DNA of 64,000 nt, from positions 2,563,231 through 2,627,230 of the forward strand of contig NZ_CP037422.1 of the NCBI RefSeq assembly GCF_007748175.1, given 5' to 3'. Shown in pieces: positions 1-64,000 of the stretch. Positions within the stretch are counted from its first letter, which is position 1. Each line of letters begins with the position of its first letter. The notes under the pieces were generated by a model that saw only the letters and a program-made list of their open reading frames with translations, made no database searches and had not been told where the DNA came from. A program made the translations under genes and the position numbers. The stretch comes from Gimesia aquarii (GTDB lineage Bacteria > Planctomycetota > Planctomycetia > Planctomycetales > Planctomycetaceae).

Positions 1-96
1 GGCAAGTCAATTGGTGAACCGCCTACTCTAGACTTTTTGTCAACGATTATTTTAACGCGATTCGCGTTGCCGTAGCTCTTAAGGCTATGGTGTGTG

Positions 97-936
97 CTAA
101 GTGACATCATCAGCAATTGGCTCCGATTTCGTTTTCGTATTGGCAATCGTGCTGGCCATGCCATGCATCACATGGCCCATGATCTTTACTTTTGCCCACC
201 TCGGCAAACCGGTCATGATATAGACCAGAAGTTTTGAAAGAAAACCAGGCAATACGGTGTGCCGCCGACCAAGTTTCCTAAGCGTGTTGATGGCCACTGA
301 TTCCGCAGTCATTGCCATTCCCATTTTCATTTTCGCGCGATCGGCAAACCCGCTTGAGGTGGGGCCGGGAGCGGTAGTCAAGACATCGATTCCGTGCGGG
401 CTTAATTCAACGCTTAACGCTTCCCCCAAATTTTGAATGTATGCCTTCGTTGCCGAATAGTGTGCCGCGTTTGGTGTCCCTTGAAATCCAACAATTGAGC
501 TGAACAGGATGATGCCGCTCTTAGTGCGCTCTTGAAATCGGATCGCGAAATGATGAACCTGTTTCAAGACTGCCAGACAGTTGACGTCAGCCATGTTCAA
601 TTCTTCGTCTAGGTGAGACTCGATAAACTTCCCCGAAGTCCCAAAACCCGCGGCGGCAACAAACAGCCCCACTTCCAAGTCTTGTGTTTGTGCTATGAGG
701 CGCTGAAACGATTCCGGATCGGATAGATCGGTGGCGATAAAACGAACCTCGATCTTAAATTCATTCTCGAGGTCACGACACATCTTCGACAGGATCGACT
801 CTTGTCGGGCAACAAGCACAAGATTCAGACCTGCTTCAGCCAGGCAGACTGCCATGGCTCGTCCAATTCCCGACGAGGCACCTGTGATAACAGCCCATGG
901 TCCGTAAACGTGTAGCGAATTGTTTCTTGAAGACAT
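97..936 (-). CDS. Short-chain dehydrogenase/reductase (SDR)
   Basis: Classical SDR oxidoreductase of 279 residues, probably NAD(P)H-dependent and cytoplasmic. The Rossmann cofactor motif TGASSGIG is at residues 18-25. The catalytic set is Ser146/147 and the Y-x-x-x-K pair Tyr160/Lys164 in HYSATKAY. The usual NAG motif appears as AAAG. I chose the ATG at 934-936 because a strong GGGGGGAG ribosome site precedes it. An in-frame ATG at 999 would add 21 residues that run through the operator. The gene is divergent from the HxlR regulator at 1064, with two operator-like palindromes between them, so it is probably that regulator's target. HxlR/SDR pairs often answer reactive electrophiles or quinones. 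The substrate cannot be read from sequence. Confidence 0.9.
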   Translation of the reverse strand: MSSRNNSLHVYGPWAVITGASSGIGRAMAVCLAEAGLNLVLVARQESILSKMCRDLENEFKIEVRFIATDLSDPESFQRLIAQTQDLEVGLFVAAAGFGTSGKFIESHLDEELNMADVNCLAVLKQVHHFAIRFQERTKSGIILFSSIVGFQGTPNAAHYSATKAYIQNLGEALSVELSPHGIDVLTTAPGPTSSGFADRAKMKMGMAMTAESVAINTLRKLGRRHTVLPGFLSKLLVYIMTGLPRWAKVKIMGHVMHGMASTIANTKTKSEPIADDVT

Positions 937-968
937 GGCAACTCCCCCCCAATATGACTCGACTTGAC

Positions 969-985
969 ACTTGCAATTTGCAAGT
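969..985. promoter_or_regulatory. Operator-like palindrome 1 (HxlR candidate)
   Basis: A perfect 17-base inverted repeat: ACTTGCAA, central T, TTGCAAGT. It lies in the divergent gap between the SDR gene and the HxlR gene. HxlR-type winged-helix dimers bind palindromes of about this size. Binding by the neighbouring regulator is inference. Confidence 0.65.
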
Positions 986-991
986 ATTAAT

Positions 992-1008
992 AGTTGCATT
1001 ATGCAAGT
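992..1008. promoter_or_regulatory. Operator-like palindrome 2 (HxlR candidate)
   Basis: A second 17-base palindrome: AGTTGCAT, central T, ATGCAAGT. The arms differ from perfect symmetry at one position. Its centre is 23 bases, about two helical turns, from that of palindrome 1, so two dimers could sit on the same DNA face. It overlaps the -35 box of the candidate regulator promoter at 994-1022, which would suit autorepression. Confidence 0.6.
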
Positions 1009-1022
1009 ATACAGATTATAGT
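994..1022 (+). promoter_or_regulatory. Candidate sigma-70 promoter of the HxlR gene
   Basis: A -35 box TTGCAT (994-999), a spacer of 17 bases, and a -10 box TATAGT (1017-1022), about 40 bases upstream of the regulator start. The -35 box is inside palindrome 2, so a bound regulator would block polymerase. Confidence 0.5.
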
Positions 1023-1063
1023 CAATAGAGCTTCAGAGAATTTTTCGAGACAAAGGGGAAATC

Positions 1064-1402
1064 ATGAAAGAGAAAAGGTCTTGCTGTCCCGTTGCCTGTT
1101 CGCTTGACCTGATTGGTGACAAGTGGACGCTGCTGATTGTTCGAGACCTCTTGTTAGGACGATCACATTTCAAGGAATTCGTGAGTTCTCCGGAAAAAAT
1201 TGCCACCAATATTTTGACGGATCGGCTCACCAAGCTTGTCAAACATGGCCTCGCCGAAAAATTTCCTTCGCCGTCAGTTTCAGGAAAGGACGCGTATCGG
1301 CTCACAAAAAAAGGCAAGTCACTGCGGCCCGTCATAGAAGCGATCGCGAATTGGGGTTTAAAAAATCTAGAAGGTACGGAAATGCGATTAACGGAGAAGT
1401 GA
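1064..1402 (+). CDS. HxlR-family winged-helix regulator
   Basis: Small MarR-like regulator of 112 residues, the usual HxlR length. The family signature is at the N-terminus: CCPVACSLDLIGDKWTLLIV (residues 7-26), followed by the recognition region F-K-E-F ... I-A-T-N-I-L-T-D-R-L and a winged tail ending with L-R-P-V-I. The Cys7/Cys8/Cys12 cluster could sense thiol-reactive compounds, as known for redox-type HxlR proteins. The start at 1064 follows an AAAGGGGAAA ribosome site. It is divergent from the SDR gene, and the shared gap has two palindromes, so I infer autoregulation plus control of the SDR. Confidence 0.9.
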   Translation: MKEKRSCCPVACSLDLIGDKWTLLIVRDLLLGRSHFKEFVSSPEKIATNILTDRLTKLVKHGLAEKFPSPSVSGKDAYRLTKKGKSLRPVIEAIANWGLKNLEGTEMRLTEK

Positions 1403-1410
1403 GCTTCTAT

Positions 1411-1445
1411 GCGCAAATAAAGGTGTCTGACACTTTTATTATCCC
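1411..1445. repeat. GTGTCTGACAC palindromic repeat, copy 1
   Basis: A 35-base unit centred on the inverted repeat AAAG-GTGTC-T-GACAC-TTTT, followed by ATTATCCC. A second copy at 2151-2185 in the same orientation differs at 3 of 35 positions. Such AAAGTGTCAGACACTTT-type sequences resemble REP palindromes moved by TnpA-REP transposases. No such transposase gene is in this window. Confidence 0.7.
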
Positions 1446-1585
1446 GATTATTTTTTAAATCATGCGGAATAAATCGGCTTGAGAAGCACTCTTAATAATA
1501 GTGACTTACTTACAGGCAATTTCGTGTCATTCGTAGTTGAAACATCAAGTCAGTCCCAACAGCACCTACCGGGAGGAAGAATTCC

Positions 1586-2029
1586 ATGTCCCGCATCTCC
1601 TGCATTGTAATGATAGTGACACTTCTGCTGTTAACAGGTTGTCCAACCGGTGGTATAGCCATTCCAATGGGTCCAAAAATCGATCTTCCTGACTCACGCT
1701 ACTATCTCCATCTATATGGCTCCACTTCCGAAGGTGAATACTTCTACGGACTCTTTGCGGATAATCCATTTCAGAGATATGAAACTCGCACACTCGGTCC
1801 TCTAAACATCGACGTCACAACAAATCCCACAGTTAAAGAAGAGGCTGATGAAGTCTACCGCATCACTTGGGGCAGCAAGCTCGATGCCCCCTTCACCGTC
1901 ATCGACGTCAAACATCGAAAATACGTGGAAGATTCCAACCCGGACAACAAACGCAATCAGCCATTCGAACCTTACCACTTTGAAAATCCTAACTGCCAGA
2001 AACCAGCCGGCTATAACAACAACCAATGA
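1586..2029 (+). CDS. Small lipoprotein of unknown function
   Basis: 147 residues. It begins with a lipoprotein signal peptide: MSRIS, a hydrophobic run, then lipobox LLTGC with Cys19. The mature part has no family I recognise. It is rich in Tyr and Asp, with a predicted beta-type pattern, and ends in a Pro/Asn-rich tail. The start follows GGGAGGAAG. The gene stands alone between two copies of the GTGTCTGACAC repeat (1411-1445 and 2151-2185). It may therefore have been acquired or moved as a unit, which is inference. Confidence 0.75.
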   Translation: MSRISCIVMIVTLLLLTGCPTGGIAIPMGPKIDLPDSRYYLHLYGSTSEGEYFYGLFADNPFQRYETRTLGPLNIDVTTNPTVKEEADEVYRITWGSKLDAPFTVIDVKHRKYVEDSNPDNKRNQPFEPYHFENPNCQKPAGYNNNQ

Positions 2030-2150
2030 AACCAGCTGAAAAGGGGTCACCCTCCCCCCCCATACCATTTCTCTATTCTTCATTCTCTAACTGTTTCAGA
2101 ATCTCCAACGATTCTTTCTTAAGAATCGCGCCAGCTTGGATCGTTACATA

Positions 2151-2185
2151 GCACAAATAAAAGTGTCTGACACATTTATTATCCC
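2151..2185. repeat. GTGTCTGACAC palindromic repeat, copy 2
   Basis: The second direct copy of the 35-base unit seen at 1411-1445 (3 mismatches), about 120 bases past the lipoprotein stop. The core GTGTC-T-GACAC is intact and the outer arms are imperfect. Confidence 0.7.
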
Positions 2186-2297
2186 CCGGTGGTTTGCTTC
2201 TGACACGACTGTTTTTGATTGCCACTCGAAAAGCATCTCCACCCCGCTTTCCTAGCACCATCGCTACTAGCATCACCTGTTAGTTGTGTTACTCATT

Positions 2298-2537
2298 TCA
2301 GCTATCGCTCTTTTTCTTGTTGCGTCGCTCCAGGTATTGTCCAGCCCACATGACCCCAAATATTCCGAAAAAAACAACAACACCAACAATCAATGCTCGA
2401 ACAAAATCATGTGAACGATACAAGATAAATCCAAAAGCAATGATTCCCAGCAACGCACCGCCTGTAATCGGTGACATTTGCTTATTCAAAGCCGAATCTT
2501 TCGGATCATGGCGACTACTTTCTTTCTCTTCCGTCAT
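2298..2537 (-). CDS. Small two-helix membrane protein
   Basis: 79 residues from the ATG at 2537. A TTG at 2555 would add six residues. It has a charged N-terminus (TEEKESSRHDPKD), two hydrophobic helices at about residues 27-40 and 47-66 split by YRSHDF, and a basic tail ERRNKKK. There is no domain I recognise and no clear ribosome site. It resembles the many short membrane proteins of planctomycetes. Function unknown. Confidence 0.55.
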   Translation of the reverse strand: MTEEKESSRHDPKDSALNKQMSPITGGALLGIIAFGFILYRSHDFVRALIVGVVVFFGIFGVMWAGQYLERRNKKKSDS

Positions 2538-2683
2538 TGCGTTAAATCCAATCAATTATTTTTTACCGTATTACTACATTACTACTTTGGTCCAAAGGAA
2601 AGCTCAAAAAGTTAGCCCTTCATACTAACTACCGGGCATTATCCAGGCAAAAACAACATGAATCAAGCCAATACAGACGATTG

Positions 2684-3499
2684 TTATTTATCTGAACGTT
2701 GTTTCGAATCAATACTTTGCATCGAGATGTCACTCAACAGTGTAAAGCTGGGGCGCCGTGGAGCCCACGATTTGTTGCTGCCTCCATAAAATGTCTCAAA
2801 GCGCAGACTGTCAACAAGAATCTCTCTCGTTGCCCGCCACTCCATGTCAGTGCGATTGACGACATGTCGGAATTTGCGGGTTGCGGGATCACCAATCCAG
2901 ACGTCCAATGTTCCATTGGCGTGACCGGGCGTATTCATGCCGACTCTGAGCCGCACCAGCACGGACTTCCCTCGCTGAAAATGAACGTCAGAGGGAAAAG
3001 GAAAACTCTCCCCATATTTCCCTGGTTGGTTCATGTGATAAATATACGCTTCGCCGCGACCATTCGCACGCCACATGAGCCTGGCGGAAAATCCATTCGT
3101 TCCATTTGCCCGATTACCACCGGTCACAGACTTGGGGCCTCCACATAATCCGGGTAACTTGCCACCTTTGACCCAGTCGAAATCCTTGCTGAATTGAACC
3201 TTGTAATTCAGTTCCACGACTTCCGACGGCTGAATCGGCGAACGCCACCCGACCCCTCCCTTCTCAGGGCCAATTTCGCCTACTACATAATCCACCCGAT
3301 ACGCGGCTGCCCCATTGAACTTCACAATCGAAAGATGTCCCTCGCGGACACCATCTTCGTACTGACAACCGGGCCAATCTCGCTTCCATTTGCTCACCGT
3401 GTAAACGCCGAAATCGGGACGGATCTCGACCTGCTGAATTTCTTGTGCCAGCGCAGGTCGGACAAGCAGCAGCATCAGTAAAACAAAGGCAACACGCAT
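2684..3499 (-). CDS. PL14-like polysaccharide lyase, secreted
   Basis: 271 residues. The signal peptide ends at ...PALA, the family core follows, and the tail is short. Features typical of polysaccharide lyase family 14 (alginate/glucuronan lyases, vAL-1 type) are the block KGGKLPGLCGG, the strand FSARLMWRANGRGEAYIYH, and the later V-G-M-N-T-P-G ... NGTLDVWIG. A cleft-lining Tyr/Arg/Lys set is expected there. I chose the ATG at 3499 because it gives a clean signal peptide and follows GAGGACGAG. An upstream in-frame start at 3550 adds 17 residues without a ribosome site. It probably cleaves uronate-containing polysaccharide in the periplasm or outside. The substrate is not readable. Confidence 0.75.
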   Translation of the reverse strand: MRVAFVLLMLLLVRPALAQEIQQVEIRPDFGVYTVSKWKRDWPGCQYEDGVREGHLSIVKFNGAAAYRVDYVVGEIGPEKGGVGWRSPIQPSEVVELNYKVQFSKDFDWVKGGKLPGLCGGPKSVTGGNRANGTNGFSARLMWRANGRGEAYIYHMNQPGKYGESFPFPSDVHFQRGKSVLVRLRVGMNTPGHANGTLDVWIGDPATRKFRHVVNRTDMEWRATREILVDSLRFETFYGGSNKSWAPRRPSFTLLSDISMQSIDSKQRSDK

Positions 3500-3901
3500 A
3501 CTCGTCCTCAGTAGATCATTTGGGGCAACGAAAAGGAGTCTGAAATCCATACTGTCTGCCCGATACTACTAAATGGGGTGTTGATATTTATAACAATATA
3601 TTGACCGGTCATGACCGGGTGCTACTGTCGGGCAAGTATTTAGGCCAGAGACATGAGACACAACCGTTTGGATACATAGGTAACATTTTCTGATGTTATT
3701 TACAAGACGTTGCGAGCGCTCTGAGAGCGTAGCGAACACTGATGGAGTTGAAGACTGATTCGCCACCGAAGTTTGTCCATCCGCGATCAGTTTGAGAGTT
3801 CACAGGCATGCAGTGATGGATTCTTTGTAGATTTTGCTAAAATCGGTGTCAGATTCTACGAAGAAGTGGATTAGATATAATAGCCATAAAGGGAGGTTGT
3901 T
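3500..3901. other. Intergenic region with two palindromes
   Basis: 402 bases between the divergent PL14 gene and sigma-factor gene, no coding seen. A perfect palindrome CCGGTCA-TGACCGG is at 3605-3618, overlapping TGACCGGTCA at 3602-3611. A 13-base palindrome CGCTCT-G-AGAGCG is at 3717-3729. A TATAAT box is at 3876-3881, 20 bases before the sigma-factor start, but without a convincing -35. A GGGAGG ribosome site ends at 3896. Confidence 0.55.
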
Positions 3902-4522
3902 GTGTCGAAGTTTCCAGAAACCATTGATAGCCTGATTGTTCGGGTTCGAGATCCCTCGAATCGAGCGGCGTGGGACCAGTTTGAACAGCTCTATCGGCCA
4001 GTCATCTTTCGAATTGCACGTGCGAAAGGGCTTCAGCATGCTGATGCGCTCGATCTGGTTCAACAGGTGCTGATATCCGTTGCCTCAGCAATCGATCGAT
4101 TTGAGAAGCAAAACGGTGGAGTGCGGTTTCGGAACTGGCTCAGCCGAATTACACGGAACGCGATCCTAAAGGCACTCTCGCGGCGTCCAACCGACCGCGC
4201 GGCTGGCGGCTCTAACATTCTGGACGTTCTGTCAGAAGTGCCTGCAGCAGATAACGAAACCGATGCATTGATCAATCTTGAGTACCGCCGCGAATTATTT
4301 CAGCATGCAGCCGAGCAAGTCCGTTGTGAAGTACAAGAGTCGACATGGCTTGCGTTCGAGCTTACAGCTCTGCAGGAAACACCCATTGACCGCGTAGCCA
4401 AGGCGCTCGCGGTCTCAACCGGTAGTGTCTACGCGGCGCGCAGTCGTGTGATGCGGCGCATTCGAAATGCGGTCCTGCGGTTGGAAGAGTCAGAACCAGA
4501 AGAGGAGTCATTCCATGAATAA
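3902..4522 (+). CDS. ECF sigma-70 family sigma factor
   Basis: 206 residues from a GTG at 3902 behind the strong GGGAGG site. Region 2 has the planctomycete ECF pattern (RDPSNRAAWDQFEQLYRPVI, then A-D-A-L-D-L-V-Q-Q-V and F-R-N-W-L-S-R-I-T-R-N). Region 4 has its HTH near residues 160-190 (PIDRVAKALAVSTGSVYAAR). It should direct RNA polymerase to a small regulon. The next gene starts at 4515, overlapping the stop by 8 bases, and carries a zinc-finger anti-sigma motif plus a kinase domain. The pair is therefore very probably a sigma/regulator couple, as known for planctomycete ECF-STK groups. Confidence 0.9.
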   Translation: MSKFPETIDSLIVRVRDPSNRAAWDQFEQLYRPVIFRIARAKGLQHADALDLVQQVLISVASAIDRFEKQNGGVRFRNWLSRITRNAILKALSRRPTDRAAGGSNILDVLSEVPAADNETDALINLEYRRELFQHAAEQVRCEVQESTWLAFELTALQETPIDRVAKALAVSTGSVYAARSRVMRRIRNAVLRLEESEPEEESFHE

Positions 4523-7500
4523 GACTGAGCAAACCTGTGACACTGACCGTATCGATGACTACCTTGAGGAACGACTGAGCGATTCGGCCCTGGTCAAGTT
4601 CGAAGAACATCTTAGCGATTGCAACTGGTGCCAGAGCGAACTTCAAGAACGTGCGGCTGAACCGGAAGTCTGGCGTGACGCTGTCGCGCTGCTGGGGAAC
4701 GGTAGTAATGTATCAGCTTATTGCACTGATGAAGAGCGAAGCGATGGTCAACGGAAGCGGCATGTCCTCAGCATCCTCGACTCGCTGATGCCGACCGACG
4801 AACCGGAAATGCTCGGTCGCATCGGTGATTACGAAATTAGTGGCGTGGTGGGGGTCGGCGGCATGGGAACTGTTCTCAAGGGGTTCGACAAGTCGTTACG
4901 CCGCGTGGTGGCCATCAAAGTGATGGCTCCGCACCTGGCCGACAGCGGTTCGGCTCGAGCGCGATTCCAACGCGAAGCAAGGGCGGCAGCGGCGATCACT
5001 CACAACAATGTGATTGATACTTATGGAGTATCGGAAGCAAATGGCTTACCATATCTGGTGATGCCCTTCGCGCGCGGCCCATCGTTGCAAAAGCGAATTG
5101 ACGAAAGTGGCCCGCTAACCGTACTTGAGATCGTCAGGATCGGACGCCAAATCGCGTCTGGATTGGCGGCGGCTCACGAACAGGGCCTGGTCCATCGAGA
5201 TATCAAGCCGGCAAATATTCTGCTGAACGAGGGAATTGAGCGGCTTTGGATTACTGATTTCGGCGTGGCCCACGCAATGGATGATGCGTCAATGACCCAG
5301 ACCGGCGTCATTGCTGGAACGCCGCAGTACATGTCTCCTGAACAAGCACGTGGTGAATCTGTTGATTATCGGAGTGACTTATTCAGCATGGGCAGCGTTC
5401 TCTACACCGCTTGCACCGGGCGGCCGCCGTTTCGCTCAGAAGCGGCTTATGGCATTCTCCGTCGAATTACAGACACGGACCCGCGACCAATTCGTGAACT
5501 CAATCCGGACATCCCGGAATGGTTATGCCGCGTCATTGAACGACTCATGGCGAAACATCCAGCTGATCGTTTCCAAAATGCGGGAGAAGTGGCTGAATTG
5601 CTCGAAGGTTGTTTGGCCCACTTGCAGCAGCCAACTCAAGTTGAGCTTCCCCAATGTGTCGCGTTGCCGAAGCGACCGGACGAAACTGTCTTTCAGCAAA
5701 ACAAAGGACGAGCACGACAAAGCAATGGAGCGGCTCAACCGCGTTCGTTACGAATTCAACGCACCGGAGTTTGGCTATTAGTCTCTTTAATGGTGCTCGG
5801 TGGACTGGGATTCGTTGCCTTACAACTGACGGAACCGGCGGAAATTGCTGGAGATTGGACTGGAGAGAACTGGAAGAACGTGTCCTTGTCAGCGGTGGAA
5901 GAGGCAAATGACTGGTACACTGGATCGTTTACGGATACGAAGGGCCGTCGCGGCGCGTTACAGCTTGAGTGGTCCCGCCTGCAAAGTCGCTACAACGGTC
6001 GCTGGAAAGTGGGCAACGAACAGGCGGGTTCAATTACGCTGCGAGTCCGTGGTGGCAAACTTCGGGGAGCTGTTTCGGTCGATCCCGACTCAAAAGTTGC
6101 TTCGAACTTGCCTCGCTTGCGCGAGTTTTCGTGGCAGCGTGTTCCTGCTGGAACGGTGAGAGCTGAAGACTCACCGCGCGTGGAAAAGCTGCCGGGGCGG
6201 CCCACATCCATTGAATCACCTATCAAAGGCCGTATCGTCCGTTGGGGTAATGGCATCTATGAAAACGCTCGCGTTAAGAAGGGAGCTCTCATTGCAGAAA
6301 TTGCAAACAGCGACCCGAAATATCTTGATCGGATTAAAGAACAGATGGCTGCGTCAAGACTGCAAACGGACGCCGCTCAAGCCTTAGTGCAGGCGAACGA
6401 ACGAAACCTGGAGACTGCGAATATCAACGTTGATGCGCTCGAATCGCAATTGAAGGCCTATGAGAAGGTAAAACTTCAGCTTCTAGCAGCGGCGGACGCG
6501 GCCATTGATTTCGCAAAAGACAAAGTTGAAGCAAAAAAAGCGGAGCTTACCAAATTCGAGGCAGCGCTGAAGGAGGCTCAGTCTGAATTTAATCGACAGA
6601 AAAAATTATTCGATCAAAAAACTATCTCGCAATTGAAATTCGAGGAGGTAAAGCGAAAGCTCAATGTAGCGAATACAAAGGTCGAACAAACGACGGCTCA
6701 GGTTCAATCAGCGGAAAACGACTTGGTTACAAGACAGAATGATCGGAATGTAAAGGAGTCAAAAGCACAAGTCGATGTCGTCCAAGTGACTTCACAACTG
6801 AAAAAGGCACAAGGCGAAGTGGTGAACGCTGAAAGTGAGGTTGCAAAAGCAAAGATAGAATTGGCGAAGGCTCAGAAGGCAACTCTTGATTTGAAGACCA
6901 AATTGTCGAGAGAAACGAAGCAGATGATCTACGCACCGTTTGATGGATTCGTAACCCATATTACCAGCAATACACTGTTAAAAGAAGGCGACGTGATATG
7001 CGTGATGTGGCCGAACAGAGTTCAACAGGCAGCAAGAGTGATAGAAGACAGTTCCGCCGACGTAGTTCCTGCAGAGCAACGATCCTCGTTATCCTCCCTT
7101 TTCCGGCCTGACAGTGTCGCTGGGATTTCAAAATTTTCAGGGCTGCCGGGCAGGCTTATCACAGAAACGTTTGGACCTGCCTCTGCTCTCAGACGGCGTT
7201 TCCGTGAGACCCGAACCAGCCTACAGACTGCAGAGAAAAATCTGGCAGCATTGCAGACACGCATAAAAACTGCAGAGAAAGAGTTGGCTGACAGAGAGAT
7301 GCAACTTTCGAAGACCAAAACGGATGATCCAAACGCGGTTCGGAAGCTTGAGCAATCTGTATTGGCAAAGCGGGAGGCGCTCGGCACACTGCAGTCGAAG
7401 TCGAATGAGCTGAAAGCCTCTATCGCCAATCTCAAAGAGAACTTAAACGCAGCCGAGGCTGAGAGCGCTACTGCCATCGCGATCCTCAAGACACAAATTG

Positions 7501-8228
7501 AAGCAGCTAAAAAACTCCACAGTTCGCAGACCGACCTGACCAGTATGCTGAAACATCGCGTCCAGCAAGGGTTTTCAGAGCCCGGCGACCTTCCGAAGGC
7601 CGAACAGGCTGAGGCGACAACTGCAGTAGAAATCCGCCAATTGGAGGTACTGCTCAATTACTACACGAACCTGGAAAAGGAAGACCTTTCCACAGCCGAG
7701 AACGAGAGAATCACTCTCCTTGAGATCCTTAAATTGCAAGTCGAGGCGGCAAAGAAACGTCACCACTTCCAGTCCGAACAGAACAAACGTACGAAACATC
7801 GTTTTGAACAAGGTAACGCGATAGTCGACGATGTTCTCAAAGCAGAGCAGGCTGTGGCGAGTGTTGCAGCGGAAGTCCATCAGCTCGAAGCACTACTCGA
7901 ATATTACGGGCGCTTTGGTAAGACCAACGCTCAGCAAAACGCCCCATGGGAGGCGGTGCTAGACAACAACGATGTGCTGATTCGGCCAAAAACCAATAAG
8001 GAACGGCTGGCAACCATCGAGGTCCTGTCTGCGCGACTCAAAGCGGCAACAGCGAAACTTGAACAAGCACAACAAGAGCTTGAACGTCAGAAGCATTTAT
8101 TCGAAAAAAGCATCATATCTGCAGCAAAGTTCGACGCGGCGAAAACCGCGGTTACCGAGTTGGAGGCCGCAGTCAAAGAGCTTAACATTAAGATTGACTA
8201 TTACAAATCCGGACGATTTGAAAAATGA
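4515..8228 (+). CDS. Zinc-finger/Ser-Thr kinase fused to HlyD-like coiled-coil adaptor
   Basis: 1237 residues. Domains in order: an anti-sigma-type zinc motif H32-x3-C36-x2-C39; a PknB-like kinase (about 104-370) with G-loop GVGGMG, Lys135, Glu154, HRDIKPAN (Asp229) and DFG (Asp248), all catalytic residues present; one membrane helix at about 418-438; a 100-residue linker domain; a lipoyl-type half motif at about 566-598 (SPIKGRIVRWGNG ... V-K-K-G-A-L); a long coiled coil (about 600-800) with the adaptor hairpin motif RQKKLFDQKTISQLKF; and a second lipoyl half at about 804-833 (APFDGFV ... LLKEGDVICVM). More coiled coil to the end includes a duplicated segment (989-1050 and 1071-1131) and a second hairpin motif RQKHLFEKSIISAAKF. 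The kinase is cytoplasmic and the HlyD-like part extracytoplasmic. The start overlaps the sigma gene. I infer a sensor that links envelope state or an efflux partner to the sigma factor. No efflux pump gene is adjacent. Confidence 0.85.
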   Translation: MNKTEQTCDTDRIDDYLEERLSDSALVKFEEHLSDCNWCQSELQERAAEPEVWRDAVALLGNGSNVSAYCTDEERSDGQRKRHVLSILDSLMPTDEPEMLGRIGDYEISGVVGVGGMGTVLKGFDKSLRRVVAIKVMAPHLADSGSARARFQREARAAAAITHNNVIDTYGVSEANGLPYLVMPFARGPSLQKRIDESGPLTVLEIVRIGRQIASGLAAAHEQGLVHRDIKPANILLNEGIERLWITDFGVAHAMDDASMTQTGVIAGTPQYMSPEQARGESVDYRSDLFSMGSVLYTACTGRPPFRSEAAYGILRRITDTDPRPIRELNPDIPEWLCRVIERLMAKHPADRFQNAGEVAELLEGCLAHLQQPTQVELPQCVALPKRPDETVFQQNKGRARQSNGAAQPRSLRIQRTGVWLLVSLMVLGGLGFVALQLTEPAEIAGDWTGENWKNVSLSAVEEANDWYTGSFTDTKGRRGALQLEWSRLQSRYNGRWKVGNEQAGSITLRVRGGKLRGAVSVDPDSKVASNLPRLREFSWQRVPAGTVRAEDSPRVEKLPGRPTSIESPIKGRIVRWGNGIYENARVKKGALIAEIANSDPKYLDRIKEQMAASRLQTDAAQALVQANERNLETANINVDALESQLKAYEKVKLQLLAAADAAIDFAKDKVEAKKAELTKFEAALKEAQSEFNRQKKLFDQKTISQLKFEEVKRKLNVANTKVEQTTAQVQSAENDLVTRQNDRNVKESKAQVDVVQVTSQLKKAQGEVVNAESEVAKAKIELAKAQKATLDLKTKLSRETKQMIYAPFDGFVTHITSNTLLKEGDVICVMWPNRVQQAARVIEDSSADVVPAEQRSSLSSLFRPDSVAGISKFSGLPGRLITETFGPASALRRRFRETRTSLQTAEKNLAALQTRIKTAEKELADREMQLSKTKTDDPNAVRKLEQSVLAKREALGTLQSKSNELKASIANLKENLNAAEAESATAIAILKTQIEAAKKLHSSQTDLTSMLKHRVQQGFSEPGDLPKAEQAEATTAVEIRQLEVLLNYYTNLEKEDLSTAENERITLLEILKLQVEAAKKRHHFQSEQNKRTKHRFEQGNAIVDDVLKAEQAVASVAAEVHQLEALLEYYGRFGKTNAQQNAPWEAVLDNNDVLIRPKTNKERLATIEVLSARLKAATAKLEQAQQELERQKHLFEKSIISAAKFDAAKTAVTELEAAVKELNIKIDYYKSGRFEK

Positions 8229-8284
8229 AGCTTGAGACAAGTTGGCAGTGAGCATGTGCTTTTGATGCCGTGTATTGAGTCGAG

Positions 8285-8728
8285 TCAATCAAACGAATAT
8301 CCGGCAAAGAAAACTTCATTGGGTTGACCATCCTCATAAAGGATGATGTAGACGCCCTGGCCACGTTCGACGTCTTCCAGGAAATCCATATTCTGTTCAA
8401 TCATTGCACGTGTCGGTTGAGTCGTACCGTATAGATTTTGAAGCACATCATCATCAAGCGGCGCGACAGCGCAGAAATCAGGATAATCAGAGACATGATC
8501 GAGATCGAGAATGGAACGAGTACCATCTTCAGCTGCGTCTTCCATAATCTCGTCGATGGATAAGTGCTGCGCACCCGGCGATGGCGAATTTGGTCCGGGC
8601 GGGAAATTCGGAAATGGAATCACTGGATTGTAACGTCCGGCATTAAATTCACGTTCTCGGAGGGTCTGAAGTGCGTCATCAACATCACCTTCGTATTTTT
8701 CAAAGTACCAATACGGATGCGAGCCCAT
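8285..8728 (-). CDS. Conserved hypothetical protein, acidic
   Basis: 147 residues, strongly acidic, without signal peptide or membrane helix. It opens with MGSHPYWYFEKYEGDVDDAL, has a Pro-rich stretch at about 39-52 (PFPNFPPGPNSPSPG), and ends FFAGYSFD. Openings of the SHPYWYFVKY kind occur in uncharacterised proteins of several phyla, but I know no assigned function. It is convergent with the kinase gene and stands alone. Confidence 0.65.
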   Translation of the reverse strand: MGSHPYWYFEKYEGDVDDALQTLREREFNAGRYNPVIPFPNFPPGPNSPSPGAQHLSIDEIMEDAAEDGTRSILDLDHVSDYPDFCAVAPLDDDVLQNLYGTTQPTRAMIEQNMDFLEDVERGQGVYIILYEDGQPNEVFFAGYSFD

Positions 8729-8970
8729 GATGTTTCCCTTGCTGTAAAAATTGTGATTAAGCCCAAAATGAGAGTACCACTCAAACTAAACCCCTTTTCA
8801 GTCTGCAATCCGTCGTTTGCCCCCATTCGAACTGGTTCACAAATCATGAGCGGTTTCTGGAAAAAACTTCATCCTTGATTCGGGGTATCTATCTGAAATA
8901 GAATCATGTTGCGGAAAATAATCAAGTTCAATGATGACACAAATCTCAAAACAGAAAACGAGTCATAGAA

Positions 8971-10041
8971 ATGATGCACATTCCCACTGTTCCGTTTGGC
9001 TTACGAATCCTCGTTTTATGTAGTGCAGTATTGCTGTTTCAACCTGTGTGGGCTGCAGATGAAAAACCGCAGGCCGGCGAACGTCTGCAGAAATTATTGA
9101 AGCGATTTCCGGGGGCCGACAAAAACAAAGATGGCATCCTCACGCGCGCCGAAGCGATAGAATACCGCAACAAGATCAGAGGCGCGCAGGCCAATGGGGT
9201 CAAGCCGACGTTGGGAGATGTGAAATACGGCGATCACGCGCGGAACGTGCTCGACTTCTATCAAGCGAAGTCCGACCAGCCGACACCGCTGGTGATCTAC
9301 ATTCATGGCGGCGGTTTTGTAGGCGGCAGCAAACGAGTGAATCCCCGACAGCTTCAGCTGTTCCTGGATGCCGGCATCAGTGTTGCCGCGATTCACTACC
9401 GCTTTATTAATGGTAAAGATATTTTGCTTCCGGAGCCGCAGCGCGACGGAGCGCGGGCCGTTCAGTTTCTGCGCAGCAAAGCGAAGGAATGGAACATCGA
9501 TCCTAAACGGGTTGCCTGTTACGGCGGTTCTGCCGGGGCCGGGATTTCGATGTGGATTGGTTTTCATGATGACCTCGCCGATCCAAAAAGTGACGATCCC
9601 GTCGAACGCGAATCGACGCGTATTCAGGCTATCGGCACCTTTGGCGGCCAAAGCACCTATGATCCGATCAAGATCAAAGCGCTGATCGGCGGACGGGCCT
9701 GGGAACATCCCTCAATCTTCAAAGCCTACGGCGTCGAGACCGCAGAAGAGGCATTGCACCCCACACCGGAAAAACAGAAACGGTACGATGAGTCCTCAGC
9801 GATCACCCACCTGACAAAAGAGGATCCGCCATTGTACATGGTCTATAATGAAGCCGATGGCCCCCTGCCCGAGAACGCACGGCCCGGCCAGGGTATTCAT
9901 CACCCCAACTTCGGCCGCGATCTGGTCAAAAAAATGAATGAACTACAAATCGAAAACGTGTTCGTCTACAAACCCAAAGACCGCGACCCTAACCGCGAAA
10001 TGCTGGAATTCTTCCAAAAACAGTTCGCGAAAGTGAAATAG
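8971..10041 (+). CDS. Secreted alpha/beta hydrolase with EF-hand
   Basis: 356 residues. A signal peptide ends at about Ala29. One EF-hand-like calcium loop lies at 50-61 (D-K-N-K-D-G-I-L-T-R-A-E). Next comes an esterase/lipase core with the oxyanion motif IHGGGF at 111-116 and the nucleophile elbow YGGSAGAG (Ser187). The acid and His are likely in the NEADG and HHPNFG regions near the C-terminus. This arrangement matches planctomycete feruloyl/acetyl-esterase-like (BD-FAE, HSL-type) exoenzymes. It probably releases acyl groups from polysaccharide or small esters. It is monocistronic. Confidence 0.85.
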   Translation: MMHIPTVPFGLRILVLCSAVLLFQPVWAADEKPQAGERLQKLLKRFPGADKNKDGILTRAEAIEYRNKIRGAQANGVKPTLGDVKYGDHARNVLDFYQAKSDQPTPLVIYIHGGGFVGGSKRVNPRQLQLFLDAGISVAAIHYRFINGKDILLPEPQRDGARAVQFLRSKAKEWNIDPKRVACYGGSAGAGISMWIGFHDDLADPKSDDPVERESTRIQAIGTFGGQSTYDPIKIKALIGGRAWEHPSIFKAYGVETAEEALHPTPEKQKRYDESSAITHLTKEDPPLYMVYNEADGPLPENARPGQGIHHPNFGRDLVKKMNELQIENVFVYKPKDRDPNREMLEFFQKQFAKVK

Positions 10042-10142
10042 TGATCTTTTAATTTAGAACTGGCAAGAGGCTAAAGAGATAAAGAGAGCAAATAGAAAAA
10101 ATTGAGGTTTGCTACAGGGGGTAGCCCATAGATCATCCATGG

Positions 10143-10727
10143 CTAATTGGCAACTTCCATATTACGCATAATCTCATCGACTTCAAAGGATGATTTGGTA
10201 TCAATATTCCAGATTCCATTCCAGCCGAAACGATGCCATGCGGTCTTGTCTTTGACGACGAAATCGACTTCCAGTTTTGACTGATCACGATCCAACACGA
10301 TGTAGCCATTTAGACAATCAAGGGTTTTGTCTGGAACGAGCGCGTTGTCATAGTAAATTGCTGAAGCCGTCGATGTGCTGTAAACATCGCCGCGATATGG
10401 AAACCGCATGAGAATGCGCGACAGGCGGACAGCGCCCGAAACATGTTTTTCACCATAGAAAAGGAACAGGATATCCGTTGATTTTTCAGTCTCAGCCAGC
10501 ATCACAGCCATTCCGTTTTGTGATCGCAGTTTGATTTCTTCCGGAAGGTCTAAGGTCGATGCTGGAAGATGTGATTTTGATTCTGCAGGTAATTTGGCGA
10601 TAGTATTTAGGTATGAGCCGTGAGAATCGGGGATAGGAGGTGTACTCTGTTGTAATGCGCCGATGAAGTAACCGATGAATCCGACGAAAACTGTAATGAC
10701 TATCATGGCGATTAATTTTAGTTTCAT
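10143..10727 (-). CDS. Membrane-anchored hypothetical protein
   Basis: 194 residues. One N-terminal membrane helix (about 4-25) is followed by an extracytoplasmic domain of mixed beta character, with conserved-looking D-R-D-Q-S-K and W-H-R-F-G-W-N-G-I-W-N patches. No lipobox and no family I recognise. It lies downstream of, and in the same direction as, the 569-residue gene and its partner (10798-12916), 70 bases away, so it could be the last gene of that transcript. Confidence 0.6.
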   Translation of the reverse strand: MKLKLIAMIVITVFVGFIGYFIGALQQSTPPIPDSHGSYLNTIAKLPAESKSHLPASTLDLPEEIKLRSQNGMAVMLAETEKSTDILFLFYGEKHVSGAVRLSRILMRFPYRGDVYSTSTASAIYYDNALVPDKTLDCLNGYIVLDRDQSKLEVDFVVKDKTAWHRFGWNGIWNIDTKSSFEVDEIMRNMEVAN

Positions 10728-10797
10728 CGTAATATACTACTTCGCCATAACGGAATAGAAAAAGAGGTCTGCTTTTTTAAACACAAGTTGGTGCCTG

Positions 10798-11217
10798 TTA
10801 TGTTGGTGCTTGTGAGTTAGAAATGGATTTGCTTCCACTGGGTGAAAGACTATCAGCACGATCAACGATCTGTCGTAAGGTTTCTTCAGCACTTGGATCG
10901 TTTTTCCAGATCTCGTAAGCGACATGCAGGGCAATCTGCATTGAGGGTTGAGTTTCATATGAACTCACCAACCTGGTTAATTCGTCCTGATCATAATTCG
11001 CGTGTTGTAATTCTTCCTGCGCGTTGGCAAATTCCACACTGTTTTTCGTTTCATCAATAAATTCGTTGATGACCTTCTCTACGACGGGCATCATTCCAGG
11101 AATTGCCTGTAGCATATAGTGGTTCCGGCACCCCTGAATATCACCAAGCGTTTTTTTCAATCTGACTCTAATCTGTCCTGCTTCGCCTTCGACAAAGTCG
11201 TTTTCACTATGCATCAT
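10798..11217 (-). CDS. Small hypothetical protein, partner of the 569-residue gene
   Basis: 139 residues, alpha-helical, no signal or membrane helix. It contains N-S-V-E-F-A-N-A-Q-E-E-L-Q-H-A and an HVAYEIWKND segment. Function unknown. The start codons ATG ATG at 11212-11217 fall inside the end of the upstream gene (11 bases overlap) behind GGGAGAATG, so the two are translationally coupled. Their products may act together. Confidence 0.65.
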   Translation of the reverse strand: MMHSENDFVEGEAGQIRVRLKKTLGDIQGCRNHYMLQAIPGMMPVVEKVINEFIDETKNSVEFANAQEELQHANYDQDELTRLVSSYETQPSMQIALHVAYEIWKNDPSAEETLRQIVDRADSLSPSGSKSISNSQAPT

Positions 11218-12916
11218 GATCGTTCATTCTCCCGGATGTGTGTGATAATGTTCTGGAAATCCGTTTCAAAATTTCTTGAAGTCGGTCCGATTGTATTTCT
11301 GCTGAATATAATTTATCAAAAGCTCGTTTTGATGAAAGACGAATTGCCTCTTTTTGATTGCGCAGGATCTCAGTCGCAGCAGAGATTTGCACAGATTGAC
11401 CACTACATATATGCGATAACTTCTGCGTGACATTCTCAGAACAGAGAGTGACTGCGTTGACATGAGAGATTAATTCGACGCCAACTCGAAATTCCGGTTG
11501 ATACAGCTCAATCACGGGGTGTAACAGCTGTTGATCCTGTCCCAGCGAAGATTTATTAAACAGAAATCCATGAAATCTTGCGATGAGTTCCGCCAGGAGA
11601 TCTTGAAAAGAGCGTTTCAACATCTCCTGGCGTAGCGTTTGAGTGTCATTAGAAACGTTAAATGAAAGCAGGCCTATAAATTCTTTTCCGCAATCCAGCA
11701 ACAAAACATAAGCCAAGAACGCTTGGATACGGCACAAAGTAGACGCAGAGCACCTCATTCCCAACAATGGTTCAAGATAAAGGTCATCGACAATTGGTGA
11801 TTGCTCCCCTCGCAATTGTAAGGCAATTTTTTCTTTCTGTTCTTTGGGAATGTTCCATTCATCACTAAGGATAAAATCAAAAATTTTTGAATTGATCATT
11901 GCAATCAGGGCTTCGCCGAGATGGCATTCGCTTGAGGTACTGAGCGTTTGAATTTGATGGAGAAATGTGGTTAAGGATTTCAGTTGCCTGAGTTGGTTCA
12001 CACGTTTGATCTTTGTTTCAGAGCGAAAATCAGCGCTGAAAATTCCCTGTCGTCTATCTTGACTCTCTTTCTCAATCTGAGAAATTATTGCTGTATTTTG
12101 ATATGTGCCAAAAACTTTGGCGTGAGGATCGATTAATGCCCAGCGAGCAGGACTGATTTGAAACAGTAATCCCATATGAAACATAGGAGGCCGTACACGA
12201 TCAATTTCAGGACGTGAAACAATAAATTGTAAGAAAGAAATCAGTTCTGGTTTCAGTTTGACGTTGTGTCTCTCGGCGTGCCTGAGAATAGATCTTGCTA
12301 CGCGACCATCGTGCTTGATTGCAATTTCTGAACTGGGAACCAACGGAGTTGCTCCCAAAACAGTTGCATTAGCGAGTCTAGCAAAAGCAAGCATCATCAA
12401 AGCACGCCCCAGACAATTGGGATTTCCATGTTTAGTGAATTGCCGCGCGAAAATTCGGTTACAGGATTGATTCGAAAGGTCGTCCCAAATGTGTTCCAGT
12501 AATTCTTTTTGAGAACGAACAGGCTGTGTCTGAGTTAATAAAGATTGATAAAGTTGGTCACAGATTTCATGTCGTCTGTCATGGGAACGACTTGCATACT
12601 CAGATGCCAGTTTTTTGAGGTGGGGATCAAGCAATTCTGCCGTGTTTTGTATTGCGCGTTGTCCAAGTCTGCTTAACTCGAAAATCACTTTTCGTGATTC
12701 TTCATCATGACATAGGTAGCGAGTTCTGAGTTGATGCCATTCGTTTTGGGAAGCGATTTGAAATTCGAGAAGTTCAGAATTGTTGAGAGTCGTTCGTTTC
12801 AGACAAAATGAGAGGATACGATCAAAATCGGATTTGTGATTGCATTCATTGTATGCAGTTGTCAAAGGGACCATCCCGGCACACTGTTTATCTTGATAAA
12901 TTTTCTGTTTTTTCAT
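11207..12916 (-). CDS. Large hypothetical protein with transglutaminase-like triad
   Basis: 569 residues, soluble, mostly helical. I do not recognise the whole protein. The middle has a possible papain/transglutaminase-type Cys-His-Asp set: Cys168 at a helix start (NPNCLGRALMMLAFARLA), His247 (PPMFHMGLLF), and Asp263 in the strand RWALIDPHAKVFG. The order, spacing and the C-L-x-x-A-L ... H ... W-x-L-I-D-P pattern fit transglutaminase-like domains. This is inference from motifs. The C-terminal half (about 330-569) has no motif I know. The gene heads an operon with the 139-residue gene. Its start lies in a 90-base region repeated at 23601-23695. Confidence 0.6.
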   Translation of the reverse strand: MKKQKIYQDKQCAGMVPLTTAYNECNHKSDFDRILSFCLKRTTLNNSELLEFQIASQNEWHQLRTRYLCHDEESRKVIFELSRLGQRAIQNTAELLDPHLKKLASEYASRSHDRRHEICDQLYQSLLTQTQPVRSQKELLEHIWDDLSNQSCNRIFARQFTKHGNPNCLGRALMMLAFARLANATVLGATPLVPSSEIAIKHDGRVARSILRHAERHNVKLKPELISFLQFIVSRPEIDRVRPPMFHMGLLFQISPARWALIDPHAKVFGTYQNTAIISQIEKESQDRRQGIFSADFRSETKIKRVNQLRQLKSLTTFLHQIQTLSTSSECHLGEALIAMINSKIFDFILSDEWNIPKEQKEKIALQLRGEQSPIVDDLYLEPLLGMRCSASTLCRIQAFLAYVLLLDCGKEFIGLLSFNVSNDTQTLRQEMLKRSFQDLLAELIARFHGFLFNKSSLGQDQQLLHPVIELYQPEFRVGVELISHVNAVTLCSENVTQKLSHICSGQSVQISAATEILRNQKEAIRLSSKRAFDKLYSAEIQSDRLQEILKRISRTLSHTSGRMNDHDA

Positions 12917-12996
12917 ATCTGCAGATGACTTGCTATAACGATTCTATCCCAATGCAATTTTTATTTTTTTAATGTGATTTCCACCAAATATCATAC
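12904..12996 (-). promoter_or_regulatory. Repeated upstream region, copy A
   Basis: About 90 bases covering the start codon and leader of the 569-residue gene. They align with 23601-23695 upstream of another minus-strand gene. Shared blocks include ATATCTGCA, CTTGCT-TAACGAT, AATGTGATT and ATATCATAC. Probably a homologous promoter or leader, so common regulation is possible. Confidence 0.5.
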
Positions 12997-13121
12997 AAAA
13001 TTTGCTGATATCAAATCTAAATGGTATCTGATCAGTTTGTATATTGTGTCCCATAGCAACATCATATACAAACAAAGATGAGCAGGCGAATAATAAGTAT
13101 TTTTTACAGAGAAGAAACGTA

Positions 13122-14495
13122 ATGAGCGATCTGTTAGCATACCGCGAATTCAAGCTGGGAGTGCCTATCTGGGACATTTCTGATGATGATTGTGATTCTC
13201 CCTTGATAAGAACACTCTTCACCATTCTTTCGGTGACTCCGCTCAAAACTTCACTGCTGAATAATTACGACTCGTTCTATGACTATTCAGCCGCTCGGTA
13301 CAATGGTGATCCTAACGCTCGATGCGGTCGTGGGGACGTCCTCATTTTCGTCAGTGATACAGACGACAATTCGTTCATTGCTATCGATATGTTCGAGGAA
13401 GCCACAGACTCAATGAATCTAATCGGAATAGAAATTTGTGCCCCACAGACTTGCGCGGACGAGATCGCAGGCATAATGCAATCAATCAGGTCGTCTGCAG
13501 AAGTTTCTACAGCCTTGTTGGATGGCAACCTTGGACTGCGAGAAGATCTTGCGATTGATAATTTCCCAAGACTTGTCCCAAATCATGACACTGAAGTATT
13601 GCAACATGCTCAAGTCTATCGAGGCGGAAGTTTGATTCATGCAACAAAACGGATCGGAGATGTCAATCAGGCTGAATTTGAAACCAACCTCGCTGGGAGC
13701 AGCCTGGTGACTGAAGACTCTATAAGACAAAAGGCTCAAATAATTGGCACTCAGATATTCCAGGTTACCGATGCGATTTGGTGTATTCGTCGACCATCAT
13801 ACCAAAACTGCTCGTATCTCGTCCTGACGTCAAAAGGGCCAGTGCTCATCGACGCCGGAATGGCATCAGACGGTCGAGATATTGACCTCGCACTTGCCAA
13901 ACTGAATCTGTCTCATTCTGACATTCGTGCGATTCTTCTCACACATTGGCACAACGATCATGCTGCTGGCGCGGCAGAAATACAAGCCCGTTCCGGAGCC
14001 CCAGTCTATTGCCACGTACTCGACAAACCAAATTTCACGCGAGTGACTTCCCACAACGGTTTCCGTGGATGGCTCGCCAATCACATTCCAGAGTGGGGTA
14101 TCTTCGTCTTGTTCATTGGACTACTTGGCGAAGCGGTGCCCAGAGCAGTTGAGTCACCAGAAGTTGTATGTGACCGTGACACAATTCTCGAAGACTTCAC
14201 GGTTATCGAAACTCCCGGACATACTCCCGGCCACATCAGCTTCTATTACGCCCCTGAAAAGGTGCTCTTCGCTGGTGATGCACTCGCCGTGATTGGTGAG
14301 CGTGTCCGATTCATGGCACGTCCAGTTACACCAGATCATGAAGCTGCACGCGATTCAATGATTCGATGCCTGTCCATGGATATCGAGGTACTTTGTCCGG
14401 GCCATCGCCATCCCCTGACCCAAAATTGTCAGCAAAGATGTGACGAAATGCTACAATATATCAAAAGCGGCGGACGATGGCCGATTCTCGGTTGA
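13122..14495 (+). CDS. Metallo-beta-lactamase-fold hydrolase with unique N-terminus
   Basis: 457 residues. The C-terminal half is a complete MBL domain: THWHNDH (His275, His277, Asp279, His280), TPGHTPGH (from about 364), FAGD (Asp386), and PGH (His428), so two metal ions are expected. The first roughly 215 residues are acidic, lack a signal peptide and match nothing I know. Substrate unknown. Glyoxalase II-like, lactonase-like or quorum-signal hydrolysis would all fit. I chose the ATG at 13122 (after GAGAAGAAA) over an upstream in-frame ATG at 13044 in the promoter region. It is divergent from the operon at 12916. Confidence 0.8.
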   Translation: MSDLLAYREFKLGVPIWDISDDDCDSPLIRTLFTILSVTPLKTSLLNNYDSFYDYSAARYNGDPNARCGRGDVLIFVSDTDDNSFIAIDMFEEATDSMNLIGIEICAPQTCADEIAGIMQSIRSSAEVSTALLDGNLGLREDLAIDNFPRLVPNHDTEVLQHAQVYRGGSLIHATKRIGDVNQAEFETNLAGSSLVTEDSIRQKAQIIGTQIFQVTDAIWCIRRPSYQNCSYLVLTSKGPVLIDAGMASDGRDIDLALAKLNLSHSDIRAILLTHWHNDHAAGAAEIQARSGAPVYCHVLDKPNFTRVTSHNGFRGWLANHIPEWGIFVLFIGLLGEAVPRAVESPEVVCDRDTILEDFTVIETPGHTPGHISFYYAPEKVLFAGDALAVIGERVRFMARPVTPDHEAARDSMIRCLSMDIEVLCPGHRHPLTQNCQQRCDEMLQYIKSGGRWPILG

Positions 14496-14504
14496 ATAAC
14501 TATA

Positions 14505-14541
14505 ATAACTAAAAAGGGGTCAGACCCCCATAATGTCTGTC
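14505..14541. repeat. GGGGTCAGACCCC element, copy 1
   Basis: First of several copies (see 22512). It has ACTAAAAA, the palindrome GGGGTC-A-GACCCC, then CCATAAT and GTCTG. It lies directly past the MBL gene stop, so it may act as or near a terminator. Confidence 0.7.
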
Positions 14542-14638
14542 AACTTACAAACAGGAAGCGGATCGATACTGACTCAAACCGATCTTTGATCTAAACCTGA
14601 ATCGATCCTCGAGTGAACCATTAAAGCGGAGATGAACT

Positions 14639-15085
14639 GTGTATGAACGATTTACCAACCGAGCAAAAAAAGTGATAAACTTAGCGATCCAGGAAGGCAA
14701 ACTGTTCAATCACGAACACCTTGGTACCGAGCACCTTTTGTTAGGCTTGAGTAAAGAGGGGGGAGGAGTCGCTGCCAACGTTCTTGAACACTGTTTTAAT
14801 CTTAGTTTTCGTCGTATCCATCTGGATGTGAAAAAAAAAGTACCATCGGCGCCTGAATTAGTCACGATGAGCGAGCTGCCTCAAACAGCGCATGCGAAAA
14901 AAGCAATCGAAAACGCGTGGGAAGAAGCTCAACTTCTTAGCCACAATTACGTGGGAACTGAGCATTTACTCTTGGGGCTTTTGCGGGTAGAAGAAGGTTT
15001 GGCAATCAAAATTTTAGAGGACCGTGGCCTGAGGATTAAAGACATTCGGGCTGAAGTATTGAACATCCTCGGTCATGGCCTCTAA
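14639..15085 (+). CDS. Stand-alone ClpC N-terminal (Clp-N) domain protein
   Basis: 148 residues from a GTG at 14639 behind CGGAG. Two Clp-N repeats are visible, each with the signature E-H-L-L-L-G-L (EHLGTEHLLLGL at about 26-37 and NYVGTEHLLLGL at about 104-115). The start MYERFTNRAKKVI matches the beginning of ClpC. The AAA ATPase modules are absent and the gene ends normally. In ClpC this domain binds substrates or adaptors such as phosphoarginine proteins, so this copy may be an adaptor or competitor. An LRR gene follows 70 bases later. Confidence 0.85.
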   Translation: MYERFTNRAKKVINLAIQEGKLFNHEHLGTEHLLLGLSKEGGGVAANVLEHCFNLSFRRIHLDVKKKVPSAPELVTMSELPQTAHAKKAIENAWEEAQLLSHNYVGTEHLLLGLLRVEEGLAIKILEDRGLRIKDIRAEVLNILGHGL

Positions 15086-15154
15086 TTGATTAAAAGCTCA
15101 ATAATTTTTTTCGGTCCCTACCCTTTTTGTCTTTCCAAATTCGGAACGTCAAAG

Positions 15155-16297
15155 ATGATTCAACAAAAACCAACTCAAAAGCCAGTCAGCCGATTTCGCT
15201 GGATCCGACGATTCAGCGTGCTGATGGTCTTGCTGTGTCTGGTTGTATATTCCATTTCAGTTTTCATGAATTCGCGGGCGATTCAGAAACTGGAAGCGAT
15301 TGATGGGTCGATTCGCTACTCGACCAAGCCTGGCATGCTACTGGCACTGATCCCCAGAATGTGGTGTTCCCGAATTTCGGAGACTGTGGGATATCAACGA
15401 CTCATTCCATTTCAAATTGTGACAGAAATTAATTGTAGTTCTACCAAAATCACTGATGACGATCTTGACTTGTTGTGTGAATTTAAAGACCTGGAGGCTC
15501 TCGATCTTGGAGAAACAGAAATCAGTGATGTCGGGCTGATCAAGCTCAAAGGACTTTCAAACCTAAAGGAGCTTCGTCTTGCTGATACCAAAGTCTCAGA
15601 CGCTGGTTTGGTTCATCTCCAAGAACTTACGAATTTCATTGAACTTAATCTTTCTGGAACAGAAGTCAGCAACACGGGATTGATTCACTTAAAAAAAATG
15701 AAGCAGTTGAATTCACTCTACCTGGTAAATACCGGAGTGAGCGATCAGGGTCTGGTTCTCCTCAAACAATTTGTTTCACTGAAAAATCTTGGTCTTGGTA
15801 ATACTCAAGTGAGTGATGCGGGTTTGGCTTACTTGCAGGGGCTTACGAAATTGCAATACCTCGATTTGTCTGGTACAAAAATTACGGACGCCGGCCTGTT
15901 CCATGTACGAGAATTAAAAAGCATACTCAGCCTCTTTTTAAACGATACCCAAATCACTGATGCCGGCATGGTTTATCTGGAAGGATTGAAAGAACTTTAC
16001 TGGCTGAATTTAGATCATACCCGGGTAGGTGATGCAGGGATCGTTCATTTACAAAATCTGAAAAACATTGAAAATCTCTATCTCAACAACACACGGATTA
16101 CCGATGCCGGACTGGTCCACTTACAGGGGCTTTCAGAACTACAATGGCTTGCCATCGAGAACACGGGGGTCAGTGATGCCGGGTTGAGGCACCTGCAAGG
16201 TCTCACAAATCTATTTACTATTGAGTACAATGAAACACAGATCACCGAAGCGGGAATCAAACACCTTCGCGAATCTTCACCGAACTTATCTGATTAG
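15155..16297 (+). CDS. Membrane-anchored leucine-rich-repeat protein
   Basis: 380 residues. A basic N-terminus and one membrane helix (about 20-40) are followed by an extracytoplasmic LRR domain. Eleven consecutive 24-residue repeats are visible, of the form L-x-x-L-x-x-L-x-L-x-x-T-x-I/V-S/T-D-A-G-L-x-x-L. This is the cysteine-free LRR type common in planctomycetes. Such proteins bind other proteins. The partner is unknown. I used the ATG at 15155 (GGAAC upstream). A TTG directly after the preceding stop (15086) would add 23 hydrophobic, poorly structured residues. Confidence 0.85.
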   Translation: MIQQKPTQKPVSRFRWIRRFSVLMVLLCLVVYSISVFMNSRAIQKLEAIDGSIRYSTKPGMLLALIPRMWCSRISETVGYQRLIPFQIVTEINCSSTKITDDDLDLLCEFKDLEALDLGETEISDVGLIKLKGLSNLKELRLADTKVSDAGLVHLQELTNFIELNLSGTEVSNTGLIHLKKMKQLNSLYLVNTGVSDQGLVLLKQFVSLKNLGLGNTQVSDAGLAYLQGLTKLQYLDLSGTKITDAGLFHVRELKSILSLFLNDTQITDAGMVYLEGLKELYWLNLDHTRVGDAGIVHLQNLKNIENLYLNNTRITDAGLVHLQGLSELQWLAIENTGVSDAGLRHLQGLTNLFTIEYNETQITEAGIKHLRESSPNLSD

Positions 16298-16480
16298 ATC
16301 ATCGAAACAAAGATCCAATGAAGATGACAGTAAAGGATCTACCCCCTAAGGGTTAGTAAAGTGGTCAAGCCCCTATCCCAAGTCTCATCACACTTGTCTC
16401 AGCATGGCCAAAGAAAACGAATCTGGTATTGAGCAGGTACAAAATAGAGACTGTTCGATACGAATCTACCAGGAAAAATC

Positions 16481-17974
16481 TTAGTTATCTTTTTGAGTGA
16501 CCTTTGAAGAAGGCGCCTGGTCATGAAATAAATTTTTTCCAGATTTATCTTTGTTGATCGTAAATTGGTCGTAGAGTTCTCCTGTTGCCGTTTTAGCCTG
16601 ATAAATCAATCGATCCTGCTCAATTGTGATTACCTGATACAGTTGCGTATTTTTGGCACGTCGTCGGTGTGGATTCGACTTCAGGGTCTCTTCGGGATAT
16701 TGTTTTAAATCATACATCTTAGGACCGCTGACGGAGACAACATAAACTGGCCCGCCAGATTGATCGGCCACACGCAACCCAGTTGCTACATTCTCTTCTG
16801 TCACAAGTTTCCGACTCAGCTGAAGGTCAATCGGCCCGGAACGACCATAGCTATGGTCGTGTCCCTGGAGAACCAGATCAACATTGTATTTTTGATAAAG
16901 CAGTTGCCAGGTATCTCTGAGTTCAGGATTGTCACGTCTTTTACTCGAAGAGTAGATTGGATGATGATGTGTTAGAATTGTCCAACGATTTGGGTTGTCT
17001 TTCAGAACTTTCTCCAGCCATTCTGTTTGAGTATTCGGTTCCAAATTGGAATCGAGTCCGATAATCCGCACACCTTGAACGTCAACATAATATACATTTT
17101 CTGTCGATCCTTTGGGGCCATTTTCAGGAAATTCAAATCGCTGGCTCCATCTTCTACTGAGTGTTTTGGGTATATCGCGATATTCAACTCCAGCTCCTGC
17201 CGAAATTCGATCTCGGTCATATTCATGATTACCGGGAATCGCAAGCTGAGGGATTGTTGAAAATATCCAACTCCCTGCATGAAACCATTCACCCCATTCG
17301 TGATCGTTGTTTCCTCGATTCACCAAGTCCCCTGCGTGTAACATGAACGTCATTCTTGGGGCATCACGAAATGATTCCCGTATGAGACGTGACCAATGAC
17401 TCTTAATATCATTTTGAGCGTCTCCGACATAAACAAACCGAACTGGTTTTACAACCTTCCCCTGAGACTTTTGAGCAGTACGAAAATGGATCCATTCACT
17501 CCATGCATAATCTGTAGTAGCAGTTTCAACACTGGATCGATCTTCTTTAGAGAGTTCCGTTGTTCTTCGACTTCCAACTCGGTAAGCATACAACGTTCCT
17601 GGTTGTAGTCCTTTGAATGTCACTGCGTGCATATGAACCGTTCCGAGGTTCGTCTTCAACGGTGAAGTTTCTCCTTTAAACAATTTTGCATTCAAGACAA
17701 ATTTTGGACCAGAATCTGCAATCGCAACCTCTGCCACGGCATCTGCTCCCGACTTTGTTCGCCAGGTAACTGAAAAAGATGTGGAAGGATCTCCCTTCCA
17801 TGAGGCCAGGATTCGATCAGGGACATCGGTTGCAACAGATAATGTCGGCTCCACAACCATCCCTTCATAAGAACGTTTATGTCCAAATGTGGTTTTGTTC
17901 TGACCTTGAGCAAACGTTGAAGATGAGAAACAGACTAGAGACAAGATACAACAAATGTTTAAGAAATTTTGCAC
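16481..17974 (-). CDS. Purple acid phosphatase-like metallophosphoesterase, secreted
   Basis: 497 residues. A signal peptide ends near ...TFAQ. An N-terminal fibronectin-like domain (about 45-165, F-S-V-T-W-R-T) precedes a calcineurin-like phosphoesterase. Metal-ligand motifs are VYVGDAQ (GDA in place of GDx), [23 protein letters not shown] and GHDHSYGRS, a full set for a binuclear centre. It should hydrolyse phosphomonoesters or diesters outside the cytoplasm. It is monocistronic and convergent with the LRR gene. Confidence 0.9.
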
Positions 17975-18101
17975 AGATTAATTCCCCGAATGTTGAGTTT
18001 TGTATTAACTAATTGGTTTGAATTATTTTCAGCAAACAGCATTTTTTCATTTATTTAGCATGATAGCTCGTTATACGTTTTTAAAAATGCAACATCAATG
18101 A

Positions 18102-19580
18102 TTAATGACTTCTTTCAGGAGTTCGTTGGATTGAAGTCAATCGCATTCCAGGAGGGATATCAAGGTCAAGCATTCTTTCCCATCGATCAAGTGGTTCGTT
18201 CCAAACGGTTTCAGGTAGTCTTTCCTTAAGAGGTATTACCCAGGGTTGAGATGTCCAGACTCGATCAACGGCAGCGTAATTCAACTTGGGGTCCATTAAA
18301 AGTTGAGGTTTTCGACCGTTAAGTGAGGCGATGTTTAACACATAAATTTCCAACTCTGTGTTTTGATATTCACGATAATGATCACGCACATAATGGACGA
18401 ATTCTAAAACCATATCTGGGTCTTTACCCATACGGCTGAGTTGGCGAGAGTTTAGAAATTCTTCCACTTTGATCAGACCGTGCTGGTTCGTTGCAGGATT
18501 ATAGGCATAAAAACGAATACCCACATTTTTTTCTCGTAACATCATGTGCCAGGCAAAATGATGGCCTTCTTCATTCCAGCTGACATTACCTGGATACAGA
18601 AAGTGACGGAAAGGAAAGATCAGTTGCCAGGAAATATAGACACAAAGCGTGACAACAGTCATTTGTTGTCCCCAGGTAAATCGATCTTGTTTAAGCTGTA
18701 AAGGAATCTGTAGTTTTTTAAGATGAGCTACTTTGCGAAAACTTTCGGGAGGGAAAAAAATCAGAGTGGCACCGATCATCATCCAGGGGAAAACACCAAT
18801 TTCCCACAAGAGCGCGTTCGTCAAATGAAATGTGACTGAGACAATGTAAGCAAAAATTCGAGTACGACGCCATAACAGTGCGGGAACAATCAGAAGATCG
18901 AAAATCAGTCCCCCGTAAGCAAATATCCAAGGCATCCAGTCTCCCGCCAGATACGGACCAAGCAAAGGCGCATCGGTACGCCGTTTGATCCACATACTAA
19001 TTGGCTGTGTCAAAAGCCAATCGTAGTTTAATTTTGCAAGTCCACCATAGAAATAGGGAATTGCAAGCTGTAGACGCAGTAACCACAGTGTCCACTGTGG
19101 TACGACTTGAGTCCCTCTGATTCCCCAGAACAATCGATCGAGTGAAAAGGCACGATGAGCGGGCAGAAATACCATGATCCCGCTAATCAGACAAATCAAA
19201 TAACAATGATTCTGGTAAAGCGACTTTTCGAGTAAGAAGACGAAGGAATACCCCAGAAAGAAAGTAAGTGCACTGAGTCGATAAAATAGCCCCAGCGAAA
19301 TTCCCACTGTCGCAATGATGAGAACTGCAAAGTGTATATGCATTCCAATTCCAGGCCAGGGTTGTATCCAACTCCAACCGGGATATGAGAAATGAAAGTC
19401 GGGATCAATATAAAAAAACTGAACCCAACGGTCTCTTGTCATCGACCAGATGTGATACAACATGATCAGGCCGTAGAAGATGCGGAAGAAGACCAGCGGT
19501 GCGATATCAATCGGACGAAACGACCATCGGCAAAGTGCCTCTAGCTTATTCGATAATTTAAAGAATTGCTTTTCTTTCAT
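18102..19580 (-). CDS. HTTM-domain membrane protein
   Basis: 492 residues with several membrane helices in the first 330 residues, then a soluble C-terminal part. The HTTM (vitamin K-dependent carboxylase-like) signature is present: R-I-F-Y-G-L-I-M-L-Y-H near residue 35, the helix-loop EKSLYQNHCYLICL, and a later G-L-A-K-L-N-Y-D-W. The family carries out or resembles gamma-carboxylation in animals. Bacterial members are uncharacterised. A second HTTM-like gene is at 40075. The neighbours give no further clue. Confidence 0.85.
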   Translation of the reverse strand: MKEKQFFKLSNKLEALCRWSFRPIDIAPLVFFRIFYGLIMLYHIWSMTRDRWVQFFYIDPDFHFSYPGWSWIQPWPGIGMHIHFAVLIIATVGISLGLFYRLSALTFFLGYSFVFLLEKSLYQNHCYLICLISGIMVFLPAHRAFSLDRLFWGIRGTQVVPQWTLWLLRLQLAIPYFYGGLAKLNYDWLLTQPISMWIKRRTDAPLLGPYLAGDWMPWIFAYGGLIFDLLIVPALLWRRTRIFAYIVSVTFHLTNALLWEIGVFPWMMIGATLIFFPPESFRKVAHLKKLQIPLQLKQDRFTWGQQMTVVTLCVYISWQLIFPFRHFLYPGNVSWNEEGHHFAWHMMLREKNVGIRFYAYNPATNQHGLIKVEEFLNSRQLSRMGKDPDMVLEFVHYVRDHYREYQNTELEIYVLNIASLNGRKPQLLMDPKLNYAAVDRVWTSQPWVIPLKERLPETVWNEPLDRWERMLDLDIPPGMRLTSIQRTPERSH

Positions 19581-19678
19581 CTCTTTTTCAGTTTTAATTT
19601 TAATCCTGGAGCCGAATTCATGGCTATCTATATCGTGTACGGTTATGCCAGCGATTCTCTACATGATAGGAATTGTTT

Positions 19679-20137
19679 TCAGGAATCTTTTCGAATGACT
19701 TCAGGCTCACCCTCGGCATGTAGATGGATATCAAAGCGGTTGATACCATCAATCACTTCAAGCTCTACTTCCTGCCCTCCCGGGAAATACTTTTCTTCGA
19801 CAATCTGTTCATCATCCTCAGGATCAGGCTTAAAAAAGTGGGCAATATGCTTTCCCACTAGAGCCCCATCTCCTTTCTCGTATGTAGTCAATTCAAAAGT
19901 ACCATTAGGAGTAAAAGTACCACTGGCAGACTTTCCGGAATCTAATGGATCTGCATCGCCGGCGGGAACAGGAGTCAACACGATATAACCTTCAGTCACC
20001 AGGTCCCCGTCAACTCGAACAAAACCTGAAACGGGGACGACTGTCTTTTGAAAGTCTTCGCCACATCCCAGGCAGAAGATTGGCGAGAATATAGAAAAAG
20101 CAAGTAAGAAAACTCGGTTATTTAGAATCGTTTGCAT
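19679..20137 (-). CDS. Lipoprotein with transthyretin-like fold, DUF1559-associated
   Basis: 152 residues. The lipoprotein signal ends at CLGC (Cys25). The mature domain starts V-P-V-S-G-F-V-R-V-D-G-D-L-V-T-E-G-Y-I, the typical planctomycete carboxypeptidase-regulatory/transthyretin-like beta domain. Such small lipoproteins are usually encoded directly downstream of DUF1559 genes, as here (20296-21174). Its role with the pseudopilin is unknown, possibly assembly or surface anchoring. Confidence 0.8.
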   Translation of the reverse strand: MQTILNNRVFLLAFSIFSPIFCLGCGEDFQKTVVPVSGFVRVDGDLVTEGYIVLTPVPAGDADPLDSGKSASGTFTPNGTFELTTYEKGDGALVGKHIAHFFKPDPEDDEQIVEEKYFPGGQEVELEVIDGINRFDIHLHAEGEPEVIRKDS

Positions 20138-20295
20138 CTGATTCCTTTAAATCGTCTTGTGTTTAAGAGAGGAGTGATTCTCCCTGGATGGAAAGAATCA
20201 CTCTCTGGATCAGTTTAGGATGCCCAAAACATCCCAACATTTATTATAAAATCGCCACGGCGAGGGAAACTGGTAGCACCAAGAACCATGTGAGA

Positions 20296-21174
20296 TTATG
20301 GTCGTTCTACTACAGCACCATCTGCTTTGTCAGCCAGTTTTCCAAAAGTGACCATATCGATATTTTCTGAGAGAAAACTAACGGATCCATCAGCAAACAA
20401 AAACTGAGCACCACCAACATGTTGGCTGGCAAAGGAATCGTCGCGTGTTCCATTGAGTACATGGGCTGTACCTGCTTCTGCTATAATGTTCTGGTGTTGA
20501 TTATTTGTGCCAACCCATACTTTAAAGTCATGAACATTAGCATGTGTTGGGCCATCTATGGCACGCATAAACTCAGTGTATGCTTCGCCAACGGCAATTG
20601 TATTACTTGAACCGTCAGTCACGTCTCGAATTTTTGTAGGTGAGAGCGTATCTTTAATCTTGCCGAACATACCTGTGACGGAGCCACCACCAGTTCCCAC
20701 ACTTCCGCTATAGTCATTTCTCCCATGGCCACCAACGTCGGCACCATTATGGCCAGCCCCCGCACGAAGCGGACTCTTTGTAAGGGACATCGAATTTGAA
20801 GGGCACAGATAAACAGGAATTACCTGATCGGTTACGCCAGCCTGAAGTGGAATAGTGATATCAGGTCCTTGTCCGGTGAAGTCCAACTGATTGTAAATAT
20901 TAGTTTGTTCAATGTAAGGTAGAATCATGCAGGCCCATCCGTATTCATCGTCGCCATACAAGGAACCAGGAGGAAAGGAACGGGCCACATCGTGATAGTT
21001 ATGTAATGCGATACCGAGTTGTTTCAGATTGTTTTTGCAGGTCGAACGTCGTGCAGCTTCGCGTGCTTGTTGGACAGCAGGTAACAGCAATGCAATGAGA
21101 ATCGCGATAATCGCGATGACTACCAATAGCTCAATCAGAGTGAATCCTTTTTGACTCTTTAGTAACCGTGGCAT
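20296..21174 (-). CDS. DUF1559 pseudopilin-like protein
   Basis: 292 residues. It has the prepilin cleavage/methylation signature KGFTLIELLVVIAIIAILIA (residues 9-28), followed by the family hallmark L-L-P-A-V-Q-Q-A-R-E-A-A-R-R and NNLKQLGIALHNYHD. The DUF1559 C-terminus has G-G-A-Q-F-L-F-A-D-G-S-V-S-F. It is processed by a prepilin peptidase and placed in a type II/IV-like surface system. Planctomycete genomes hold large numbers of these. It is followed by its usual lipoprotein partner at 19679. Confidence 0.95.
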   Translation of the reverse strand: MPRLLKSQKGFTLIELLVVIAIIAILIALLLPAVQQAREAARRSTCKNNLKQLGIALHNYHDVARSFPPGSLYGDDEYGWACMILPYIEQTNIYNQLDFTGQGPDITIPLQAGVTDQVIPVYLCPSNSMSLTKSPLRAGAGHNGADVGGHGRNDYSGSVGTGGGSVTGMFGKIKDTLSPTKIRDVTDGSSNTIAVGEAYTEFMRAIDGPTHANVHDFKVWVGTNNQHQNIIAEAGTAHVLNGTRDDSFASQHVGGAQFLFADGSVSFLSENIDMVTFGKLADKADGAVVERP

Positions 21175-21493
21175 TTTCAGTCTTTCTTTATTGAGAGATC
21201 AGTGACGAGAGAAAAGTAGCTCACAGATTTTTCATTTTCTAAGTAAATGAAACTATGGACCGGATTCTAAAGAGGAATTGTGAAATCTTGGCAAAGGTAA
21301 TATGAAACCTGAACATTACACCGATGAATTTCAGGTTTTGTCCTGGGGGACTCAGTGCAAATTTCTTATTCTCTATCAGAAGAAGATCCATTGATATTTA
21401 AAGGGAACTATGTAGAGACTGATTTGAAACGTATGATTCTCTGCAATCGACATTTAATTTGCTTAATCAAAGACAAGAATGATAGGGACCGTG
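21175..21493. other. Divergent intergenic region with inverted repeat
   Basis: About 320 bases between the DUF1559 and LRR genes, no coding seen. One clear inverted repeat: AAACCTGAA (21305-21313) and TTCAGGTTT (21330-21338) with a 16-base loop. Promoters for both directions should lie here. None is convincing by eye. Confidence 0.4.
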
Positions 21494-22468
21494 ATGAAAC
21501 AAACTTCCTTCCGAATTAAAGAATTTATGCTCTGGTTTGGACTGGCTGTAATTACTTTGTTATTCATCCTCTTTTCATTCAACAGCGATCTCTTTTTTTT
21601 CACACCGGCATCAGAACAGGCTGCTCTCGATTCGATGAAAGAGATCACGCCCATTCGTTTCAAGTTAAATGAAGAAGGACACGTTGTTGAAATATTTGCC
21701 ACAGATTCAACAATGAATGATGTGGCTGCAACCTACTTGAAAGAACTTCCTGAATTACAACGACTACATCTAGAACGTAGTGTCATTTCTGATGCTTCAC
21801 TAAAATACATTTCGAGTTTGAATCACTTGGAAGCTATTTTTCTTGATGAAACAGCCGTATCCGATACAGGATTGATGCATCTTAAAAAGAATGATCGACT
21901 GCAAGAGTTATCACTAGCCAACTGCAGTATCGGCGATGACGGAATGTTAGCAGTCGGCCAACTTGTTGAGCTAAAAATGCTCAATGTCAGTAAAACAAAT
22001 GTAACTGATACAGGAATTAAAAATCTGGAACCACTCAAAAAAATGGAAGTTCTTTATCTAAGTGGTACAAAACTCACTGGGATTGGACTGCAGTCACTTG
22101 GAGAGATGTCAAATCTCACTCATCTTGATTTAAATGGGACAGAAGTAGATGAAACTCTCGTCGAATCGGTACGTCAATTTCCGAACCTGGAATTACTCTA
22201 TCTAGGTAACAGTACCATTAATGACAAATTGATTCCCCAATTGATGTCTGTTCTGACAGAAACGACGCCAAAATTAAGAGGTTTGTCGCTGAAAGAAACA
22301 ACACTCAGCGATTCAGCAATTCCAGCACTCAAGATGATGGGGCAGCTTAAGAATCTGGCGATTGTTCAACTGCAAAATACTAAAATCACAAAGCCTGCAT
22401 TCAAACAACTGGCGACAGTTGTGACAGAAGTCAATTTCAGCGTGAACTATTCAGAAAAAAATGATTAG
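21494..22468 (+). CDS. Membrane-anchored leucine-rich-repeat protein
   Basis: 324 residues. One membrane helix (about 8-27) is followed by roughly eight LRR units of 23-25 residues (forms like L-x-x-L-x-L-x-x-T-x-V-S-D-T-G-L). It is related in type to the LRR protein at 15155, but the repeats are less regular. I chose the ATG at 21494 because AGGG precedes it at proper spacing. The ATG at 21479 adds five residues. Probably an extracytoplasmic protein-binding scaffold. Confidence 0.8.
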   Translation: MKQTSFRIKEFMLWFGLAVITLLFILFSFNSDLFFFTPASEQAALDSMKEITPIRFKLNEEGHVVEIFATDSTMNDVAATYLKELPELQRLHLERSVISDASLKYISSLNHLEAIFLDETAVSDTGLMHLKKNDRLQELSLANCSIGDDGMLAVGQLVELKMLNVSKTNVTDTGIKNLEPLKKMEVLYLSGTKLTGIGLQSLGEMSNLTHLDLNGTEVDETLVESVRQFPNLELLYLGNSTINDKLIPQLMSVLTETTPKLRGLSLKETTLSDSAIPALKMMGQLKNLAIVQLQNTKITKPAFKQLATVVTEVNFSVNYSEKND

Positions 22469-22511
22469 TGCCGTTGGAAAAGCCCTCTCATTTTCGAATC
22501 ATTAATTATGA

Positions 22512-22560
22512 AGGACTAAAAAGGAGGACTAAAAAGGGGTCAGACCCCCATACGGTCTGT
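22512..22560. repeat. GGGGTCAGACCCC element, copy 2 (with doubled 5' part)
   Basis: It starts with AGGACTAAAAAGG twice in tandem, then the palindrome GGGGTC-A-GACCCC (22536-22548), a CCCATAC loop, and GGTCTG (22554-22559). CAGACC (22541-22546) can pair either back to GGGGTC or forward to GGTCTG, so two exclusive hairpins are possible. The element ends 40 bases before the HExxH gene start. Confidence 0.8.
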
Positions 22561-22599
22561 CCAACACTATGCAGTCGAATGAAAAGTGATCCGTAACTG

Positions 22600-23028
22600 A
22601 TGAGGGCGCAACCGATTAATCGCATTGTTTTTATAACTCGGGTATTTTGGGCGTCACCGAATACGATTCTCGGTCTGATCATCGGCGGCGTTGGAATGTG
22701 TTTCGGCGGACGTGCGCGAATTTGTGGTCGCGCGATCGAGTTTTACGACGGCGGCACAAAGTGGTTCGTACAACGACTACCGCACGGCCAATTCACCCTC
22801 GCGCTGACGCTCGGCCACACAATCCTTGGTCAAACGGACGCCTCTCTGGACATTTCACGCAAACATGAAACCGTCCATATCCTGCAGTATGAGCGTTGGG
22901 GACCCTTTCTTTTGCCTGCCTATTTTCTTTCGTCTCTCTACATGTGGCTAATCGGTCGGCGTTTCTATCGCGATAATCCATTCGAGCGCGAAGCATATGA
23001 TGCCGACGGTGGGGAGCATGATTTATAG
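22600..23028 (+). CDS. HExxH-motif membrane protein, copy 1
   Basis: 142 residues. A hydrophobic N-terminal helix (about 10-35) is followed by a conserved body: RAIEFYDGGTKWFVQRL, L-T-L-G-H-T-I-L-G-Q, then S-R-K-H-E-T-V-H-I-L-Q-Y-E-R-W-G. HETVH (89-93) is a metalloprotease-type HExxH followed by a glutamine three residues on, as in DUF4157. A second helix (about 101-118) and N-P-F-E-R-E-A-Y-D close the protein. Protease activity is not proven. This family recurs in planctomycetes. It is 93% identical (10 differences) to copy 2 at 27754, with shared upstream DNA, and a truncated third copy is at 23903. Confidence 0.8.
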   Translation: MRAQPINRIVFITRVFWASPNTILGLIIGGVGMCFGGRARICGRAIEFYDGGTKWFVQRLPHGQFTLALTLGHTILGQTDASLDISRKHETVHILQYERWGPFLLPAYFLSSLYMWLIGRRFYRDNPFEREAYDADGGEHDL

Positions 23029-23081
23029 AATTAGAAGAATAGCTGGACTAGAAAAAACGAAACCTGTCCTATTAATTTCTC

Positions 23082-23552
23082 CTAACTGGATCTAGAACGT
23101 GCGCTCTCCAAAAACTCTTCTACTTCTCCCCAATGTGCCTCAGCATCACCAAAAGCCCAGCAATATGTTAATATTTCCACTATTAGTGAGTTCCCAGACA
23201 ACCAATGAGATTTTAATCTTCGAAAATACTTATCAAAGTTCCGTTCTAATAGATGTTCGACTAACACTGTAGATACTGAATCAACACCCCTGTTTGTTCC
23301 TTCTTTGATGAACCGATCTACTATAGACCACACGAGCTCTTCGGAATAATCGAGATATTCTGACACAACAATTGCTGACTGCCAGCGACACGATTCAGAT
23401 CGATCAGAAATCATGGATGCAGCGATTTTTAAATATGATTTCGGAACACCTTCATAGACATTTTTTCTCATGAACTTCAGGGCGCGCAACCGGTCCTGGT
23501 ATCTAGAAGATTTGCTCAAGGATTTTAGATCTGAAATTGATAGTTGATTCAT
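23082..23552 (-). CDS. Small HEAT-like helical protein
   Basis: 156 residues, no signal peptide. The helix pairs (YQDRLRALKFMRKNV, then I-A-A-S-M-I-S-D-R-S-E-S-C-R-W-Q-S-A-I-V-V) look like short HEAT/ARM repeats. No specific family recognised. It lies in the element-rich zone. Its upstream DNA contains copy B of the region found at the 569-residue gene start (12904-12996). Confidence 0.6.
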   Translation of the reverse strand: MNQLSISDLKSLSKSSRYQDRLRALKFMRKNVYEGVPKSYLKIAASMISDRSESCRWQSAIVVSEYLDYSEELVWSIVDRFIKEGTNRGVDSVSTVLVEHLLERNFDKYFRRLKSHWLSGNSLIVEILTYCWAFGDAEAHWGEVEEFLESARSRSS

Positions 23553-23600
23553 GTTATTTTTTTCGAGGAACTTAAGGGGACAACCATCTTACTGTCTGTG

Positions 23601-23695
23601 TTTGTGTATTTTTTTATATCTGCAAATAGCTTGCTGTAACGATCCAATCCTAATGAAATGACACCTTGAAATGTGATTCGTGCCCGATATCATAC
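23601..23695 (-). promoter_or_regulatory. Repeated upstream region, copy B
   Basis: About 95 bases, ending about 50 bases upstream of the HEAT-like gene at 23552, alignable with 12904-12996. In copy A the start codon lies within the block. In copy B that position reads TAT instead of CAT on the plus strand, so the start codon is lost. Confidence 0.5.
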
Positions 23696-23808
23696 TGACA
23701 TCATATAAAGCATCCACTTGTGATCTGAAGCTAGTAGGGCATCAATGCTAAAGAACAATTGGTCATTTTGCTGAATTTGTTTCATATCAGCATCAAATAT
23801 ATACAAAG

Positions 23809-23863
23809 AAGACTAAAAAGGGGTCAGAAGACTAAAAAGGGGTCAGACCCCCATACAGTCTGT
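23809..23863. repeat. GGGGTCAGACCCC element, copy 3 (partial plus full)
   Basis: A partial unit (GACTAAAAAGGGGTCAGA) is directly followed by a full one (23829-23863) with the intact palindrome and the CAGAC ... GTCTG pairing. The right edge runs without a break into leader DNA of the truncated HExxH gene, as in copy 2. Confidence 0.75.
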
Positions 23864-23902
23864 CCAACACTATACAATCGAATGAAAAGCGATCCATAAC
23901 TG

Positions 23903-23953
23903 ATGAGGGCGCAACCGATTAATCGCATTGTTTTTATAACTCGGGTATTTTGG
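23903..23953 (+). pseudogene. Truncated HExxH gene, first 17 codons
   Basis: The start codon and 17 codons (MRAQPINRIVFITRVFW) are identical in protein to copy 1, and about 40 bases of its leader are also present (from 23861). After TTTTGG the reading frame passes straight into the next GGGGTCAGACCCC element (23952) and soon stops. The remaining 125 codons are absent downstream. This is a breakpoint at the element edge. Confidence 0.85.
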
Positions 23954-23999
23954 AGGACTAAAAAGAGGACTAAAAAGGGGTCAGACCCCCATACGGTCT
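23952..23999. repeat. GGGGTCAGACCCC element, copy 4 (doubled 5' part)
   Basis: GGAGGACTAAAAAG and AGGACTAAAAAGG precede the palindrome, then the CCCATAC loop and GGTCT. It is joined to the truncated HExxH gene on the left. The right flank (24000 on) is unrelated to the leader of the full copies. Confidence 0.8.
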
Positions 24000-24232
24000 C
24001 AACGTAAGCAGAAACTGGAAGATGACAGTGCCATTCGGGTCAGGAGTCGTTTGTCTGTCCCTGAGCCCTTATTGTCGTCCAATGAAATGGTCTCCAACAC
24101 TACACTTTTACGAGGTTAATTAGGGTGTTTTTGGGGATTCACTTATTAGAAAGATAAGCTTACTCAATTAGAGGATTGAAGTATTATTAGTGGTCATGTT
24201 ATATACGCAGCAATCATCCTTAAGAAAAGCGA
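24000..24232. other. Intergenic, nothing recognised
   Basis: With the elements to the left, this completes a 680-base gap (23553-24232) without an intact gene. No coding, RNA or clear hairpin was seen in this part. It may be remnant DNA. Confidence 0.4.
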
Positions 24233-25402
24233 TTACGTTCGTTTTCTCAAGAATAAGAACAATACTGCTACAATCGCAATTACAACAAGATTTAATACGA
24301 TTAATGCTGTGAATCTAGAGCCACTCTTATCTTTGACGTTTTCAAGTTTTTTTGGTAAGGACTCCTTTGCGACCGGGAATCCAACAGCCTCTTCTTCTTT
24401 CGTCATCAAGCGAGCGCCGTCTTTTGTCCAGATCTGAAGCTGTTCTGATGACGCAACAGTTAGGTCTTGAATTGGAGCTCCAATAGGCAATTCCACACCT
24501 TTGTAACCAAACTCTTCGTCATTAGGTTCGACAACTTCAAATGATTGGATCTCTGTTGTTTCTTTTTCGATCTCGTGCCCCTTAGACCCCCACGAGTATT
24601 TAATTTGTTTCGGAAACCAGATACTTGGAGCCCACTGTTTATTAATGATTTCAACATGGGTTTCGAGTAACCGGGTATTCGTTTTTGTACGACCCTCTAT
24701 TTTTACCATCAAGCCATTCTGGGCTGGACAGTACCAAATTGAAAAGTTTCCTTTTCCTTGTACTGTATAGTCAACTCTTATTGTTTTAAGTTGATTGTAA
24801 TCCTCTTCTGTGATTTTAGTAGCAGTATGGTCTTCGCGGTTTAAAAAACCTCTTGGACTTAATTGTGGCATCCTCCAGACGGGAGCTAATGCAGTACCAA
24901 TAAATTGAGGCCAGAATGCTTGTTTGTTTGCGTAAAAGTCTCCTTCCATACTTTGTTTGTCCTTGTATGTGCCTTGCTCATATTCTGAGTTTCTGATGAT
25001 AATAACATCGTCTTTAATTATGACGTAGTCTGGTTTAGTCCAGCCTTTATCATCACTGAAATCAGAAGTACTAATACTATCTTTTTCTGAGGTAGCGTGG
25101 CGGAACCTTTTTTTTAATCTCAGTCGTTTATGGTCAAAATATGCTGAATATTCAATTTCAGTTTTGAACCCGGTCTCGGGCGTTTCATACACTATGAAGG
25201 CTTCGTATGTTGCACCGGGATAACTTGAGGTTAGAGCTTCGTACGCTCTTTTCTCTATCGCGTCTGCTTCGGCTTCAATAGCTTCATTTCCAGCAGTGGC
25301 ATCTTTTCCTGGAAAAGATGCCAAATAGAGAATAACTAAAAGTAAAAACAGTTTAATAAAACCCGGTACACAATTATTGAACATGAGGAAATGATTCTCC
25401 AT
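24233..25402 (-). CDS. LolA-like exported protein with C-terminal anchor (module A)
   Basis: 389 residues. A signal-type helix (about 15-32) is followed by an acidic extracytoplasmic domain of about 320 residues with alternating beta strands (Y-E-A-F-I-V-Y-E, then E-I-E-Y-S-A-Y-F), then a C-terminal membrane helix (about 366-385) and the tail RKRT. Planctomycete proteins of this build are usually called outer-membrane-lipoprotein-sorting (LolA) like. It shares overall length, ends and a V-E-L-P-I-G-A-P-I-Q-D-L type motif with the module B protein at 29488 (LPKTAVSDL). The last gene of module A, it lies after a strong hairpin at 25579. An alternative start is at 25384. Confidence 0.65.
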   Translation of the reverse strand: MENHFLMFNNCVPGFIKLFLLLVILYLASFPGKDATAGNEAIEAEADAIEKRAYEALTSSYPGATYEAFIVYETPETGFKTEIEYSAYFDHKRLRLKKRFRHATSEKDSISTSDFSDDKGWTKPDYVIIKDDVIIIRNSEYEQGTYKDKQSMEGDFYANKQAFWPQFIGTALAPVWRMPQLSPRGFLNREDHTATKITEEDYNQLKTIRVDYTVQGKGNFSIWYCPAQNGLMVKIEGRTKTNTRLLETHVEIINKQWAPSIWFPKQIKYSWGSKGHEIEKETTEIQSFEVVEPNDEEFGYKGVELPIGAPIQDLTVASSEQLQIWTKDGARLMTKEEEAVGFPVAKESLPKKLENVKDKSGSRFTALIVLNLVVIAIVAVLFLFLRKRT

Positions 25403-25578
25403 CAGTTAAGATAATCGTAAAATACAAGCCCTGTCACCTGCCCGGTACAAGCTTCATTTTAATTAGAATAGCCTCTGTAGAATACGGCCGAGTATCTCTG
25501 TCAAAAGTATGAAATACCATACTATGAACCACAACAACTTGGTCTCATTGCAAACAATATATTACAGGTTCCAGCACT

Positions 25579-25612
25579 CCATTCACTCGCAGTCATACCT
25601 GCGAGTGAATGG
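25579..25612. terminator. Strong hairpin between Cys-rich and LolA-like genes
   Basis: A perfect 14-base stem (CCATTCACTCGCAG pairing with CTGCGAGTGAATGG) and a 6-base loop TCATAC. It lies about 60 bases past the stop of the Cys-rich gene on the minus strand, with no long U tract. It may terminate part of the transcripts or protect an upstream mRNA end, giving more Cys-rich product than LolA-like product. Confidence 0.65.
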
Positions 25613-25669
25613 CTTAGGCAATGGATAAGTAGTATTTCATGCATATGTCTAAGAATTTAGCATGGATAA

Positions 25670-26104
25670 TCAGCTGGGTTCTTCGCAAGTTTGAGTTGTC
25701 GCAACCTTACTTGTTGATGCAACACTATGATAGGCACCTTGTCCACAAGCATCCAGCGTGTGCGGTGAATCTGGATCGTTGGGGTCGTGGTTTGGGTTTG
25801 GGATGGGAGCAAAAATGCATCGATACTGTTTGGTACAAGTATATGTAGCTCCGTTTTGAACGCAATAAGTGCTACTAGAACCAGCCCCACAGTATGCCTT
25901 ACGTGGTTGTGACACTTGCATAAAACCAGTACATGATCCAGGACCACTCCATGCTGGACACCCCGTGGGACTTCCGCAATCCCCCGCCGCTGCCTTGACT
26001 TCTTTATTGTTGCAGATCGGAGCACTGCTGACAAACGATGTAGTAAGAGCCATTATCACGATGGCACAAGTGAAACTAACGAAAAAGTTTTTGGTCTTCA
26101 ACAT
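25670..26104 (-). CDS. Secreted cysteine-rich protein, 10 Cys (module A)
   Basis: 144 residues from the ATG at 26104 (AGGGA at 8 bases). An ATG at 26110 would overlap the upstream stop. The Sec signal ends at ...FVSSA. The mature part of about 115 residues has ten cysteines and is rich in Gly, Ser and Pro (PNPNHDPNDPDSP near residue 105). No double-glycine leader is seen, unlike the two module B proteins, but size, export, cysteine number and gene context match. Disulfide-rich and extracytoplasmic. Function unknown. Confidence 0.75.
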   Translation of the reverse strand: MLKTKNFFVSFTCAIVIMALTTSFVSSAPICNNKEVKAAAGDCGSPTGCPAWSGPGSCTGFMQVSQPRKAYCGAGSSSTYCVQNGATYTCTKQYRCIFAPIPNPNHDPNDPDSPHTLDACGQGAYHSVASTSKVATTQTCEEPS

Positions 26105-26106
26105 TT

Positions 26107-26853
26107 TCATTTCCCTTTAGTGTGAACGGATAAAGAAACAGAATTACGCGCCACAGGCATCTTAAGCAACAGTGGCACGCGTACGTGTGGCATCCATTTG
26201 CTGGTTGTTGAAACAGAAACATATGCAGGTTCAGACAACAAACTGTCCGCTTTCCCCACAATCGATTTTGGGGTTAAAATAATTTTTGTGCGTGAACCGG
26301 TTTCCTTCGAAATACTGATGTCGATTAACGAGCTTGTACAGTTCACTTGCGTCACAGAAACTTCTGGATCGTAGTTTGATTGACAGACAATCTCCACAGG
26401 TTTTTCTTCATCCATATCGATGGTGATAGACTTTGGGCTTAGTGAAATATGTGGCAACACCTTAGCACGCGTTGACAATGAAATCTCGCCAGTGCCACCT
26501 GAGTATTTATAGGGGATTAACACTAATGTCTGTAGATCCCCACCATTACTTCCACCTTTAAACTCAGCCGTCGCTTGCACGCTTCCACCTGGAGGCAGAA
26601 CTTGCTGTGGTATTACGACTTTAGTACAGGTGCAAGAGGTCTTGGGTTCAAGCAGTGTCACTTCGAGGTTACTTTGATTAGTAATGCTAAAATCTCCAGT
26701 AAATGGAGCTTGGGTTACTTCCCCGACATCTAGCAATTCTGGTGACACGGAAACTCTAGTACTAGGAGGAGGGGTTAACCGATACACTGCAAAGTTTGCA
26801 ACTGCAACCACACTGGCTAAACCGATAATATACATAAAGGTATGCTTGGTCAT
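26107..26853 (-). CDS. DUF1573-type membrane-anchored protein (module A)
   Basis: 248 residues. An N-terminal membrane helix (about 7-24) is followed by a DUF1573/ASH-like immunoglobulin domain: L-L-D-V-G-E-V, F-S-I-T-N-Q-S-N, then the hallmark T-S-C-T-C-T (Cys74, Cys76) and V-L-P-P-G-G-S-V. A second beta domain follows to the end. The family is extracytoplasmic and of unknown role. The same SCTCT core is in the C39 fusion at 30647. It is the first gene of module A and ends 3 bases before the Cys-rich start, so the two are one transcript. A GGGGG ribosome site is present. Confidence 0.8.
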   Translation of the reverse strand: MTKHTFMYIIGLASVVAVANFAVYRLTPPPSTRVSVSPELLDVGEVTQAPFTGDFSITNQSNLEVTLLEPKTSCTCTKVVIPQQVLPPGGSVQATAEFKGGSNGGDLQTLVLIPYKYSGGTGEISLSTRAKVLPHISLSPKSITIDMDEEKPVEIVCQSNYDPEVSVTQVNCTSSLIDISISKETGSRTKIILTPKSIVGKADSLLSEPAYVSVSTTSKWMPHVRVPLLLKMPVARNSVSLSVHTKGK

Positions 26854-27323
26854 ATTGCCCCCTTATTTATAACCACACCAGTTATAAAGTTGACAAAAAA
26901 ACTCAACTAGGTGGGGTGACAAATAGCACATGTAAATATATGTGACTAATGACATCATTATAATAAATAAAAAAATGTACAATAGATACAAAACAACAAT
27001 TTTGTAAAATAATAATATTAATACTTATTTTATTAAAAAAATAAAGGTTCAGACAAAAAGGTGTCAGCGACGAATGTCACTGCCGTTTGTATGGTAAGGA
27101 TTTCCGTTCATACGACCGCCTTTCGTTCTTTATGGTAATGGTACCTGGGCATTTTCATGAGTATCGTTATTGTGGGTCGGCGTTTATTGGCTCTGCGTTC
27201 GACTCATCCCTTGCGATGTCCTGCGCGTTCGCTACAGGGGATCTGTTGTCCTAATGTTGCCAGTTCTTGGTCGCGCCGACCACCGCACACAGCAGCCAGT
27301 TGGTTGCTAACATTTGTTGTGTG
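26854..27323. other. AT-rich intergenic region upstream of module A
   Basis: About 470 bases without a credible gene. The first 200 are very AT-rich (runs of A and T, ATTATAATAAATAA). A weak minus-strand promoter is possible (TTGTCA at 26891-26896, TTATAA at 26867-26872, spacer 18), but it leaves a very short leader. The GC-richer part, 27060-27320, has no coding signal and could be decayed sequence. Confidence 0.4.
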
Positions 27324-27360
27324 GGAGGACTAAAAAGGGGTCAGACCCCCATACAGTCTG
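27324..27360. repeat. GGGGTCAGACCCC element, copy 5
   Basis: GGAGGACTAAAAA, the palindrome, CCCATAC and AGTCTG. Here the element is separated from the HExxH leader by about 350 bases that hold a short reading frame (27367-27642). In copies 2 and 3 the two are joined directly. Confidence 0.8.
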
Positions 27361-27366
27361 TTCAGG

Positions 27367-27642
27367 ATGGGAGTTGGGAAGTTTTTGGATGCTCCATTTG
27401 ACCCACCAACTCACTGGTTACCCATCGTCAAGCGTACCATTGAGGCTTCTGACCTCTCCAGCGGTACACACTGGTTTCGCTGCTACTACGCGCAGTTTGA
27501 TAACAAGCCATCTGCGATAGAGGTGTTACTAGACAACAATGACTGGGTCCCGATAATTGAGACGATATCTGACATTGATTGGCCTGCTTCCAATGATTTT
27601 TACAGTGTACGAGTCTTTGCCGTAATCCAAGACCACAAATAA
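27367..27642 (+). CDS. Small hypothetical protein or 3' gene remnant
   Basis: 91 residues starting 7 bases after the element, with no ribosome site at proper spacing. The sequence is protein-like (HWLPIVKRTIEASDLSSGTH, then SVRVFAVIQ) and fits a soluble beta-rich domain. It may be the 3' end of a longer gene whose beginning was replaced by the element. No family recognised. Confidence 0.4.
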   Translation: MGVGKFLDAPFDPPTHWLPIVKRTIEASDLSSGTHWFRCYYAQFDNKPSAIEVLLDNNDWVPIIETISDIDWPASNDFYSVRVFAVIQDHK

Positions 27643-27753
27643 TCATGTCACGAATGAGAAAGAGTGCAGATTCTATACTAACTGTCTGATGAGTTTTTTC
27701 GGCAGCAAATATAAACAACACTATGCAGTCGAATGAAAAGTGATCCATAACCG

Positions 27754-28182
27754 ATGAGGGTGCAACCGATGAATCGCATTGTTTTTCTAGCTCGGGTATT
27801 ATGGGCGTCACCGAATACGCTTCTCGGTCTGGTCATCGGTGGCGTTGGAATGTGTTTCGGCGGACGGGCGCGAATTTGTGGTCGCGCGATCGAGTTTTAC
27901 GGCGGCGGCACAAAGTGGTTCGTACAACGACTACCGCACGGCCAATTCACACTCGCGCTGACACTCGGCCATACAATCCTTGGTCAAACGGAAGCCTCTC
28001 TGGACATTTCACGCAAACATGAAACCGTCCACATCCTGCAGTATGAGCGTTGGGGACCCTTTCTTTTGCCTGCCTATTTTCTTTCGTCACTCTACATGTG
28101 GCTAATCGGTCGGCGTTTCTATCGCGATAATCCATTCGAGCGCGAAGCATATGATGCCGATGGTGGAGAGCATAATTTGTAA
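27754..28182 (+). CDS. HExxH-motif membrane protein, copy 2
   Basis: 142 residues, 93% identical to copy 1 at 22600. Eight of the ten differences fall in the first 50 residues; residues 51-140 differ only at position 80. HETVH, the following QYERWG and NPFEREAYD are intact. The 45-base leader (CAACACTATGCAGTCG and on) is shared with copy 1 and the truncated copy. The near-identical 3' part suggests recent duplication or gene conversion. Function unknown. A zinc-dependent peptidase-like role is inference. Confidence 0.8.
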   Translation: MRVQPMNRIVFLARVLWASPNTLLGLVIGGVGMCFGGRARICGRAIEFYGGGTKWFVQRLPHGQFTLALTLGHTILGQTEASLDISRKHETVHILQYERWGPFLLPAYFLSSLYMWLIGRRFYRDNPFEREAYDADGGEHNL

Positions 28183-28291
28183 GTCAGTACTGCAATTCAT
28201 TTTAGCATTGACCATTCTAAATCGCATCACAATATCTATACACTTCACATAGTATCTTTTCGGTCATACTGTTATTTTGTGAATAATTATG

Positions 28292-28325
28292 TTGACAAAT
28301 AATCATAATGTCGGTTTGCTATATA
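28292..28325 (+). promoter_or_regulatory. Weak promoter candidate for module B
   Basis: TTGACA at 28292-28297 and TATATA at 28320-28325, preceded by TGC. The spacer is 22 bases, too long for a standard sigma-70 promoter. It is the only -35-like match in the AT-rich 200 bases before the Cys-rich genes. AAGGAG stands 6 bases before the first start codon. Confidence 0.25.
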
Positions 28326-28393
28326 CGTAGTGGATATTCATATCAAAGTAGGGGTTTTTTGTATTTTAAACTCACTTAAAAAAGGAGTAAAGA

Positions 28394-28849
28394 ATGAGAG
28401 CACAAACTTTGAGTTCAAATCTGTTCAAGTCTTTAGGCACGGCAATGGTTGTAGGCACCATTGCAATAACTGCTCAAATGGTGAATGGTCAGCCCCAGCC
28501 TCTTTCACTTGACCAATTACAGGCGGTCACTGGAGGCGGTGACTGTGAGGGTTGTAAGTCTAACGAAACAGTATGCAGAAATGCGAATGACGAAACGTGT
28601 ACTCCTGCAAGTACCGCAGGTAAGTTTCAAAAAATTGTATACACTGGTCAAGACGCACAAGTAGAGGTGACGGATAAAGATTCAGGTATTGAGGATGCCG
28701 TAGCAAACACGCCAGAAGACTGTAATGAAAAATGGACGGGTTGCGACAAAGTTAACGGCTCGTGTGTCAACTGTGAAACAACTTCAACAAGTTCAACAGT
28801 TAATTCAAACTGCCATGCTAATGACCCTACAGCATGCCCAGCAAGTTGA
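28394..28849 (+). CDS. Double-glycine-leader cysteine-rich exported protein 1 (module B)
   Basis: 151 residues. An N-terminal hydrophobic helix (about 14-31) ending ...VNGQ looks like a Sec signal. Next comes PLSLDQLQAVTGGG (36-49), a close match to the double-glycine leader of bacteriocin-type prepeptides (LS-x-x-x-L-x-x-V-x-GG). The roughly 100-residue remainder holds ten cysteines at 51, 54, 61, 69, 110, 117, 124, 127, 140, 148, and ends CPAS. It is the first gene of module B, behind an AAGGAG site. The expected product is a disulfide-bonded secreted peptide. Whether it is toxin, signal, adhesin or structural is unknown. Confidence 0.8.
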   Translation: MRAQTLSSNLFKSLGTAMVVGTIAITAQMVNGQPQPLSLDQLQAVTGGGDCEGCKSNETVCRNANDETCTPASTAGKFQKIVYTGQDAQVEVTDKDSGIEDAVANTPEDCNEKWTGCDKVNGSCVNCETTSTSSTVNSNCHANDPTACPAS

Positions 28850-28900
28850 GAATAGCTGAAGGACATTTGCATTTTCATTTAGTCTAAACAGGAACAAAAA

Positions 28901-29362
28901 ATGAACATTCGAAACTGGAACTTTAATCTGTTTAATGTTGTAAGTGGTGCCGCACTGGTAGTGCTGGCTATGACTATCAGTACACAATTAGCGAGCGGTC
29001 AACCGCAGCCGCTTTCATTTGAGCAACTGCATGCCATTACTGGTGGTGGTGATTGTGAAACATGTACAGTTAGAACTACAACTTGCAAAACGGCAAATCT
29101 TACAACTTGTAAAAAAGAAACTCCTACTTCGCAAAAGTATTCAAAAGTTGTATGGACGGGCCAAGATGAGAAACATGTAAATACGGGGCAGGCTTCTGGT
29201 AGAGTTGATTATGAGGCGAATACTCCAGATACCTGTTTTACACAGTGGTCAGACTGTGACAAAGTCAACGGCTCGTGTGTTAACTGTGAGACGACTTCAA
29301 CTTCGACAGATGTTAACACAAAGTGTCTCTTAGTAGACAGTGATCTTTGTCCGGCTAGTTAA
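28901..29362 (+). CDS. Double-glycine-leader cysteine-rich exported protein 2 (module B)
   Basis: 153 residues, a paralogue of the preceding gene. It has the same Sec-type helix, PLSFEQLHAITGGG (37-50), and ten cysteines at 52, 55, 62, 70, 112, 119, 126, 129, 142, 150. That is the same spacing to within two residues, and the block DKVNGSCVNCETTSTS is identical. The ends PAS and CPAS also match. Between the conserved blocks the two differ strongly, as is usual for tandem secreted peptides under diversifying pressure (inference). 51 bases separate the two genes. Confidence 0.8.
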   Translation: MNIRNWNFNLFNVVSGAALVVLAMTISTQLASGQPQPLSFEQLHAITGGGDCETCTVRTTTCKTANLTTCKKETPTSQKYSKVVWTGQDEKHVNTGQASGRVDYEANTPDTCFTQWSDCDKVNGSCVNCETTSTSTDVNTKCLLVDSDLCPAS

Positions 29363-29487
29363 TCAAGATAGTAGTTGTGTGAATGACATGACTGCTACAG
29401 CTTTAAATTCCGGTGGCTGTCGAAGCTGGATGTTTTTCGAGAACCAAAATTACTTTGATCTAAACTCGTTAAAAGGTTCTTATTCTG

Positions 29488-30633
29488 ATGACGAATGAAA
29501 TCTGGCTTCATCGTTTTCGATCCTGCTTTCTTGTTTTGGCTATGATTACTGTTGCTCCAGCTTTTAGTCTGGCGGCAGATGTTCCTTCTCTGAAAGAGCT
29601 ATTGGCTAATATTCAGAGTTACGAGAAATCAATCGAAAACCTGCACTCTGAAACAAAATGGGAAAAACACAAACAAGGACGTTTCCAATTCGAAGATGTC
29701 GTGACTCATTACAGGGACGAGTTAGGTCGCATGCGAGCGATTGTCTCACACATCGCGATCTCAAACGAATCAGGCGAACGAGTTGCTCCTGAAAAGAAGT
29801 CTAATGAGCTGCTGTTTGATGGCGAAAAAACCGTCTCTCTCGATTACTATCCAGGTCGTGTGACAGCCACCGGTTTTAAAACAGAAAAAGAAGTACCCCA
29901 GGATGATCTTGGTTACCGCACAGCCCAAATCTTTGAAGGGATGTGGCCACCAAAAGTAGGTCCACGCACGATTCGCAATGCTTTGTTTTATGGTTTTGGA
30001 TCCTGTCTGGACTGGATGAAAGAAGTTGAGGATGGGAAAGCGAAAGGGAAAGTGGTTTCTCTTGACGATGAGGGAAAGCTGTTCGAATTCATATATGAAC
30101 CACCCGATAACTCGGTTGTAAAACGATTTAAAGTCTTAATTGATGCCAGCCGTGGTTGGATTGTCACTCGTATTCTGGGGCTGGGTGATACGGATGATGA
30201 AGTCCTATACAAACGAGAAACAGAATACTCTCAACTCAAGAATGGATTATGGGCTGCAAAAAGCGGAGTAGAGCAAAGCTGGACGAAAGGCGAAAAGAAA
30301 CCGTCGGTTGAAACCCATTTCACTGTCCAGAAAGTGGCATTGAATGATGAAGATTTCGACGAGTCGGTCTTCGACATTGTTCTGCTTCCCAAAACAGCCG
30401 TATCTGACCTACGGTATAGCGTCAATTACCGTGTTGGTCAGGAAAAGGTGTTTGACGATGATCTGGCTCAACTTGCGGAAGAAGCCAAGTTGGCCGAGGA
30501 ATTAGGGCTGGCTCAGACACCAATTGCTAAGACTCCAAAAACATCGAGACTGATGTGGTTAATATTGGTGAACGTTGGCGTTCTGGCTGTGGTAGTATTC
30601 TTCGTATTTAGTCGTCGCACAAAGAAAACTTAG
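29488..30633 (+). CDS. LolA-like exported protein with C-terminal anchor (module B)
   Basis: 381 residues. Signal peptide to about Ala30 (FSLAAD), then a roughly 320-residue extracytoplasmic domain rich in beta strands and charged residues, then a C-terminal membrane helix (about 355-375) and a basic tail SRRTKKT. The build is like 24233-25402 of module A, with the related LPKTAVSDL motif before the C-terminal part. It sits between the Cys-rich genes and the C39 fusion, 13 bases from the latter, so they are one transcript. It could hold or carry a lipid or peptide partner at the membrane (inference). Confidence 0.7.
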   Translation: MTNEIWLHRFRSCFLVLAMITVAPAFSLAADVPSLKELLANIQSYEKSIENLHSETKWEKHKQGRFQFEDVVTHYRDELGRMRAIVSHIAISNESGERVAPEKKSNELLFDGEKTVSLDYYPGRVTATGFKTEKEVPQDDLGYRTAQIFEGMWPPKVGPRTIRNALFYGFGSCLDWMKEVEDGKAKGKVVSLDDEGKLFEFIYEPPDNSVVKRFKVLIDASRGWIVTRILGLGDTDDEVLYKRETEYSQLKNGLWAAKSGVEQSWTKGEKKPSVETHFTVQKVALNDEDFDESVFDIVLLPKTAVSDLRYSVNYRVGQEKVFDDDLAQLAEEAKLAEELGLAQTPIAKTPKTSRLMWLILVNVGVLAVVVFFVFSRRTKKT

Positions 30634-30646
30634 CAGGATCGAATTT

Positions 30647-32221
30647 ATGTCCGGTCTCATCCCCTTGATTGTACTATGCGCGGCCTCTAATACCGGAGAC
30701 GTTTTAGATTCTGCCCCCTACTGGCTGGACACACGTCGTGCCTGTGGTCCTCTCTGCCTGTCGTTTCTTGACAAATATTACGGGGGGACAAGCTCGTATA
30801 CTGAGATCGCAAAACAGAGCCCACCCGGTCCCGGTGGAACGAATCTGTCTAAACTATCAGAAGTAGCCGAGCAGCTTGGTTATTACACTCTGGGATTTGA
30901 ATCGAACACGGAGAATTTGAAGCGTTTAAAGTGGCCTGCCATTATCCATCTCAATGCGCGTGATTTAACTCCCAAGCCAGGAACCGTGCCTACAACCCAC
31001 TTTGTCGTCGTTCATGGCTGGAATGAAACGAAAGGACAATTCGCAGTGTTTGATCCGCCATCAAAGTATATCAATGTGACAGAAGAATGGATTTCAGATC
31101 GTTTTTCCGGAGCAGGTTTAATCGTTTCAAACGAGCCCATTGGTTCTTTTGAGCAGGCATTCAAGCCCGGTTCCATCTGGTCGTCATGGCTTCCTGAACT
31201 CTTCACACTTGTCTTTGCTTCGAGTGCTCTAATCTGGATAGGATGGCGGCCAAAGCGAAATAAAAGTCGTGTCCTGGCTACAGCTTCCCTGCTGCTTTTG
31301 CTTTGTGGCTGTGCTGCAGAAGCACCAAACGAGAATCCTTATCATGTTGATAAAGGCGAAGTCAGACCGGGAACTACCATTTACCACACGTTCAAAGTCG
31401 TTAATACTCAGAATGAACCCGTTCGATACACGGACTTTGTTGGTTCATGCACTTGCACTAACACCCTGTTAGGTGGAATGCCCCTCCTGGTAAAACCAGG
31501 AGAATTTGCAGAGGCCAAAGTAGAAGTACCCATTGAGAAAAACTCTAAAGACCAGAGATTATTACGCACCTTTTATCTGACTACCGATTCGAAAGATCCA
31601 GAATTCCGCAAAATCACGTTATTGCTGAATGCCGATGTGCGGGGTTTGGTCTCCCCGATCCCACAGCGAATCATGTTTGGCAATCTTTCTACCAAACCAG
31701 ATGTGTCTAAACAGTTGACTGTGATTGAACGAGAACCGGGAGTGCTTAAAACCTTTCAGTCAGTGTCTACGGACCATAGTGGTGTCGTTGTTAAGCGCGA
31801 AGAGTCTTCAGCAGATTTACTGTTATTTAATGTAACGCTCGGTGATCACCTGTCGGCAGGTCTGTTATCGGCCAATATCATACTCACTTTCGACAACGAT
31901 GATATTCAGGATGTCAAGATTCCCGTCTTAGCTCAAATCAAAAGCGACTTCAAAACGATACCTTCGAAGCTCGTTGTTCGCTCAGGAGCCGGAGAATACA
32001 AAATGCGCGTTTCTTCTCTGAGTGACAAACCAGTGAAGGTACTCAAATACGATTGTCCTGAAGGGGTTTCGCTTGAGGTTAAAGAAGACAATCCGACAAT
32101 TTGCAGTTTGAAAATTTCAGTCTCCCAAGAGCATCTCGCAATGCTTCCCAGTGCGATTACATTACATCTCGATCACCCGGATGAGCAGGAATTAAGAATT
32201 CCAATCACTCGACCAAAGTAA
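30647..32221 (+). CDS. C39 peptidase-like/DUF1573 fusion protein (module B)
   Basis: 524 residues. A short hydrophobic start (residues 3-13) precedes a C39 double-glycine-peptidase-like domain (about 25-160): Cys33 in R-R-A-C-G-P-L-C-L, G-T-N-L-S-K-L, then His118 (THFVVVHGW) and Asp136 (FAVFDPPS), the full triad. A membrane helix (about 182-200) and basic loop RPKRNKSR follow. A second hydrophobic run ends in LLLLLCGC, a lipobox-like motif (Cys222). A DUF1573 domain follows with G-S-C-T-C-T (Cys268, Cys270), and a further beta domain to the end. The inner lipobox suggests fusion of a C39 gene with a lipoprotein gene. There is no ABC transporter domain. The likely substrates are the GG-leader proteins encoded upstream. 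Confidence 0.8.
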   Translation: MSGLIPLIVLCAASNTGDVLDSAPYWLDTRRACGPLCLSFLDKYYGGTSSYTEIAKQSPPGPGGTNLSKLSEVAEQLGYYTLGFESNTENLKRLKWPAIIHLNARDLTPKPGTVPTTHFVVVHGWNETKGQFAVFDPPSKYINVTEEWISDRFSGAGLIVSNEPIGSFEQAFKPGSIWSSWLPELFTLVFASSALIWIGWRPKRNKSRVLATASLLLLLCGCAAEAPNENPYHVDKGEVRPGTTIYHTFKVVNTQNEPVRYTDFVGSCTCTNTLLGGMPLLVKPGEFAEAKVEVPIEKNSKDQRLLRTFYLTTDSKDPEFRKITLLLNADVRGLVSPIPQRIMFGNLSTKPDVSKQLTVIEREPGVLKTFQSVSTDHSGVVVKREESSADLLLFNVTLGDHLSAGLLSANIILTFDNDDIQDVKIPVLAQIKSDFKTIPSKLVVRSGAGEYKMRVSSLSDKPVKVLKYDCPEGVSLEVKEDNPTICSLKISVSQEHLAMLPSAITLHLDHPDEQELRIPITRPK

Positions 32222-32435
32222 GCGGTTGGTAAAGGGTGCAGTCCCTCATGCCAATCCTTCTTAATTTCCGAGAAAAACAGATCAGAATCCCTATAATCAA
32301 GCGACACCCGTACCCCGTTCGAGGTGTTGAATCTATGTCTGGCGATTCCCATACATCAGTGCTTAGATCTCTGCATAATTTAATCAATACTGACGTCACA
32401 GCGACTTTGATGGCGGCTGTGTTGAGAAAGAGGAA

Positions 32436-33449
32436 ATGATGAAGCTTCTGCAACTCGGTCTGTTTCTAAGTGTCTGTCTGCTCTTTTCCGAACGCAGTTC
32501 TGCTCAGGTCGAAAAGTACAATCCTCTGGAAAAAAGTGACAACCGTGCGCAACAGCCGGTTGACATTACCATGCAGGATCAGAAACGAAAACGAGACATT
32601 CCCCTGCGGATTTTTTTACCCGACCAGAAGGAGGCCGCTCCCGTGATCCTCTTCAGCCACGGACTGGGAGGTTCCAGAAACGGCTGCAGTTACCTGGGAA
32701 AGCACTGGTCGAATCGTGGTTATGTTGTCGTTTTTCTACAACATGCCGGCAGTGATGAAGCGGTCTGGAAAACAGTGGCGCGGCGAGAACGACTCAAGGC
32801 ATTGAGAACAGCCGCGAATGTGCAAAATACGCTGGACCGTTATCAGGACGTGAGTGCCGTGTTGGATCAGCTGGCCCGTTGGAATGCCGACGCCAAACAT
32901 CAGTTTCACAAAAAGTTTGACATGCAACGCATCGGCATGTCGGGCCATTCGTATGGCGCGGTCACGACACAGGGCGTCAGCGGACAGTCATTACCACTTG
33001 TAGGAAAGCGTTATACCGATCCTCGTGTCAAAGCAGCAGTCATGTTCAGCCCCAGCTATCGGGGACGGTCGGATCTCAAACAATCATTTGGTCAGGTTTC
33101 CATTCCCTGGATGACGCTGACAGGCACAAAAGATACATCAGTCATAAATGACACCACTGTGGAGGATCGCCGTAAAGTGTATCGCGCCTTACCCGATTCC
33201 ATCGACAAATATGAACTGGTTCTATTTGGTGCTCAGCACTCTGCGTTTACTGATGGACCAGAACGTTTCGGAAAACCCCGCCGGAATCCCCAACATCATC
33301 CGAGAATCCTGGCAGTGACCACTGCCTTCTGGGACACATACCTTCGCCAGAATCAGGATGCCAGCAAATGGTTGCAGGGAAAACAATGCCGCGAACTGCT
33401 TGATTCCGAGGACCAATGGCAGGCTCAGTCTCCCACTAAGAGCGAATAA
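32436..33449 (+). CDS. Secreted alpha/beta hydrolase (PAF-acetylhydrolase/chlorophyllase-like)
   Basis: 337 residues. A signal peptide ends at ...SSAQ, then an alpha/beta hydrolase with FSHGLGGSRNG (oxyanion region) and the nucleophile motif GMSGHSYGA (Ser about 171). A later TGTKD carries the likely acid, and FGAQHSAF the likely His. Similar planctomycete proteins are annotated as dienelactone-hydrolase or platelet-activating-factor acetylhydrolase-like. An ATG ATG pair leaves the start uncertain by one codon. It follows module B by 214 bases with its own ribosome site, so membership in that operon is doubtful. Confidence 0.8.
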   Translation: MMKLLQLGLFLSVCLLFSERSSAQVEKYNPLEKSDNRAQQPVDITMQDQKRKRDIPLRIFLPDQKEAAPVILFSHGLGGSRNGCSYLGKHWSNRGYVVVFLQHAGSDEAVWKTVARRERLKALRTAANVQNTLDRYQDVSAVLDQLARWNADAKHQFHKKFDMQRIGMSGHSYGAVTTQGVSGQSLPLVGKRYTDPRVKAAVMFSPSYRGRSDLKQSFGQVSIPWMTLTGTKDTSVINDTTVEDRRKVYRALPDSIDKYELVLFGAQHSAFTDGPERFGKPRRNPQHHPRILAVTTAFWDTYLRQNQDASKWLQGKQCRELLDSEDQWQAQSPTKSE

Positions 33450-33477
33450 GGGTCAGCCCCACATACAATTTGTTCTT
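33447..33477. repeat. Degenerate GGGGTCAGACCCC element
   Basis: AATAAGGGTCAGCCCC, then CATACAATTTGT, directly after the hydrolase stop. The palindrome is worn but recognisable. Copy 1 also stands just past a stop codon. Confidence 0.45.
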
Positions 33478-33690
33478 CCTGTTGACTGACAGTTTCAGTT
33501 TGGTACGATTTTTATGTCTCTTGCAGTGACCTGTATAAAATTTCTAGCGTCGCTTTTGGCATCATGATTGAATAATAAATAATTTTTTACACGTTTTAAT
33601 ACCTCATGGATATCATATATAGTATCGTACAAGTGAGTAAAAAATTATTTTGAATCGGCAAGTCTACGTGTTAATGCAACTGGGGAACTC

Positions 33691-34017
33691 ATGGCCAAAA
33701 TCACTGGAAAACAAATCGCAAAATCAGTCGTGTTTACGGTCATCGGTGCAGCACCGGGAACAATCTGGTTCTTCAATGCTGGAACGACCCAATCCATTGT
33801 GATCGCTTGCCTCGGCGCATTAGTCGCATTTGGATTATCACTACCTGGAGTTTCTGCGGCACGTGTCGCAGGGGGGACTGTGGGGGTGATCGCCGCTAAC
33901 AATGCGCCACGTCCATTACAGGGCAAAATTATAGATACATTCGTTGGTGAGAACGAATCAACTGAAAACGAACAAAAAACCGACCCAGACAAAGACGCTG
34001 ATTCCTCAAAAAATTAA
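33691..34017 (+). CDS. Small two-helix membrane protein
   Basis: 108 residues. Two hydrophobic segments (about 12-28 and 35-52), then a small Gly/Ala-rich stretch and a highly acidic tail (ENESTENEQKTDPDKDADSS). There is a ribosome site-like GGGG before the ATG. Function unknown. It begins a run of three short genes in the same direction (to 35360) that could be one transcript. Confidence 0.6.
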   Translation: MAKITGKQIAKSVVFTVIGAAPGTIWFFNAGTTQSIVIACLGALVAFGLSLPGVSAARVAGGTVGVIAANNAPRPLQGKIIDTFVGENESTENEQKTDPDKDADSSKN

Positions 34018-34090
34018 GTGGCAGGCCCAGAAAACGATTCCTGACATTTTTTAAATTCTCATCTGTAACGAGATACAAGAATACGCACCA

Positions 34091-34636
34091 ATGGAAAGCG
34101 AACAGCCAATTCGATATTCGCTGACTCGACGCCAACGGCTGATCCCGCACCTCAAGATTTGGGGACCGGCATTCGTCCCATTCTTCGTTTTACTAGAATC
34201 CTTCTTCATCGTACGATTCATCGTTGCGATGGTCACACTCGAATGGCTTGGGATTCTTACATTCGGCTTCTTGGCGTTTGGCCTGTTACTGCTCTTTCGT
34301 GGTCTCATCACCGGACTGATTGACGTTGTCGTGCTAGCACGACGGGAAATGGATATCACAATCGAGGACAACGGTCTCGGTGTCATGATCGGAAACGAAC
34401 GGTGGTATCTGTTTCTGGATGGCATAACTAAAATATCAGAGTACACTTCTGGTGTCTGGACGATCGAACATTGGAATGGATCTGTGGTCCACATACTCAA
34501 AGGGGTGATTACAGAAAAACAAATCGGACATATGCGACAAAAGATGGAATTCGGACAAACGCCTGCGGGCACTGCTACGACAATCGAACGCGGCCGCCAG
34601 ATTCAGACGATGCTCGATCACGATAAAACAGCATAA
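34091..34636 (+). CDS. Hypothetical membrane protein, PH-like tail
   Basis: 181 residues. Two membrane helices (about 24-50 and 56-76) are followed by a cytoplasmic domain of about 100 residues that opens REMDITIEDNGLGVMIGNER and has a W-Y-L-F-L-D-G-I pattern. Two helices plus a small beta domain recall YcxB/PH-like membrane proteins, but the match is loose. Second of three co-directed small genes. Confidence 0.6.
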   Translation: MESEQPIRYSLTRRQRLIPHLKIWGPAFVPFFVLLESFFIVRFIVAMVTLEWLGILTFGFLAFGLLLLFRGLITGLIDVVVLARREMDITIEDNGLGVMIGNERWYLFLDGITKISEYTSGVWTIEHWNGSVVHILKGVITEKQIGHMRQKMEFGQTPAGTATTIERGRQIQTMLDHDKTA

Positions 34637-34739
34637 AAATCACATTGGCGTAATGAGTCATCCGCAATTTGCCAATGAAAGACACTCACCACTACCCAAT
34701 AGTTTAAGCGTTCTGTCACTCAGTTCTCAGGAACTTACA

Positions 34740-35360
34740 ATGGACGAATCTGACCGCACATTTATTCGAGGAAACCGCAATCCAGAACGCTATGGATTTT
34801 CGCTTCGCGCCACGTGTGGGATTGAACCCGATAGAGACGCCATAGAACGTGCTGCTTCAATCCTTGAACGTGAACCGTTCTTTGTTGATAAGCGTGGCTA
34901 TGAATGTGATCTAATTGCTGCGGCCATTCATTCGCCTACCAATCGTGTGGCGTACGTTCAATCACGCGCAAAAAAACGCCGGTGGTCATCTCTCGTCGAT
35001 GTCTCAATCAAAATTCACTTGCTTGACCCTAGCGGTAAGGACTCGTCCGTTGATATCAAATCTTACAATCCGTTCTTCGGCTGCGATGTTGGCTTCTTTG
35101 CCTGGCTCGATAATACGGCCATTCTGGTCTACACCGAGAAACACGACACCTATGCCTGTGCGTTCGGCCCGAAATGGCCACCACAATTTGTAGAAATCGA
35201 AGACCGTTGGATCATCAACAACGGAGTACTGGGATACATTGGCTATAAGGAGGACTTAGTCAAACGGATGTCAGTTCCGTCTTTGAAACAACTTGAACCA
35301 CTTTCGATATCCAAAGCCGAACAAATGGGCATCCTGCCTCCCGATCCATATGCAACATAA
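34740..35360 (+). CDS. Hypothetical soluble protein
   Basis: 206 residues from the ATG at 34740, which has CAGGAAC eight bases upstream. An ATG at 34653 would add 29 residues. It has no signal and no membrane helix. Beta-rich, with GYECDLIAAAIHSPTNRVAY and F-F-G-C-D-V-G-F-F-A-W-L-D-N-T-A-I-L. No family recognised. It follows two small membrane-protein genes. Confidence 0.6.
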   Translation: MDESDRTFIRGNRNPERYGFSLRATCGIEPDRDAIERAASILEREPFFVDKRGYECDLIAAAIHSPTNRVAYVQSRAKKRRWSSLVDVSIKIHLLDPSGKDSSVDIKSYNPFFGCDVGFFAWLDNTAILVYTEKHDTYACAFGPKWPPQFVEIEDRWIINNGVLGYIGYKEDLVKRMSVPSLKQLEPLSISKAEQMGILPPDPYAT

Positions 35361-35459
35361 TCATACAATGTGCTGAAGCCATTAGGATAAAAACTGCCTG
35401 ACAAACGTTATTCGTCCTTTTATGGATCAAAATATCATTCTGCCCGCGAGCAGGTCGAT

Positions 35460-36389
35460 TTATGTTCGTTGCTGCTTTCGGTACTCACGGGGATTCATTG
35501 AGTAGATTTTTCGAAAGGCACGGTTGAAGGCTGAAAGGGAGTTGAAGCCGCTGCTCAGGGCAACTTCGGTGATACGATTTTGGTGATTATGAAGCATAGC
35601 TGCCGCTGCCTGTACTCGACTTTTCATCAGATACCGTTGTGGCGTCATTCCCATTTGTGTGGCAAAGTGTGCCTGGAGACTACGGACACTCAGATCACAT
35701 GCGGCAGCGAGTTCCGTCACCGTCAGTGGTTCATGAAAATGTTGTGCTATCAGGTTCAGTGCCGGTACGATCCGTGAAAGTCCGGTGGCGTTGGGAGTTG
35801 TCTGATCATCAGTGCCGCGACGAGGAAAGCGGCGATGAAGTTCGTTGATCAACAGAAACAGGAGCGAGCGAAGGTTGCTGTTTCGATATTCGTCCTCTTG
35901 CTTCGCTTCGTCAATCAGCATTTTCATCAAGTCATGCAGCAAAGAGTTCTCGCCGTTTGGAATGACATTCACGAACGGCGCGCCACAGAATCGTTCTGAT
36001 TCCCAAACGAATTCGCATGCGGCATGGGGAACCAGTAAACGAATCGGGTCGAGAAAAAACCAGACCCATTGACTGGTCGTGCCCGGTGTGCTGTGACAGC
36101 GATGATATTCGTGAGACGTGATGACCGTCATGTCACCGGCGTGAAATGGCAAGATCTTGTTGCCGACATAGAACGTGCCTGAGCCAGCGGTACAATATCC
36201 GAGTTCCAGCCCGTCATGTACGTGCAACTCAGTCACCGGTGTATCATCACGATGGCCATCAAGGTACACGTTCAGTGGGAATTCAGGATTTAGATTCAAC
36301 CGAGATATTCCCGGTTGAAGATCGAAACCCTGCGTATTGAGTGCTATATTTTGCGTTTTTAGACGAGAAACAGTCATAATACGCAGCAT
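35460..36389 (-). CDS. AraC-family transcriptional regulator
   Basis: 309 residues. An N-terminal cupin-like sensor domain (H-V-H-D-G-L-E-L-G-Y-C near 58 and F-H-A-G-D-M near 84) is followed by the two-HTH AraC/XylS DNA-binding domain (about 205-305): E-L-A-A-A-C-D-L-S-V-R-S-L and ITEVALSSGFNSLSAFNRAF. It should bind a small molecule, often a sugar, and regulate the divergent enolase-superfamily gene at 36450, 60 bases away. The start may be four codons later (36377). Neither has a clear ribosome site. Confidence 0.9.
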   Translation of the reverse strand: MLRIMTVSRLKTQNIALNTQGFDLQPGISRLNLNPEFPLNVYLDGHRDDTPVTELHVHDGLELGYCTAGSGTFYVGNKILPFHAGDMTVITSHEYHRCHSTPGTTSQWVWFFLDPIRLLVPHAACEFVWESERFCGAPFVNVIPNGENSLLHDLMKMLIDEAKQEDEYRNSNLRSLLFLLINELHRRFPRRGTDDQTTPNATGLSRIVPALNLIAQHFHEPLTVTELAAACDLSVRSLQAHFATQMGMTPQRYLMKSRVQAAAAMLHNHQNRITEVALSSGFNSLSAFNRAFRKIYSMNPREYRKQQRT

Positions 36390-36449
36390 ACACTGTCAAA
36401 GCGAAACTCGCAACAATTCACGCGAAACCAACCACTGGATACAGAAACC

Positions 36450-37877
36450 ATGACTTCTCAATTGAAACTTGTCGACGCCACACTCCACCGAACGGAAACA
36501 CAGACACGAATGCCATTTCGTTTTGGTATCGCTGTGATGACCGAAGCCCCGCACGTGTTCCTGCAGTGCTGTTACGAAATTGGTGGCAAAATTGTCACCG
36601 GAATTGCAGCGGAAGGCCTGCTGCCGAAGTGGTTCGACAAGTCGCCTGACAAACCTGCCGCTCAGGAAATCGACGAGATGCTGCTTGTCATTCGTCAGGC
36701 CGTCAAGTTTGCTCGACAGTCGTCGTCCGCATCTGTGTTTGATCTCTGGCGACAAATCGATGACGCTCAAATGTCATGGGCCGTTGAACAGAAACTGCCA
36801 CCGCTTTTGGCGCAATTTGGAGTCAGTATGGTCGAACGTACGATGCTTGACGCGTTGGCCCGCGCAGAGAACTGCAATCTGTCGACATTGCTGCGAGAGA
36901 ATCGTGTCGGGATTGATTTAGGTGCGATTCATCAAGAACTCGCCGACCGCGCGCCAAACGAGTTTCTTCCAAAACAACCTCTGACAAAAGTAATCGCGCG
37001 CCACACGGTGGGACTCTCAGATCCGTTAACGGCAGCTGACCTGACGCCTGAGAACAAGATCGACGATGGGCTTCCTCAAACTCTGGAAGACTGCATTCGC
37101 TTCTACGGGCTTCAGCATTTCAAGTTGAAGGTACAGGGAGATGTCGAATGTGACCTTGATCGATTGCAATCCGTGGCAAAAGTTGTGAGCCAGCATTGTG
37201 GAAATAACTACGCGTTCACTCTGGACGGCAACGAGCAGTATCGTGAGTTCCCCAAGTTTGTCGAGCTGTGGGACCGTATTCAGGACGACGCGTCGCTGAA
37301 CTCTTTCTTTGAACGACTGATTTTCATTGAACAGCCCCTGTATCGTGATGTGGCCCTCGATCCTGCGATCGCAAAGATTGCCGACTGGGAAAACGGTCCC
37401 CCTGTAATCATTGATGAATCTGACGCTGAGATCGGCGCGCTGGAGCAGGCACTCGAACTGGGTTACGCGGGTACGAGTCATAAGAATTGCAAAGGCGTGC
37501 TGAAGGCAGCCGCCCATCGCTGTCTGATCAACCATCGCAACGCGATGGAAAACACCAGTCGCTATCAGATGAGTGGCGAAGACCTGGTGAATATTGGTCC
37601 GGTCGCTTTACTGCAGGACCTTGCGGCTCAGGCAGCGCTGGGCAATGCGACAGTTGAACGAAATGGTCACCACTACTACCACGGCCTGTCAGCGTTTCCT
37701 AAGTCGCTGAGTCAATCGATGCTCAAACAGCACAGGGACTTATACACAGCGATGGACGATGACTTCGCGCGAATCAACATCACCGACGGCGAACTGGATC
37801 TCACGTCGGTAAACGCCGCCCCATTTGGTGTCGGTGTAGAATTATCAATGGACACGTTTCAGGAGTTATCTCTCTGA
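36450..37877 (+). CDS. Enolase-superfamily (mandelate racemase-like) enzyme
   Basis: 475 residues, longer than most family members (about 400). The barrel motifs are present: catalytic lysine motif FKLKVQGD (Lys225/Lys227), metal ligands in T-L-D-G-N (Asp259), F-I-E-Q-P (Glu294) and I-D-E-S-D (Asp322/Glu323), and a later SHKNCKG lysine. It would abstract a proton next to a carboxylate, as in sugar-acid dehydratases, racemases or epimerases. The substrate is unknown. It is divergent from an AraC regulator, which fits inducible sugar-acid use. Confidence 0.8.
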   Translation: MTSQLKLVDATLHRTETQTRMPFRFGIAVMTEAPHVFLQCCYEIGGKIVTGIAAEGLLPKWFDKSPDKPAAQEIDEMLLVIRQAVKFARQSSSASVFDLWRQIDDAQMSWAVEQKLPPLLAQFGVSMVERTMLDALARAENCNLSTLLRENRVGIDLGAIHQELADRAPNEFLPKQPLTKVIARHTVGLSDPLTAADLTPENKIDDGLPQTLEDCIRFYGLQHFKLKVQGDVECDLDRLQSVAKVVSQHCGNNYAFTLDGNEQYREFPKFVELWDRIQDDASLNSFFERLIFIEQPLYRDVALDPAIAKIADWENGPPVIIDESDAEIGALEQALELGYAGTSHKNCKGVLKAAAHRCLINHRNAMENTSRYQMSGEDLVNIGPVALLQDLAAQAALGNATVERNGHHYYHGLSAFPKSLSQSMLKQHRDLYTAMDDDFARINITDGELDLTSVNAAPFGVGVELSMDTFQELSL

Positions 37878-38181
37878 GTAACCGAATCAATGATTCAGTC
37901 CTAACGCTACAGTTTCCTGCATCCCGTCACCACTACTGCTCTTATGGGGAAAATACGTGAAACCTTAAATCCGATCTAATTCTCGTTTTTTATTCTACCC
38001 CGAAAATTTGAAAGATATAACAATCTGTGGAATCGGTTTCATTTTCGCGCTTTTCGTGTCGTTCGTGGTAGAAAAGAAAAGGATCATTCTCAGATAACTT
38101 TAAAATTGTGTTGCAACTCTAGAGAAAATGATATAATCCAAACATCAATACTAGTTTATACGATGTAGAGCGAGTTTGCGC
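37878..38181. other. Intergenic region with a dispersed repeat
   Basis: About 300 bases before the DUF1501 gene. At 38041-38070 it holds TTTTCGTGTCGTTCGTGGTA, the reverse of the ACCACGAA-GACACGAAA repeat also seen at 56170-56200. AT-rich DNA follows, with GATATAAT near 38130. No gene seen. Confidence 0.45.
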
Positions 38182-39585
38182 ATGAACGAATTTGAAATGA
38201 ACCGACGGCAGGCCCTGATTGCGAGTGGCTTAGGTACGCTGAGTCTTGGTATGCCGGGAATGGTGATGGGAAGCGACAAAGTGGATGCCTCGGGCAATGC
38301 TGTTGCCTCGGAAAAGTCTTGCATCTTTGTCCTGCTCTGTGGTGGACCGAGCCACCTTGATACCTGGGATATGAAACCCGAAGCGCCCGTGGAATACCGC
38401 GGACCATACATGCCCATTGCAACCAAAGTGCCGGGTATGCAAATCAACGAGATGCATACCGAGCTGGCGAAGCTGACCGACCAATTCACGCTCATCAATT
38501 CCATGTCGCATCCGGGAGCGATCAGTAATCACTTCGACGCGATGCATAATCTGCTGAGTGGTCAATCAAATAAACGTGTGCAGCAGGGTTTGCCAAACGA
38601 ACAACCCTACCTGGGTTCGTACGTCGCCAAACACAAACCGAGCAAACGCAATTTTGTTTCCAACGCATGGCTCATCAAATGCGTGGGTCCGCCTGTCTTT
38701 TGCGCGCCCAATATTGGCATCGGCGGCTATCTCGGTTCGGCTTATGCTCCCGTGTTTGTCGGCTCGGCCAACAATCATCCGGCGATGAAAGGCTTCAAGC
38801 CGCCAGAAATCTACAATCCCTATGATGAGCAACGATTTGAAGAACGCAAATCTCTGCTCCGTGGCCTGGAATCCAGCAGCCTGGATAAGGACCAGAGTGT
38901 AAAGGACTGGTCTGACCTCCGCGAGAAGACCTACGAAGCCCTGACGCGCGCCGAAGGTCGCAAGGCGTTTGAGATGGATTCTGAGCCCGTCAAAGTCCGC
39001 GAACGATATGGTATGCATCCCCTCGGGCAGAATCTGCTGCTCGCCCGGCGCATGGTGCAATCGGGTGTTCGCTTTGTGACAGTCAACGGCTGGACCGGAC
39101 AGGCAGAACATGACAAGAAAGGCCCCCCGAGCAGCAGTTGGGACATGCATGGCGGAAATATGGGCATGGGCAACGCCTTCGGCAACGGTTCTTATGGCAT
39201 GGGATTCTGTTTGCCTCGTCTGGATCAGGCGCTTTCAGCACTGCTTTCTGATCTCAAAAAGAGCGGCATGCTGGAGAACACACTGGTTGTTGTGACCGGC
39301 GAGTTTGGCCGCACTCCCCACGTTCTGAAACAGGATCCGCCAGGACGACAGCACTGGCCACGGTGTTTCTCCTCGATCATCGCTGGCGCGGGCATCGCAG
39401 GCGGAAACGTATACGGCAAGTCCAACAAGTACGGCCAGTATCCCACCAAAAACCCCGTCCGCCCCGAGGAGTTAGCTGCGACCATCTACCACGCGCTCGA
39501 CATTCCGATCAACGATCCCCAAGACCCCACCGGCATTTTACGCGAACTGACAACGGGCAAACCGATCATGGAATTGTTTGGATAG
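38182..39585 (+). CDS. DUF1501 family protein, Tat-exported
   Basis: 467 residues from the ATG at 38182. A Tat signal is present (M-N-R-R-Q-A-L-I-A, then a Gly-rich hydrophobic run). The DUF1501 body resembles alkaline-phosphatase-fold/sulfatase-like proteins: L-L-C-G-G-P-S-H-L-D-T-W-D-M-K-P near 50-65, W-D-M-H-G-G-N in the middle, and VVVTGEFGRTPHV near 375. In planctomycetes these genes usually follow a cytochrome-type DUF1549/DUF1553 gene. None is next to this one. Confidence 0.9.
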   Translation: MNEFEMNRRQALIASGLGTLSLGMPGMVMGSDKVDASGNAVASEKSCIFVLLCGGPSHLDTWDMKPEAPVEYRGPYMPIATKVPGMQINEMHTELAKLTDQFTLINSMSHPGAISNHFDAMHNLLSGQSNKRVQQGLPNEQPYLGSYVAKHKPSKRNFVSNAWLIKCVGPPVFCAPNIGIGGYLGSAYAPVFVGSANNHPAMKGFKPPEIYNPYDEQRFEERKSLLRGLESSSLDKDQSVKDWSDLREKTYEALTRAEGRKAFEMDSEPVKVRERYGMHPLGQNLLLARRMVQSGVRFVTVNGWTGQAEHDKKGPPSSSWDMHGGNMGMGNAFGNGSYGMGFCLPRLDQALSALLSDLKKSGMLENTLVVVTGEFGRTPHVLKQDPPGRQHWPRCFSSIIAGAGIAGGNVYGKSNKYGQYPTKNPVRPEELAATIYHALDIPINDPQDPTGILRELTTGKPIMELFG

Positions 39586-40074
39586 CCGTTTTCTTTTTAC
39601 CTGCTCCTCCGATGGATCTGCAAAGACAATCAGATCCGTTTGTAATCGTTCGTGTTAACATACAACATAGGCAACTTTCTGCGACGGGCTGGCTATGCCG
39701 AAACCAGTGCGGCACTGGTCGCTGACAAGGCTTCAAGGGGAACCTACGTACCCAAAAACCGATTGAAAAAAACCGTCTGATACACAACATCCGAGGCGCA
39801 AAGCTGAATGCCGTTCCCGAAAGGTCGAGAAAATCTTTGGAAGTTTGACTCTGCAAAGGTGTGCAGTTAGCATGGACCGTGATTAGAACCTGGAATGGCT
39901 CCAAGCTTAACCCAAATGGGAAATCCCGGCTAAAAAGATCTTGTTGCTGGCTGCGGATAAATAGGTGGGCTGAGGCTTGAGATTCGAAGTGAGAGTTTTC
40001 CAAACTAGGAACACTCTGCATCAATAATAGACCACAGACCTCATCAATCAGCTCTCTCTTTGAGGAAACAAAGA
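39586..40074. other. Intergenic region with one palindrome
   Basis: About 490 bases. ACCAGTGC-G-GCACTGGT at 39703-39719 is a perfect 17-base palindrome. A minus-strand reading frame across the region has no start signal or protein-like character, so I do not call it a gene. Otherwise nothing recognised. It may be decayed coding DNA. Confidence 0.4.
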
Positions 40075-41505
40075 TTGCCCTCAATTAGCATCCTCATTCT
40101 CGTGTCAATTCAACTGATTGTGGCCTATGCAATCATAGTGATGGCGAAACGTTTGGGCGTTTCTTATTTTGATCACTTTGTGGGTGAGGCAAGCCCTGAA
40201 GCCCTTGGCGCAATCCGATTTTGGGTATTTATGATACTCGCTATGAACGTCGCTTGGGAAGACTTGCCGAGCGTGTCCCATCTTCCTGCGCAACTGCGGA
40301 CTAAAATGGGGATCATGTCTTTGCTTCACATGATACCGGAGTGGGGCTCTGTCTACACCAGCTACACTAAACTTCTCGTTCTGAAAATTGCCACCCTCAC
40401 CTTCCTCGTTTTTGCAATGCTCGGTTTCAAGACACGGTTAAGCGTCCCGTGTGCCACGATTCTTGTCTTAATCCACGCAGGAATTTTGCGAGAACATTTT
40501 AATTATTATCACACAGGCCTGGTACCGATACTGGTTGGCATCGCATTGTCATTCATGCCCTGCGGACATGGGCTATCGGCTGATCAATACCTTTTCAGAA
40601 AAAAAACGACGGACGCGATATTACCTTTGGCCGTTTATGGTTGGTCCCGATACTTATGCTGGGTCGTCATCGCCAGTGCGTATGTCATGGCAGGCATCAG
40701 TAAAATCCGCAACGGTGGATTTTGGTGGTGGCACGGCGCCAACTTGAAAAGAATCGTTATGACAGATACGCTCAACCCAATGCACTTCGAGTGGGGGCTC
40801 GAACACGAAATTGCCAGCTTGCCGATCTTCGTCTTTTCAGCCCTGGGCATTTCTGCTGTCTTGGCAGAGTCACTTTACGGACTGGTTCTTTTCTCAAAAC
40901 GCGCTCGATTCATCATACCGCTGCTCACAGCTGGAATGCATCTGGGAATATTGTTTTTTCAAGGCATTTTGTTCTTCGACCTCATTCTAATGCAGGCTGT
41001 ATTTTACAACCTCAGTGAGTGGGTCCCGCAAACATGGCGCCGGAAAGCTATCGTAAATCAAGGTCCACTGAGCGACACTCAACAACGCAGCCTGCACCAA
41101 AAATACTTCAGCGTGTTTCTGTTCATGATGTTGGGGCTTAGTATCTGTTGGCTAGCACGAATCGAGTTCTACCCCGCAACAGCAATGCAAATGTATAGCA
41201 ACACGCAGACAGATGGCTCGATTATCTATAAAAAAGTTTGGGCAGTTTATGAAGATGGGCACAAAGAAGAAGCGCGCCTCGAAAAGTGGATCGGCGCCGT
41301 TGCCGACTCACGATACAGGTTCGTTTTAGGAAAAGACCCAAAAGCCCAACGAGCATTTTTCGATGAAATATTAACAATCGCTAATCGCGATTCTCAACAG
41401 GGAAAAATTATTCGTTTCGATGTCGAGATCTATCAATGGAACTTCCTCACCGATCCAAACGATTCTCATTTCGGTAGGGTTATCAACATTGCGGCGTACC
41501 CCTAA
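40075..41505 (+). CDS. HTTM-like membrane protein
   Basis: 476 residues from a TTG at 40075, which has AGGA 8 bases upstream. A TTG at 40060 would add five residues. Multiple membrane helices fill the first 330 residues, with the HTTM-like patterns REHFNYYHTG, ASAYVMAGISKIRNGG and F-W-W-W-H-G, then a soluble C-terminal domain ending RFDVEIYQWNF ... NIAAYP. It is less typical than the HTTM gene at 18102. A decayed copy of its 3' end follows directly (41508-41624), so the gene was once duplicated in tandem. Confidence 0.75.
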   Translation: MPSISILILVSIQLIVAYAIIVMAKRLGVSYFDHFVGEASPEALGAIRFWVFMILAMNVAWEDLPSVSHLPAQLRTKMGIMSLLHMIPEWGSVYTSYTKLLVLKIATLTFLVFAMLGFKTRLSVPCATILVLIHAGILREHFNYYHTGLVPILVGIALSFMPCGHGLSADQYLFRKKTTDAILPLAVYGWSRYLCWVVIASAYVMAGISKIRNGGFWWWHGANLKRIVMTDTLNPMHFEWGLEHEIASLPIFVFSALGISAVLAESLYGLVLFSKRARFIIPLLTAGMHLGILFFQGILFFDLILMQAVFYNLSEWVPQTWRRKAIVNQGPLSDTQQRSLHQKYFSVFLFMMLGLSICWLARIEFYPATAMQMYSNTQTDGSIIYKKVWAVYEDGHKEEARLEKWIGAVADSRYRFVLGKDPKAQRAFFDEILTIANRDSQQGKIIRFDVEIYQWNFLTDPNDSHFGRVINIAAYP

Positions 41506-41507
41506 AG

Positions 41508-41624
41508 CTCGCGAACCATGACGCATCAAACGAGAAGATTGTTCGCTTTGAAGTAGAGACCTACGAGTGGAGCTTTGAGTCCGACGCGAATCATCCCATT
41601 CTTGGCGTGTTCAAAATGTTATGA
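41508..41624 (+). pseudogene. Remnant of a tandem HTTM-like gene (3' end)
   Basis: 38 codons and a stop in another frame, directly past the HTTM-like gene. They read L-A-N-H-D-A ... E-K-I-V-R-F-E-V-E-T-Y-E-W-S-F-E-S-D-A-N-H. This matches the intact gene's tail I-A-N-R-D-S ... K-I-I-R-F-D-V-E-I-Y-Q-W-N-F-L-T-D-P-N-D with about half the residues identical. There is no start and no upstream part. Confidence 0.75.
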
Positions 41625-41798
41625 GTTACCCCGCTGATGATTCGATGACTCAATGATTTGAGAATGAAACCAGTTAAGTGAATTGCAGTATGCTGAAAAG
41701 CCAAAGTACATCGACACGGTCTTCAAGAATCGGCTGCATTAATCTATAATCGTCATCAGAACAAGAAACACTTAAACAGGAAACTTGGGGAACCAGAT

Positions 41799-42827
41799 GT
41801 GAATCCGAATCTCTTACCGGTAGATGACTCTTTGCCCTATCACGATGCACTCGCACAATGTATTGATCACTGGGGACTCGTTCCCGAGAAGACGGAGTTA
41901 GTCCGCGATGGCGTCAATCATGTATTTGCCACAGAGTTCGAGAACGGTGCTCCGGTCATTATCCGTATCAGTGATGGTGCGCTGCGCGGACGAGATGAGA
42001 TCTTAGGAGAATTGCTCTGGCTGGATCACCTGATCCGCCATGGTTGCACGGTCACGACTCCAGTTCCTTCACGCGGTGGAGACCTGCTCGAGACCATCGA
42101 ACTGGACGCGGACACAATGCACGTTTCCTGCTTCGAACGATTCGGAGGTCGGCAACTCGACCCGGCAACCGATGCAGATTGGAATGACGAACTCTTTCTG
42201 AAACTGGGTCGCGAGATCGGCCGCATCCACCGCGCTTCGGACAAGCTGCAATTACCTGCCGACCATGACCGTAGGCCCTGGTATGAAAGTAAGCTTACAC
42301 AGTTTCCAGATCCGCTTCCTGAAACCTTCAACCCGCAAGTCGTGGACACAATGCGCGTCTTTATAGACGAATTGCGCAGGCGACCCACACCGTCTCGTCA
42401 CTATGGACTGGTTCATCGAGATCTTCATGAGGGGAATTTTCTTGTTGAGGATGGTAAGGTAGAGATTATCGATTTCGACCTTGGCTGTTACGGCTGGCGA
42501 ACGATGGACCTGGCCGTGCTGCTCTTCTCGAGCTACTATTACCCCAGTCTCCGAGTGCCGCATGCCAGCGAGTTGGCCGGACATGTTCTGGCGATGGTAG
42601 TACAGGGCTACCGTGACGAATACACACTCGATGGCGAACAGTTAGATACGGTGGGAGACATGATTTTGCTGCACACCATTCTCAACTACATCGTCATGGT
42701 GCCGGCTGTGGAACATTGGCAGATCGTGCTGGGCGACCCGCATCCAACCGTAACAGAAAGCCTGGCGTGGATTGAGCAGCTCTGGCTTAATGGCCACAAA
42801 CTGCAAGTCGACCTTAGTAGAGTTTAA
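41799..42827 (+). CDS. APH-type phosphotransferase (aminoglycoside/homoserine kinase-like)
   Basis: 342 residues from a GTG at 41799 (GGGGAAC upstream). The kinase-like fold has the catalytic loop YGLVHRDLHEGNFL (HRD at about 207-209) and the metal motif I-I-D-F-D-L-G. The N-terminal lobe has V-N-H-V-F-A-T-E-F with the nucleotide lysine less obvious. The family phosphorylates small alcohols such as choline, homoserine, sugars or aminoglycosides. The substrate is not evident. Confidence 0.85.
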   Translation: MNPNLLPVDDSLPYHDALAQCIDHWGLVPEKTELVRDGVNHVFATEFENGAPVIIRISDGALRGRDEILGELLWLDHLIRHGCTVTTPVPSRGGDLLETIELDADTMHVSCFERFGGRQLDPATDADWNDELFLKLGREIGRIHRASDKLQLPADHDRRPWYESKLTQFPDPLPETFNPQVVDTMRVFIDELRRRPTPSRHYGLVHRDLHEGNFLVEDGKVEIIDFDLGCYGWRTMDLAVLLFSSYYYPSLRVPHASELAGHVLAMVVQGYRDEYTLDGEQLDTVGDMILLHTILNYIVMVPAVEHWQIVLGDPHPTVTESLAWIEQLWLNGHKLQVDLSRV

Positions 42828-42905
42828 GGATATGATGTAAACAATGCCCCTAACGTAACATCCGACGGCCCGTCTGGCTTTGACTACGGAGTTCCCTGCA
42901 ATATT

Positions 42906-43619
42906 TCACGAAGAAGATAGTAATATCTCTACCAGTTCTTGAGGCTTAGTCAGCATTGGATCATGGCCAGTCTCAATCACAAACGTTGGCCAATGATTGT
43001 CTTTCGCGTATTGGTAGAAAGGGAACATTAAATCATAACAATAGGTCTTTTCGCTACAATGAATAAATGTTTTCTCAGCATGATCAAAAGCTTCCGACAA
43101 TTTTATTGGCGCCTTTAAGAAATTAATCGAAAAGTCGGTCAGCTTGGGTAACATCATTTTTCGTAAATGTCGATCTTTAACACCCCATGAATCTAAAGAA
43201 CGTTCATCTGCATGGTTTAGCCAACCATCACCATATTGATCAGCTGCTTGTGTCCAGTCAGTCACAAAAGGTTCGCCAATAATTTCGAAACCAGTTTTAC
43301 CGTTTTGGGGGATATACGCATCTAAAAACACTAATTGCTTTATCTGTTGCGCGACAGACTCAGTAGCGCCTGCAATCACTAAACCGGCATAACTATGCCC
43401 TACCAAAACAACCTCGTTTAAACCTTCGATTTGAATGAGATTGGAAATATCATCGATATGGGTTTGCGCAGTAATATCAGGGATTAACAAATGAGCGCGA
43501 TCACCCATGCCGGTCAATGTTGGACTATAGACTTCATGACCTCGAGACCGCAATAATTTTTCAACAGGCTCCCAGCACCAACCACCGTGACAAGCGCCAT
43601 GAACTAATACAAAATTCAT
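42906..43619 (-). CDS. Alpha/beta hydrolase, methylesterase-like
   Basis: 237 residues, no signal peptide. It begins MNFVLVHGACHGGWCWEPVE, the signature of plant methylesterase/hydroxynitrile-lyase-like esterases also found in bacteria (EstC type). The nucleophile motif is VGHSYAG (Ser about 74) and the likely His is in ETGHDPM near the end. It should hydrolyse small esters. The base composition is lower in GC than its neighbours, so horizontal transfer is possible. Confidence 0.85.
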   Translation of the reverse strand: MNFVLVHGACHGGWCWEPVEKLLRSRGHEVYSPTLTGMGDRAHLLIPDITAQTHIDDISNLIQIEGLNEVVLVGHSYAGLVIAGATESVAQQIKQLVFLDAYIPQNGKTGFEIIGEPFVTDWTQAADQYGDGWLNHADERSLDSWGVKDRHLRKMMLPKLTDFSINFLKAPIKLSEAFDHAEKTFIHCSEKTYCYDLMFPFYQYAKDNHWPTFVIETGHDPMLTKPQELVEILLSSS

Positions 43620-43997
43620 AAATTTTACCGTCTTGAGTTAATGCCAGGCAGTAGCTTTTGATTTGGTACCAGCACCATTATTATTCAGCCGCTCATACTG
43701 CATCATAAAATACTCTCACTTTATCAACAAGTAGGAGCTATGCAGGTTGCTCGATGAAGTGACCGCCTCTGGTCAACGCAGCCGCACATCTGTAACCAGA
43801 CAGGTTTATTTGATCTACTCCCCTTTGGTTAGGAATGGTTCGCCTGAGTTTACGCTCTGGTCTGGTTCCTGTTGACCGACCGCGTTAAACTACGCAAGTA
43901 CTGCGTGCTCGATCGGACTGTTGCCCCTCTGTCGGCAGAATATTCTGATCCAGTTTCAACATGACGAAACTGAACGAATTCAAGGAAGTATTAAAAA
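43620..43997. other. Intergenic, nothing recognised
   Basis: 378 bases between the divergent esterase and channel genes. No convincing reading frame, RNA or long palindrome was found. It must hold promoters for both genes. Confidence 0.4.
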
Positions 43998-44381
43998 ATG
44001 ATGAGTGAGCCTCATAAACGGCGATCGCCTCGTAGGCGATTTCTTGTGCGGTTAATCGTCTTCACAGTCGTTGCCATGATTGTCGATGCCATTGCATTAG
44101 GGATGGGGGCATTTGGTTTTCACTATTTTGAAGGACTTGACTGGTTAGATGCCAGTCTCAATGCTTCCTTAGTGATGACCGGTAATGGGCCCCTGCATCA
44201 CCCTGAGTCCGCAGAAGGTAAACTGTTCGTGACACTCTACGCGATTCTGGGCGTGATTCTGTTTGCCGCAGTCATTGGCGCCTTTCTAACTCCCGTGTTC
44301 CAATGGGTGCTTCACGGATTACAACGCCAAGGAAGAAATGGGAAAAACAAAAACGAACAACACAAAACTGGAAAGACGTAA
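43998..44381 (+). CDS. Two-helix ion-channel-like protein with unusual filter
   Basis: 127 residues. A basic N-terminus (PHKRRSPRRR), first membrane helix (about 17-43), then a pore-helix-like segment (LDASLNASLVM) and TGNGP (61-65), then a second helix (about 75-105) and a basic tail. The layout is that of a two-helix K+ channel subunit. The filter reads T-G-N-G-P, with neither Tyr in GYG nor Asp after it. For comparison, the gene at 60694 has the normal T-I-G-Y-G-D. It may conduct another ion or have lost conduction. Confidence 0.65.
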   Translation: MMSEPHKRRSPRRRFLVRLIVFTVVAMIVDAIALGMGAFGFHYFEGLDWLDASLNASLVMTGNGPLHHPESAEGKLFVTLYAILGVILFAAVIGAFLTPVFQWVLHGLQRQGRNGKNKNEQHKTGKT

Positions 44382-44427
44382 GAAGCCAGGTCTGCTCTAC
44401 AATAAAATCTGACAGAAAGAGACGGAA

Positions 44428-45234
44428 ATGAATCACTCTGGCTCCAATGCATATGACTTACTTTCGTTTTGTGATAATGCCAATCAAAAAACTCAGGCAT
44501 TTCATGCGGAACTATCATCGTTTGAAAAAGGGAGTGAGAAATGGAACGAGTTTCTTTGGTCAGGTTGTGATAGTGAAAACAATCTGATACAGGTAACCGC
44601 TTTTCATGAAATCAGAAAGAGCGATGATCCCAGTTGGTTAAGCCCTCTTTTCGAGCGGTTGAAAACTGAAACGTTCCCAACAACTTTAGCTGCCATTTTT
44701 TGTGCAATCGGCGGGCTGGGAGGATTTCAGTCCCGGGAGGACTATGCACATTATTTTGAAGAGACTGATATTAATATTCGCGGTGCAGCGATGCAAATTC
44801 TCTATTTCTTACCAGATGAGGATGCGATCGAACTGCTCTTGAAAGTCCTACAACAAGACCCAAACCCCAAACTGCGAAGCGAAGCTGCAGAAAGACTCGC
44901 ATATTTACATTCAGATGCGGGACTGCCACTTTTACTTGATTCTTTTGAGAACAAAAGTTTTTTAGTAAAAATCGGTGCTGTGCGTGCTCTGTGTATTTTG
45001 AAGAATCCAACTGGTCTTAATGCTCTTCATCATTTGATCGAATCGCATCAAACATTATCAAAACAAGATCGAACAATTTTAATACATCATGTGTGTGGAT
45101 TATTGATCGATGTTGGAATTGAACTCCCTCCCTGTGATCGTCCAGAGGATTTCCCTTTGGAATCCATTATCAAAAAGGCAACTGACTGGATCGAAAATGC
45201 TCTGAATGTAGATCGCCCTCTTACCGAGATGTAA
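44428..45234 (+). CDS. HEAT-repeat protein
   Basis: 268 residues, soluble. Helical HEAT units fill the centre: INIRGAAMQILYFLPDEDAI, PKLRSEAAERLAYLHSDAGL, and FLVKIGAVRALCILKNPTGL. Such proteins act as protein-binding scaffolds. The start follows GACGGAA. It may form one transcript with the channel-like gene 47 bases upstream. A strong terminator follows at 45245. Confidence 0.8.
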   Translation: MNHSGSNAYDLLSFCDNANQKTQAFHAELSSFEKGSEKWNEFLWSGCDSENNLIQVTAFHEIRKSDDPSWLSPLFERLKTETFPTTLAAIFCAIGGLGGFQSREDYAHYFEETDINIRGAAMQILYFLPDEDAIELLLKVLQQDPNPKLRSEAAERLAYLHSDAGLPLLLDSFENKSFLVKIGAVRALCILKNPTGLNALHHLIESHQTLSKQDRTILIHHVCGLLIDVGIELPPCDRPEDFPLESIIKKATDWIENALNVDRPLTEM

Positions 45235-45244
45235 ACATAAAAGA

Positions 45245-45287
45245 GCAGGTCGAATCGCAAATCGACCTGCCCCATTTTTCTCTTTTT
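45245..45287 (+). terminator. Intrinsic terminator after HEAT-repeat gene
   Basis: Stem GCAGGTCGA (45245-45253) pairs perfectly with TCGACCTGC (45262-45270), loop of 8, followed by T-rich CCCATTTTTCTCTTTTT. It begins 10 bases after the stop codon. Confidence 0.85.
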
Positions 45288-45315
45288 AATCGAATTATTA
45301 ATTCCCGATACGTTT

Positions 45316-45507
45316 TTACAACACACCTTCAGCTTTCGCCAAGACATCCTTGTAAGCACTAACGGCATCCTTAAATTCGCCGAGTAAACGTAGTGCGTCA
45401 CCTTCGTCCAGGAGTTCGAGCGCTTCGTCGATTTCGTCGGGGTCTCCTCCGAGGTCGACGGCAGTCGTGATGGCTTCATCCGCCAATTCCCTTGCAACTT
45501 CGGTCAG
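45316..45507 (-). pseudogene. 3' remnant of an acidic helical-repeat protein gene
   Basis: 63 codons and a stop on the minus strand. They read L-T-E-V-A-R-E-L-A-D-E-A-I, later D-P-D-E-I-D-E-A-L-E-L-L-D-E-G-D-A-L, and end A-Y-K-D-V-L-A-K-A-E-G-V-L. They look like the C-terminal helical tail found on some large secreted planctomycete proteins. A TAG stands directly upstream in frame and no start is present, so the rest of the gene is lost. Confidence 0.6.
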
Positions 45508-45530
45508 CTAATCTATGAGATCGAAACCCA

Positions 45531-46331
45531 CTACATCTTTTCTTTGATGCCCGCGCGAATCAACCACCAGTTCATTGGAAAAGTAGTCAAAAAGCCGCAC
45601 AGCATGGCGATCTGCATCATGAACCAAAAGACCGGACTGGTTTTTGCCATCTCAATACTCTCGATGCCGAATATCACAAACAGACAGATCCCCATCCAGC
45701 CATACATGCCGATCTGCCAGAAAGTCAACGAGAGAAAATCGACCTTGAATGCCGTCACAAGTCCTTCTTTGAATGCAAGCTGCCGCATGGGAACGATACT
45801 GAAATACTGGAAGGCGACACCAAACAGCAGCGCCAGTACATAGTCGATGCCCCAGGCGGTGAATACAAGCGAGACTCCCGTCAGACTGATCACGGTCGGC
45901 ACCAGAAAATGCATGCCCCCTTCCGCGATAATGTCGCCCACCGTGCAACCACTGCCGCAGTGGGTCGACCCGACAACCACGCTTTGCCAGAACGGTTTTT
46001 CCGGCATCGAAGACATCGTATGACCTCCCATGGACGGCATCTCATCTGCGTGCTGCGCGCCATGCATGTCGTGCTCACCATGCATACTGTGGTCCTGGTG
46101 CATACTTTGTTGGTCGTGCATGCCATGACCCTCGTGCATCGAATCGTGCACGCTCATCCGTCCGAACCAGTAATAAATCAGCAACGCCAGCGGTCCCGCG
46201 TAAAGGGCCGTCAAAGGCCAGACTACATTCATGATCGCCATATGCTGGGGATGTCTAATGACATCAATCAGTAGCCAGAGTGCACAGAAAACAGCCAGAA
46301 CTAATGAGACAGTGGCAATGGTTGTCAACAT
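45531..46331 (-). CDS. DUF4396 membrane protein with His/Met-rich loop
   Basis: 266 residues from the ATG at 46331 (GGGA upstream). Membrane helices near the N-terminus (about 1-20 and 33-55) are followed by a loop at about 60-112 packed with His and Met (repeats such as M-H-x-x-H-x-M-H). Then comes the DUF4396 core with G-S-T-H-C-G-S-G-C-T-V-G-D and about four helices. Metal binding by the loop, copper or silver most likely, is inference from composition. The Cys/His motif could form part of a metal path. Confidence 0.8.
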   Translation of the reverse strand: MLTTIATVSLVLAVFCALWLLIDVIRHPQHMAIMNVVWPLTALYAGPLALLIYYWFGRMSVHDSMHEGHGMHDQQSMHQDHSMHGEHDMHGAQHADEMPSMGGHTMSSMPEKPFWQSVVVGSTHCGSGCTVGDIIAEGGMHFLVPTVISLTGVSLVFTAWGIDYVLALLFGVAFQYFSIVPMRQLAFKEGLVTAFKVDFLSLTFWQIGMYGWMGICLFVIFGIESIEMAKTSPVFWFMMQIAMLCGFLTTFPMNWWLIRAGIKEKM

Positions 46332-46455
46332 ATCAGAGTTTCCCAAGAGTGAATGGAACTTCGATCGTTAAACTCTATGGGAACGTATTCTAGTGACTTC
46401 TCTCTGTTACGTCAGTATCAAGTCAGATGGCGTCTTCAAGACCAAATTTCGATTT

Positions 46456-47193
46456 CTATGTTTTGATCGCTTCAATCATGATCGCCGGTGGCTTGTTGAT
46501 CATATCCGCCCAGTAATCCGCTTCGTCGGCTGCTTCAGGAGAAAGACTTAAGGGATGAAACACAACATCACGAAAACCTGCGTCTTCCAAAGCCGAGGCG
46601 TATGCTTCTTCCGGCAAGTAGTAGTTGTCGACTTCGAGAAGGGAGGAATCTTTTAAACGACCACTCCATCGGATCAAAGCCCCTTCTCGAACATGATCTT
46701 CAAGCTGAATATGGAATCCATATTTCTGGTAATCAAAATGATCGAAGAAATAGAGCTGAGGATTGGTCGTAAGAGTCACTAACCGCCCTCCTGGTCTGAG
46801 TTGCCGAGACAGCCCCCGACAAATGGCAGCCAACTCCTCTCGGTCGTGTGCATAGACCAAAAGCCATGCTGCGATGGCAAGATCATAATCCAACTGAGGG
46901 CCCTTCGCCCGCACGTCCTCGACAAAGTAGTTGATTCCAAGAGACTCCGCTTGTTCCCTGTCGATTGCCAGCGCAATCATCTCCTGGGAGAGATCGGTCC
47001 CCACAACGGTCGCAGCACCATTCAGCTTGAGCTTGCGCGTGAAAAAACCTTCCCCACAGGCGAGATCAATTACCTTTTTGCCCTCAAGAGCGCCGATCAG
47101 TTTCAGCATTGAATATTCTTCAACCAGTGATCGCCACGGTCGCCCTTTGACTTCGCGATACTGTTTAGCAATCTTGTTATAATCCGTTGTCAT
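46456..47193 (-). CDS. Class I SAM-dependent methyltransferase
   Basis: 245 residues, cytoplasmic. Motif I is VIDLACGEGFFTRKL (about 38-52), followed by the acidic end of strand 2 in V-V-G-T-D-L-S, then L-A-I-A-A-W-L-L-V-Y-A-H as the motif IV region. A short substrate domain closes the protein. The family transfers methyl from S-adenosylmethionine to small molecules or proteins. The substrate is unknown. Monocistronic. Confidence 0.85.
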   Translation of the reverse strand: MTTDYNKIAKQYREVKGRPWRSLVEEYSMLKLIGALEGKKVIDLACGEGFFTRKLKLNGAATVVGTDLSQEMIALAIDREQAESLGINYFVEDVRAKGPQLDYDLAIAAWLLVYAHDREELAAICRGLSRQLRPGGRLVTLTTNPQLYFFDHFDYQKYGFHIQLEDHVREGALIRWSGRLKDSSLLEVDNYYLPEEAYASALEDAGFRDVVFHPLSLSPEAADEADYWADMINKPPAIMIEAIKT

Positions 47194-47349
47194 GTTCGGT
47201 TCTCATACCGTGGCACCACTGATGGCCATGATCCTATCGAGTTCGATATACGTGGTATACTTCTGAATATTCGGCAGTGTTCTCACTGTTCGACCACGTG
47301 CCATTCAACACAAATTCGCCGGTTCGCTGCATCTCTTTTTTAGGAAACA

Positions 47350-47693
47350 ATGATGTTAAAGTACCACCGTTTATGTTCCCAAAGCACTCCTCTGATCTTT
47401 CTGGCTTTACTTTACTTCCGTTTGGTTGTCAACAGGCAAGCGCCCCTGTTCCCCTTGATGCGGCAATGGCACTACAAATAGCCGGTCAAACCAACCAAGC
47501 TGTTGCTCTGCTAGTGCCAGAGGACATCGAGAAAAATCTCCAAGCGTCATCTCTCAGAGTGCTTAAAATGAGTGAGAAAGAATTTATTTCACTGAATCGA
47601 CGGACGCCAAGAAAAGAGAGTCACCACCCTTTTTCGTCCGCACCTCAATCTACGTACCGCACTCTTTTGAACCTGGTCTTTTTTATTCAATAG
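47350..47693 (+). pseudogene. Small lipoprotein gene with a frameshift in the signal peptide
   Basis: An AGGA site stands 5 bases before ATG ATG at 47350-47355, which opens a signal-like frame (MMLKYHRLCSQ ... PLIFLALL). In that frame the lipobox is lost. In the neighbouring frame the sequence continues as LLPFGCQQASAP, a proper lipobox, and runs through PLDAAMALQIAGQTNQAVAL to a stop at 47693. A one-base shift near 47415-47425 would join them. Either the gene is broken or the sequence has an error. An in-frame ATG at 47373 is an alternative weak start. Confidence 0.5.
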
Positions 47694-48900
47694 GCTCATT
47701 ACTGCTATCATCTTCTGAGGACGGGTGACATTCCAGAAAATCTTTCACATACAATTCCTGTATGACCACTTTACTAACTGCCAACAAGGGAGAAGCGACA
47801 GCCGCTCCCAGAAAACCAAATAGTACGCCCATAATCGCCTGAAACGAAATCAGCATAGCAGGCGGCAACGAAACCTGCCGTTGTTGAATCAATGGAGTGA
47901 CCACATAGCTTTCAATCAACTGTAAAATGATGTATGCAGGCACAACCATCGCTGCAGTGGTTGATCCTTGAGGTAAAGCAACCAAGATCGCTAGCAAGAA
48001 TGCAATCACGGCACCAATATTCGGGATAAATGTCAGTAAGCCTGTCATGATTCCCAGACTTCCCGCCAGAGGAACGCCGATGAGTGAAAGGATGATCCAT
48101 GCTCCCACGCCAGTGACCAACATGGAGGCAAATCGACCAAGCAGCCAACGCCAAAGAGTTTCACCAAGTTGATTCATCAATTCCGTTGCACGGTTTCTTT
48201 TATCAGGCGGGACCAGTTTTGTCGTTCCATCTCGATAGGTCTGGGGAGCCACTGCCAGGAATAGTCCAACAAAGAAAATCATGATACTGTTAATCACAAG
48301 CCCAAAGGTCGTTTTAAATGCCTGCCCGATAAACGAAACAGCCTGTTTGGCTGGTTGCGGTAAAGAATTTAAATTCGGTTCGGATTTCGATACTTGTGCA
48401 TTGGATTGCTTCTCACTATTTTTTTCATCAGTTTTTGGCGTCTCTTTAGTCTGTACGTCTTTTGAAGATTGGTTTTCAGGTTGTTGTTTCTGTGGTTGCT
48501 TAAGAATCTGAGAAAGGAAGGGTGTTGATTTGATTGCTGAACTCACCGAAGTATATTTCTCTGCGAATGCTTGGATTTTTTTCGCCCCTTCGTCAATGCT
48601 TTGATTTGCCTTCTCAATCTGCTGATCAATCTGCACAAAGAAAAAAGTGATCGTCCCAATTGAAGTAGAAACCAGAGTCAGCACCAGTATTGCTAAGGTC
48701 CACTGGTAGGATATAGACAAGTATTTGCTCAGATTGTTACCGGTAAAAGTCAGAAACACACTAAACAAGATCGCAAAAAATAATGTAATGACGATTTCCG
48801 AGGCGACAACAAGTATGGATGCCATAATGACAACTACAACTAAAGCGATCATCGCCTGTGCGATCGTAATGGCGGAACGCTTCTGATAGTTTTCCGTCAT
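47683..48900 (-). CDS. AI-2E family transporter (YdiK/PerM-like)
   Basis: 405 residues from the ATG at 48900. An upstream in-frame start at 48963 would add 21 residues. Hydrophobic helices at the N-terminus are followed by a periplasmic coiled region with a Gln/Lys/Ser-rich insert (about 145-195). The family C-terminus follows, with G-V-G-A-W-I-I-L-S-L-I-G-V-P and F-I-P-N-I-G-A-V-I-A-F near 290-320. Family members export AI-2 or act as Na+/H+ antiporters. Which applies here is unknown. It overlaps the end of the convergent lipoprotein remnant. Confidence 0.85.
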   Translation of the reverse strand: MTENYQKRSAITIAQAMIALVVVVIMASILVVASEIVITLFFAILFSVFLTFTGNNLSKYLSISYQWTLAILVLTLVSTSIGTITFFFVQIDQQIEKANQSIDEGAKKIQAFAEKYTSVSSAIKSTPFLSQILKQPQKQQPENQSSKDVQTKETPKTDEKNSEKQSNAQVSKSEPNLNSLPQPAKQAVSFIGQAFKTTFGLVINSIMIFFVGLFLAVAPQTYRDGTTKLVPPDKRNRATELMNQLGETLWRWLLGRFASMLVTGVGAWIILSLIGVPLAGSLGIMTGLLTFIPNIGAVIAFLLAILVALPQGSTTAAMVVPAYIILQLIESYVVTPLIQQRQVSLPPAMLISFQAIMGVLFGFLGAAVASPLLAVSKVVIQELYVKDFLECHPSSEDDSSNEPIE

Positions 48901-49265
48901 TCGAATTTCAGACCCTTTTCTAGTTCTAAGACCATCACACTCTCCAGTAATCTCGCGAGTCAATTAGTTCCATGTGACTCAATTTATTGGTATCTGAATA
49001 ATACGCAAACGGTATACCAAAGAAACTAAGATCAAACAAAGTCGTCTCTACTCTAATCGTCTTCAACAAATGAGTCTCTTTGACTATCGTAGTTTATGGT
49101 TGCAAAAAGAACTGGTCTCTGACCGGTCAGCCTGCGCGGTTTACGATCAGTATTCTGAATCAGACATAGAATATTTAGTGACACAGTTATGAGAACTTAT
49201 CTTGAATTCACATCACATCTAGTTTCTTGAGTATATGACCCATTCTATATTTTGTAAATGAGTTC
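48901..49265. other. Intergenic region with a palindrome
   Basis: 365 bases with no credible gene. The perfect palindrome CTGACCGGTCAG is at 49119-49130. Its inner TGACCGGTCA also occurs at 3602-3611. The promoter of the AI-2E gene should be near 48900-48990. Confidence 0.4.
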
Positions 49266-50393
49266 TCATTGAGCCTTGTTCGTTTTTTTGGCAGCTTCGA
49301 CGGCATCATCAGCGTCTTCACGGTCTCCGGCATCCAAATCCGGAGCTTCCTGAGTGGCAACCGCTGATGGTTCATAGCTGAGTTCCACCAAAAGTGGAAA
49401 GTGGTCTGAGCCAATGTTTGGCAGCGTACGTAGTTTGACAACACGGAAATCTTCGGAATGAAACAGGTAATCCAATGGGTATCGCCAAATCAGTGACTTT
49501 GCATTGTAGGTGGGAAACAACCCGCGGCCCTTACGGGGGTCGAGTAATCCACTCACCTCCTGAAACAAGTTCGTCGTGCGCGACCACCCAACATCGTTTA
49601 AATCACCCAGCACGATTGTGCTTTGATCATTCTGGACTTCCCGGCCCACGAGCACAAGTTCTCCATCACGCTTGGTCGTGTCTTCTCCTGGTCGGGGAGG
49701 ATTGGGATGGATTGCAAACAGACGGACCTCCTGGCCAGAAGGAATGCTGAGGCGCGCATCGATTGAAGGGATCTCCTTTTTAATGACTCCCCGCACTTCA
49801 GCCGTATGTACTTCAAGTTTCGTGTATAGTGCGATTCCGTATGTATTGTCGAGTGGATAAGTAAGATGAAATGCGAACCATTCTTCGAGTGGTGCCAAAT
49901 CTGCGATCCAACGATCGTTAACCTCACACAAAACGACAACATCTGGATCTTCCTGCTTGATTAAATTCAATAAAGCCGATGCGTTATTATTTTCCTGAAG
50001 CACATTTGCTGTCAGGATTCGTAGCCGCCACTGTTTGTCCTGTGACTGAGACCATTCCACTTCGTATGGAGCAATTGGCAAGTAGGGAAAAATCCAGAAT
50101 AATTGAATACCAATACTTATCAATAAAACGGATGCCATTACTTTGGCTGTGACTCTACGTCGGAATGGGATCATTCCCAGTAGCACAATCATGTAACTGA
50201 CAAGTAATTGAACTCTCGGAAAATCTCCAATGCGGACCCACCACCAGTCAACCGGCAGTAGTGGTGCAAATGCTGTGAAAGCGAGCACAAGGCAGACAAG
50301 CAGCAACATCCACCACGCCCCGCTGACATAGATCGATTTCTTTGTCGATGGTTTTAGTACACTCTTCAATGTACTTTCTTCTCCAGATTTCAT
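49266..50393 (-). CDS. Endonuclease/exonuclease/phosphatase-family protein, YafD-like
   Basis: 375 residues. Three membrane helices in the first 110 residues precede an EEP catalytic domain facing outward: L-T-A-N-V-L (Asn motif), V-V-L-C-E-V (Glu), A-I-H-P-N-P-P-R-P, then I-V-L-G-D-L-N-D (Asp/Asn) and GSDHFPLLVEL (Asp-His). All usual metal and catalytic residues are present. It should cut phosphodiesters, in nucleic acid or phospholipid head groups. The substrate is unknown. Confidence 0.85.
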   Translation of the reverse strand: MKSGEESTLKSVLKPSTKKSIYVSGAWWMLLLVCLVLAFTAFAPLLPVDWWWVRIGDFPRVQLLVSYMIVLLGMIPFRRRVTAKVMASVLLISIGIQLFWIFPYLPIAPYEVEWSQSQDKQWRLRILTANVLQENNNASALLNLIKQEDPDVVVLCEVNDRWIADLAPLEEWFAFHLTYPLDNTYGIALYTKLEVHTAEVRGVIKKEIPSIDARLSIPSGQEVRLFAIHPNPPRPGEDTTKRDGELVLVGREVQNDQSTIVLGDLNDVGWSRTTNLFQEVSGLLDPRKGRGLFPTYNAKSLIWRYPLDYLFHSEDFRVVKLRTLPNIGSDHFPLLVELSYEPSAVATQEAPDLDAGDREDADDAVEAAKKTNKAQ

Positions 50394-50537
50394 GCTTTGA
50401 GATGTTATTTAGTGGTGATGCAAAACATAATCGTCGGACGCTGATTAATGCCAAGATAAGACCGGCGTTGAGACCTCATATCTTTGAGGTCAAGATACTT
50501 TCAAGAAATCGCCTCACATTACGACACAATTTAATCC

Positions 50538-50906
50538 TCACAAACTTCGACTTAATTGTGATGTTTCGAAATCTGTTGCCAAATTCATACTTATTATTTT
50601 GTCTCGTGGTATCAATATTGGTGATCGTAAGCTATTGAGAAGTTTTATTTCTACCCAATCATTATAAACTTTTACCCATGCTATTGGCTTGGGCTGGGGA
50701 GTAGTTACTGACATACCTTCTTTCGTTGCTGGTACATTTTTTTTGACTGACGAATACCCTTCAACAGCATGTTCACGTCCTTCCCAGTAGACTGAGTAAA
50801 CATGACCACTGTAAATTAATGGCTCAGAAATTTTTATGTAATAGAATGTCGCCCATATACCACACAGGAAGATAAATAGACAAAGAACTAAAACAACGCT
50901 GCTCAA
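50538..50906 (-). CDS. Small membrane-anchored hypothetical protein
   Basis: 122 residues. One N-terminal membrane helix (about 3-24), then a small beta-rich domain with Y-S-G-H-V-Y-S-V-Y-W-E-G and I-L-I-P-R-D-K-I-I. No family recognised. It stands alone between the YafD-like gene and the sulfatase. Confidence 0.5.
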   Translation of the reverse strand: MSSVVLVLCLFIFLCGIWATFYYIKISEPLIYSGHVYSVYWEGREHAVEGYSSVKKNVPATKEGMSVTTPQPKPIAWVKVYNDWVEIKLLNSLRSPILIPRDKIISMNLATDFETSQLSRSL

Positions 50907-51015
50907 TAATCCAGTTTTTCTATTAATGAAAGCACTCCTCTTATCACATTTTATAGAACGATCTGTTTTCTAAAAGAACGTTTAAGGGTCAGGTCTCGCT
51001 TTTACTGCTGTTCGT

Positions 51016-52449
51016 CTATTTCTGTTGATAATCTTTTCCGTTGAGGCTTCGGATAACAGATCGCATCCATGTATCCAGCTCTTGCTGCATCTGTTCGCGT
51101 CGTTGGGTGTGTTGGGGGTCTTTGGAAAGATCGGTTTTTTCCATAGGGTCGTCGGTCAGCTTGTATAGTTCGAATCTGGTGCCGCCGATACGATGCAGCT
51201 TCCACGGCCAATCGGTCCAGGCGGCATGCCCGGTTGAAGTGTGTTCCGGAAACTGCGGGAATTCGTCGACGTCTTTGCGCATTCTTGGTGGATCATGCGG
51301 TAACGGTGCGCCGGCATGCTGCTTTTCCATGATCGCTTTCTGAATCCGGTCGCTCCAGGTTCCTTGCCCGCCCTGGATTTTGTGCCAGAATCCCATCGGC
51401 TTACTCCGTTCTGCAACTGTTCCCGCAATGATGCCGCTTACATCCATTCCATCGAGCGGATGCGGCGCATGCAATTCTATGCCAGCCATCGCCAGGAGGG
51501 TCGGATAAATATCACAGGTCGTCACCGGTACTGAAGTTCTGCCTTTGAGCTTACGTGCGGGCCATTCGATGACTCCCGGAACGCGCAGGCCACCTTCATA
51601 GATGCTGCCCTTCCTCTCGCGGCCACCGGAAGTCTCCCTGACCAGCCCGCCGTTATCACTGCAGTACCAGACGATGGTATTATCCGCGATGCCCATTTCC
51701 CTGATCGCACCTCGCAAACGTCCGACTTGCTGATCAAGCAGTGTAATCTCGCGGTAGTACCCTGCATGTGGTTTGCCCTCGTAAAGGCTCGGACCTTCCG
51801 GCACTTCCGCGTGTGGGTCGTGCGGAGAAGGGAACCAGACGACCGTGAATATCGGACGATCACTGTCCTTATGCTTCTTGAGGAAGGCGAGCGCATCATC
51901 CATCAGGATGACCGACCCCTTACCTTTGCGATGCTCGATTTTTCCTTTTCGGCTCAAGTAGGGATTGTTGTCAAAAAAGTTGAGGCCGATCACCCATTCA
52001 TCGAATCCCATGCCAGTGGGATTGCAGGGCGAGTCGGGTTGTCCCGAACCCAGGTGTACTTTGCCGAAGATTCCGGTGACGTATCCGTTGGCTTTTAGCG
52101 TTTCGGCGATGGTCTGCTCATGCGGGCGCATGTAGCGGCCATGGTTGGTGACTTTTGTCCGTATCGGGTTGCGGCCGGTCATCACGCTGGCGCGGGTCGG
52201 AGAACAGACCGGCGCACCGGCATAGAACCGATCAAATACGAACCCCTCTTTTGCCATGGCATCGAGTGTGGGCGTCTGCACAAACGGGTGACCATTATAA
52301 CCGGTATCTCCCCAGCCCTGGTCATCAGCCATCACAAGAATGATGTTGGGCTTACCAGAGTTTTCCGGATTTGCCGCAAAGGATATTCCGGTAGCGGACA
52401 AGCAAAATATTGCTCCCATTGCTGCTAAAAATCCATGTCGATTCAACAT
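51016..52449 (-). CDS. Secreted sulfatase (S1 family)
   Basis: 477 residues. Signal peptide to about Ala26. The catalytic signature C-S-P-T-R-A-S-V-M-T-G is present with Cys82, the residue made into formylglycine by the anaerobic or aerobic maturase. Metal ligands are in MADDQGWGD (Asp42, Asp43) and WYCSDNGG. The second signature reads GKVHLG, with Val for the usual Trp. It should remove sulfate esters from polysaccharide. It is probably co-transcribed behind the beta-propeller protein gene (91 bases apart). Confidence 0.9.
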   Translation of the reverse strand: MLNRHGFLAAMGAIFCLSATGISFAANPENSGKPNIILVMADDQGWGDTGYNGHPFVQTPTLDAMAKEGFVFDRFYAGAPVCSPTRASVMTGRNPIRTKVTNHGRYMRPHEQTIAETLKANGYVTGIFGKVHLGSGQPDSPCNPTGMGFDEWVIGLNFFDNNPYLSRKGKIEHRKGKGSVILMDDALAFLKKHKDSDRPIFTVVWFPSPHDPHAEVPEGPSLYEGKPHAGYYREITLLDQQVGRLRGAIREMGIADNTIVWYCSDNGGLVRETSGGRERKGSIYEGGLRVPGVIEWPARKLKGRTSVPVTTCDIYPTLLAMAGIELHAPHPLDGMDVSGIIAGTVAERSKPMGFWHKIQGGQGTWSDRIQKAIMEKQHAGAPLPHDPPRMRKDVDEFPQFPEHTSTGHAAWTDWPWKLHRIGGTRFELYKLTDDPMEKTDLSKDPQHTQRREQMQQELDTWMRSVIRSLNGKDYQQK

Positions 52450-52540
52450 AATCTACTCTTTTCTACTTTGTAGCCGAACAATTAAATCCTCATTTCCACA
52501 ACAGGATTGCAATCATGATATGAAAGGCGACACTTATTTA

Positions 52541-54028
52541 TTAATCAAACGTCAAACTCACGCGATCCAACATCGGCTTCGACTTATTCGCAGTCGTGTC
52601 GGTCATTCGCAGTTCGAATCCAAAACCGGTACCGGCAGGCAAGTCTTTCAGGCTGAGCTTGGCGGGCGTTTTTTTTACATGTTTCGATAAACCGGGAGTG
52701 TAATCGTAGGTCTCTTTTACCTCCGTCCAGTCGGTCCACTTATCGAGCTTGCCGTCGTTATTTGTATCGACGCCTACACGCACTTCGACCTTTTCGACCC
52801 ACGGCCCCGTGCTGACGTAATCGGTCTTTTGTTGTGTGAACAGATAGAAACGACCTTCCGCGAATCCGATGTCGGGGTCGGGGTGTCCGTTCCCGATCTT
52901 GTCGCACCAGGTGAAAGGCCCATCGATATGGGGACTGGTAAACCAGCCGACGCTCATGTGACCACCGCCCGCAGGATCGTAGTCGCCGAACAGGTAGTAT
53001 TGTGAGCCGACACAGATCGCCGCCCAGTCACCGTATGCTTCCTGCTCCGGTTCATGGACATTGTATTTGCCGATATTCGTCTTCCAGTCCGGATGTTGTA
53101 ACCAATGCGGGTGTTTGTATTCAGCAACCTTGCCGGTATCTTTGGTGCGGTTGTCGACAGGAGGCGCAAGGAACTTCCAATCTTTGACACCATCTTCGCT
53201 GACCGCGTGTGCGGCGAGCGGTGAATCCCAGGATCGTTTGCTGGCATTGATCGGACTCCAGTCCTCAAGGATCACATGGAACCGCCCTTCTTTGTCACGG
53301 ATGAATCCGGCGTCGGAGCCGTGCGAGGGGTCTTTGACCGCCAGCCCCATATTCTTGCCGGGCTTGCCATCGGTCAGATCTTCGTCGATATAGACATGCG
53401 GGTCCTGGTCGTTGGGGTAGTCGTAATAGATATAGACTTTGCCGTCTTTGTATTCGGCACTGGTCACCCAGCGAGAAAAACCTTCGGTAACCGGTCCATG
53501 ATGAACCCAGTTAACCATATCGCGACTTTGCCACGCATGATATCCGCCGAGTCCTTTTTTCAATCCGCCCGGCGCATTATATTGATTCGGCCAGGGTGTC
53601 GTTTGCAACTTGATGTCAAAACCGTCGAGTGTCGCAGGCTTCGGTTGGAATTTCTTCTTTCGTTTGCTGCCGCCATAGCGTCCAAACACCCAATAGTTCT
53701 TCGGCCCGATCGTCAGAAAGACCGGCGCGTCCTGCAGATTCGCCGGCCCGAGATTGGCAACTGGTTCCCAGTTCTGCCAGAGGGGTGACTGATCAATGAC
53801 GATTGACTGAGCCTGTCGTTTCTTGTCAAAGCGTTTTACTTTGCTGGTGAAGGTAGCAACCTTGTCAATCGGGATCGCTGTGCCCTCTTTGACATCCAGT
53901 TTGGATTGCTTCGCCGTGGCAGCCTTCCAATCACCTTGAGAATCGATCACCCAGTCATCTGCTGTGACGGTAGACGTTACTACGAGAGTGAGTAGTATGC
54001 TGAATATGAAGTATGCCTGTATGTTTTT
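52541..54028 (-). CDS. Secreted five-bladed beta-propeller hydrolase-like protein
   Basis: 495 residues from the ATG at 54028, with a signal peptide to about Ala23. The body has repeated strands typical of GH43/GH117-like propellers: W-V-F-G-R-Y-G-G near 103, YHAWQSRDMVNWVHHGPV near 155, D-A-G-F-I-R-D-K-E-G-R-F-H and Y-Y-L-F-G-D-Y-D-P-A. The C-terminal part has DTNNDGKLDKW, a dockerin-like calcium loop. Residues fit a glycoside hydrolase, but the catalytic acids cannot be set by eye. It is upstream of a sulfatase, so sulfated algal-type glycan is a likely substrate. Confidence 0.75.
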   Translation of the reverse strand, partial: KNIQAYFIFSILLTLVVTSTVTADDWVIDSQGDWKAATAKQSKLDVKEGTAIPIDKVATFTSKVKRFDKKRQAQSIVIDQSPLWQNWEPVANLGPANLQDAPVFLTIGPKNYWVFGRYGGSKRKKKFQPKPATLDGFDIKLQTTPWPNQYNAPGGLKKGLGGYHAWQSRDMVNWVHHGPVTEGFSRWVTSAEYKDGKVYIYYDYPNDQDPHVYIDEDLTDGKPGKNMGLAVKDPSHGSDAGFIRDKEGRFHVILEDWSPINASKRSWDSPLAAHAVSEDGVKDWKFLAPPVDNRTKDTGKVAEYKHPHWLQHPDWKTNIGKYNVHEPEQEAYGDWAAICVGSQYYLFGDYDPAGGGHMSVGWFTSPHIDGPFTWCDKIGNGHPDPDIGFAEGRFYLFTQQKTDYVSTGPWVEKVEVRVGVDTNNDGKLDKWTDWTEVKETYDYTPGLSKHVKKTPAKLSLKDLPAGTGFGFELRMTDTTANKSKPMLDRVSLTFD

Positions 54029-54257
54029 CATTTGTCTCGTTCCATTGGTATCAATCACTTTGAGATGAGTCATCCGAGTCAGTGTCCGATGTAATGTTTG
54101 TGCAGATCGGGCATTTTCTTCACATTATCATTCAAGGCGACAGATTGCAACGTGTGGTTTATGGGTTGTTGTGATACCTCGGCAGACGAGTTAGAATCAG
54201 GAGAGAGGCGTTGGGCATTAAAGGTTCGGTTCTCCTTTTAAATCGAGTAGAAATGCG

Positions 54258-54548
54258 ATGAATGATACCTCACCACATTCTCCAATCGATGATCACTCAT
54301 CAGAGTCACCTACTCCTCTCAATTCCAAACTTCTACGGTTTTTCATAGGCATGACGATTGGCGGCTCTCTTCCGCTATTGCTGGCTGGTTATTTTATTTC
54401 GCAGTTCTCAGCTTACACTGCAACCCTGCCCCCCGACTCCGCGATTTGTGGTACCCCCTTACTCCTCCCCTTTGTTCTGATCGTTTTTGTCACTCCGATA
54501 ATGGGGCTTGTAACTGGCGGTGTTGCACTGCTTATTCCCATAAAATAA
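54258..54548 (+). CDS. Small two-helix membrane protein
   Basis: 96 residues. Polar N-terminus rich in Ser and Pro (about 1-25), then two hydrophobic helices (about 31-50 and 66-92) with a short polar turn holding LPPDSAICG. Function unknown. Start ATG at 54258 with no strong ribosome site. It stands alone between divergent polysaccharide genes. Confidence 0.55.
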   Translation: MNDTSPHSPIDDHSSESPTPLNSKLLRFFIGMTIGGSLPLLLAGYFISQFSAYTATLPPDSAICGTPLLLPFVLIVFVTPIMGLVTGGVALLIPIK

Positions 54549-54700
54549 AAAAGAGGTGGAACACCTGATTCAGAGTGCAATGACATTGATTGTGTAGTTC
54601 AGGCGTCAGCTAAAAGTTCGTTGCGATGGTCCACGATCCGAGCTAGAATCAGACTACACATCTCAACAAATGGCTTCAATAATGCAAAGAGGATTCTGCC

Positions 54701-56149
54701 ATGCTTCGCGCTCTTCTGTCACTGACCGCCACCTTGTTACTGGTACAGCCTGCTGTTTCCGCAGAGCTCAAACAGCCGAACATCTTATTCATCCTGGTCG
54801 ATGATCTGGGTAAGGAATGGATGGGTTGCTACGCCGCTGAGTGGGTTCAGACTCCCGCCATCGACAAGCTCGCGGCAACCGGGATGAAATTCAACAATGC
54901 GTGGTGCATGCCTCAATGCACGCCAACCCGCGTGACACTACTGACCGGGCAATACCCGTTTCGACATGGCTGGACGAATCACTGGGATGTGCCCCGCTGG
55001 GGCGCCGGTGCCCATTTCGACCCTACCAAGAACACGACTTATGCTAACGTGCTACGTGAAGCAGGCTACGCCACTTGCGCCGCGGGCAAGTGGCAAATTG
55101 ACGATTTCCGCGTTGAGCCCCACGCAATGCAGGAAGCCGGCTTTGATGAGTGGTGCATGTGGACCGGATACGAAGCACACAACCCACCCAGTGCCAATCG
55201 CTACTGGAACGCTTACATCAACATCAAAGGGAAAGGCAGCAAAGCCTACATCAGTCAGTTCGGTCCCGATATCTTTTGCGATTACCTCATCAACTTCATC
55301 GGTAAACACAAAAACAAGCCGATGTTGTTGTACTACCCGATGGTGCTGACACACGGCCCTCTGACCACGACCCCTGAAAACAAGGACGAAACAGACAAGC
55401 GGCGTCTGTTTGATCCTATGGTGCGTTACACCGACAAGCTTGTTGGAAAACTGGTTGCGGCACTGGATGAGGCCGGCATCCGCGAGAACACAATCATCAT
55501 CTTTACCACAGACAACGGCACCGGTGGCCAGAGCAATAAACGCATGGGCCATATCGTGCGGGGTGGAAAGGCGAAAATGTCCGAACAGAACGGGACCGCC
55601 ATGCCATTCATTGTCAACTGCCCTGGCACAGTACCTTCCGGTACCGAAACCAACGCGCTTGTCGACTTCACGGACATTCTCCCGACGTTCGCAGAACTGG
55701 GTGGCGGCACTTTGCCAGCCGGTCGCGTCGTAGATGGAAAGTCGTTTGCGCCGCTGATTCTCGGCAAGGCCAAAGACGGGCCGCGCGAGTGGATTCTGTC
55801 CATGGGGGGCGGACCTGCGGCATTGCGTGAAGGTCGCGTGGTGCCCAAACTGGTTTACGACGACCGTGTGATCCGTGATAAGAATTACAAGCTGTGGATC
55901 GACTCGGAGCGAAAACCGATTAAGCTGTTTCGAATCAGCTCAGATCGTTGGGAAGAGCGGAATCTGATTAACTCGAAAAACCCTGCTTCTAAGGCGGCAC
56001 TGAAACAACTGAGCGCGATCGCGGCTAGTTTTCCTGAAAAAGACGGAGCTCCCATTTACGACAAAAACCCACCACAAAAATGGGACAAGAAGCCAGGCAC
56101 TTCAGGAAAGCGCAAAGTGAAAAATAAGAAGCGGAAAACGAAGGAGTGA
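54701..56149 (+). CDS. Secreted sulfatase
   Basis: 482 residues. The signal peptide ends near SAEL. The active-site signature reads CTPTRVTLLTGQ with Cys73 as the formylglycine site, Asp34/Asp35 in L-V-D-D-L-G as metal ligands, and AGKWQIDD as second signature. A later F-T-T-D-N-G-T-G-G supplies further ligands. The tail is strongly basic (KRKVKNKKRKTKE), odd for a secreted enzyme. It may bind acidic glycan. It is a different subfamily from the sulfatase at 51016. Confidence 0.9.
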   Translation: MLRALLSLTATLLLVQPAVSAELKQPNILFILVDDLGKEWMGCYAAEWVQTPAIDKLAATGMKFNNAWCMPQCTPTRVTLLTGQYPFRHGWTNHWDVPRWGAGAHFDPTKNTTYANVLREAGYATCAAGKWQIDDFRVEPHAMQEAGFDEWCMWTGYEAHNPPSANRYWNAYINIKGKGSKAYISQFGPDIFCDYLINFIGKHKNKPMLLYYPMVLTHGPLTTTPENKDETDKRRLFDPMVRYTDKLVGKLVAALDEAGIRENTIIIFTTDNGTGGQSNKRMGHIVRGGKAKMSEQNGTAMPFIVNCPGTVPSGTETNALVDFTDILPTFAELGGGTLPAGRVVDGKSFAPLILGKAKDGPREWILSMGGGPAALREGRVVPKLVYDDRVIRDKNYKLWIDSERKPIKLFRISSDRWEERNLINSKNPASKAALKQLSAIAASFPEKDGAPIYDKNPPQKWDKKPGTSGKRKVKNKKRKTKE

Positions 56150-56169
56150 AGCCTGTTGCTTTTTTGATT

Positions 56170-56200
56170 TACCACAAAAGGCACGAAATACACGAAAATA
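56170..56200. repeat. ACCACGAA-GACACGAAA type dispersed repeat
   Basis: TACCACAAAAGGCACGAAAT and ACACGAAAATA. The related sequence is present in reverse at 38041-38070 and as a worn piece near 1521-1537 (TTCGTGTCATTCGTA). These short strings recur between genes in many bacteria. Origin unknown. Confidence 0.45.
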
Positions 56201-56256
56201 TATTAGGATCGTAATCGGTTCCGGATAACTTTTCTGAAATTTCAACAGGGATAAAA

Positions 56257-56799
56257 ATGACTGACTCGGATCATGTGGCAGTGAACTTCTGCTGGAAAGA
56301 TCAAATGAGCCTGAGGATTGCGTTCGAAGGACTGCCGAAAGCGATCTACTGGGGGTTCCATATATTTTTTATTCAATGCGTGTATGATTTTCCCCTTAAT
56401 TTTGTGTTATGTGTTGGCATTCTTGGAGTCCTCATTGCGATCTTAACGGGTGGCATTTTAATACAAGACATTCCATGGGAAACAGTGCTCCTTTCGATCG
56501 TGTGTCTTTCAATTTTATGGTCTCTGTTCATTTATTTCGGAATGTTGATCCCCCCACGGGTCTCTTTCGAAAAATGCAAGGTTGTGATTGGTGAACGCTC
56601 CGTCAGAGTTGAAGACATCGTAAACATTCAGATCTCAGAGTCAAAATCGTCGCAGATTGTTAACATCGCTTCGAGGTTGCCTGAAGGTGATGTCATAGAT
56701 GATTCGCTACACATTATCAGAAATGATTCTACGAAACAGAAGCTGGACGATATAAAAGCCTGGTGCGAACAGCGGAATATCTGTGTCGAGACAGGGTAA
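56257..56799 (+). CDS. Hypothetical protein with two membrane helices
   Basis: 180 residues. A polar N-terminus of about 40 residues, two membrane helices (about 45-72 and 81-105), then a cytoplasmic domain of about 70 residues beginning P-P-R-V-S-F-E-K-C-K-V-V-I. No family recognised. The layout, two helices plus a small beta domain, resembles the gene at 34091, but sequence identity is not evident. Confidence 0.6.
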   Translation: MTDSDHVAVNFCWKDQMSLRIAFEGLPKAIYWGFHIFFIQCVYDFPLNFVLCVGILGVLIAILTGGILIQDIPWETVLLSIVCLSILWSLFIYFGMLIPPRVSFEKCKVVIGERSVRVEDIVNIQISESKSSQIVNIASRLPEGDVIDDSLHIIRNDSTKQKLDDIKAWCEQRNICVETG

Positions 56800-56910
56800 A
56801 GCAGGTGACCTGCTCCATCTAGATTCTATTGACCGACTAGGATGAACCAAAAAATTTAAGAACTTGGAAAATGTTTGAAATCCTAAATCAAATCTCTCTA
56901 TAATCGGTTT

Positions 56911-57945
56911 ATGTCAAATCGAAGAACTTTCATGAAAAACGTAGCGGGGCTGGGAGCTTCGCTGTCACTGTTCACAACTCTACCGGGACGTGCGAAAGAG
57001 AAACGCGCACCTCGCCGACCGCTGATTCTCTGCAGCCGCGGAGAAGAGTGGGCTGAAAAAGTGCTCCGCCCCGGCTGGAACGTATTGGAAGCGGGCGGCG
57101 ATATTCTCGACGCGGTGGAGAAATCCGCGCAGGTGACCGAGCTGGACCCGGAAGACCAGTCCGTGGGATACGGAGGGTTGCCAAATGAAAACGGAGTCGT
57201 GCAGCTCGACGCTTCCTTCATGGATGGCAGGACGCACAATTGCGGATCAGTGGGTGCGCTGGAGAACATTAAAACGCCCTCCTCCGTGGCCCGACTCGTC
57301 ATGGAACGTACCGATCATATTCATCTTGTCGGAGAAGGCGCCCGAGAGTTTGCCAGAGCACACGGATTTAAGGAGGAGAACCTGCTCACAGACAAATCGA
57401 GAAAGATGTGGCTCCGCTGGAAGGAAAACCTGAGTGACAAAGACGACCGGTTCCCCCCCAAAGACGGAGATTACAAACTGGACAAGCGACCGACGGGTAC
57501 TATCAATATTCTGGCCCTGGATACAAAGGGCGATCTCGCAGGATGCACGACTACCTCGGGATTGTTCGGTAAACTGCCCGGTCGAATCGGCGATTCTCCC
57601 ATCATCGGCGCGGGGCTCTATGTCGACAACGAAGTCGGTGCAGCGGGTGCGACAGGACGGGGTGAGGAAATCTTGCGCACCTGTGGCAGTTTTTTTGTAG
57701 TGGAACAGATGCGTGCGGGAAAGAGTCCCCGCGAAGCTTGCGAGGCATTGTGCCAACGGATCGTGAAGATCAACGGGGGCGCGAACAAGGTTGACTTCAA
57801 TGATAAAATTGTTGCCATCAATAAATCAGGAGAAGCCGGCTGTGCGGCAATCCGTGCCCGGAAAGACAAACCACCCCAGGCAGCCATCATTACAACCGCG
57901 GGAGTGCAAATCATCGAAGGCTCCTATCTGATCGAGATCAAATAA
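56911..57945 (+). CDS. Glycosylasparaginase-type N-terminal-nucleophile hydrolase, Tat-exported
   Basis: 344 residues. Twin-arginine signal (S-N-R-R-T-F-M-K). An Ntn-hydrolase of the asparaginase-2 family follows, with Thr197 in T-G-T-I-N-I-L-A-L-D as the self-cleavage site and nucleophile. The beta-chain part carries G-D-S-P-I-I-G-A-G-L-Y-V-D-N and GAAGATGRGE. The enzyme splits the N-acetylglucosamine-asparagine bond of glycoproteins or iso-peptides. It lies beside a sulfatase and a C45 hydrolase, fitting breakdown of complex glycans. Confidence 0.85.
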   Translation: MSNRRTFMKNVAGLGASLSLFTTLPGRAKEKRAPRRPLILCSRGEEWAEKVLRPGWNVLEAGGDILDAVEKSAQVTELDPEDQSVGYGGLPNENGVVQLDASFMDGRTHNCGSVGALENIKTPSSVARLVMERTDHIHLVGEGAREFARAHGFKEENLLTDKSRKMWLRWKENLSDKDDRFPPKDGDYKLDKRPTGTINILALDTKGDLAGCTTTSGLFGKLPGRIGDSPIIGAGLYVDNEVGAAGATGRGEEILRTCGSFFVVEQMRAGKSPREACEALCQRIVKINGGANKVDFNDKIVAINKSGEAGCAAIRARKDKPPQAAIITTAGVQIIEGSYLIEIK

Positions 57946-58010
57946 TTTCTAAAGACGCGACTTTTTTGTGAACTGTTCTTTAAACATAATCTCTGTTGGG
58001 AAACTCCACA

Positions 58011-59123
58011 ATGATCAGATACTGCCAGGTTATCATCGCCTTTACCATTGCCTGTTTCAGTTTTTCTGGACATGTACAGGCAGAAGGCTATCTGACTTCG
58101 ATCGGCAAAGGTGCCAATCAGATTCCTGTTGTTGTGGTGAAAGGCACACCTTATGAAATGGGCAAGAAACAGGGAGAGCTGATCAAACAAGACGCCTCTC
58201 AAATGATTCACTCTCTAATGAAAAAGGTGCAAACTGCTGCTCCGGAACGTTGCTCGAATGCGCATCTGGACGCAGCCTGGAAATCGATCGCACCACATAC
58301 AGATCCCCGTTTTAAAGAGGAACTCCGCGGCTTTGCCGAAGGAACAGGCATGTCGTTGAAAATGCTGCAACGGGCGCATGCGATGCCAGTGGTGATGGAC
58401 TATTCCTGCAGCAGTATTGCAGCCTGGGGTGCCGCCACTAAGGATGGACATCTCTATCAAACGAGAAACCTGGACTGGACAATGAGTCTAGGCGTGCAAG
58501 ACTATCCCTGCATTTGCGTTTACATTCCCAAGGAGGGCGTTCCACACGTGAATGTCACCTTCGCAGGATTCATCGGCGCGAACACCGGTATGAACGCGAA
58601 GGGAATTGTCCTTTCGGAGATGGGAGACTCTCCTGGTAAAGATTATCCGTTCGATATGAATGGCGTGCATTTCACGACTCTCTTTCGACACGTTATGTAC
58701 GACGCCCATAGCCTGGAACAGGCGATCGACATTTTTAAAAGTGCGAAACGGATGAAAAAGTATCACTATGTCGTGGGCGACGGCGCCAATCTACGTGCCG
58801 TGAAGATGCTGGCCCACGCTCCCAATCTCGTAATCTGGAGTGATAATGATCCCAAAGACGAGCTGGCGCCTCAAGTCATGAAAAACCTGGTCTACCAGGA
58901 CGAAGGCCGCGGCGCGTTTCAGCCACTGCAAAAAGTGTATGGCAAAATCGGCGCCCCGGAAATGATTGACATCGCCTGCCAGATTCCCATTAAAGGCGGA
59001 AACGTTCTCGACGTGGTTTATGATGCGACTGCGCTGGAACTCTGGGTCTCTTACGCCAAAAAGCAGAAGGAAGCCTATCAACGCCCCTTCGTGCACTTCA
59101 AACTGAAAGACTATCTTAAATAA
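58011..59123 (+). CDS. C45-family autoproteolytic acyltransferase/amidase, secreted
   Basis: 370 residues from the ATG at 58011 (GGGAA upstream). An earlier start at 57996 would add five residues. Signal peptide to about Ala24, then V-V-V-V-K-G-T-P-Y-E-M-G and Y-S-C-S-S-I-A-A-W-G-A-A-T. Cys133 is the expected nucleophile freed by self-cleavage, although the residue before it is Ser, not the usual Gly. Later YQTRNLDW and M-N-A-K-G-I-V-L-S-E-M fit the penicillin acyl-CoA transferase/acid-ceramidase-like fold. The substrate is unknown, perhaps N-acyl amides. Confidence 0.8.
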   Translation: MIRYCQVIIAFTIACFSFSGHVQAEGYLTSIGKGANQIPVVVVKGTPYEMGKKQGELIKQDASQMIHSLMKKVQTAAPERCSNAHLDAAWKSIAPHTDPRFKEELRGFAEGTGMSLKMLQRAHAMPVVMDYSCSSIAAWGAATKDGHLYQTRNLDWTMSLGVQDYPCICVYIPKEGVPHVNVTFAGFIGANTGMNAKGIVLSEMGDSPGKDYPFDMNGVHFTTLFRHVMYDAHSLEQAIDIFKSAKRMKKYHYVVGDGANLRAVKMLAHAPNLVIWSDNDPKDELAPQVMKNLVYQDEGRGAFQPLQKVYGKIGAPEMIDIACQIPIKGGNVLDVVYDATALELWVSYAKKQKEAYQRPFVHFKLKDYLK

Positions 59124-59175
59124 GCATTGCTCACGAGGAATACAGGTCGCTGGAACAAAACTGGCGCCCTTTGAT

Positions 59176-60282
59176 TTAGTTTTTCAACACGGAGTCGAAC
59201 AGCTGGTAGGCACGATCGCGTTGTTCCTGCGGAAAGTTGTGATCGCTGTCGGGATGATCGATGACCAGCTTTTCTTTCGCTCCCAGCATCTCATACACCG
59301 GCTTGGCGATCTCAGCACACTTGTCGACACTGTTCCAACGAAAATTGGAATCGTGCAGCGGTGCGTTGACATAGAGAGGACGTGGTGCCAGGACACCGAG
59401 CAGTTCGGGAAAATCAAAAGGGATTTCGTCCAGTTTTCCGCGGTAGTTTGACATGCGGGGCATATAACGGATCTGGCACCAGCCTTTGCCGAAGTACCAG
59501 ACACGTTCGGCTCCGTCGTAATAATCCCGATAGGAATCAAAGCCGCAACTGCTGACGATGGCGGAAACGCGGGGATCAAAGACAGCCGTGTAGATCGAAT
59601 TATGACCGCCCAGAGAATGGCCGATGGCGCCGACTCCCTGCTTCAAATCCACATAGTCCAGTGATGCGAGCAGGTCAATGGCTCGAGAGTTGTCCCAGAT
59701 CGCTTTCATCGTTCCGCTCACAAATCCCAGCTTTCCGAGATTAGGCCAGTAATTTGCCAGATGGGGGTAGGCAGGTGCAATGGTCACATAGCCCCGCTCC
59801 GCCAGTTCGGCGGCGTACTGCCTGCCTGCACGTCCCCCCAGTCCCACAACGACTTTATGGCCTACCCTGTTATCAGTGGGATGCAGACAAAGGACCGCGG
59901 GAACTTTCGTTCCCGCTTTAGCAGTATGGGGAATACAAAGGTAGGCCGGCGTTCTGGAACCGGGCGACGACTGATAGGTTATCAGTTGGCGCGTGTATTT
60001 ATCGAGCTTGACCTCTTCGAGGATTTTTACATCCAGAGCAACCCGCTGGTCCTCTCCGGGGAACGGTCCCATGACTGTTTCCATCCCGCGAATGATTTCT
60101 TTCCGCCGCTGTTCCCAGTCGGCTTTTGTCTGGACCTGATTGACCTTACCAGCTTGATCCCGGTACAGGAGCAGATTATCGGGGTTGAGTCGAACCGGTT
60201 GCTTCTGAGCATAAACAGAGACCGAGACGAATGCGGGTAGAATCATCGCGGTGATGAACGTTTTCTTGAAAGCAGAGGTCAT
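59176..60282 (-). CDS. Secreted alpha/beta hydrolase (acetylxylan-esterase-like)
   Basis: 368 residues. Signal peptide to about Ala25. The hydrolase core contains V-P-A-V-L-C-L-H-P-T-D, then the nucleophile elbow GAIGHSLGGHNS (Ser about 223). A late HPDSDHNFP supplies the His and perhaps the acid. Planctomycete relatives are annotated as acetyl-xylan esterase or dienelactone hydrolase. It is convergent with the C45 gene. A role in removing acyl groups from glycan fits the neighbourhood. Confidence 0.8.
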   Translation of the reverse strand: MTSAFKKTFITAMILPAFVSVSVYAQKQPVRLNPDNLLLYRDQAGKVNQVQTKADWEQRRKEIIRGMETVMGPFPGEDQRVALDVKILEEVKLDKYTRQLITYQSSPGSRTPAYLCIPHTAKAGTKVPAVLCLHPTDNRVGHKVVVGLGGRAGRQYAAELAERGYVTIAPAYPHLANYWPNLGKLGFVSGTMKAIWDNSRAIDLLASLDYVDLKQGVGAIGHSLGGHNSIYTAVFDPRVSAIVSSCGFDSYRDYYDGAERVWYFGKGWCQIRYMPRMSNYRGKLDEIPFDFPELLGVLAPRPLYVNAPLHDSNFRWNSVDKCAEIAKPVYEMLGAKEKLVIDHPDSDHNFPQEQRDRAYQLFDSVLKN

Positions 60283-60693
60283 TTATGGCTCCTTGGCTTG
60301 GCGGGGTATCATTGGACGGAAGGAGAAGTATATTCGTCGCACAGGGACGACAGGCTGTATCAGACACCGTTCAGGTCAACCGAGGAATTGAACGACGTGT
60401 TTCGAAACGACACAGATTCTGTCTCATTCAAAAGTAACATGTGGAACAGGACGAATCAAGCAGCTTTACTATGGTTTGAATTCAAACGGGAAAGGTGACA
60501 GTGAAAAGTATCTGCGCCTGCTTTCTTTCTACCGGAGGGCACGTAACGCATGAAGATTAATCTGTTCATCGCACTTAGAAAACGGTAACATTCATCACAT
60601 CGAATAAGACGAGAGCTGACTCCGGTTAACGTATCTGCATCCTATCTCTCAAGCCTGACTTCATTTCTCATTCCTTCATCAGAGAGAGATCTC
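60283..60693. other. Intergenic, nothing recognised
   Basis: 411 bases between the divergent esterase and K+ channel genes. A short plus-strand frame near 60298-60498 has no ribosome site and no protein-like sequence. No RNA or strong palindrome was seen. Confidence 0.4.
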
Positions 60694-61086
60694 ATGTTAA
60701 AGCACTTACTTCGCAAACGCCTTCCTCTTTTTGTTGAATTCTTCAGTGCCTTCGTACGTTATGCCTCTTATGTGAGCGAGGTCTTCGTGGCACTTTTGTT
60801 AACTCTATTACTGGGCGCTTTTCTGATCTGGAGATTTGAGGATATCGACTTTGGAGACGCAATCTATTTTACGTTGGTCACCGGGCTTACGATTGGCTAT
60901 GGCGATATTACGCCAGAGACGCCTCTGGGTAAACTGATTAGCGTCTGCATCGGTCTGATCGGGATGGTCGTGGTGGGGCTCACAATTGCCATCGCGACGC
61001 GAGCCTTGACTGAGACAGCCAAACGTCACATGGATCTCGAACGGGAAGATCAGGTGGCCCAAAAAACGTCTTCTGTTTCACCATAG
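60694..61086 (+). CDS. Two-helix potassium channel subunit
   Basis: 130 residues. First membrane helix about 28-48, pore helix (DAIYFTLVTGL), the canonical K+ filter TIGYGD (66-71), and a second helix about 78-103, then a short charged coiled tail. This is the minimal KcsA-like pore, expected to form tetramers in the inner membrane. It contrasts with the TGNGP protein at 43998. A hairpin terminator follows at 61121. Confidence 0.9.
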   Translation: MLKHLLRKRLPLFVEFFSAFVRYASYVSEVFVALLLTLLLGAFLIWRFEDIDFGDAIYFTLVTGLTIGYGDITPETPLGKLISVCIGLIGMVVVGLTIAIATRALTETAKRHMDLEREDQVAQKTSSVSP

Positions 61087-61120
61087 ATTCGACTGGCAAT
61101 CATCGATTGAGAAAATAAAA

Positions 61121-61160
61121 AGGGGAACAGGACGCATCAGTGAGTCCTACTCCCTCTTTA
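61121..61160 (+). terminator. Probable terminator after K+ channel gene
   Basis: AGGGGAACAGGAC (61121-61133) and GTCCTACTCCCT (61144-61155) form a stem of five and five pairs with a 2x2 inner mismatch and a 10-base loop, followed by CTTTA. Confidence 0.45.
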
Positions 61161-61336
61161 ATTGTTTGCGGGATAACACATCTCAATAAGCAATGAAATC
61201 GCTCGATTCAAAACGTGAATTTTGTGCTCCGATTTGGTACAATCAAGAATGTGAAGAGATGAATTTAATGAGTACCGGACCCAAACATCATGGGCGATGG
61301 TTCCGGGCAATGACACAAGTCAGCAGAGGTGTAACC

Positions 61337-62512
61337 ATGACGGGACTCGATTCGAAACTGTTTGAGCAAATTGTGTCATTTCGACGCGCGATACATGCTG
61401 AGCCCGAGTTGAGCTGGCATGAGTATAAAACTTCTGATCGTATCGCAGCGTTTCTAGATGAGTTGGAAATTCCTTACAAACGCGGCGTCGCTGGTACCGG
61501 GATTGTGGCAGAACTCCCCGGAGAGCATGATCTTCCCTTTGTCGCGTTGCGTGCCGATATGGATGCGCTGCCGATTCAGGAAGAAACCGGATTACCTTTT
61601 GCCTCTCAGGTTCCAGGAGTGATGCATGCCTGCGGACACGATGGCCACACAAGTATGTTGCTCGGAGCGGCCGCGTTATTAGTACAAGAAAAACACCGAC
61701 CGGCGCCGATTCGATTCCTTTTCCAACCCGCCGAAGAAACCGGAAAAGGGGCAAAAGCGATGATCGAAGCCGGCGTCCTCGAAAATGTCGCCCTGATTTT
61801 CGGTGGCCATTTAGATCGACATTTTCCGGCGGGGACCGTGGCAGTCACCGATGGTCCCGTGAATGCATCCAGCGATCAATTTCACATCAAAATCCAAGGT
61901 GCGGGTGGACATGCCGCCCGTCCTCACGAAGCCATTGATTCGGTGGTCGTCGGTTCGCTGTTGGTGATGGCGTTACAAACGATTGTTTCCCGGGAAGTCA
62001 ACCCGGCGCATCCGTCGGTGGTGACAGTCGGTCATTTTCAAGCAGGCTCGGCTTCCAATGTTATCGCCTCGAGTGCCCAGCTCGATGGCTCAATTCGTGC
62101 ACAGGAGCAGTCTGTTCGCGAAGATCTTCAACGCTCGATTGAACGCATCGCGCGATCGATTGGAGATTTACATAATGCGAACATCGAAGTCACGATTGAC
62201 CTGGGGACACCACCTCTCTCCAATCCACCGGACATTGCTGAACTGGCCCGGGAAGCAGTACGGGAATCACTGGGAGAAGCGACCCTGCGTAAACTCGAAA
62301 TCGCCAATATGGGGGGAGAAGATTTCGCGTATTACATGGAGGAAGTACCTGGCTGCTATGTGAGATTCGGAAGCGTGCTGGCAGGGAAAGAAGGATATCC
62401 GGCCCATTCCAGCCGCTTTGACTTTGACGAGCAGGCTCTGAATGTGGGCGCAACGTATTTTCACGCTATCGCGCTCGCCGCTGGCCGCCGACTCCTTGAA
62501 GAGGGAGAATGA
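61337..62512 (+). CDS. M20-family amidohydrolase (hippurate hydrolase-like)
   Basis: 391 residues from the ATG at 61337, which has AGAGG seven bases upstream and gives the normal family length. Upstream in-frame starts from 61193 would add 48 unrelated residues. Zinc motifs are R-A-D-M-D-A-L, ACGHDGHTSM and FQPAEETGKGA. The lid domain has GAGGHAARPHEAID, and NMGGEDFAYY is near the end. The enzyme splits N-acyl amino acids, releasing amino acid and acid, in the cytoplasm. The next gene starts 4 bases after the stop, so they form an operon. Confidence 0.9.
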   Translation: MTGLDSKLFEQIVSFRRAIHAEPELSWHEYKTSDRIAAFLDELEIPYKRGVAGTGIVAELPGEHDLPFVALRADMDALPIQEETGLPFASQVPGVMHACGHDGHTSMLLGAAALLVQEKHRPAPIRFLFQPAEETGKGAKAMIEAGVLENVALIFGGHLDRHFPAGTVAVTDGPVNASSDQFHIKIQGAGGHAARPHEAIDSVVVGSLLVMALQTIVSREVNPAHPSVVTVGHFQAGSASNVIASSAQLDGSIRAQEQSVREDLQRSIERIARSIGDLHNANIEVTIDLGTPPLSNPPDIAELAREAVRESLGEATLRKLEIANMGGEDFAYYMEEVPGCYVRFGSVLAGKEGYPAHSSRFDFDEQALNVGATYFHAIALAAGRRLLEEGE

Positions 62513-62516
62513 AACC

Positions 62517-64000
62517 ATGATCGTGATTCGAAGAGCCTGTGAGTCCGATGTCGAAGCAATCAGCGAAATGTTTCAGATTGCCTATGGCGACGATTATTTC
62601 TACCCCCAGTATTATGACATCCAATCGCTCAAACGAATGATCTTGAGTGACGACACGCTGTTTCTGGTCGCAGAGGAGTCTGATACGGGTGCGGTTCTTG
62701 GAACAGCATCTGTCCTGTTGGAGGTCGGCGCACATGCCGATCTCCTTGCCGAATTCGGTCGTCTGGTTGTCCATCCTCAAGGCCGCGGTCAGGGGATTGG
62801 CGGAAAATTGATGAAGGCACGTGTGGAATTCGTTCAAGACCGATTGCATGTGGGGATTGTCGAGAATCGGAGCGCCCATGAGTTTTCCCAACGCATCTCA
62901 CACCAACATGGTTTTCATCCAGTCGGCTTGCTGCCCAACAAATTTCAACTCGGCGATCGGGAATCAGCGGCCTTATATGTCTGTCACTTCGGACATGCAC
63001 TCGAACTTCGACGTAACCATCCACATCTCATTCCAGAAATCTATCCGCTGGCCAAACTCGCGCTGGAGAACTGCCAGCTGAATTGTGATGCCATTATCGA
63101 GGCAGAGCCACGGGCTTATCCGCATGTCAAACAGTTTCAGATCCAGGAGATGGAGTCGGAACTATATCCGGTACTACTCCGCTTTGAACGGGGCCGGATC
63201 AAACATCGGGAAATCTTCGGACGGATGCGACTGCACTATGGTCTGTTTCAATTACGTGTCAGTCAGGGACAATACCTGCTCGCGTATCGTGATGGTGTGA
63301 TGGTGGGTGCCATTGGATTCATGATTGATGAACATGAACGAACCGGAAAAATCTTTGAACTGGTTTCTCTCGATGATTCACCCATTTACTATCTGGTCTC
63401 CGAACTTGTCAGGCGCTGCCGGGAAGAATACGGTATTGACTATCTGGAAGTAGACGTCAGCGCATTCTCAACTCAAATGCAACAGACACTGTTGGAGAAC
63501 GGATTTCTGCCTGCCGCCTATATTCCGGCAATGGTATTTCACGATGTCGAGCGTTTGGATATCGTGCGTATGGTCTGCCTCCTGACGACCTGGAATGGGG
63601 ATGCATTACAAGTGTTTGAACCGGGGAAACCCATTGCAGACCTGGTGGATCAATCACTCAGGTTGAGAACGGCACTTCCCAAACTGATTCAGGCCGTGAA
63701 AACAGCCCCTTTGTTTGCAGGGTTGTCGGAAGAACAACAACAGTATGTCGCCGCTTCAGCAGAACTGGAAACGCTGCCAGAAGGGCGTGTCTTGTTTCGC
63801 CCGGAGGATCCTGCTGACAAAATCCGCGTGATCATTTCCGGAGAAATTGAGATTCAGAATTGTCACGCAAAGACCGTCGGTACCATCGGGCCTGATGAAT
63901 CGCTGGGCGATCTGGCCTCGGTCTCGGAACCCTCTCATCGCGTCTTGGCGCGCGTAAAGAGCCACGGTCAAGCGATGCTCTTTTCCAGAGACTCACTCCA
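62517..64000 (+). CDS. GNAT acetyltransferase fused to a cyclic-nucleotide-binding domain (runs off the window)
   Basis: At least 494 residues, open at the window end. Residues 1-150 are a GNAT domain with the acetyl-CoA motif V-H-P-Q-G-R-G-Q-G-I-G-G (about 83-94). Residues about 200-350 form a second GNAT-like unit (LLAYRDGVMVGAIGFMID, later N-G-F-L-P-A-A-Y). A cNMP-type beta roll starts at about 405 (LEGLSEEQQ-like opening L-F-A-G-L-S-E-E-Q-Q-Q-Y, then L-P-E-G-R-V-L-F-R-P-E-D-P-A-D-K). The architecture recalls cAMP-controlled lysine acetyltransferases of mycobacteria, but the order is reversed (GNAT first). It is coupled to the M20 gene. Confidence 0.75.
   Translation, partial: MIVIRRACESDVEAISEMFQIAYGDDYFYPQYYDIQSLKRMILSDDTLFLVAEESDTGAVLGTASVLLEVGAHADLLAEFGRLVVHPQGRGQGIGGKLMKARVEFVQDRLHVGIVENRSAHEFSQRISHQHGFHPVGLLPNKFQLGDRESAALYVCHFGHALELRRNHPHLIPEIYPLAKLALENCQLNCDAIIEAEPRAYPHVKQFQIQEMESELYPVLLRFERGRIKHREIFGRMRLHYGLFQLRVSQGQYLLAYRDGVMVGAIGFMIDEHERTGKIFELVSLDDSPIYYLVSELVRRCREEYGIDYLEVDVSAFSTQMQQTLLENGFLPAAYIPAMVFHDVERLDIVRMVCLLTTWNGDALQVFEPGKPIADLVDQSLRLRTALPKLIQAVKTAPLFAGLSEEQQQYVAASAELETLPEGRVLFRPEDPADKIRVIISGEIEIQNCHAKTVGTIGPDESLGDLASVSEPSHRVLARVKSHGQAMLFSRDSL

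Follow-up and report, generated by a model that had tools for sequence, protein, structure and literature searches.

A candidate locus for Sec export and extracytoplasmic C39 trimming of Cys-rich proteins in Gimesia aquarii

The window, the 64,000-nucleotide stretch of Gimesia aquarii DNA that we analysed, contains two gene sets, modules A and B, with an HExxH gene between them. In module B (28394-32221), two Cys-rich proteins with double-glycine (GG) leaders are followed by a membrane-anchored protein with a predicted LolA fold and by a C39 peptidase without an ABC part. The genes and features of the two modules are as follows.

28394..28849, + strand: GG protein 1 (151 aa), with a signal-type N-terminus, the leader QPLSLDQLQAVTGG and a 10-Cys mature part
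28532..28537, + strand: Gly-Gly of GG protein 1, placed from the sequence and the detector index; predicted cut after it, third Gly next
28901..29362, + strand: GG protein 2 (153 aa), laid out as protein 1, with the leader QPLSFEQLHAITGG and a 10-Cys mature part
29042..29047, + strand: Gly-Gly of GG protein 2, placed in the same manner; predicted cut after it, third Gly next
29488..30633, + strand: LolA-fold protein, with an N-terminal signal and a C-terminal membrane helix (354-380 in the model)
30647..32221, + strand: fusion of C39 peptidase, membrane segment, lipobox-like site and DUF1573 (524 aa; Pfam)
30737..31135, + strand: C39 domain (Pfam); Cys33 codon at 30743-30745, His118 codon at 30998-31000
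31301..31312, + strand: lipobox-like LCGC inside the fusion protein, preceded by the positively charged RPKRNKSR
31346..31549, + strand: DUF1573 domain of the C39 fusion (Pfam), predicted on the outer side
24233..25402, - strand: LolA-like protein of module A; has a hydrophobic stretch at the C-terminal end and joins the LolA-like profile
25670..26110, - strand: module A Cys-rich secreted protein, with no GG leader, only AAAG-D-C
26107..26853, - strand: DUF1573 protein of module A (domain from Pfam); has a hydrophobic stretch at the N-terminal end

Module A is a related gene set. Its LolA-like protein was assigned by the iterated profile of the module B family, not by fold. The module has neither a C39 peptidase nor a GG leader, and therefore its place in a trimming route is unproven. 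The HExxH gene duplicates 22600-23028 with 93% identity and is set among five copies of a 41-nt repeat; we found nothing linking it to an export-trimming system. Rfam gave no match, PHROGs gave none for six proteins, and the promoter and terminator scan showed no excess over shuffles.

The leaders of the module B Cys-rich proteins, LSLDQLQAVTGG and LSFEQLHAITGG, stand behind a hydrophobic, signal-type N-terminus (signal-type and export-type N-termini are called by hydropathy only), and 10 Cys residues follow the GG in each protein. The leaders have Leu at -12 and -7 and Val or Ile at -4, as in PCAT-type GG leaders; these are the positions described as bound by LahT (PMC10885120). They also fit the motif given as LSX2ELX2IXGG (PMC3897388), except for Gln in place of Glu in both and Val in place of Ile in protein 1. 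The identity between the two proteins is about half. GG protein 1 has no Pfam family at the cut-off and a sub-threshold match to a CCRG-2 leader in the Pfam/NCBIfam scan at E 0.1, and GG protein 2 gave no strong match outside its own locus in 170 family genomes (best 3.8e-4).

C39 peptidases are textbook components of ABC exporters. The 30647-32221 protein matches C39 (PF03412) at 4.5e-16 over aa 31-163 (59.3 bits against a cut-off of 22), and carries DUF1573 in place of the ABC part to which the C39 of a PCAT is fused. The DUF1573 matches are 1.2e-6 in this protein and 4.7e-9 in the 26107-26853 protein (28.9 and 36.6 bits, respectively, against a cut-off of 26.1). The catalytic Cys and His of the C39 domain are invariant in 20/20 aligned domains. 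As an export segment, the short N-terminus MSGLIPLIVLCAAS, which lacks positive charge, is weak; we place the C39 domain outside because of the lipobox and RPKRNKSR, read by the positive-inside rule. The internal lipobox is absent from three other C39-DUF1573 proteins (L153, L178 and L241). The AlphaFold model of the fusion (pLDDT 39) is too poor for use.

The model of the module B LolA-like protein is only partly confident (mean pLDDT 65.5). Against the PDB, it is closest to LolA/LolB-type proteins (lowest E 4.2e-8, with a probability of 1.00 but TM only 0.33/0.50), and the 16 matches at E <=0.001 include 10 LolA/LolB and three MucB structures, with MucB-MucA complexes among them; identity to the matched structures is 6-14%. 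No Pfam LolA family was found even at E 1, and when the LolA-like alignment was searched against PDB sequences, only chance-level matches came up. By single-sequence search, the protein is present in three of the 170 family genomes, its own included. We rejected the LolA-like gene as an exclusive marker of the system, as 14/17 genus members have matches, among them G025, G029, G031, G032 and G035, which lack a C39 match. The original prediction described a C39 peptidase joined to DUF1573 without an ABC transporter, and two proteins with a GG leader after a Sec-type signal, and both descriptions hold. Its LolA-like label is backed for module B by the predicted structure and for module A by profile only, and has no support from Pfam.

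How widespread is this arrangement? A single-protein scan of genome contigs with the C39-DUF1573 protein returned 14 stretches and no relative. We searched with the C39 domain alone, because the whole-protein profile is swamped in the phylum by a widespread DUF1573 protein family. The test set consisted of 60 further non-ABC C39 loci, picked by C39 similarity alone, and the controls of 20 C39-ABC loci and 39 random stretches; the other non-ABC C39 classes (soluble, lipoprotein and multi-membrane-helix) were set aside. A Cys-rich ORF with a signal followed by GG is present in 34/60 test loci (30/60 after the by-eye removal of chance hits), as compared to 1/20 C39-ABC loci and 0/39 random stretches, the control ORFs being left untrimmed, unlike those of the test loci. 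On the same comparison, LolA-like genes (38/60 versus 0/20 and 0/39) are a frequent partner, and DUF1573 (12/60 versus 0/20 and 0/39) is an optional one. The control comparisons establish that these observations are not due to chance. Rhodanese and MauE-like partners occur in other non-ABC C39 loci. Among the signal-then-GG ORFs of the test loci, 33/37 lie on the same strand as C39. The strict detector found no GG ORF in 26/60 test loci, a number that falls to 16/60 with GA allowed; of the 21 loci where no GG/GA ORF lies on the C39 strand within 2.6 kb, seven have <1 kb of contig upstream of C39. The same detector was also positive in L122 and L127, two loci that belong to other C39 classes. 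In three related loci that belong to one distant family, a LolA-like part, the C39 domain and a GG/GA Cys-rich tail form one protein with one signal.

Seven of the 37 strict GG ORFs of the test loci were dropped by eye as chance-looking, as was the discovery ORF L111:4126, before the set of 43 Cys-rich sequences was made; among those kept, the placements of L162, L166, L179, L180, L192, L193 and L194 are doubtful. Positions -4, -7 and -12 are all hydrophobic in 18/43 leaders (shuffle mean 2.4), in 17/35 when the signal hydrophobic run was barred from overlapping the tested stretch (mean 2.0), and in 10/22 leaders of the test loci alone (mean 1.3), and in each case 0/5000 shuffles reached as high. 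The Cys count after GG is even in 36/43 sequences. The idea that these proteins are already known to Pfam or NCBIfam was rejected, as the 43 sequences gave single weak matches only at E 0.1.

The C39 relatives in the test set match PF03412 at E 0.001 in 55/59 cases. Cys-Gly is invariant in 59/59 test proteins compared (L176 was omitted), and the His is present in at least 90%. A hydrophobic N-terminal segment precedes the catalytic Cys in 55/60 non-ABC C39 proteins versus 1/20 C39-ABC proteins (46/60 versus 0/20 with a stricter cut). The FapD-type combination of an export segment without an ABC part is thus found in 55/60 relatives, and the topology argument extends it to the window C39. In the tree, with its deep forks weakly resolved, 79/80 exported C39 rows lie outside the branch containing all 23 PCAT rows; the set-aside classes group mostly with or beside that branch.

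Module B is probably a two-step maturation locus, with Sec export followed by C39 trimming outside the cytoplasm. As read from their sequences, the precursors have an export-type N-terminus and then a leader with the C39 recognition pattern, and the C39 peptidase keeps its catalytic Cys and His without an ABC part, its relatives bearing an N-terminal segment of the export type. Sec would move both the precursor and the peptidase over the inner membrane. On the outer side, the membrane-anchored C39 would grip the leader helix via positions -4, -7 and -12 and cut after GG, or after GA in some relatives, and the freed protein would fold with disulfides, for which an even Cys number would be suitable. 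The LolA-fold partner, with its C-terminal helix as the anchor, may keep hold of the precursor or leader until the cut, perhaps in the manner of MucB, which guards MucA. DUF1573 would be a lipoprotein-type partner, either cleaved from C39 at the internal lipobox or staying joined. The mature protein may be bacteriocin-like, a signal or a surface protein.

Could the precursors instead exit via a C39-ABC exporter encoded at another site in the genome, with the local C39 being a bystander or a degenerate copy? A same-genus genome, G028, does have a normal C39-ABC system (L034), whose short GG precursors have no signal. However, Pfam finds C39 three times in the genome of the window, a single contig with 99.79% completeness. 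All three matches are non-ABC and each lies in a locus of the module B kind, in frames of 399, 541 and 538 aa, none long enough for an ABC protein. The absence of a C39-ABC Pfam match in this genome therefore lowers this explanation and raises the two-step reading. Moreover, the precursors bear an export-type N-terminus, the local C39 retains its catalytic residues, GG ORFs hardly accompany C39-ABC, and peptidase and GG/GA tail are fused in the three related loci; we regard such an exit as extremely improbable. A GG motif that is merely incidental, with signal peptidase alone maturing the Cys-rich proteins and C39 acting on another substrate, is very unlikely. A clear GG is missing in some relatives (LGQC in L102, AG in G073 and AAAG in module A), but the leader pattern exceeds 5000 shuffles, the GG ORFs are biased in strand and distance relative to C39, and the same fusions speak against it.

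A weightier alternative, which we nevertheless consider unlikely, is that the outside C39 serves cell-surface assembly in the manner of FapD: the cut would trigger export or assembly, and the Cys-rich proteins would form a disulfide-linked surface structure. FapD is described as a Sec-exported C39 required for Fap secretion (PMC5557850), planctomycetes have been described with a disulfide-bonded protein sacculus (PMC2754498), and the MauE-like and rhodanese genes of sister loci fit thiol chemistry. On the other hand, the loci are patchy, with a non-ABC match in 9/17 genus members, and GG protein 2 lacks a strong match elsewhere in the family genomes, unlike a conserved wall protein. In addition, inspection of the window gene list revealed no fap-like genes (amyloid repeats or a FapF barrel).

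Returning to the two-step reading, the arrangement of a Sec-exported Cys-rich protein and an outside C39 appears to recur across many planctomycete genomes, as the predicted co-occurrence would have it. The separation of export and trimming proposed at the outset stands as to Sec-type export, an outside C39 apart from any ABC exporter, and recurrence, with the GG cutting and the siting of the peptidase presumed. The LolA-like and DUF1573 helpers are backed by their counts, but DUF1573 is optional and LolA-like genes also occur without C39. The claim of a distinct route gains from the recurrence, but there is already a precedent for an exported C39 in FapD, as described (PMC5557850). We are evenly divided on a broader proposal, an unnamed phylum-wide planctomycete route by which disulfide-rich secreted proteins mature: a GG-leader precursor leaves through Sec, an exported C39 trims it, and helper sets on the outside can replace one another (a LolA-fold holder with a DUF1573 lipoprotein; rhodanese and MauE-like thiol partners; a PMT-like glycosyltransferase; an approximately 400-aa SCxGxH protein), with one lineage condensed to a single protein with its own substrate.

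Our literature search found no description of an exported-C39 system with GG Cys-rich proteins; the C39-like toxin domain of the polymorphic-toxin paper (PMC3482391) is something else. An exported C39 family with identifiable GG substrates would mean that GG leaders are no longer tied to ABC export, and would supply FapD-type enzymes with a model substrate class. It would bring to light a set of disulfide-rich proteins in planctomycetes that is as yet unmined, and that GG mining near ABC transporters only, or at the extreme N-terminus only, would overlook. The long-standing question of planctomycete surface proteins rich in Cys thereby becomes testable at defined genes.

The module B LolA-fold protein resembles LolA, LolB and MucB in its predicted fold, and differs in its C-terminal membrane anchor and its position beside C39 and Cys-rich genes. 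The NVEAL proteins of Bacteroidetes, with a signal, a short leader motif, a Cys-rich part and DUF1573 nearby, resemble module B in this general description alone. The PCATs (LahT and ComA) share the C39 domain (PF03412) and the GG/GA leader hydrophobic at -4, -7 and -12, as described (PMC10885120), but here no ABC exporter is joined, and both precursor and peptidase have export-type N-termini. The PCAT pattern of a leader without a Sec signal, cut in the cytoplasm, does not appear to apply here, as a putative export-type hydrophobic N-terminus precedes the leader and, among the relatives, the C39 as well. FapD, from the Fap amyloid system of Pseudomonas, is described as a periplasmic C39 with a Sec signal, and resembles the module B C39, which is predicted to be exported and likewise lacks an ABC part; in the same account, its substrate is unresolved and the Fap proteins lack canonical C39 sequences (PMC5557850). 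In contrast to FapD as described there, the module B C39 adjoins canonical GG leaders, Cys-rich products, and LolA-fold and DUF1573 partners.

Module B of the window is a run of four consecutive genes on the forward strand, and module A lies on the opposite strand.

28394–32221, + strand: module B, four consecutive genes (two Cys-rich, LolA-like, C39–DUF1573)
24233–26853, − strand: module A, DUF1573 protein, Cys-rich protein, LolA-like protein

The C39–DUF1573 frame of module B starts 13 bases past the LolA-like stop codon, and in its product Pfam recognizes C39 (4.5e-16) and DUF1573 (1.2e-6) and finds no transporter part. From the N- to the C-terminus, the Cys-rich proteins of module B have a signal-type N-terminus, QPLSLDQLQAVTGG or QPLSFEQLHAITGG, and 10 Cys. 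Relative to the double-glycine leader motif LSX2ELX2IXGG, as quoted in PMC3897388, Q replaces E in both leaders and V replaces I in the first. The original prediction, a well-read argument from one locus, is borne out in its central observation, a C39 peptidase without an ABC transporter beside two signal-GG 10-Cys proteins. It had treated the two modules as a pair: both do contain Cys-rich, LolA-like and DUF1573 proteins, but neither C39 nor GG is present in module A. Two 142-aa HETVH proteins (22600–23028 and 27754–28182) are 93% identical, and near their genes is a 41-nt repeat (GGACTAAAAAGGGGTCAGACCCCCATAC...) with five copies within 22523–27364; the pair and the repeats look like a duplicated or mobile segment.

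Does this gene association recur among the planctomycetes? A search with C39 only in 392 genomes of the phylum yielded 40 discovery loci, in which the frame encoding C39 could not accommodate an ABC protein. The strict GG detector devised on these loci (a hydrophobic 12-mer near the start, GG 6–45 residues on, Cys within 12, and at least four Cys) was positive in 15 of them: two loci of other C39 classes (L122 and L127), and the following loci near exported C39s, i.e., non-ABC C39s with an N-terminal export-type segment.

L099, L101, L102, L104, L110, L111, L114, L115, L117, L118, L121, L132, L133

The match is a later GG in L102 and lies within the C39 protein in L121. Most of these 13 loci also have LolA-like, DUF1573 or MauE-like genes, by profile or by-eye reading. 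For an independent test, a profile (A6) of 20 exported C39 domains, with the Cys and His kept in 20/20, matched 72 of 170 family genomes and 167 of 397 class genomes, both counts including C39-ABC proteins. From these matches, 60 new loci whose open frame does not exceed 700 aa were chosen blind to the surrounding gene content: the family search supplied 26 (E to 4.3e-19), and 34 were the best remaining ones of the class search (E to 7.7e-23). They represent 50 genomes and eight families and are not fully independent of one another; L139 and L140 nearly duplicate loci of the discovery set. The controls were 20 C39-ABC loci and 39 random stretches.

The co-occurrence expected from the original prediction was found, with DUF1573 as the least frequent of the three partners. 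The strict detector was positive in 34/60 test loci, as compared to 1/20 C39-ABC loci and 0/39 random stretches, and the by-eye removal of seven of the 37 test ORFs leaves 30/60. When GA was also accepted, the detector was positive in 44/60 test and 2/20 C39-ABC loci and, in the first random set, in 1/20 stretches (Fisher 3e-11). Restricted to the C39 strand and a distance of 2.6 kb, an ORF of either type occurred in 39/60 test and 0/20 C39-ABC loci. LolA-like genes were present in 38/60 test loci (37 at first count), 0/20 C39-ABC loci and 0/39 random stretches. The C39 strand carries 33 of the 37 strict GG ORFs (p 1e-6) and 45 of the 46 LolA-like genes. DUF1573 is an optional partner, found in 12/60 test loci and in neither control (0/20 and 0/39).

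The leaders themselves carry a positional pattern. In 43 curated leaders, the hydrophobic fraction peaks at −4 (0.72) and −12 (0.60), with 0.51 at −7 and 0.47 at −10. All three of −4, −7 and −12 are hydrophobic in 18/43 leaders (mean of 5000 within-sequence shuffles 2.4) and in 11/30 test-locus leaders (shuffle mean 1.8). Since a nearby signal may bring the hydrophobic run of the detector as far as −12, the count was repeated on the leaders free of this overlap, giving 17/35 overall (shuffle mean 2.0) and 10/22 at the test loci (1.3). No shuffle was as high in any of the four counts, for which by-eye curation may still bias toward leader-like sites. According to PMC10885120, LahT reads −4, −7 and −12 via hydrophobic pockets, and GG, GA and GS cut sites all occur. 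Of the 43 sequences, 36 have an even Cys count past the GG (p 9e-6), as disulfide folding of this part would predict. In L102, two Cys-rich secreted proteins near an exported C39 (7311–7712 and 9215–9616) have LLGQC in place of GG, possibly a changed cutting site.

On which side of the membrane does the C39 domain lie? In the window protein, C39 is linked to DUF1573 through two hydrophobic stretches with RPKRNKSR between them, the second followed by a lipobox-like LCGC end. The positive end of a lipoprotein-type signal must be cytoplasmic, so the first hydrophobic stretch would run from outside to inside and, by the positive-inside rule, the C39 domain would be on the outer side. A lipobox-like site occupies the equivalent place in three full relatives (L164, L198 and L132) and two fragments (L027 of genome G098 and L028 of genome G073); by the pattern used, it is missing in the C39–DUF1573 proteins of L153, L178 and L241, the last from the window's genome. 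In the G098 relative, the signal is more distinct than in the window protein. A hydrophobic N-terminal segment ahead of the catalytic Cys is present in 55/60 test loci versus 1/20 C39-ABC loci at a mean hydropathy cut of 1.6, and in 46/60 versus 0/20 at 1.9, both cuts having been chosen after the values were seen; among the five test loci without it, L143 is truncated by a contig end.

In a C39 tree of 80 exported, 23 C39-ABC and 21 other rows, the branch holding all 23 C39-ABC rows excludes 79 of the 80 exported ones. The exception, L185, is a short frame whose export segment is weak and for which no partner was found. The exported label changes three times on the tree, as compared to 36.5 when shuffled; with the deep forks poorly resolved, a single origin is neither shown nor excluded.

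No Pfam name matches the LolA-like protein of module B, and its predicted structure is good only in the core (block means 81–91, residues 31–70 and 171–280). As 10 of its 16 Foldseek matches at E ≤0.001 are LolA or LolB and three are MucB, the label of a predicted LolA fold stands. The protein may hold the precursor; its family includes members distant from any C39.

A single-sequence search found this protein in 3/170 family genomes, its own included. In G098 (WFTL01000061.1, Planctomycetaceae), it is followed by a C39–DUF1573 gene spanning two overlapping contigs. In G073 (JAJXXL010000586.1, Planctomycetota), the order is Cys-rich (AG at the cut-site position), LolA-like, second Cys-rich, LolA-like and the first 74 codons of another gene; a C39–DUF1573 tail opens a different contig, and the two pieces probably belong together. 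The window's genome (one contig, 99.79% complete) has Pfam C39 in exactly three places: L117 (6.15 Mb), L241 (5.67 Mb) and module B. The open frames found there are 399, 541 and 538 aa long, and this search detected no C39-ABC exporter. L241 consists of a Cys-rich gene (GA), a LolA-like gene with a C-terminal helix and C39–DUF1573. L117 (6147000–6161000) encodes a tandem C39 protein, the second copy without the catalytic Cys, next to two LolA-like genes and a Cys-rich gene of the signal-GG type; the layout of L101 resembles it. In the same genus, L034 (genome G028) has an ordinary C39-ABC exporter, an HlyD-like gene and small signal-less GG precursors (VFGG, VMGG), showing that ABC and putative non-ABC routes are both present within one genus.

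The partners also occur fused to one another. Three loci of family f78 (L112, L121 and L138) each encode a single protein in which a signal, a LolA-like part and C39 are joined to a Cys-rich tail of GG or GA type. The three align over their full length (41% and 33% identity) and share descent, and therefore count as one event; only L138 reaches LolA-like profile E 0.001. L132, elsewhere in the phylum, has the C39–membrane–DUF1573 fusion of the window with an adjoining GG Cys-rich gene and, by by-eye reading beyond profile reach, a LolA-like gene. In 59 scanned test C39 proteins, the extra domains were rhodanese (18), DUF1573 (9) and pilin-like DUF1559 (1). C39 is fused to a pilin-like DUF1559 in L111 (6595–8214), with a Cys-rich gene of the signal-GG type on one side and a DUF1573 gene on the other. 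The neighbors include MauE-like proteins (18/60 test loci), PMT-like glycosyltransferases (16/60) and a ~400-aa SCxGxH protein (15/60), each 0/20 and 0/39 in the controls; the names MauE and PMT_2 are from Pfam on single examples. Examples of the ~400-aa protein, in which SCxGxH, TGHxLEW and THA-type motifs were recognized by eye, are as follows.

L117: 7541–8743
L101: 5010–6188
L102: 9670–11082
L115: 5450–6817

This protein may be a metalloenzyme with the Cys-rich proteins as its substrates. In L114, L118, L133 and test loci, an exported C39–rhodanese fusion is accompanied by a MauE-like membrane protein and by signal-GG/GA Cys-rich genes, one to three in number; this second subtype hints at thiol chemistry.

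The proposed route, Sec export with C39 acting outside, is supported at the sequence level by the co-occurrence, the position statistics, the fusion and the absence of C39-ABC from the window's genome. We found no description of a planctomycete exported-C39/GG system in the open-access literature. PMC5557850 calls the substrate of FapD unclear and its class uncharacterised, and provides, in FapD, a precedent for an exported, active C39.
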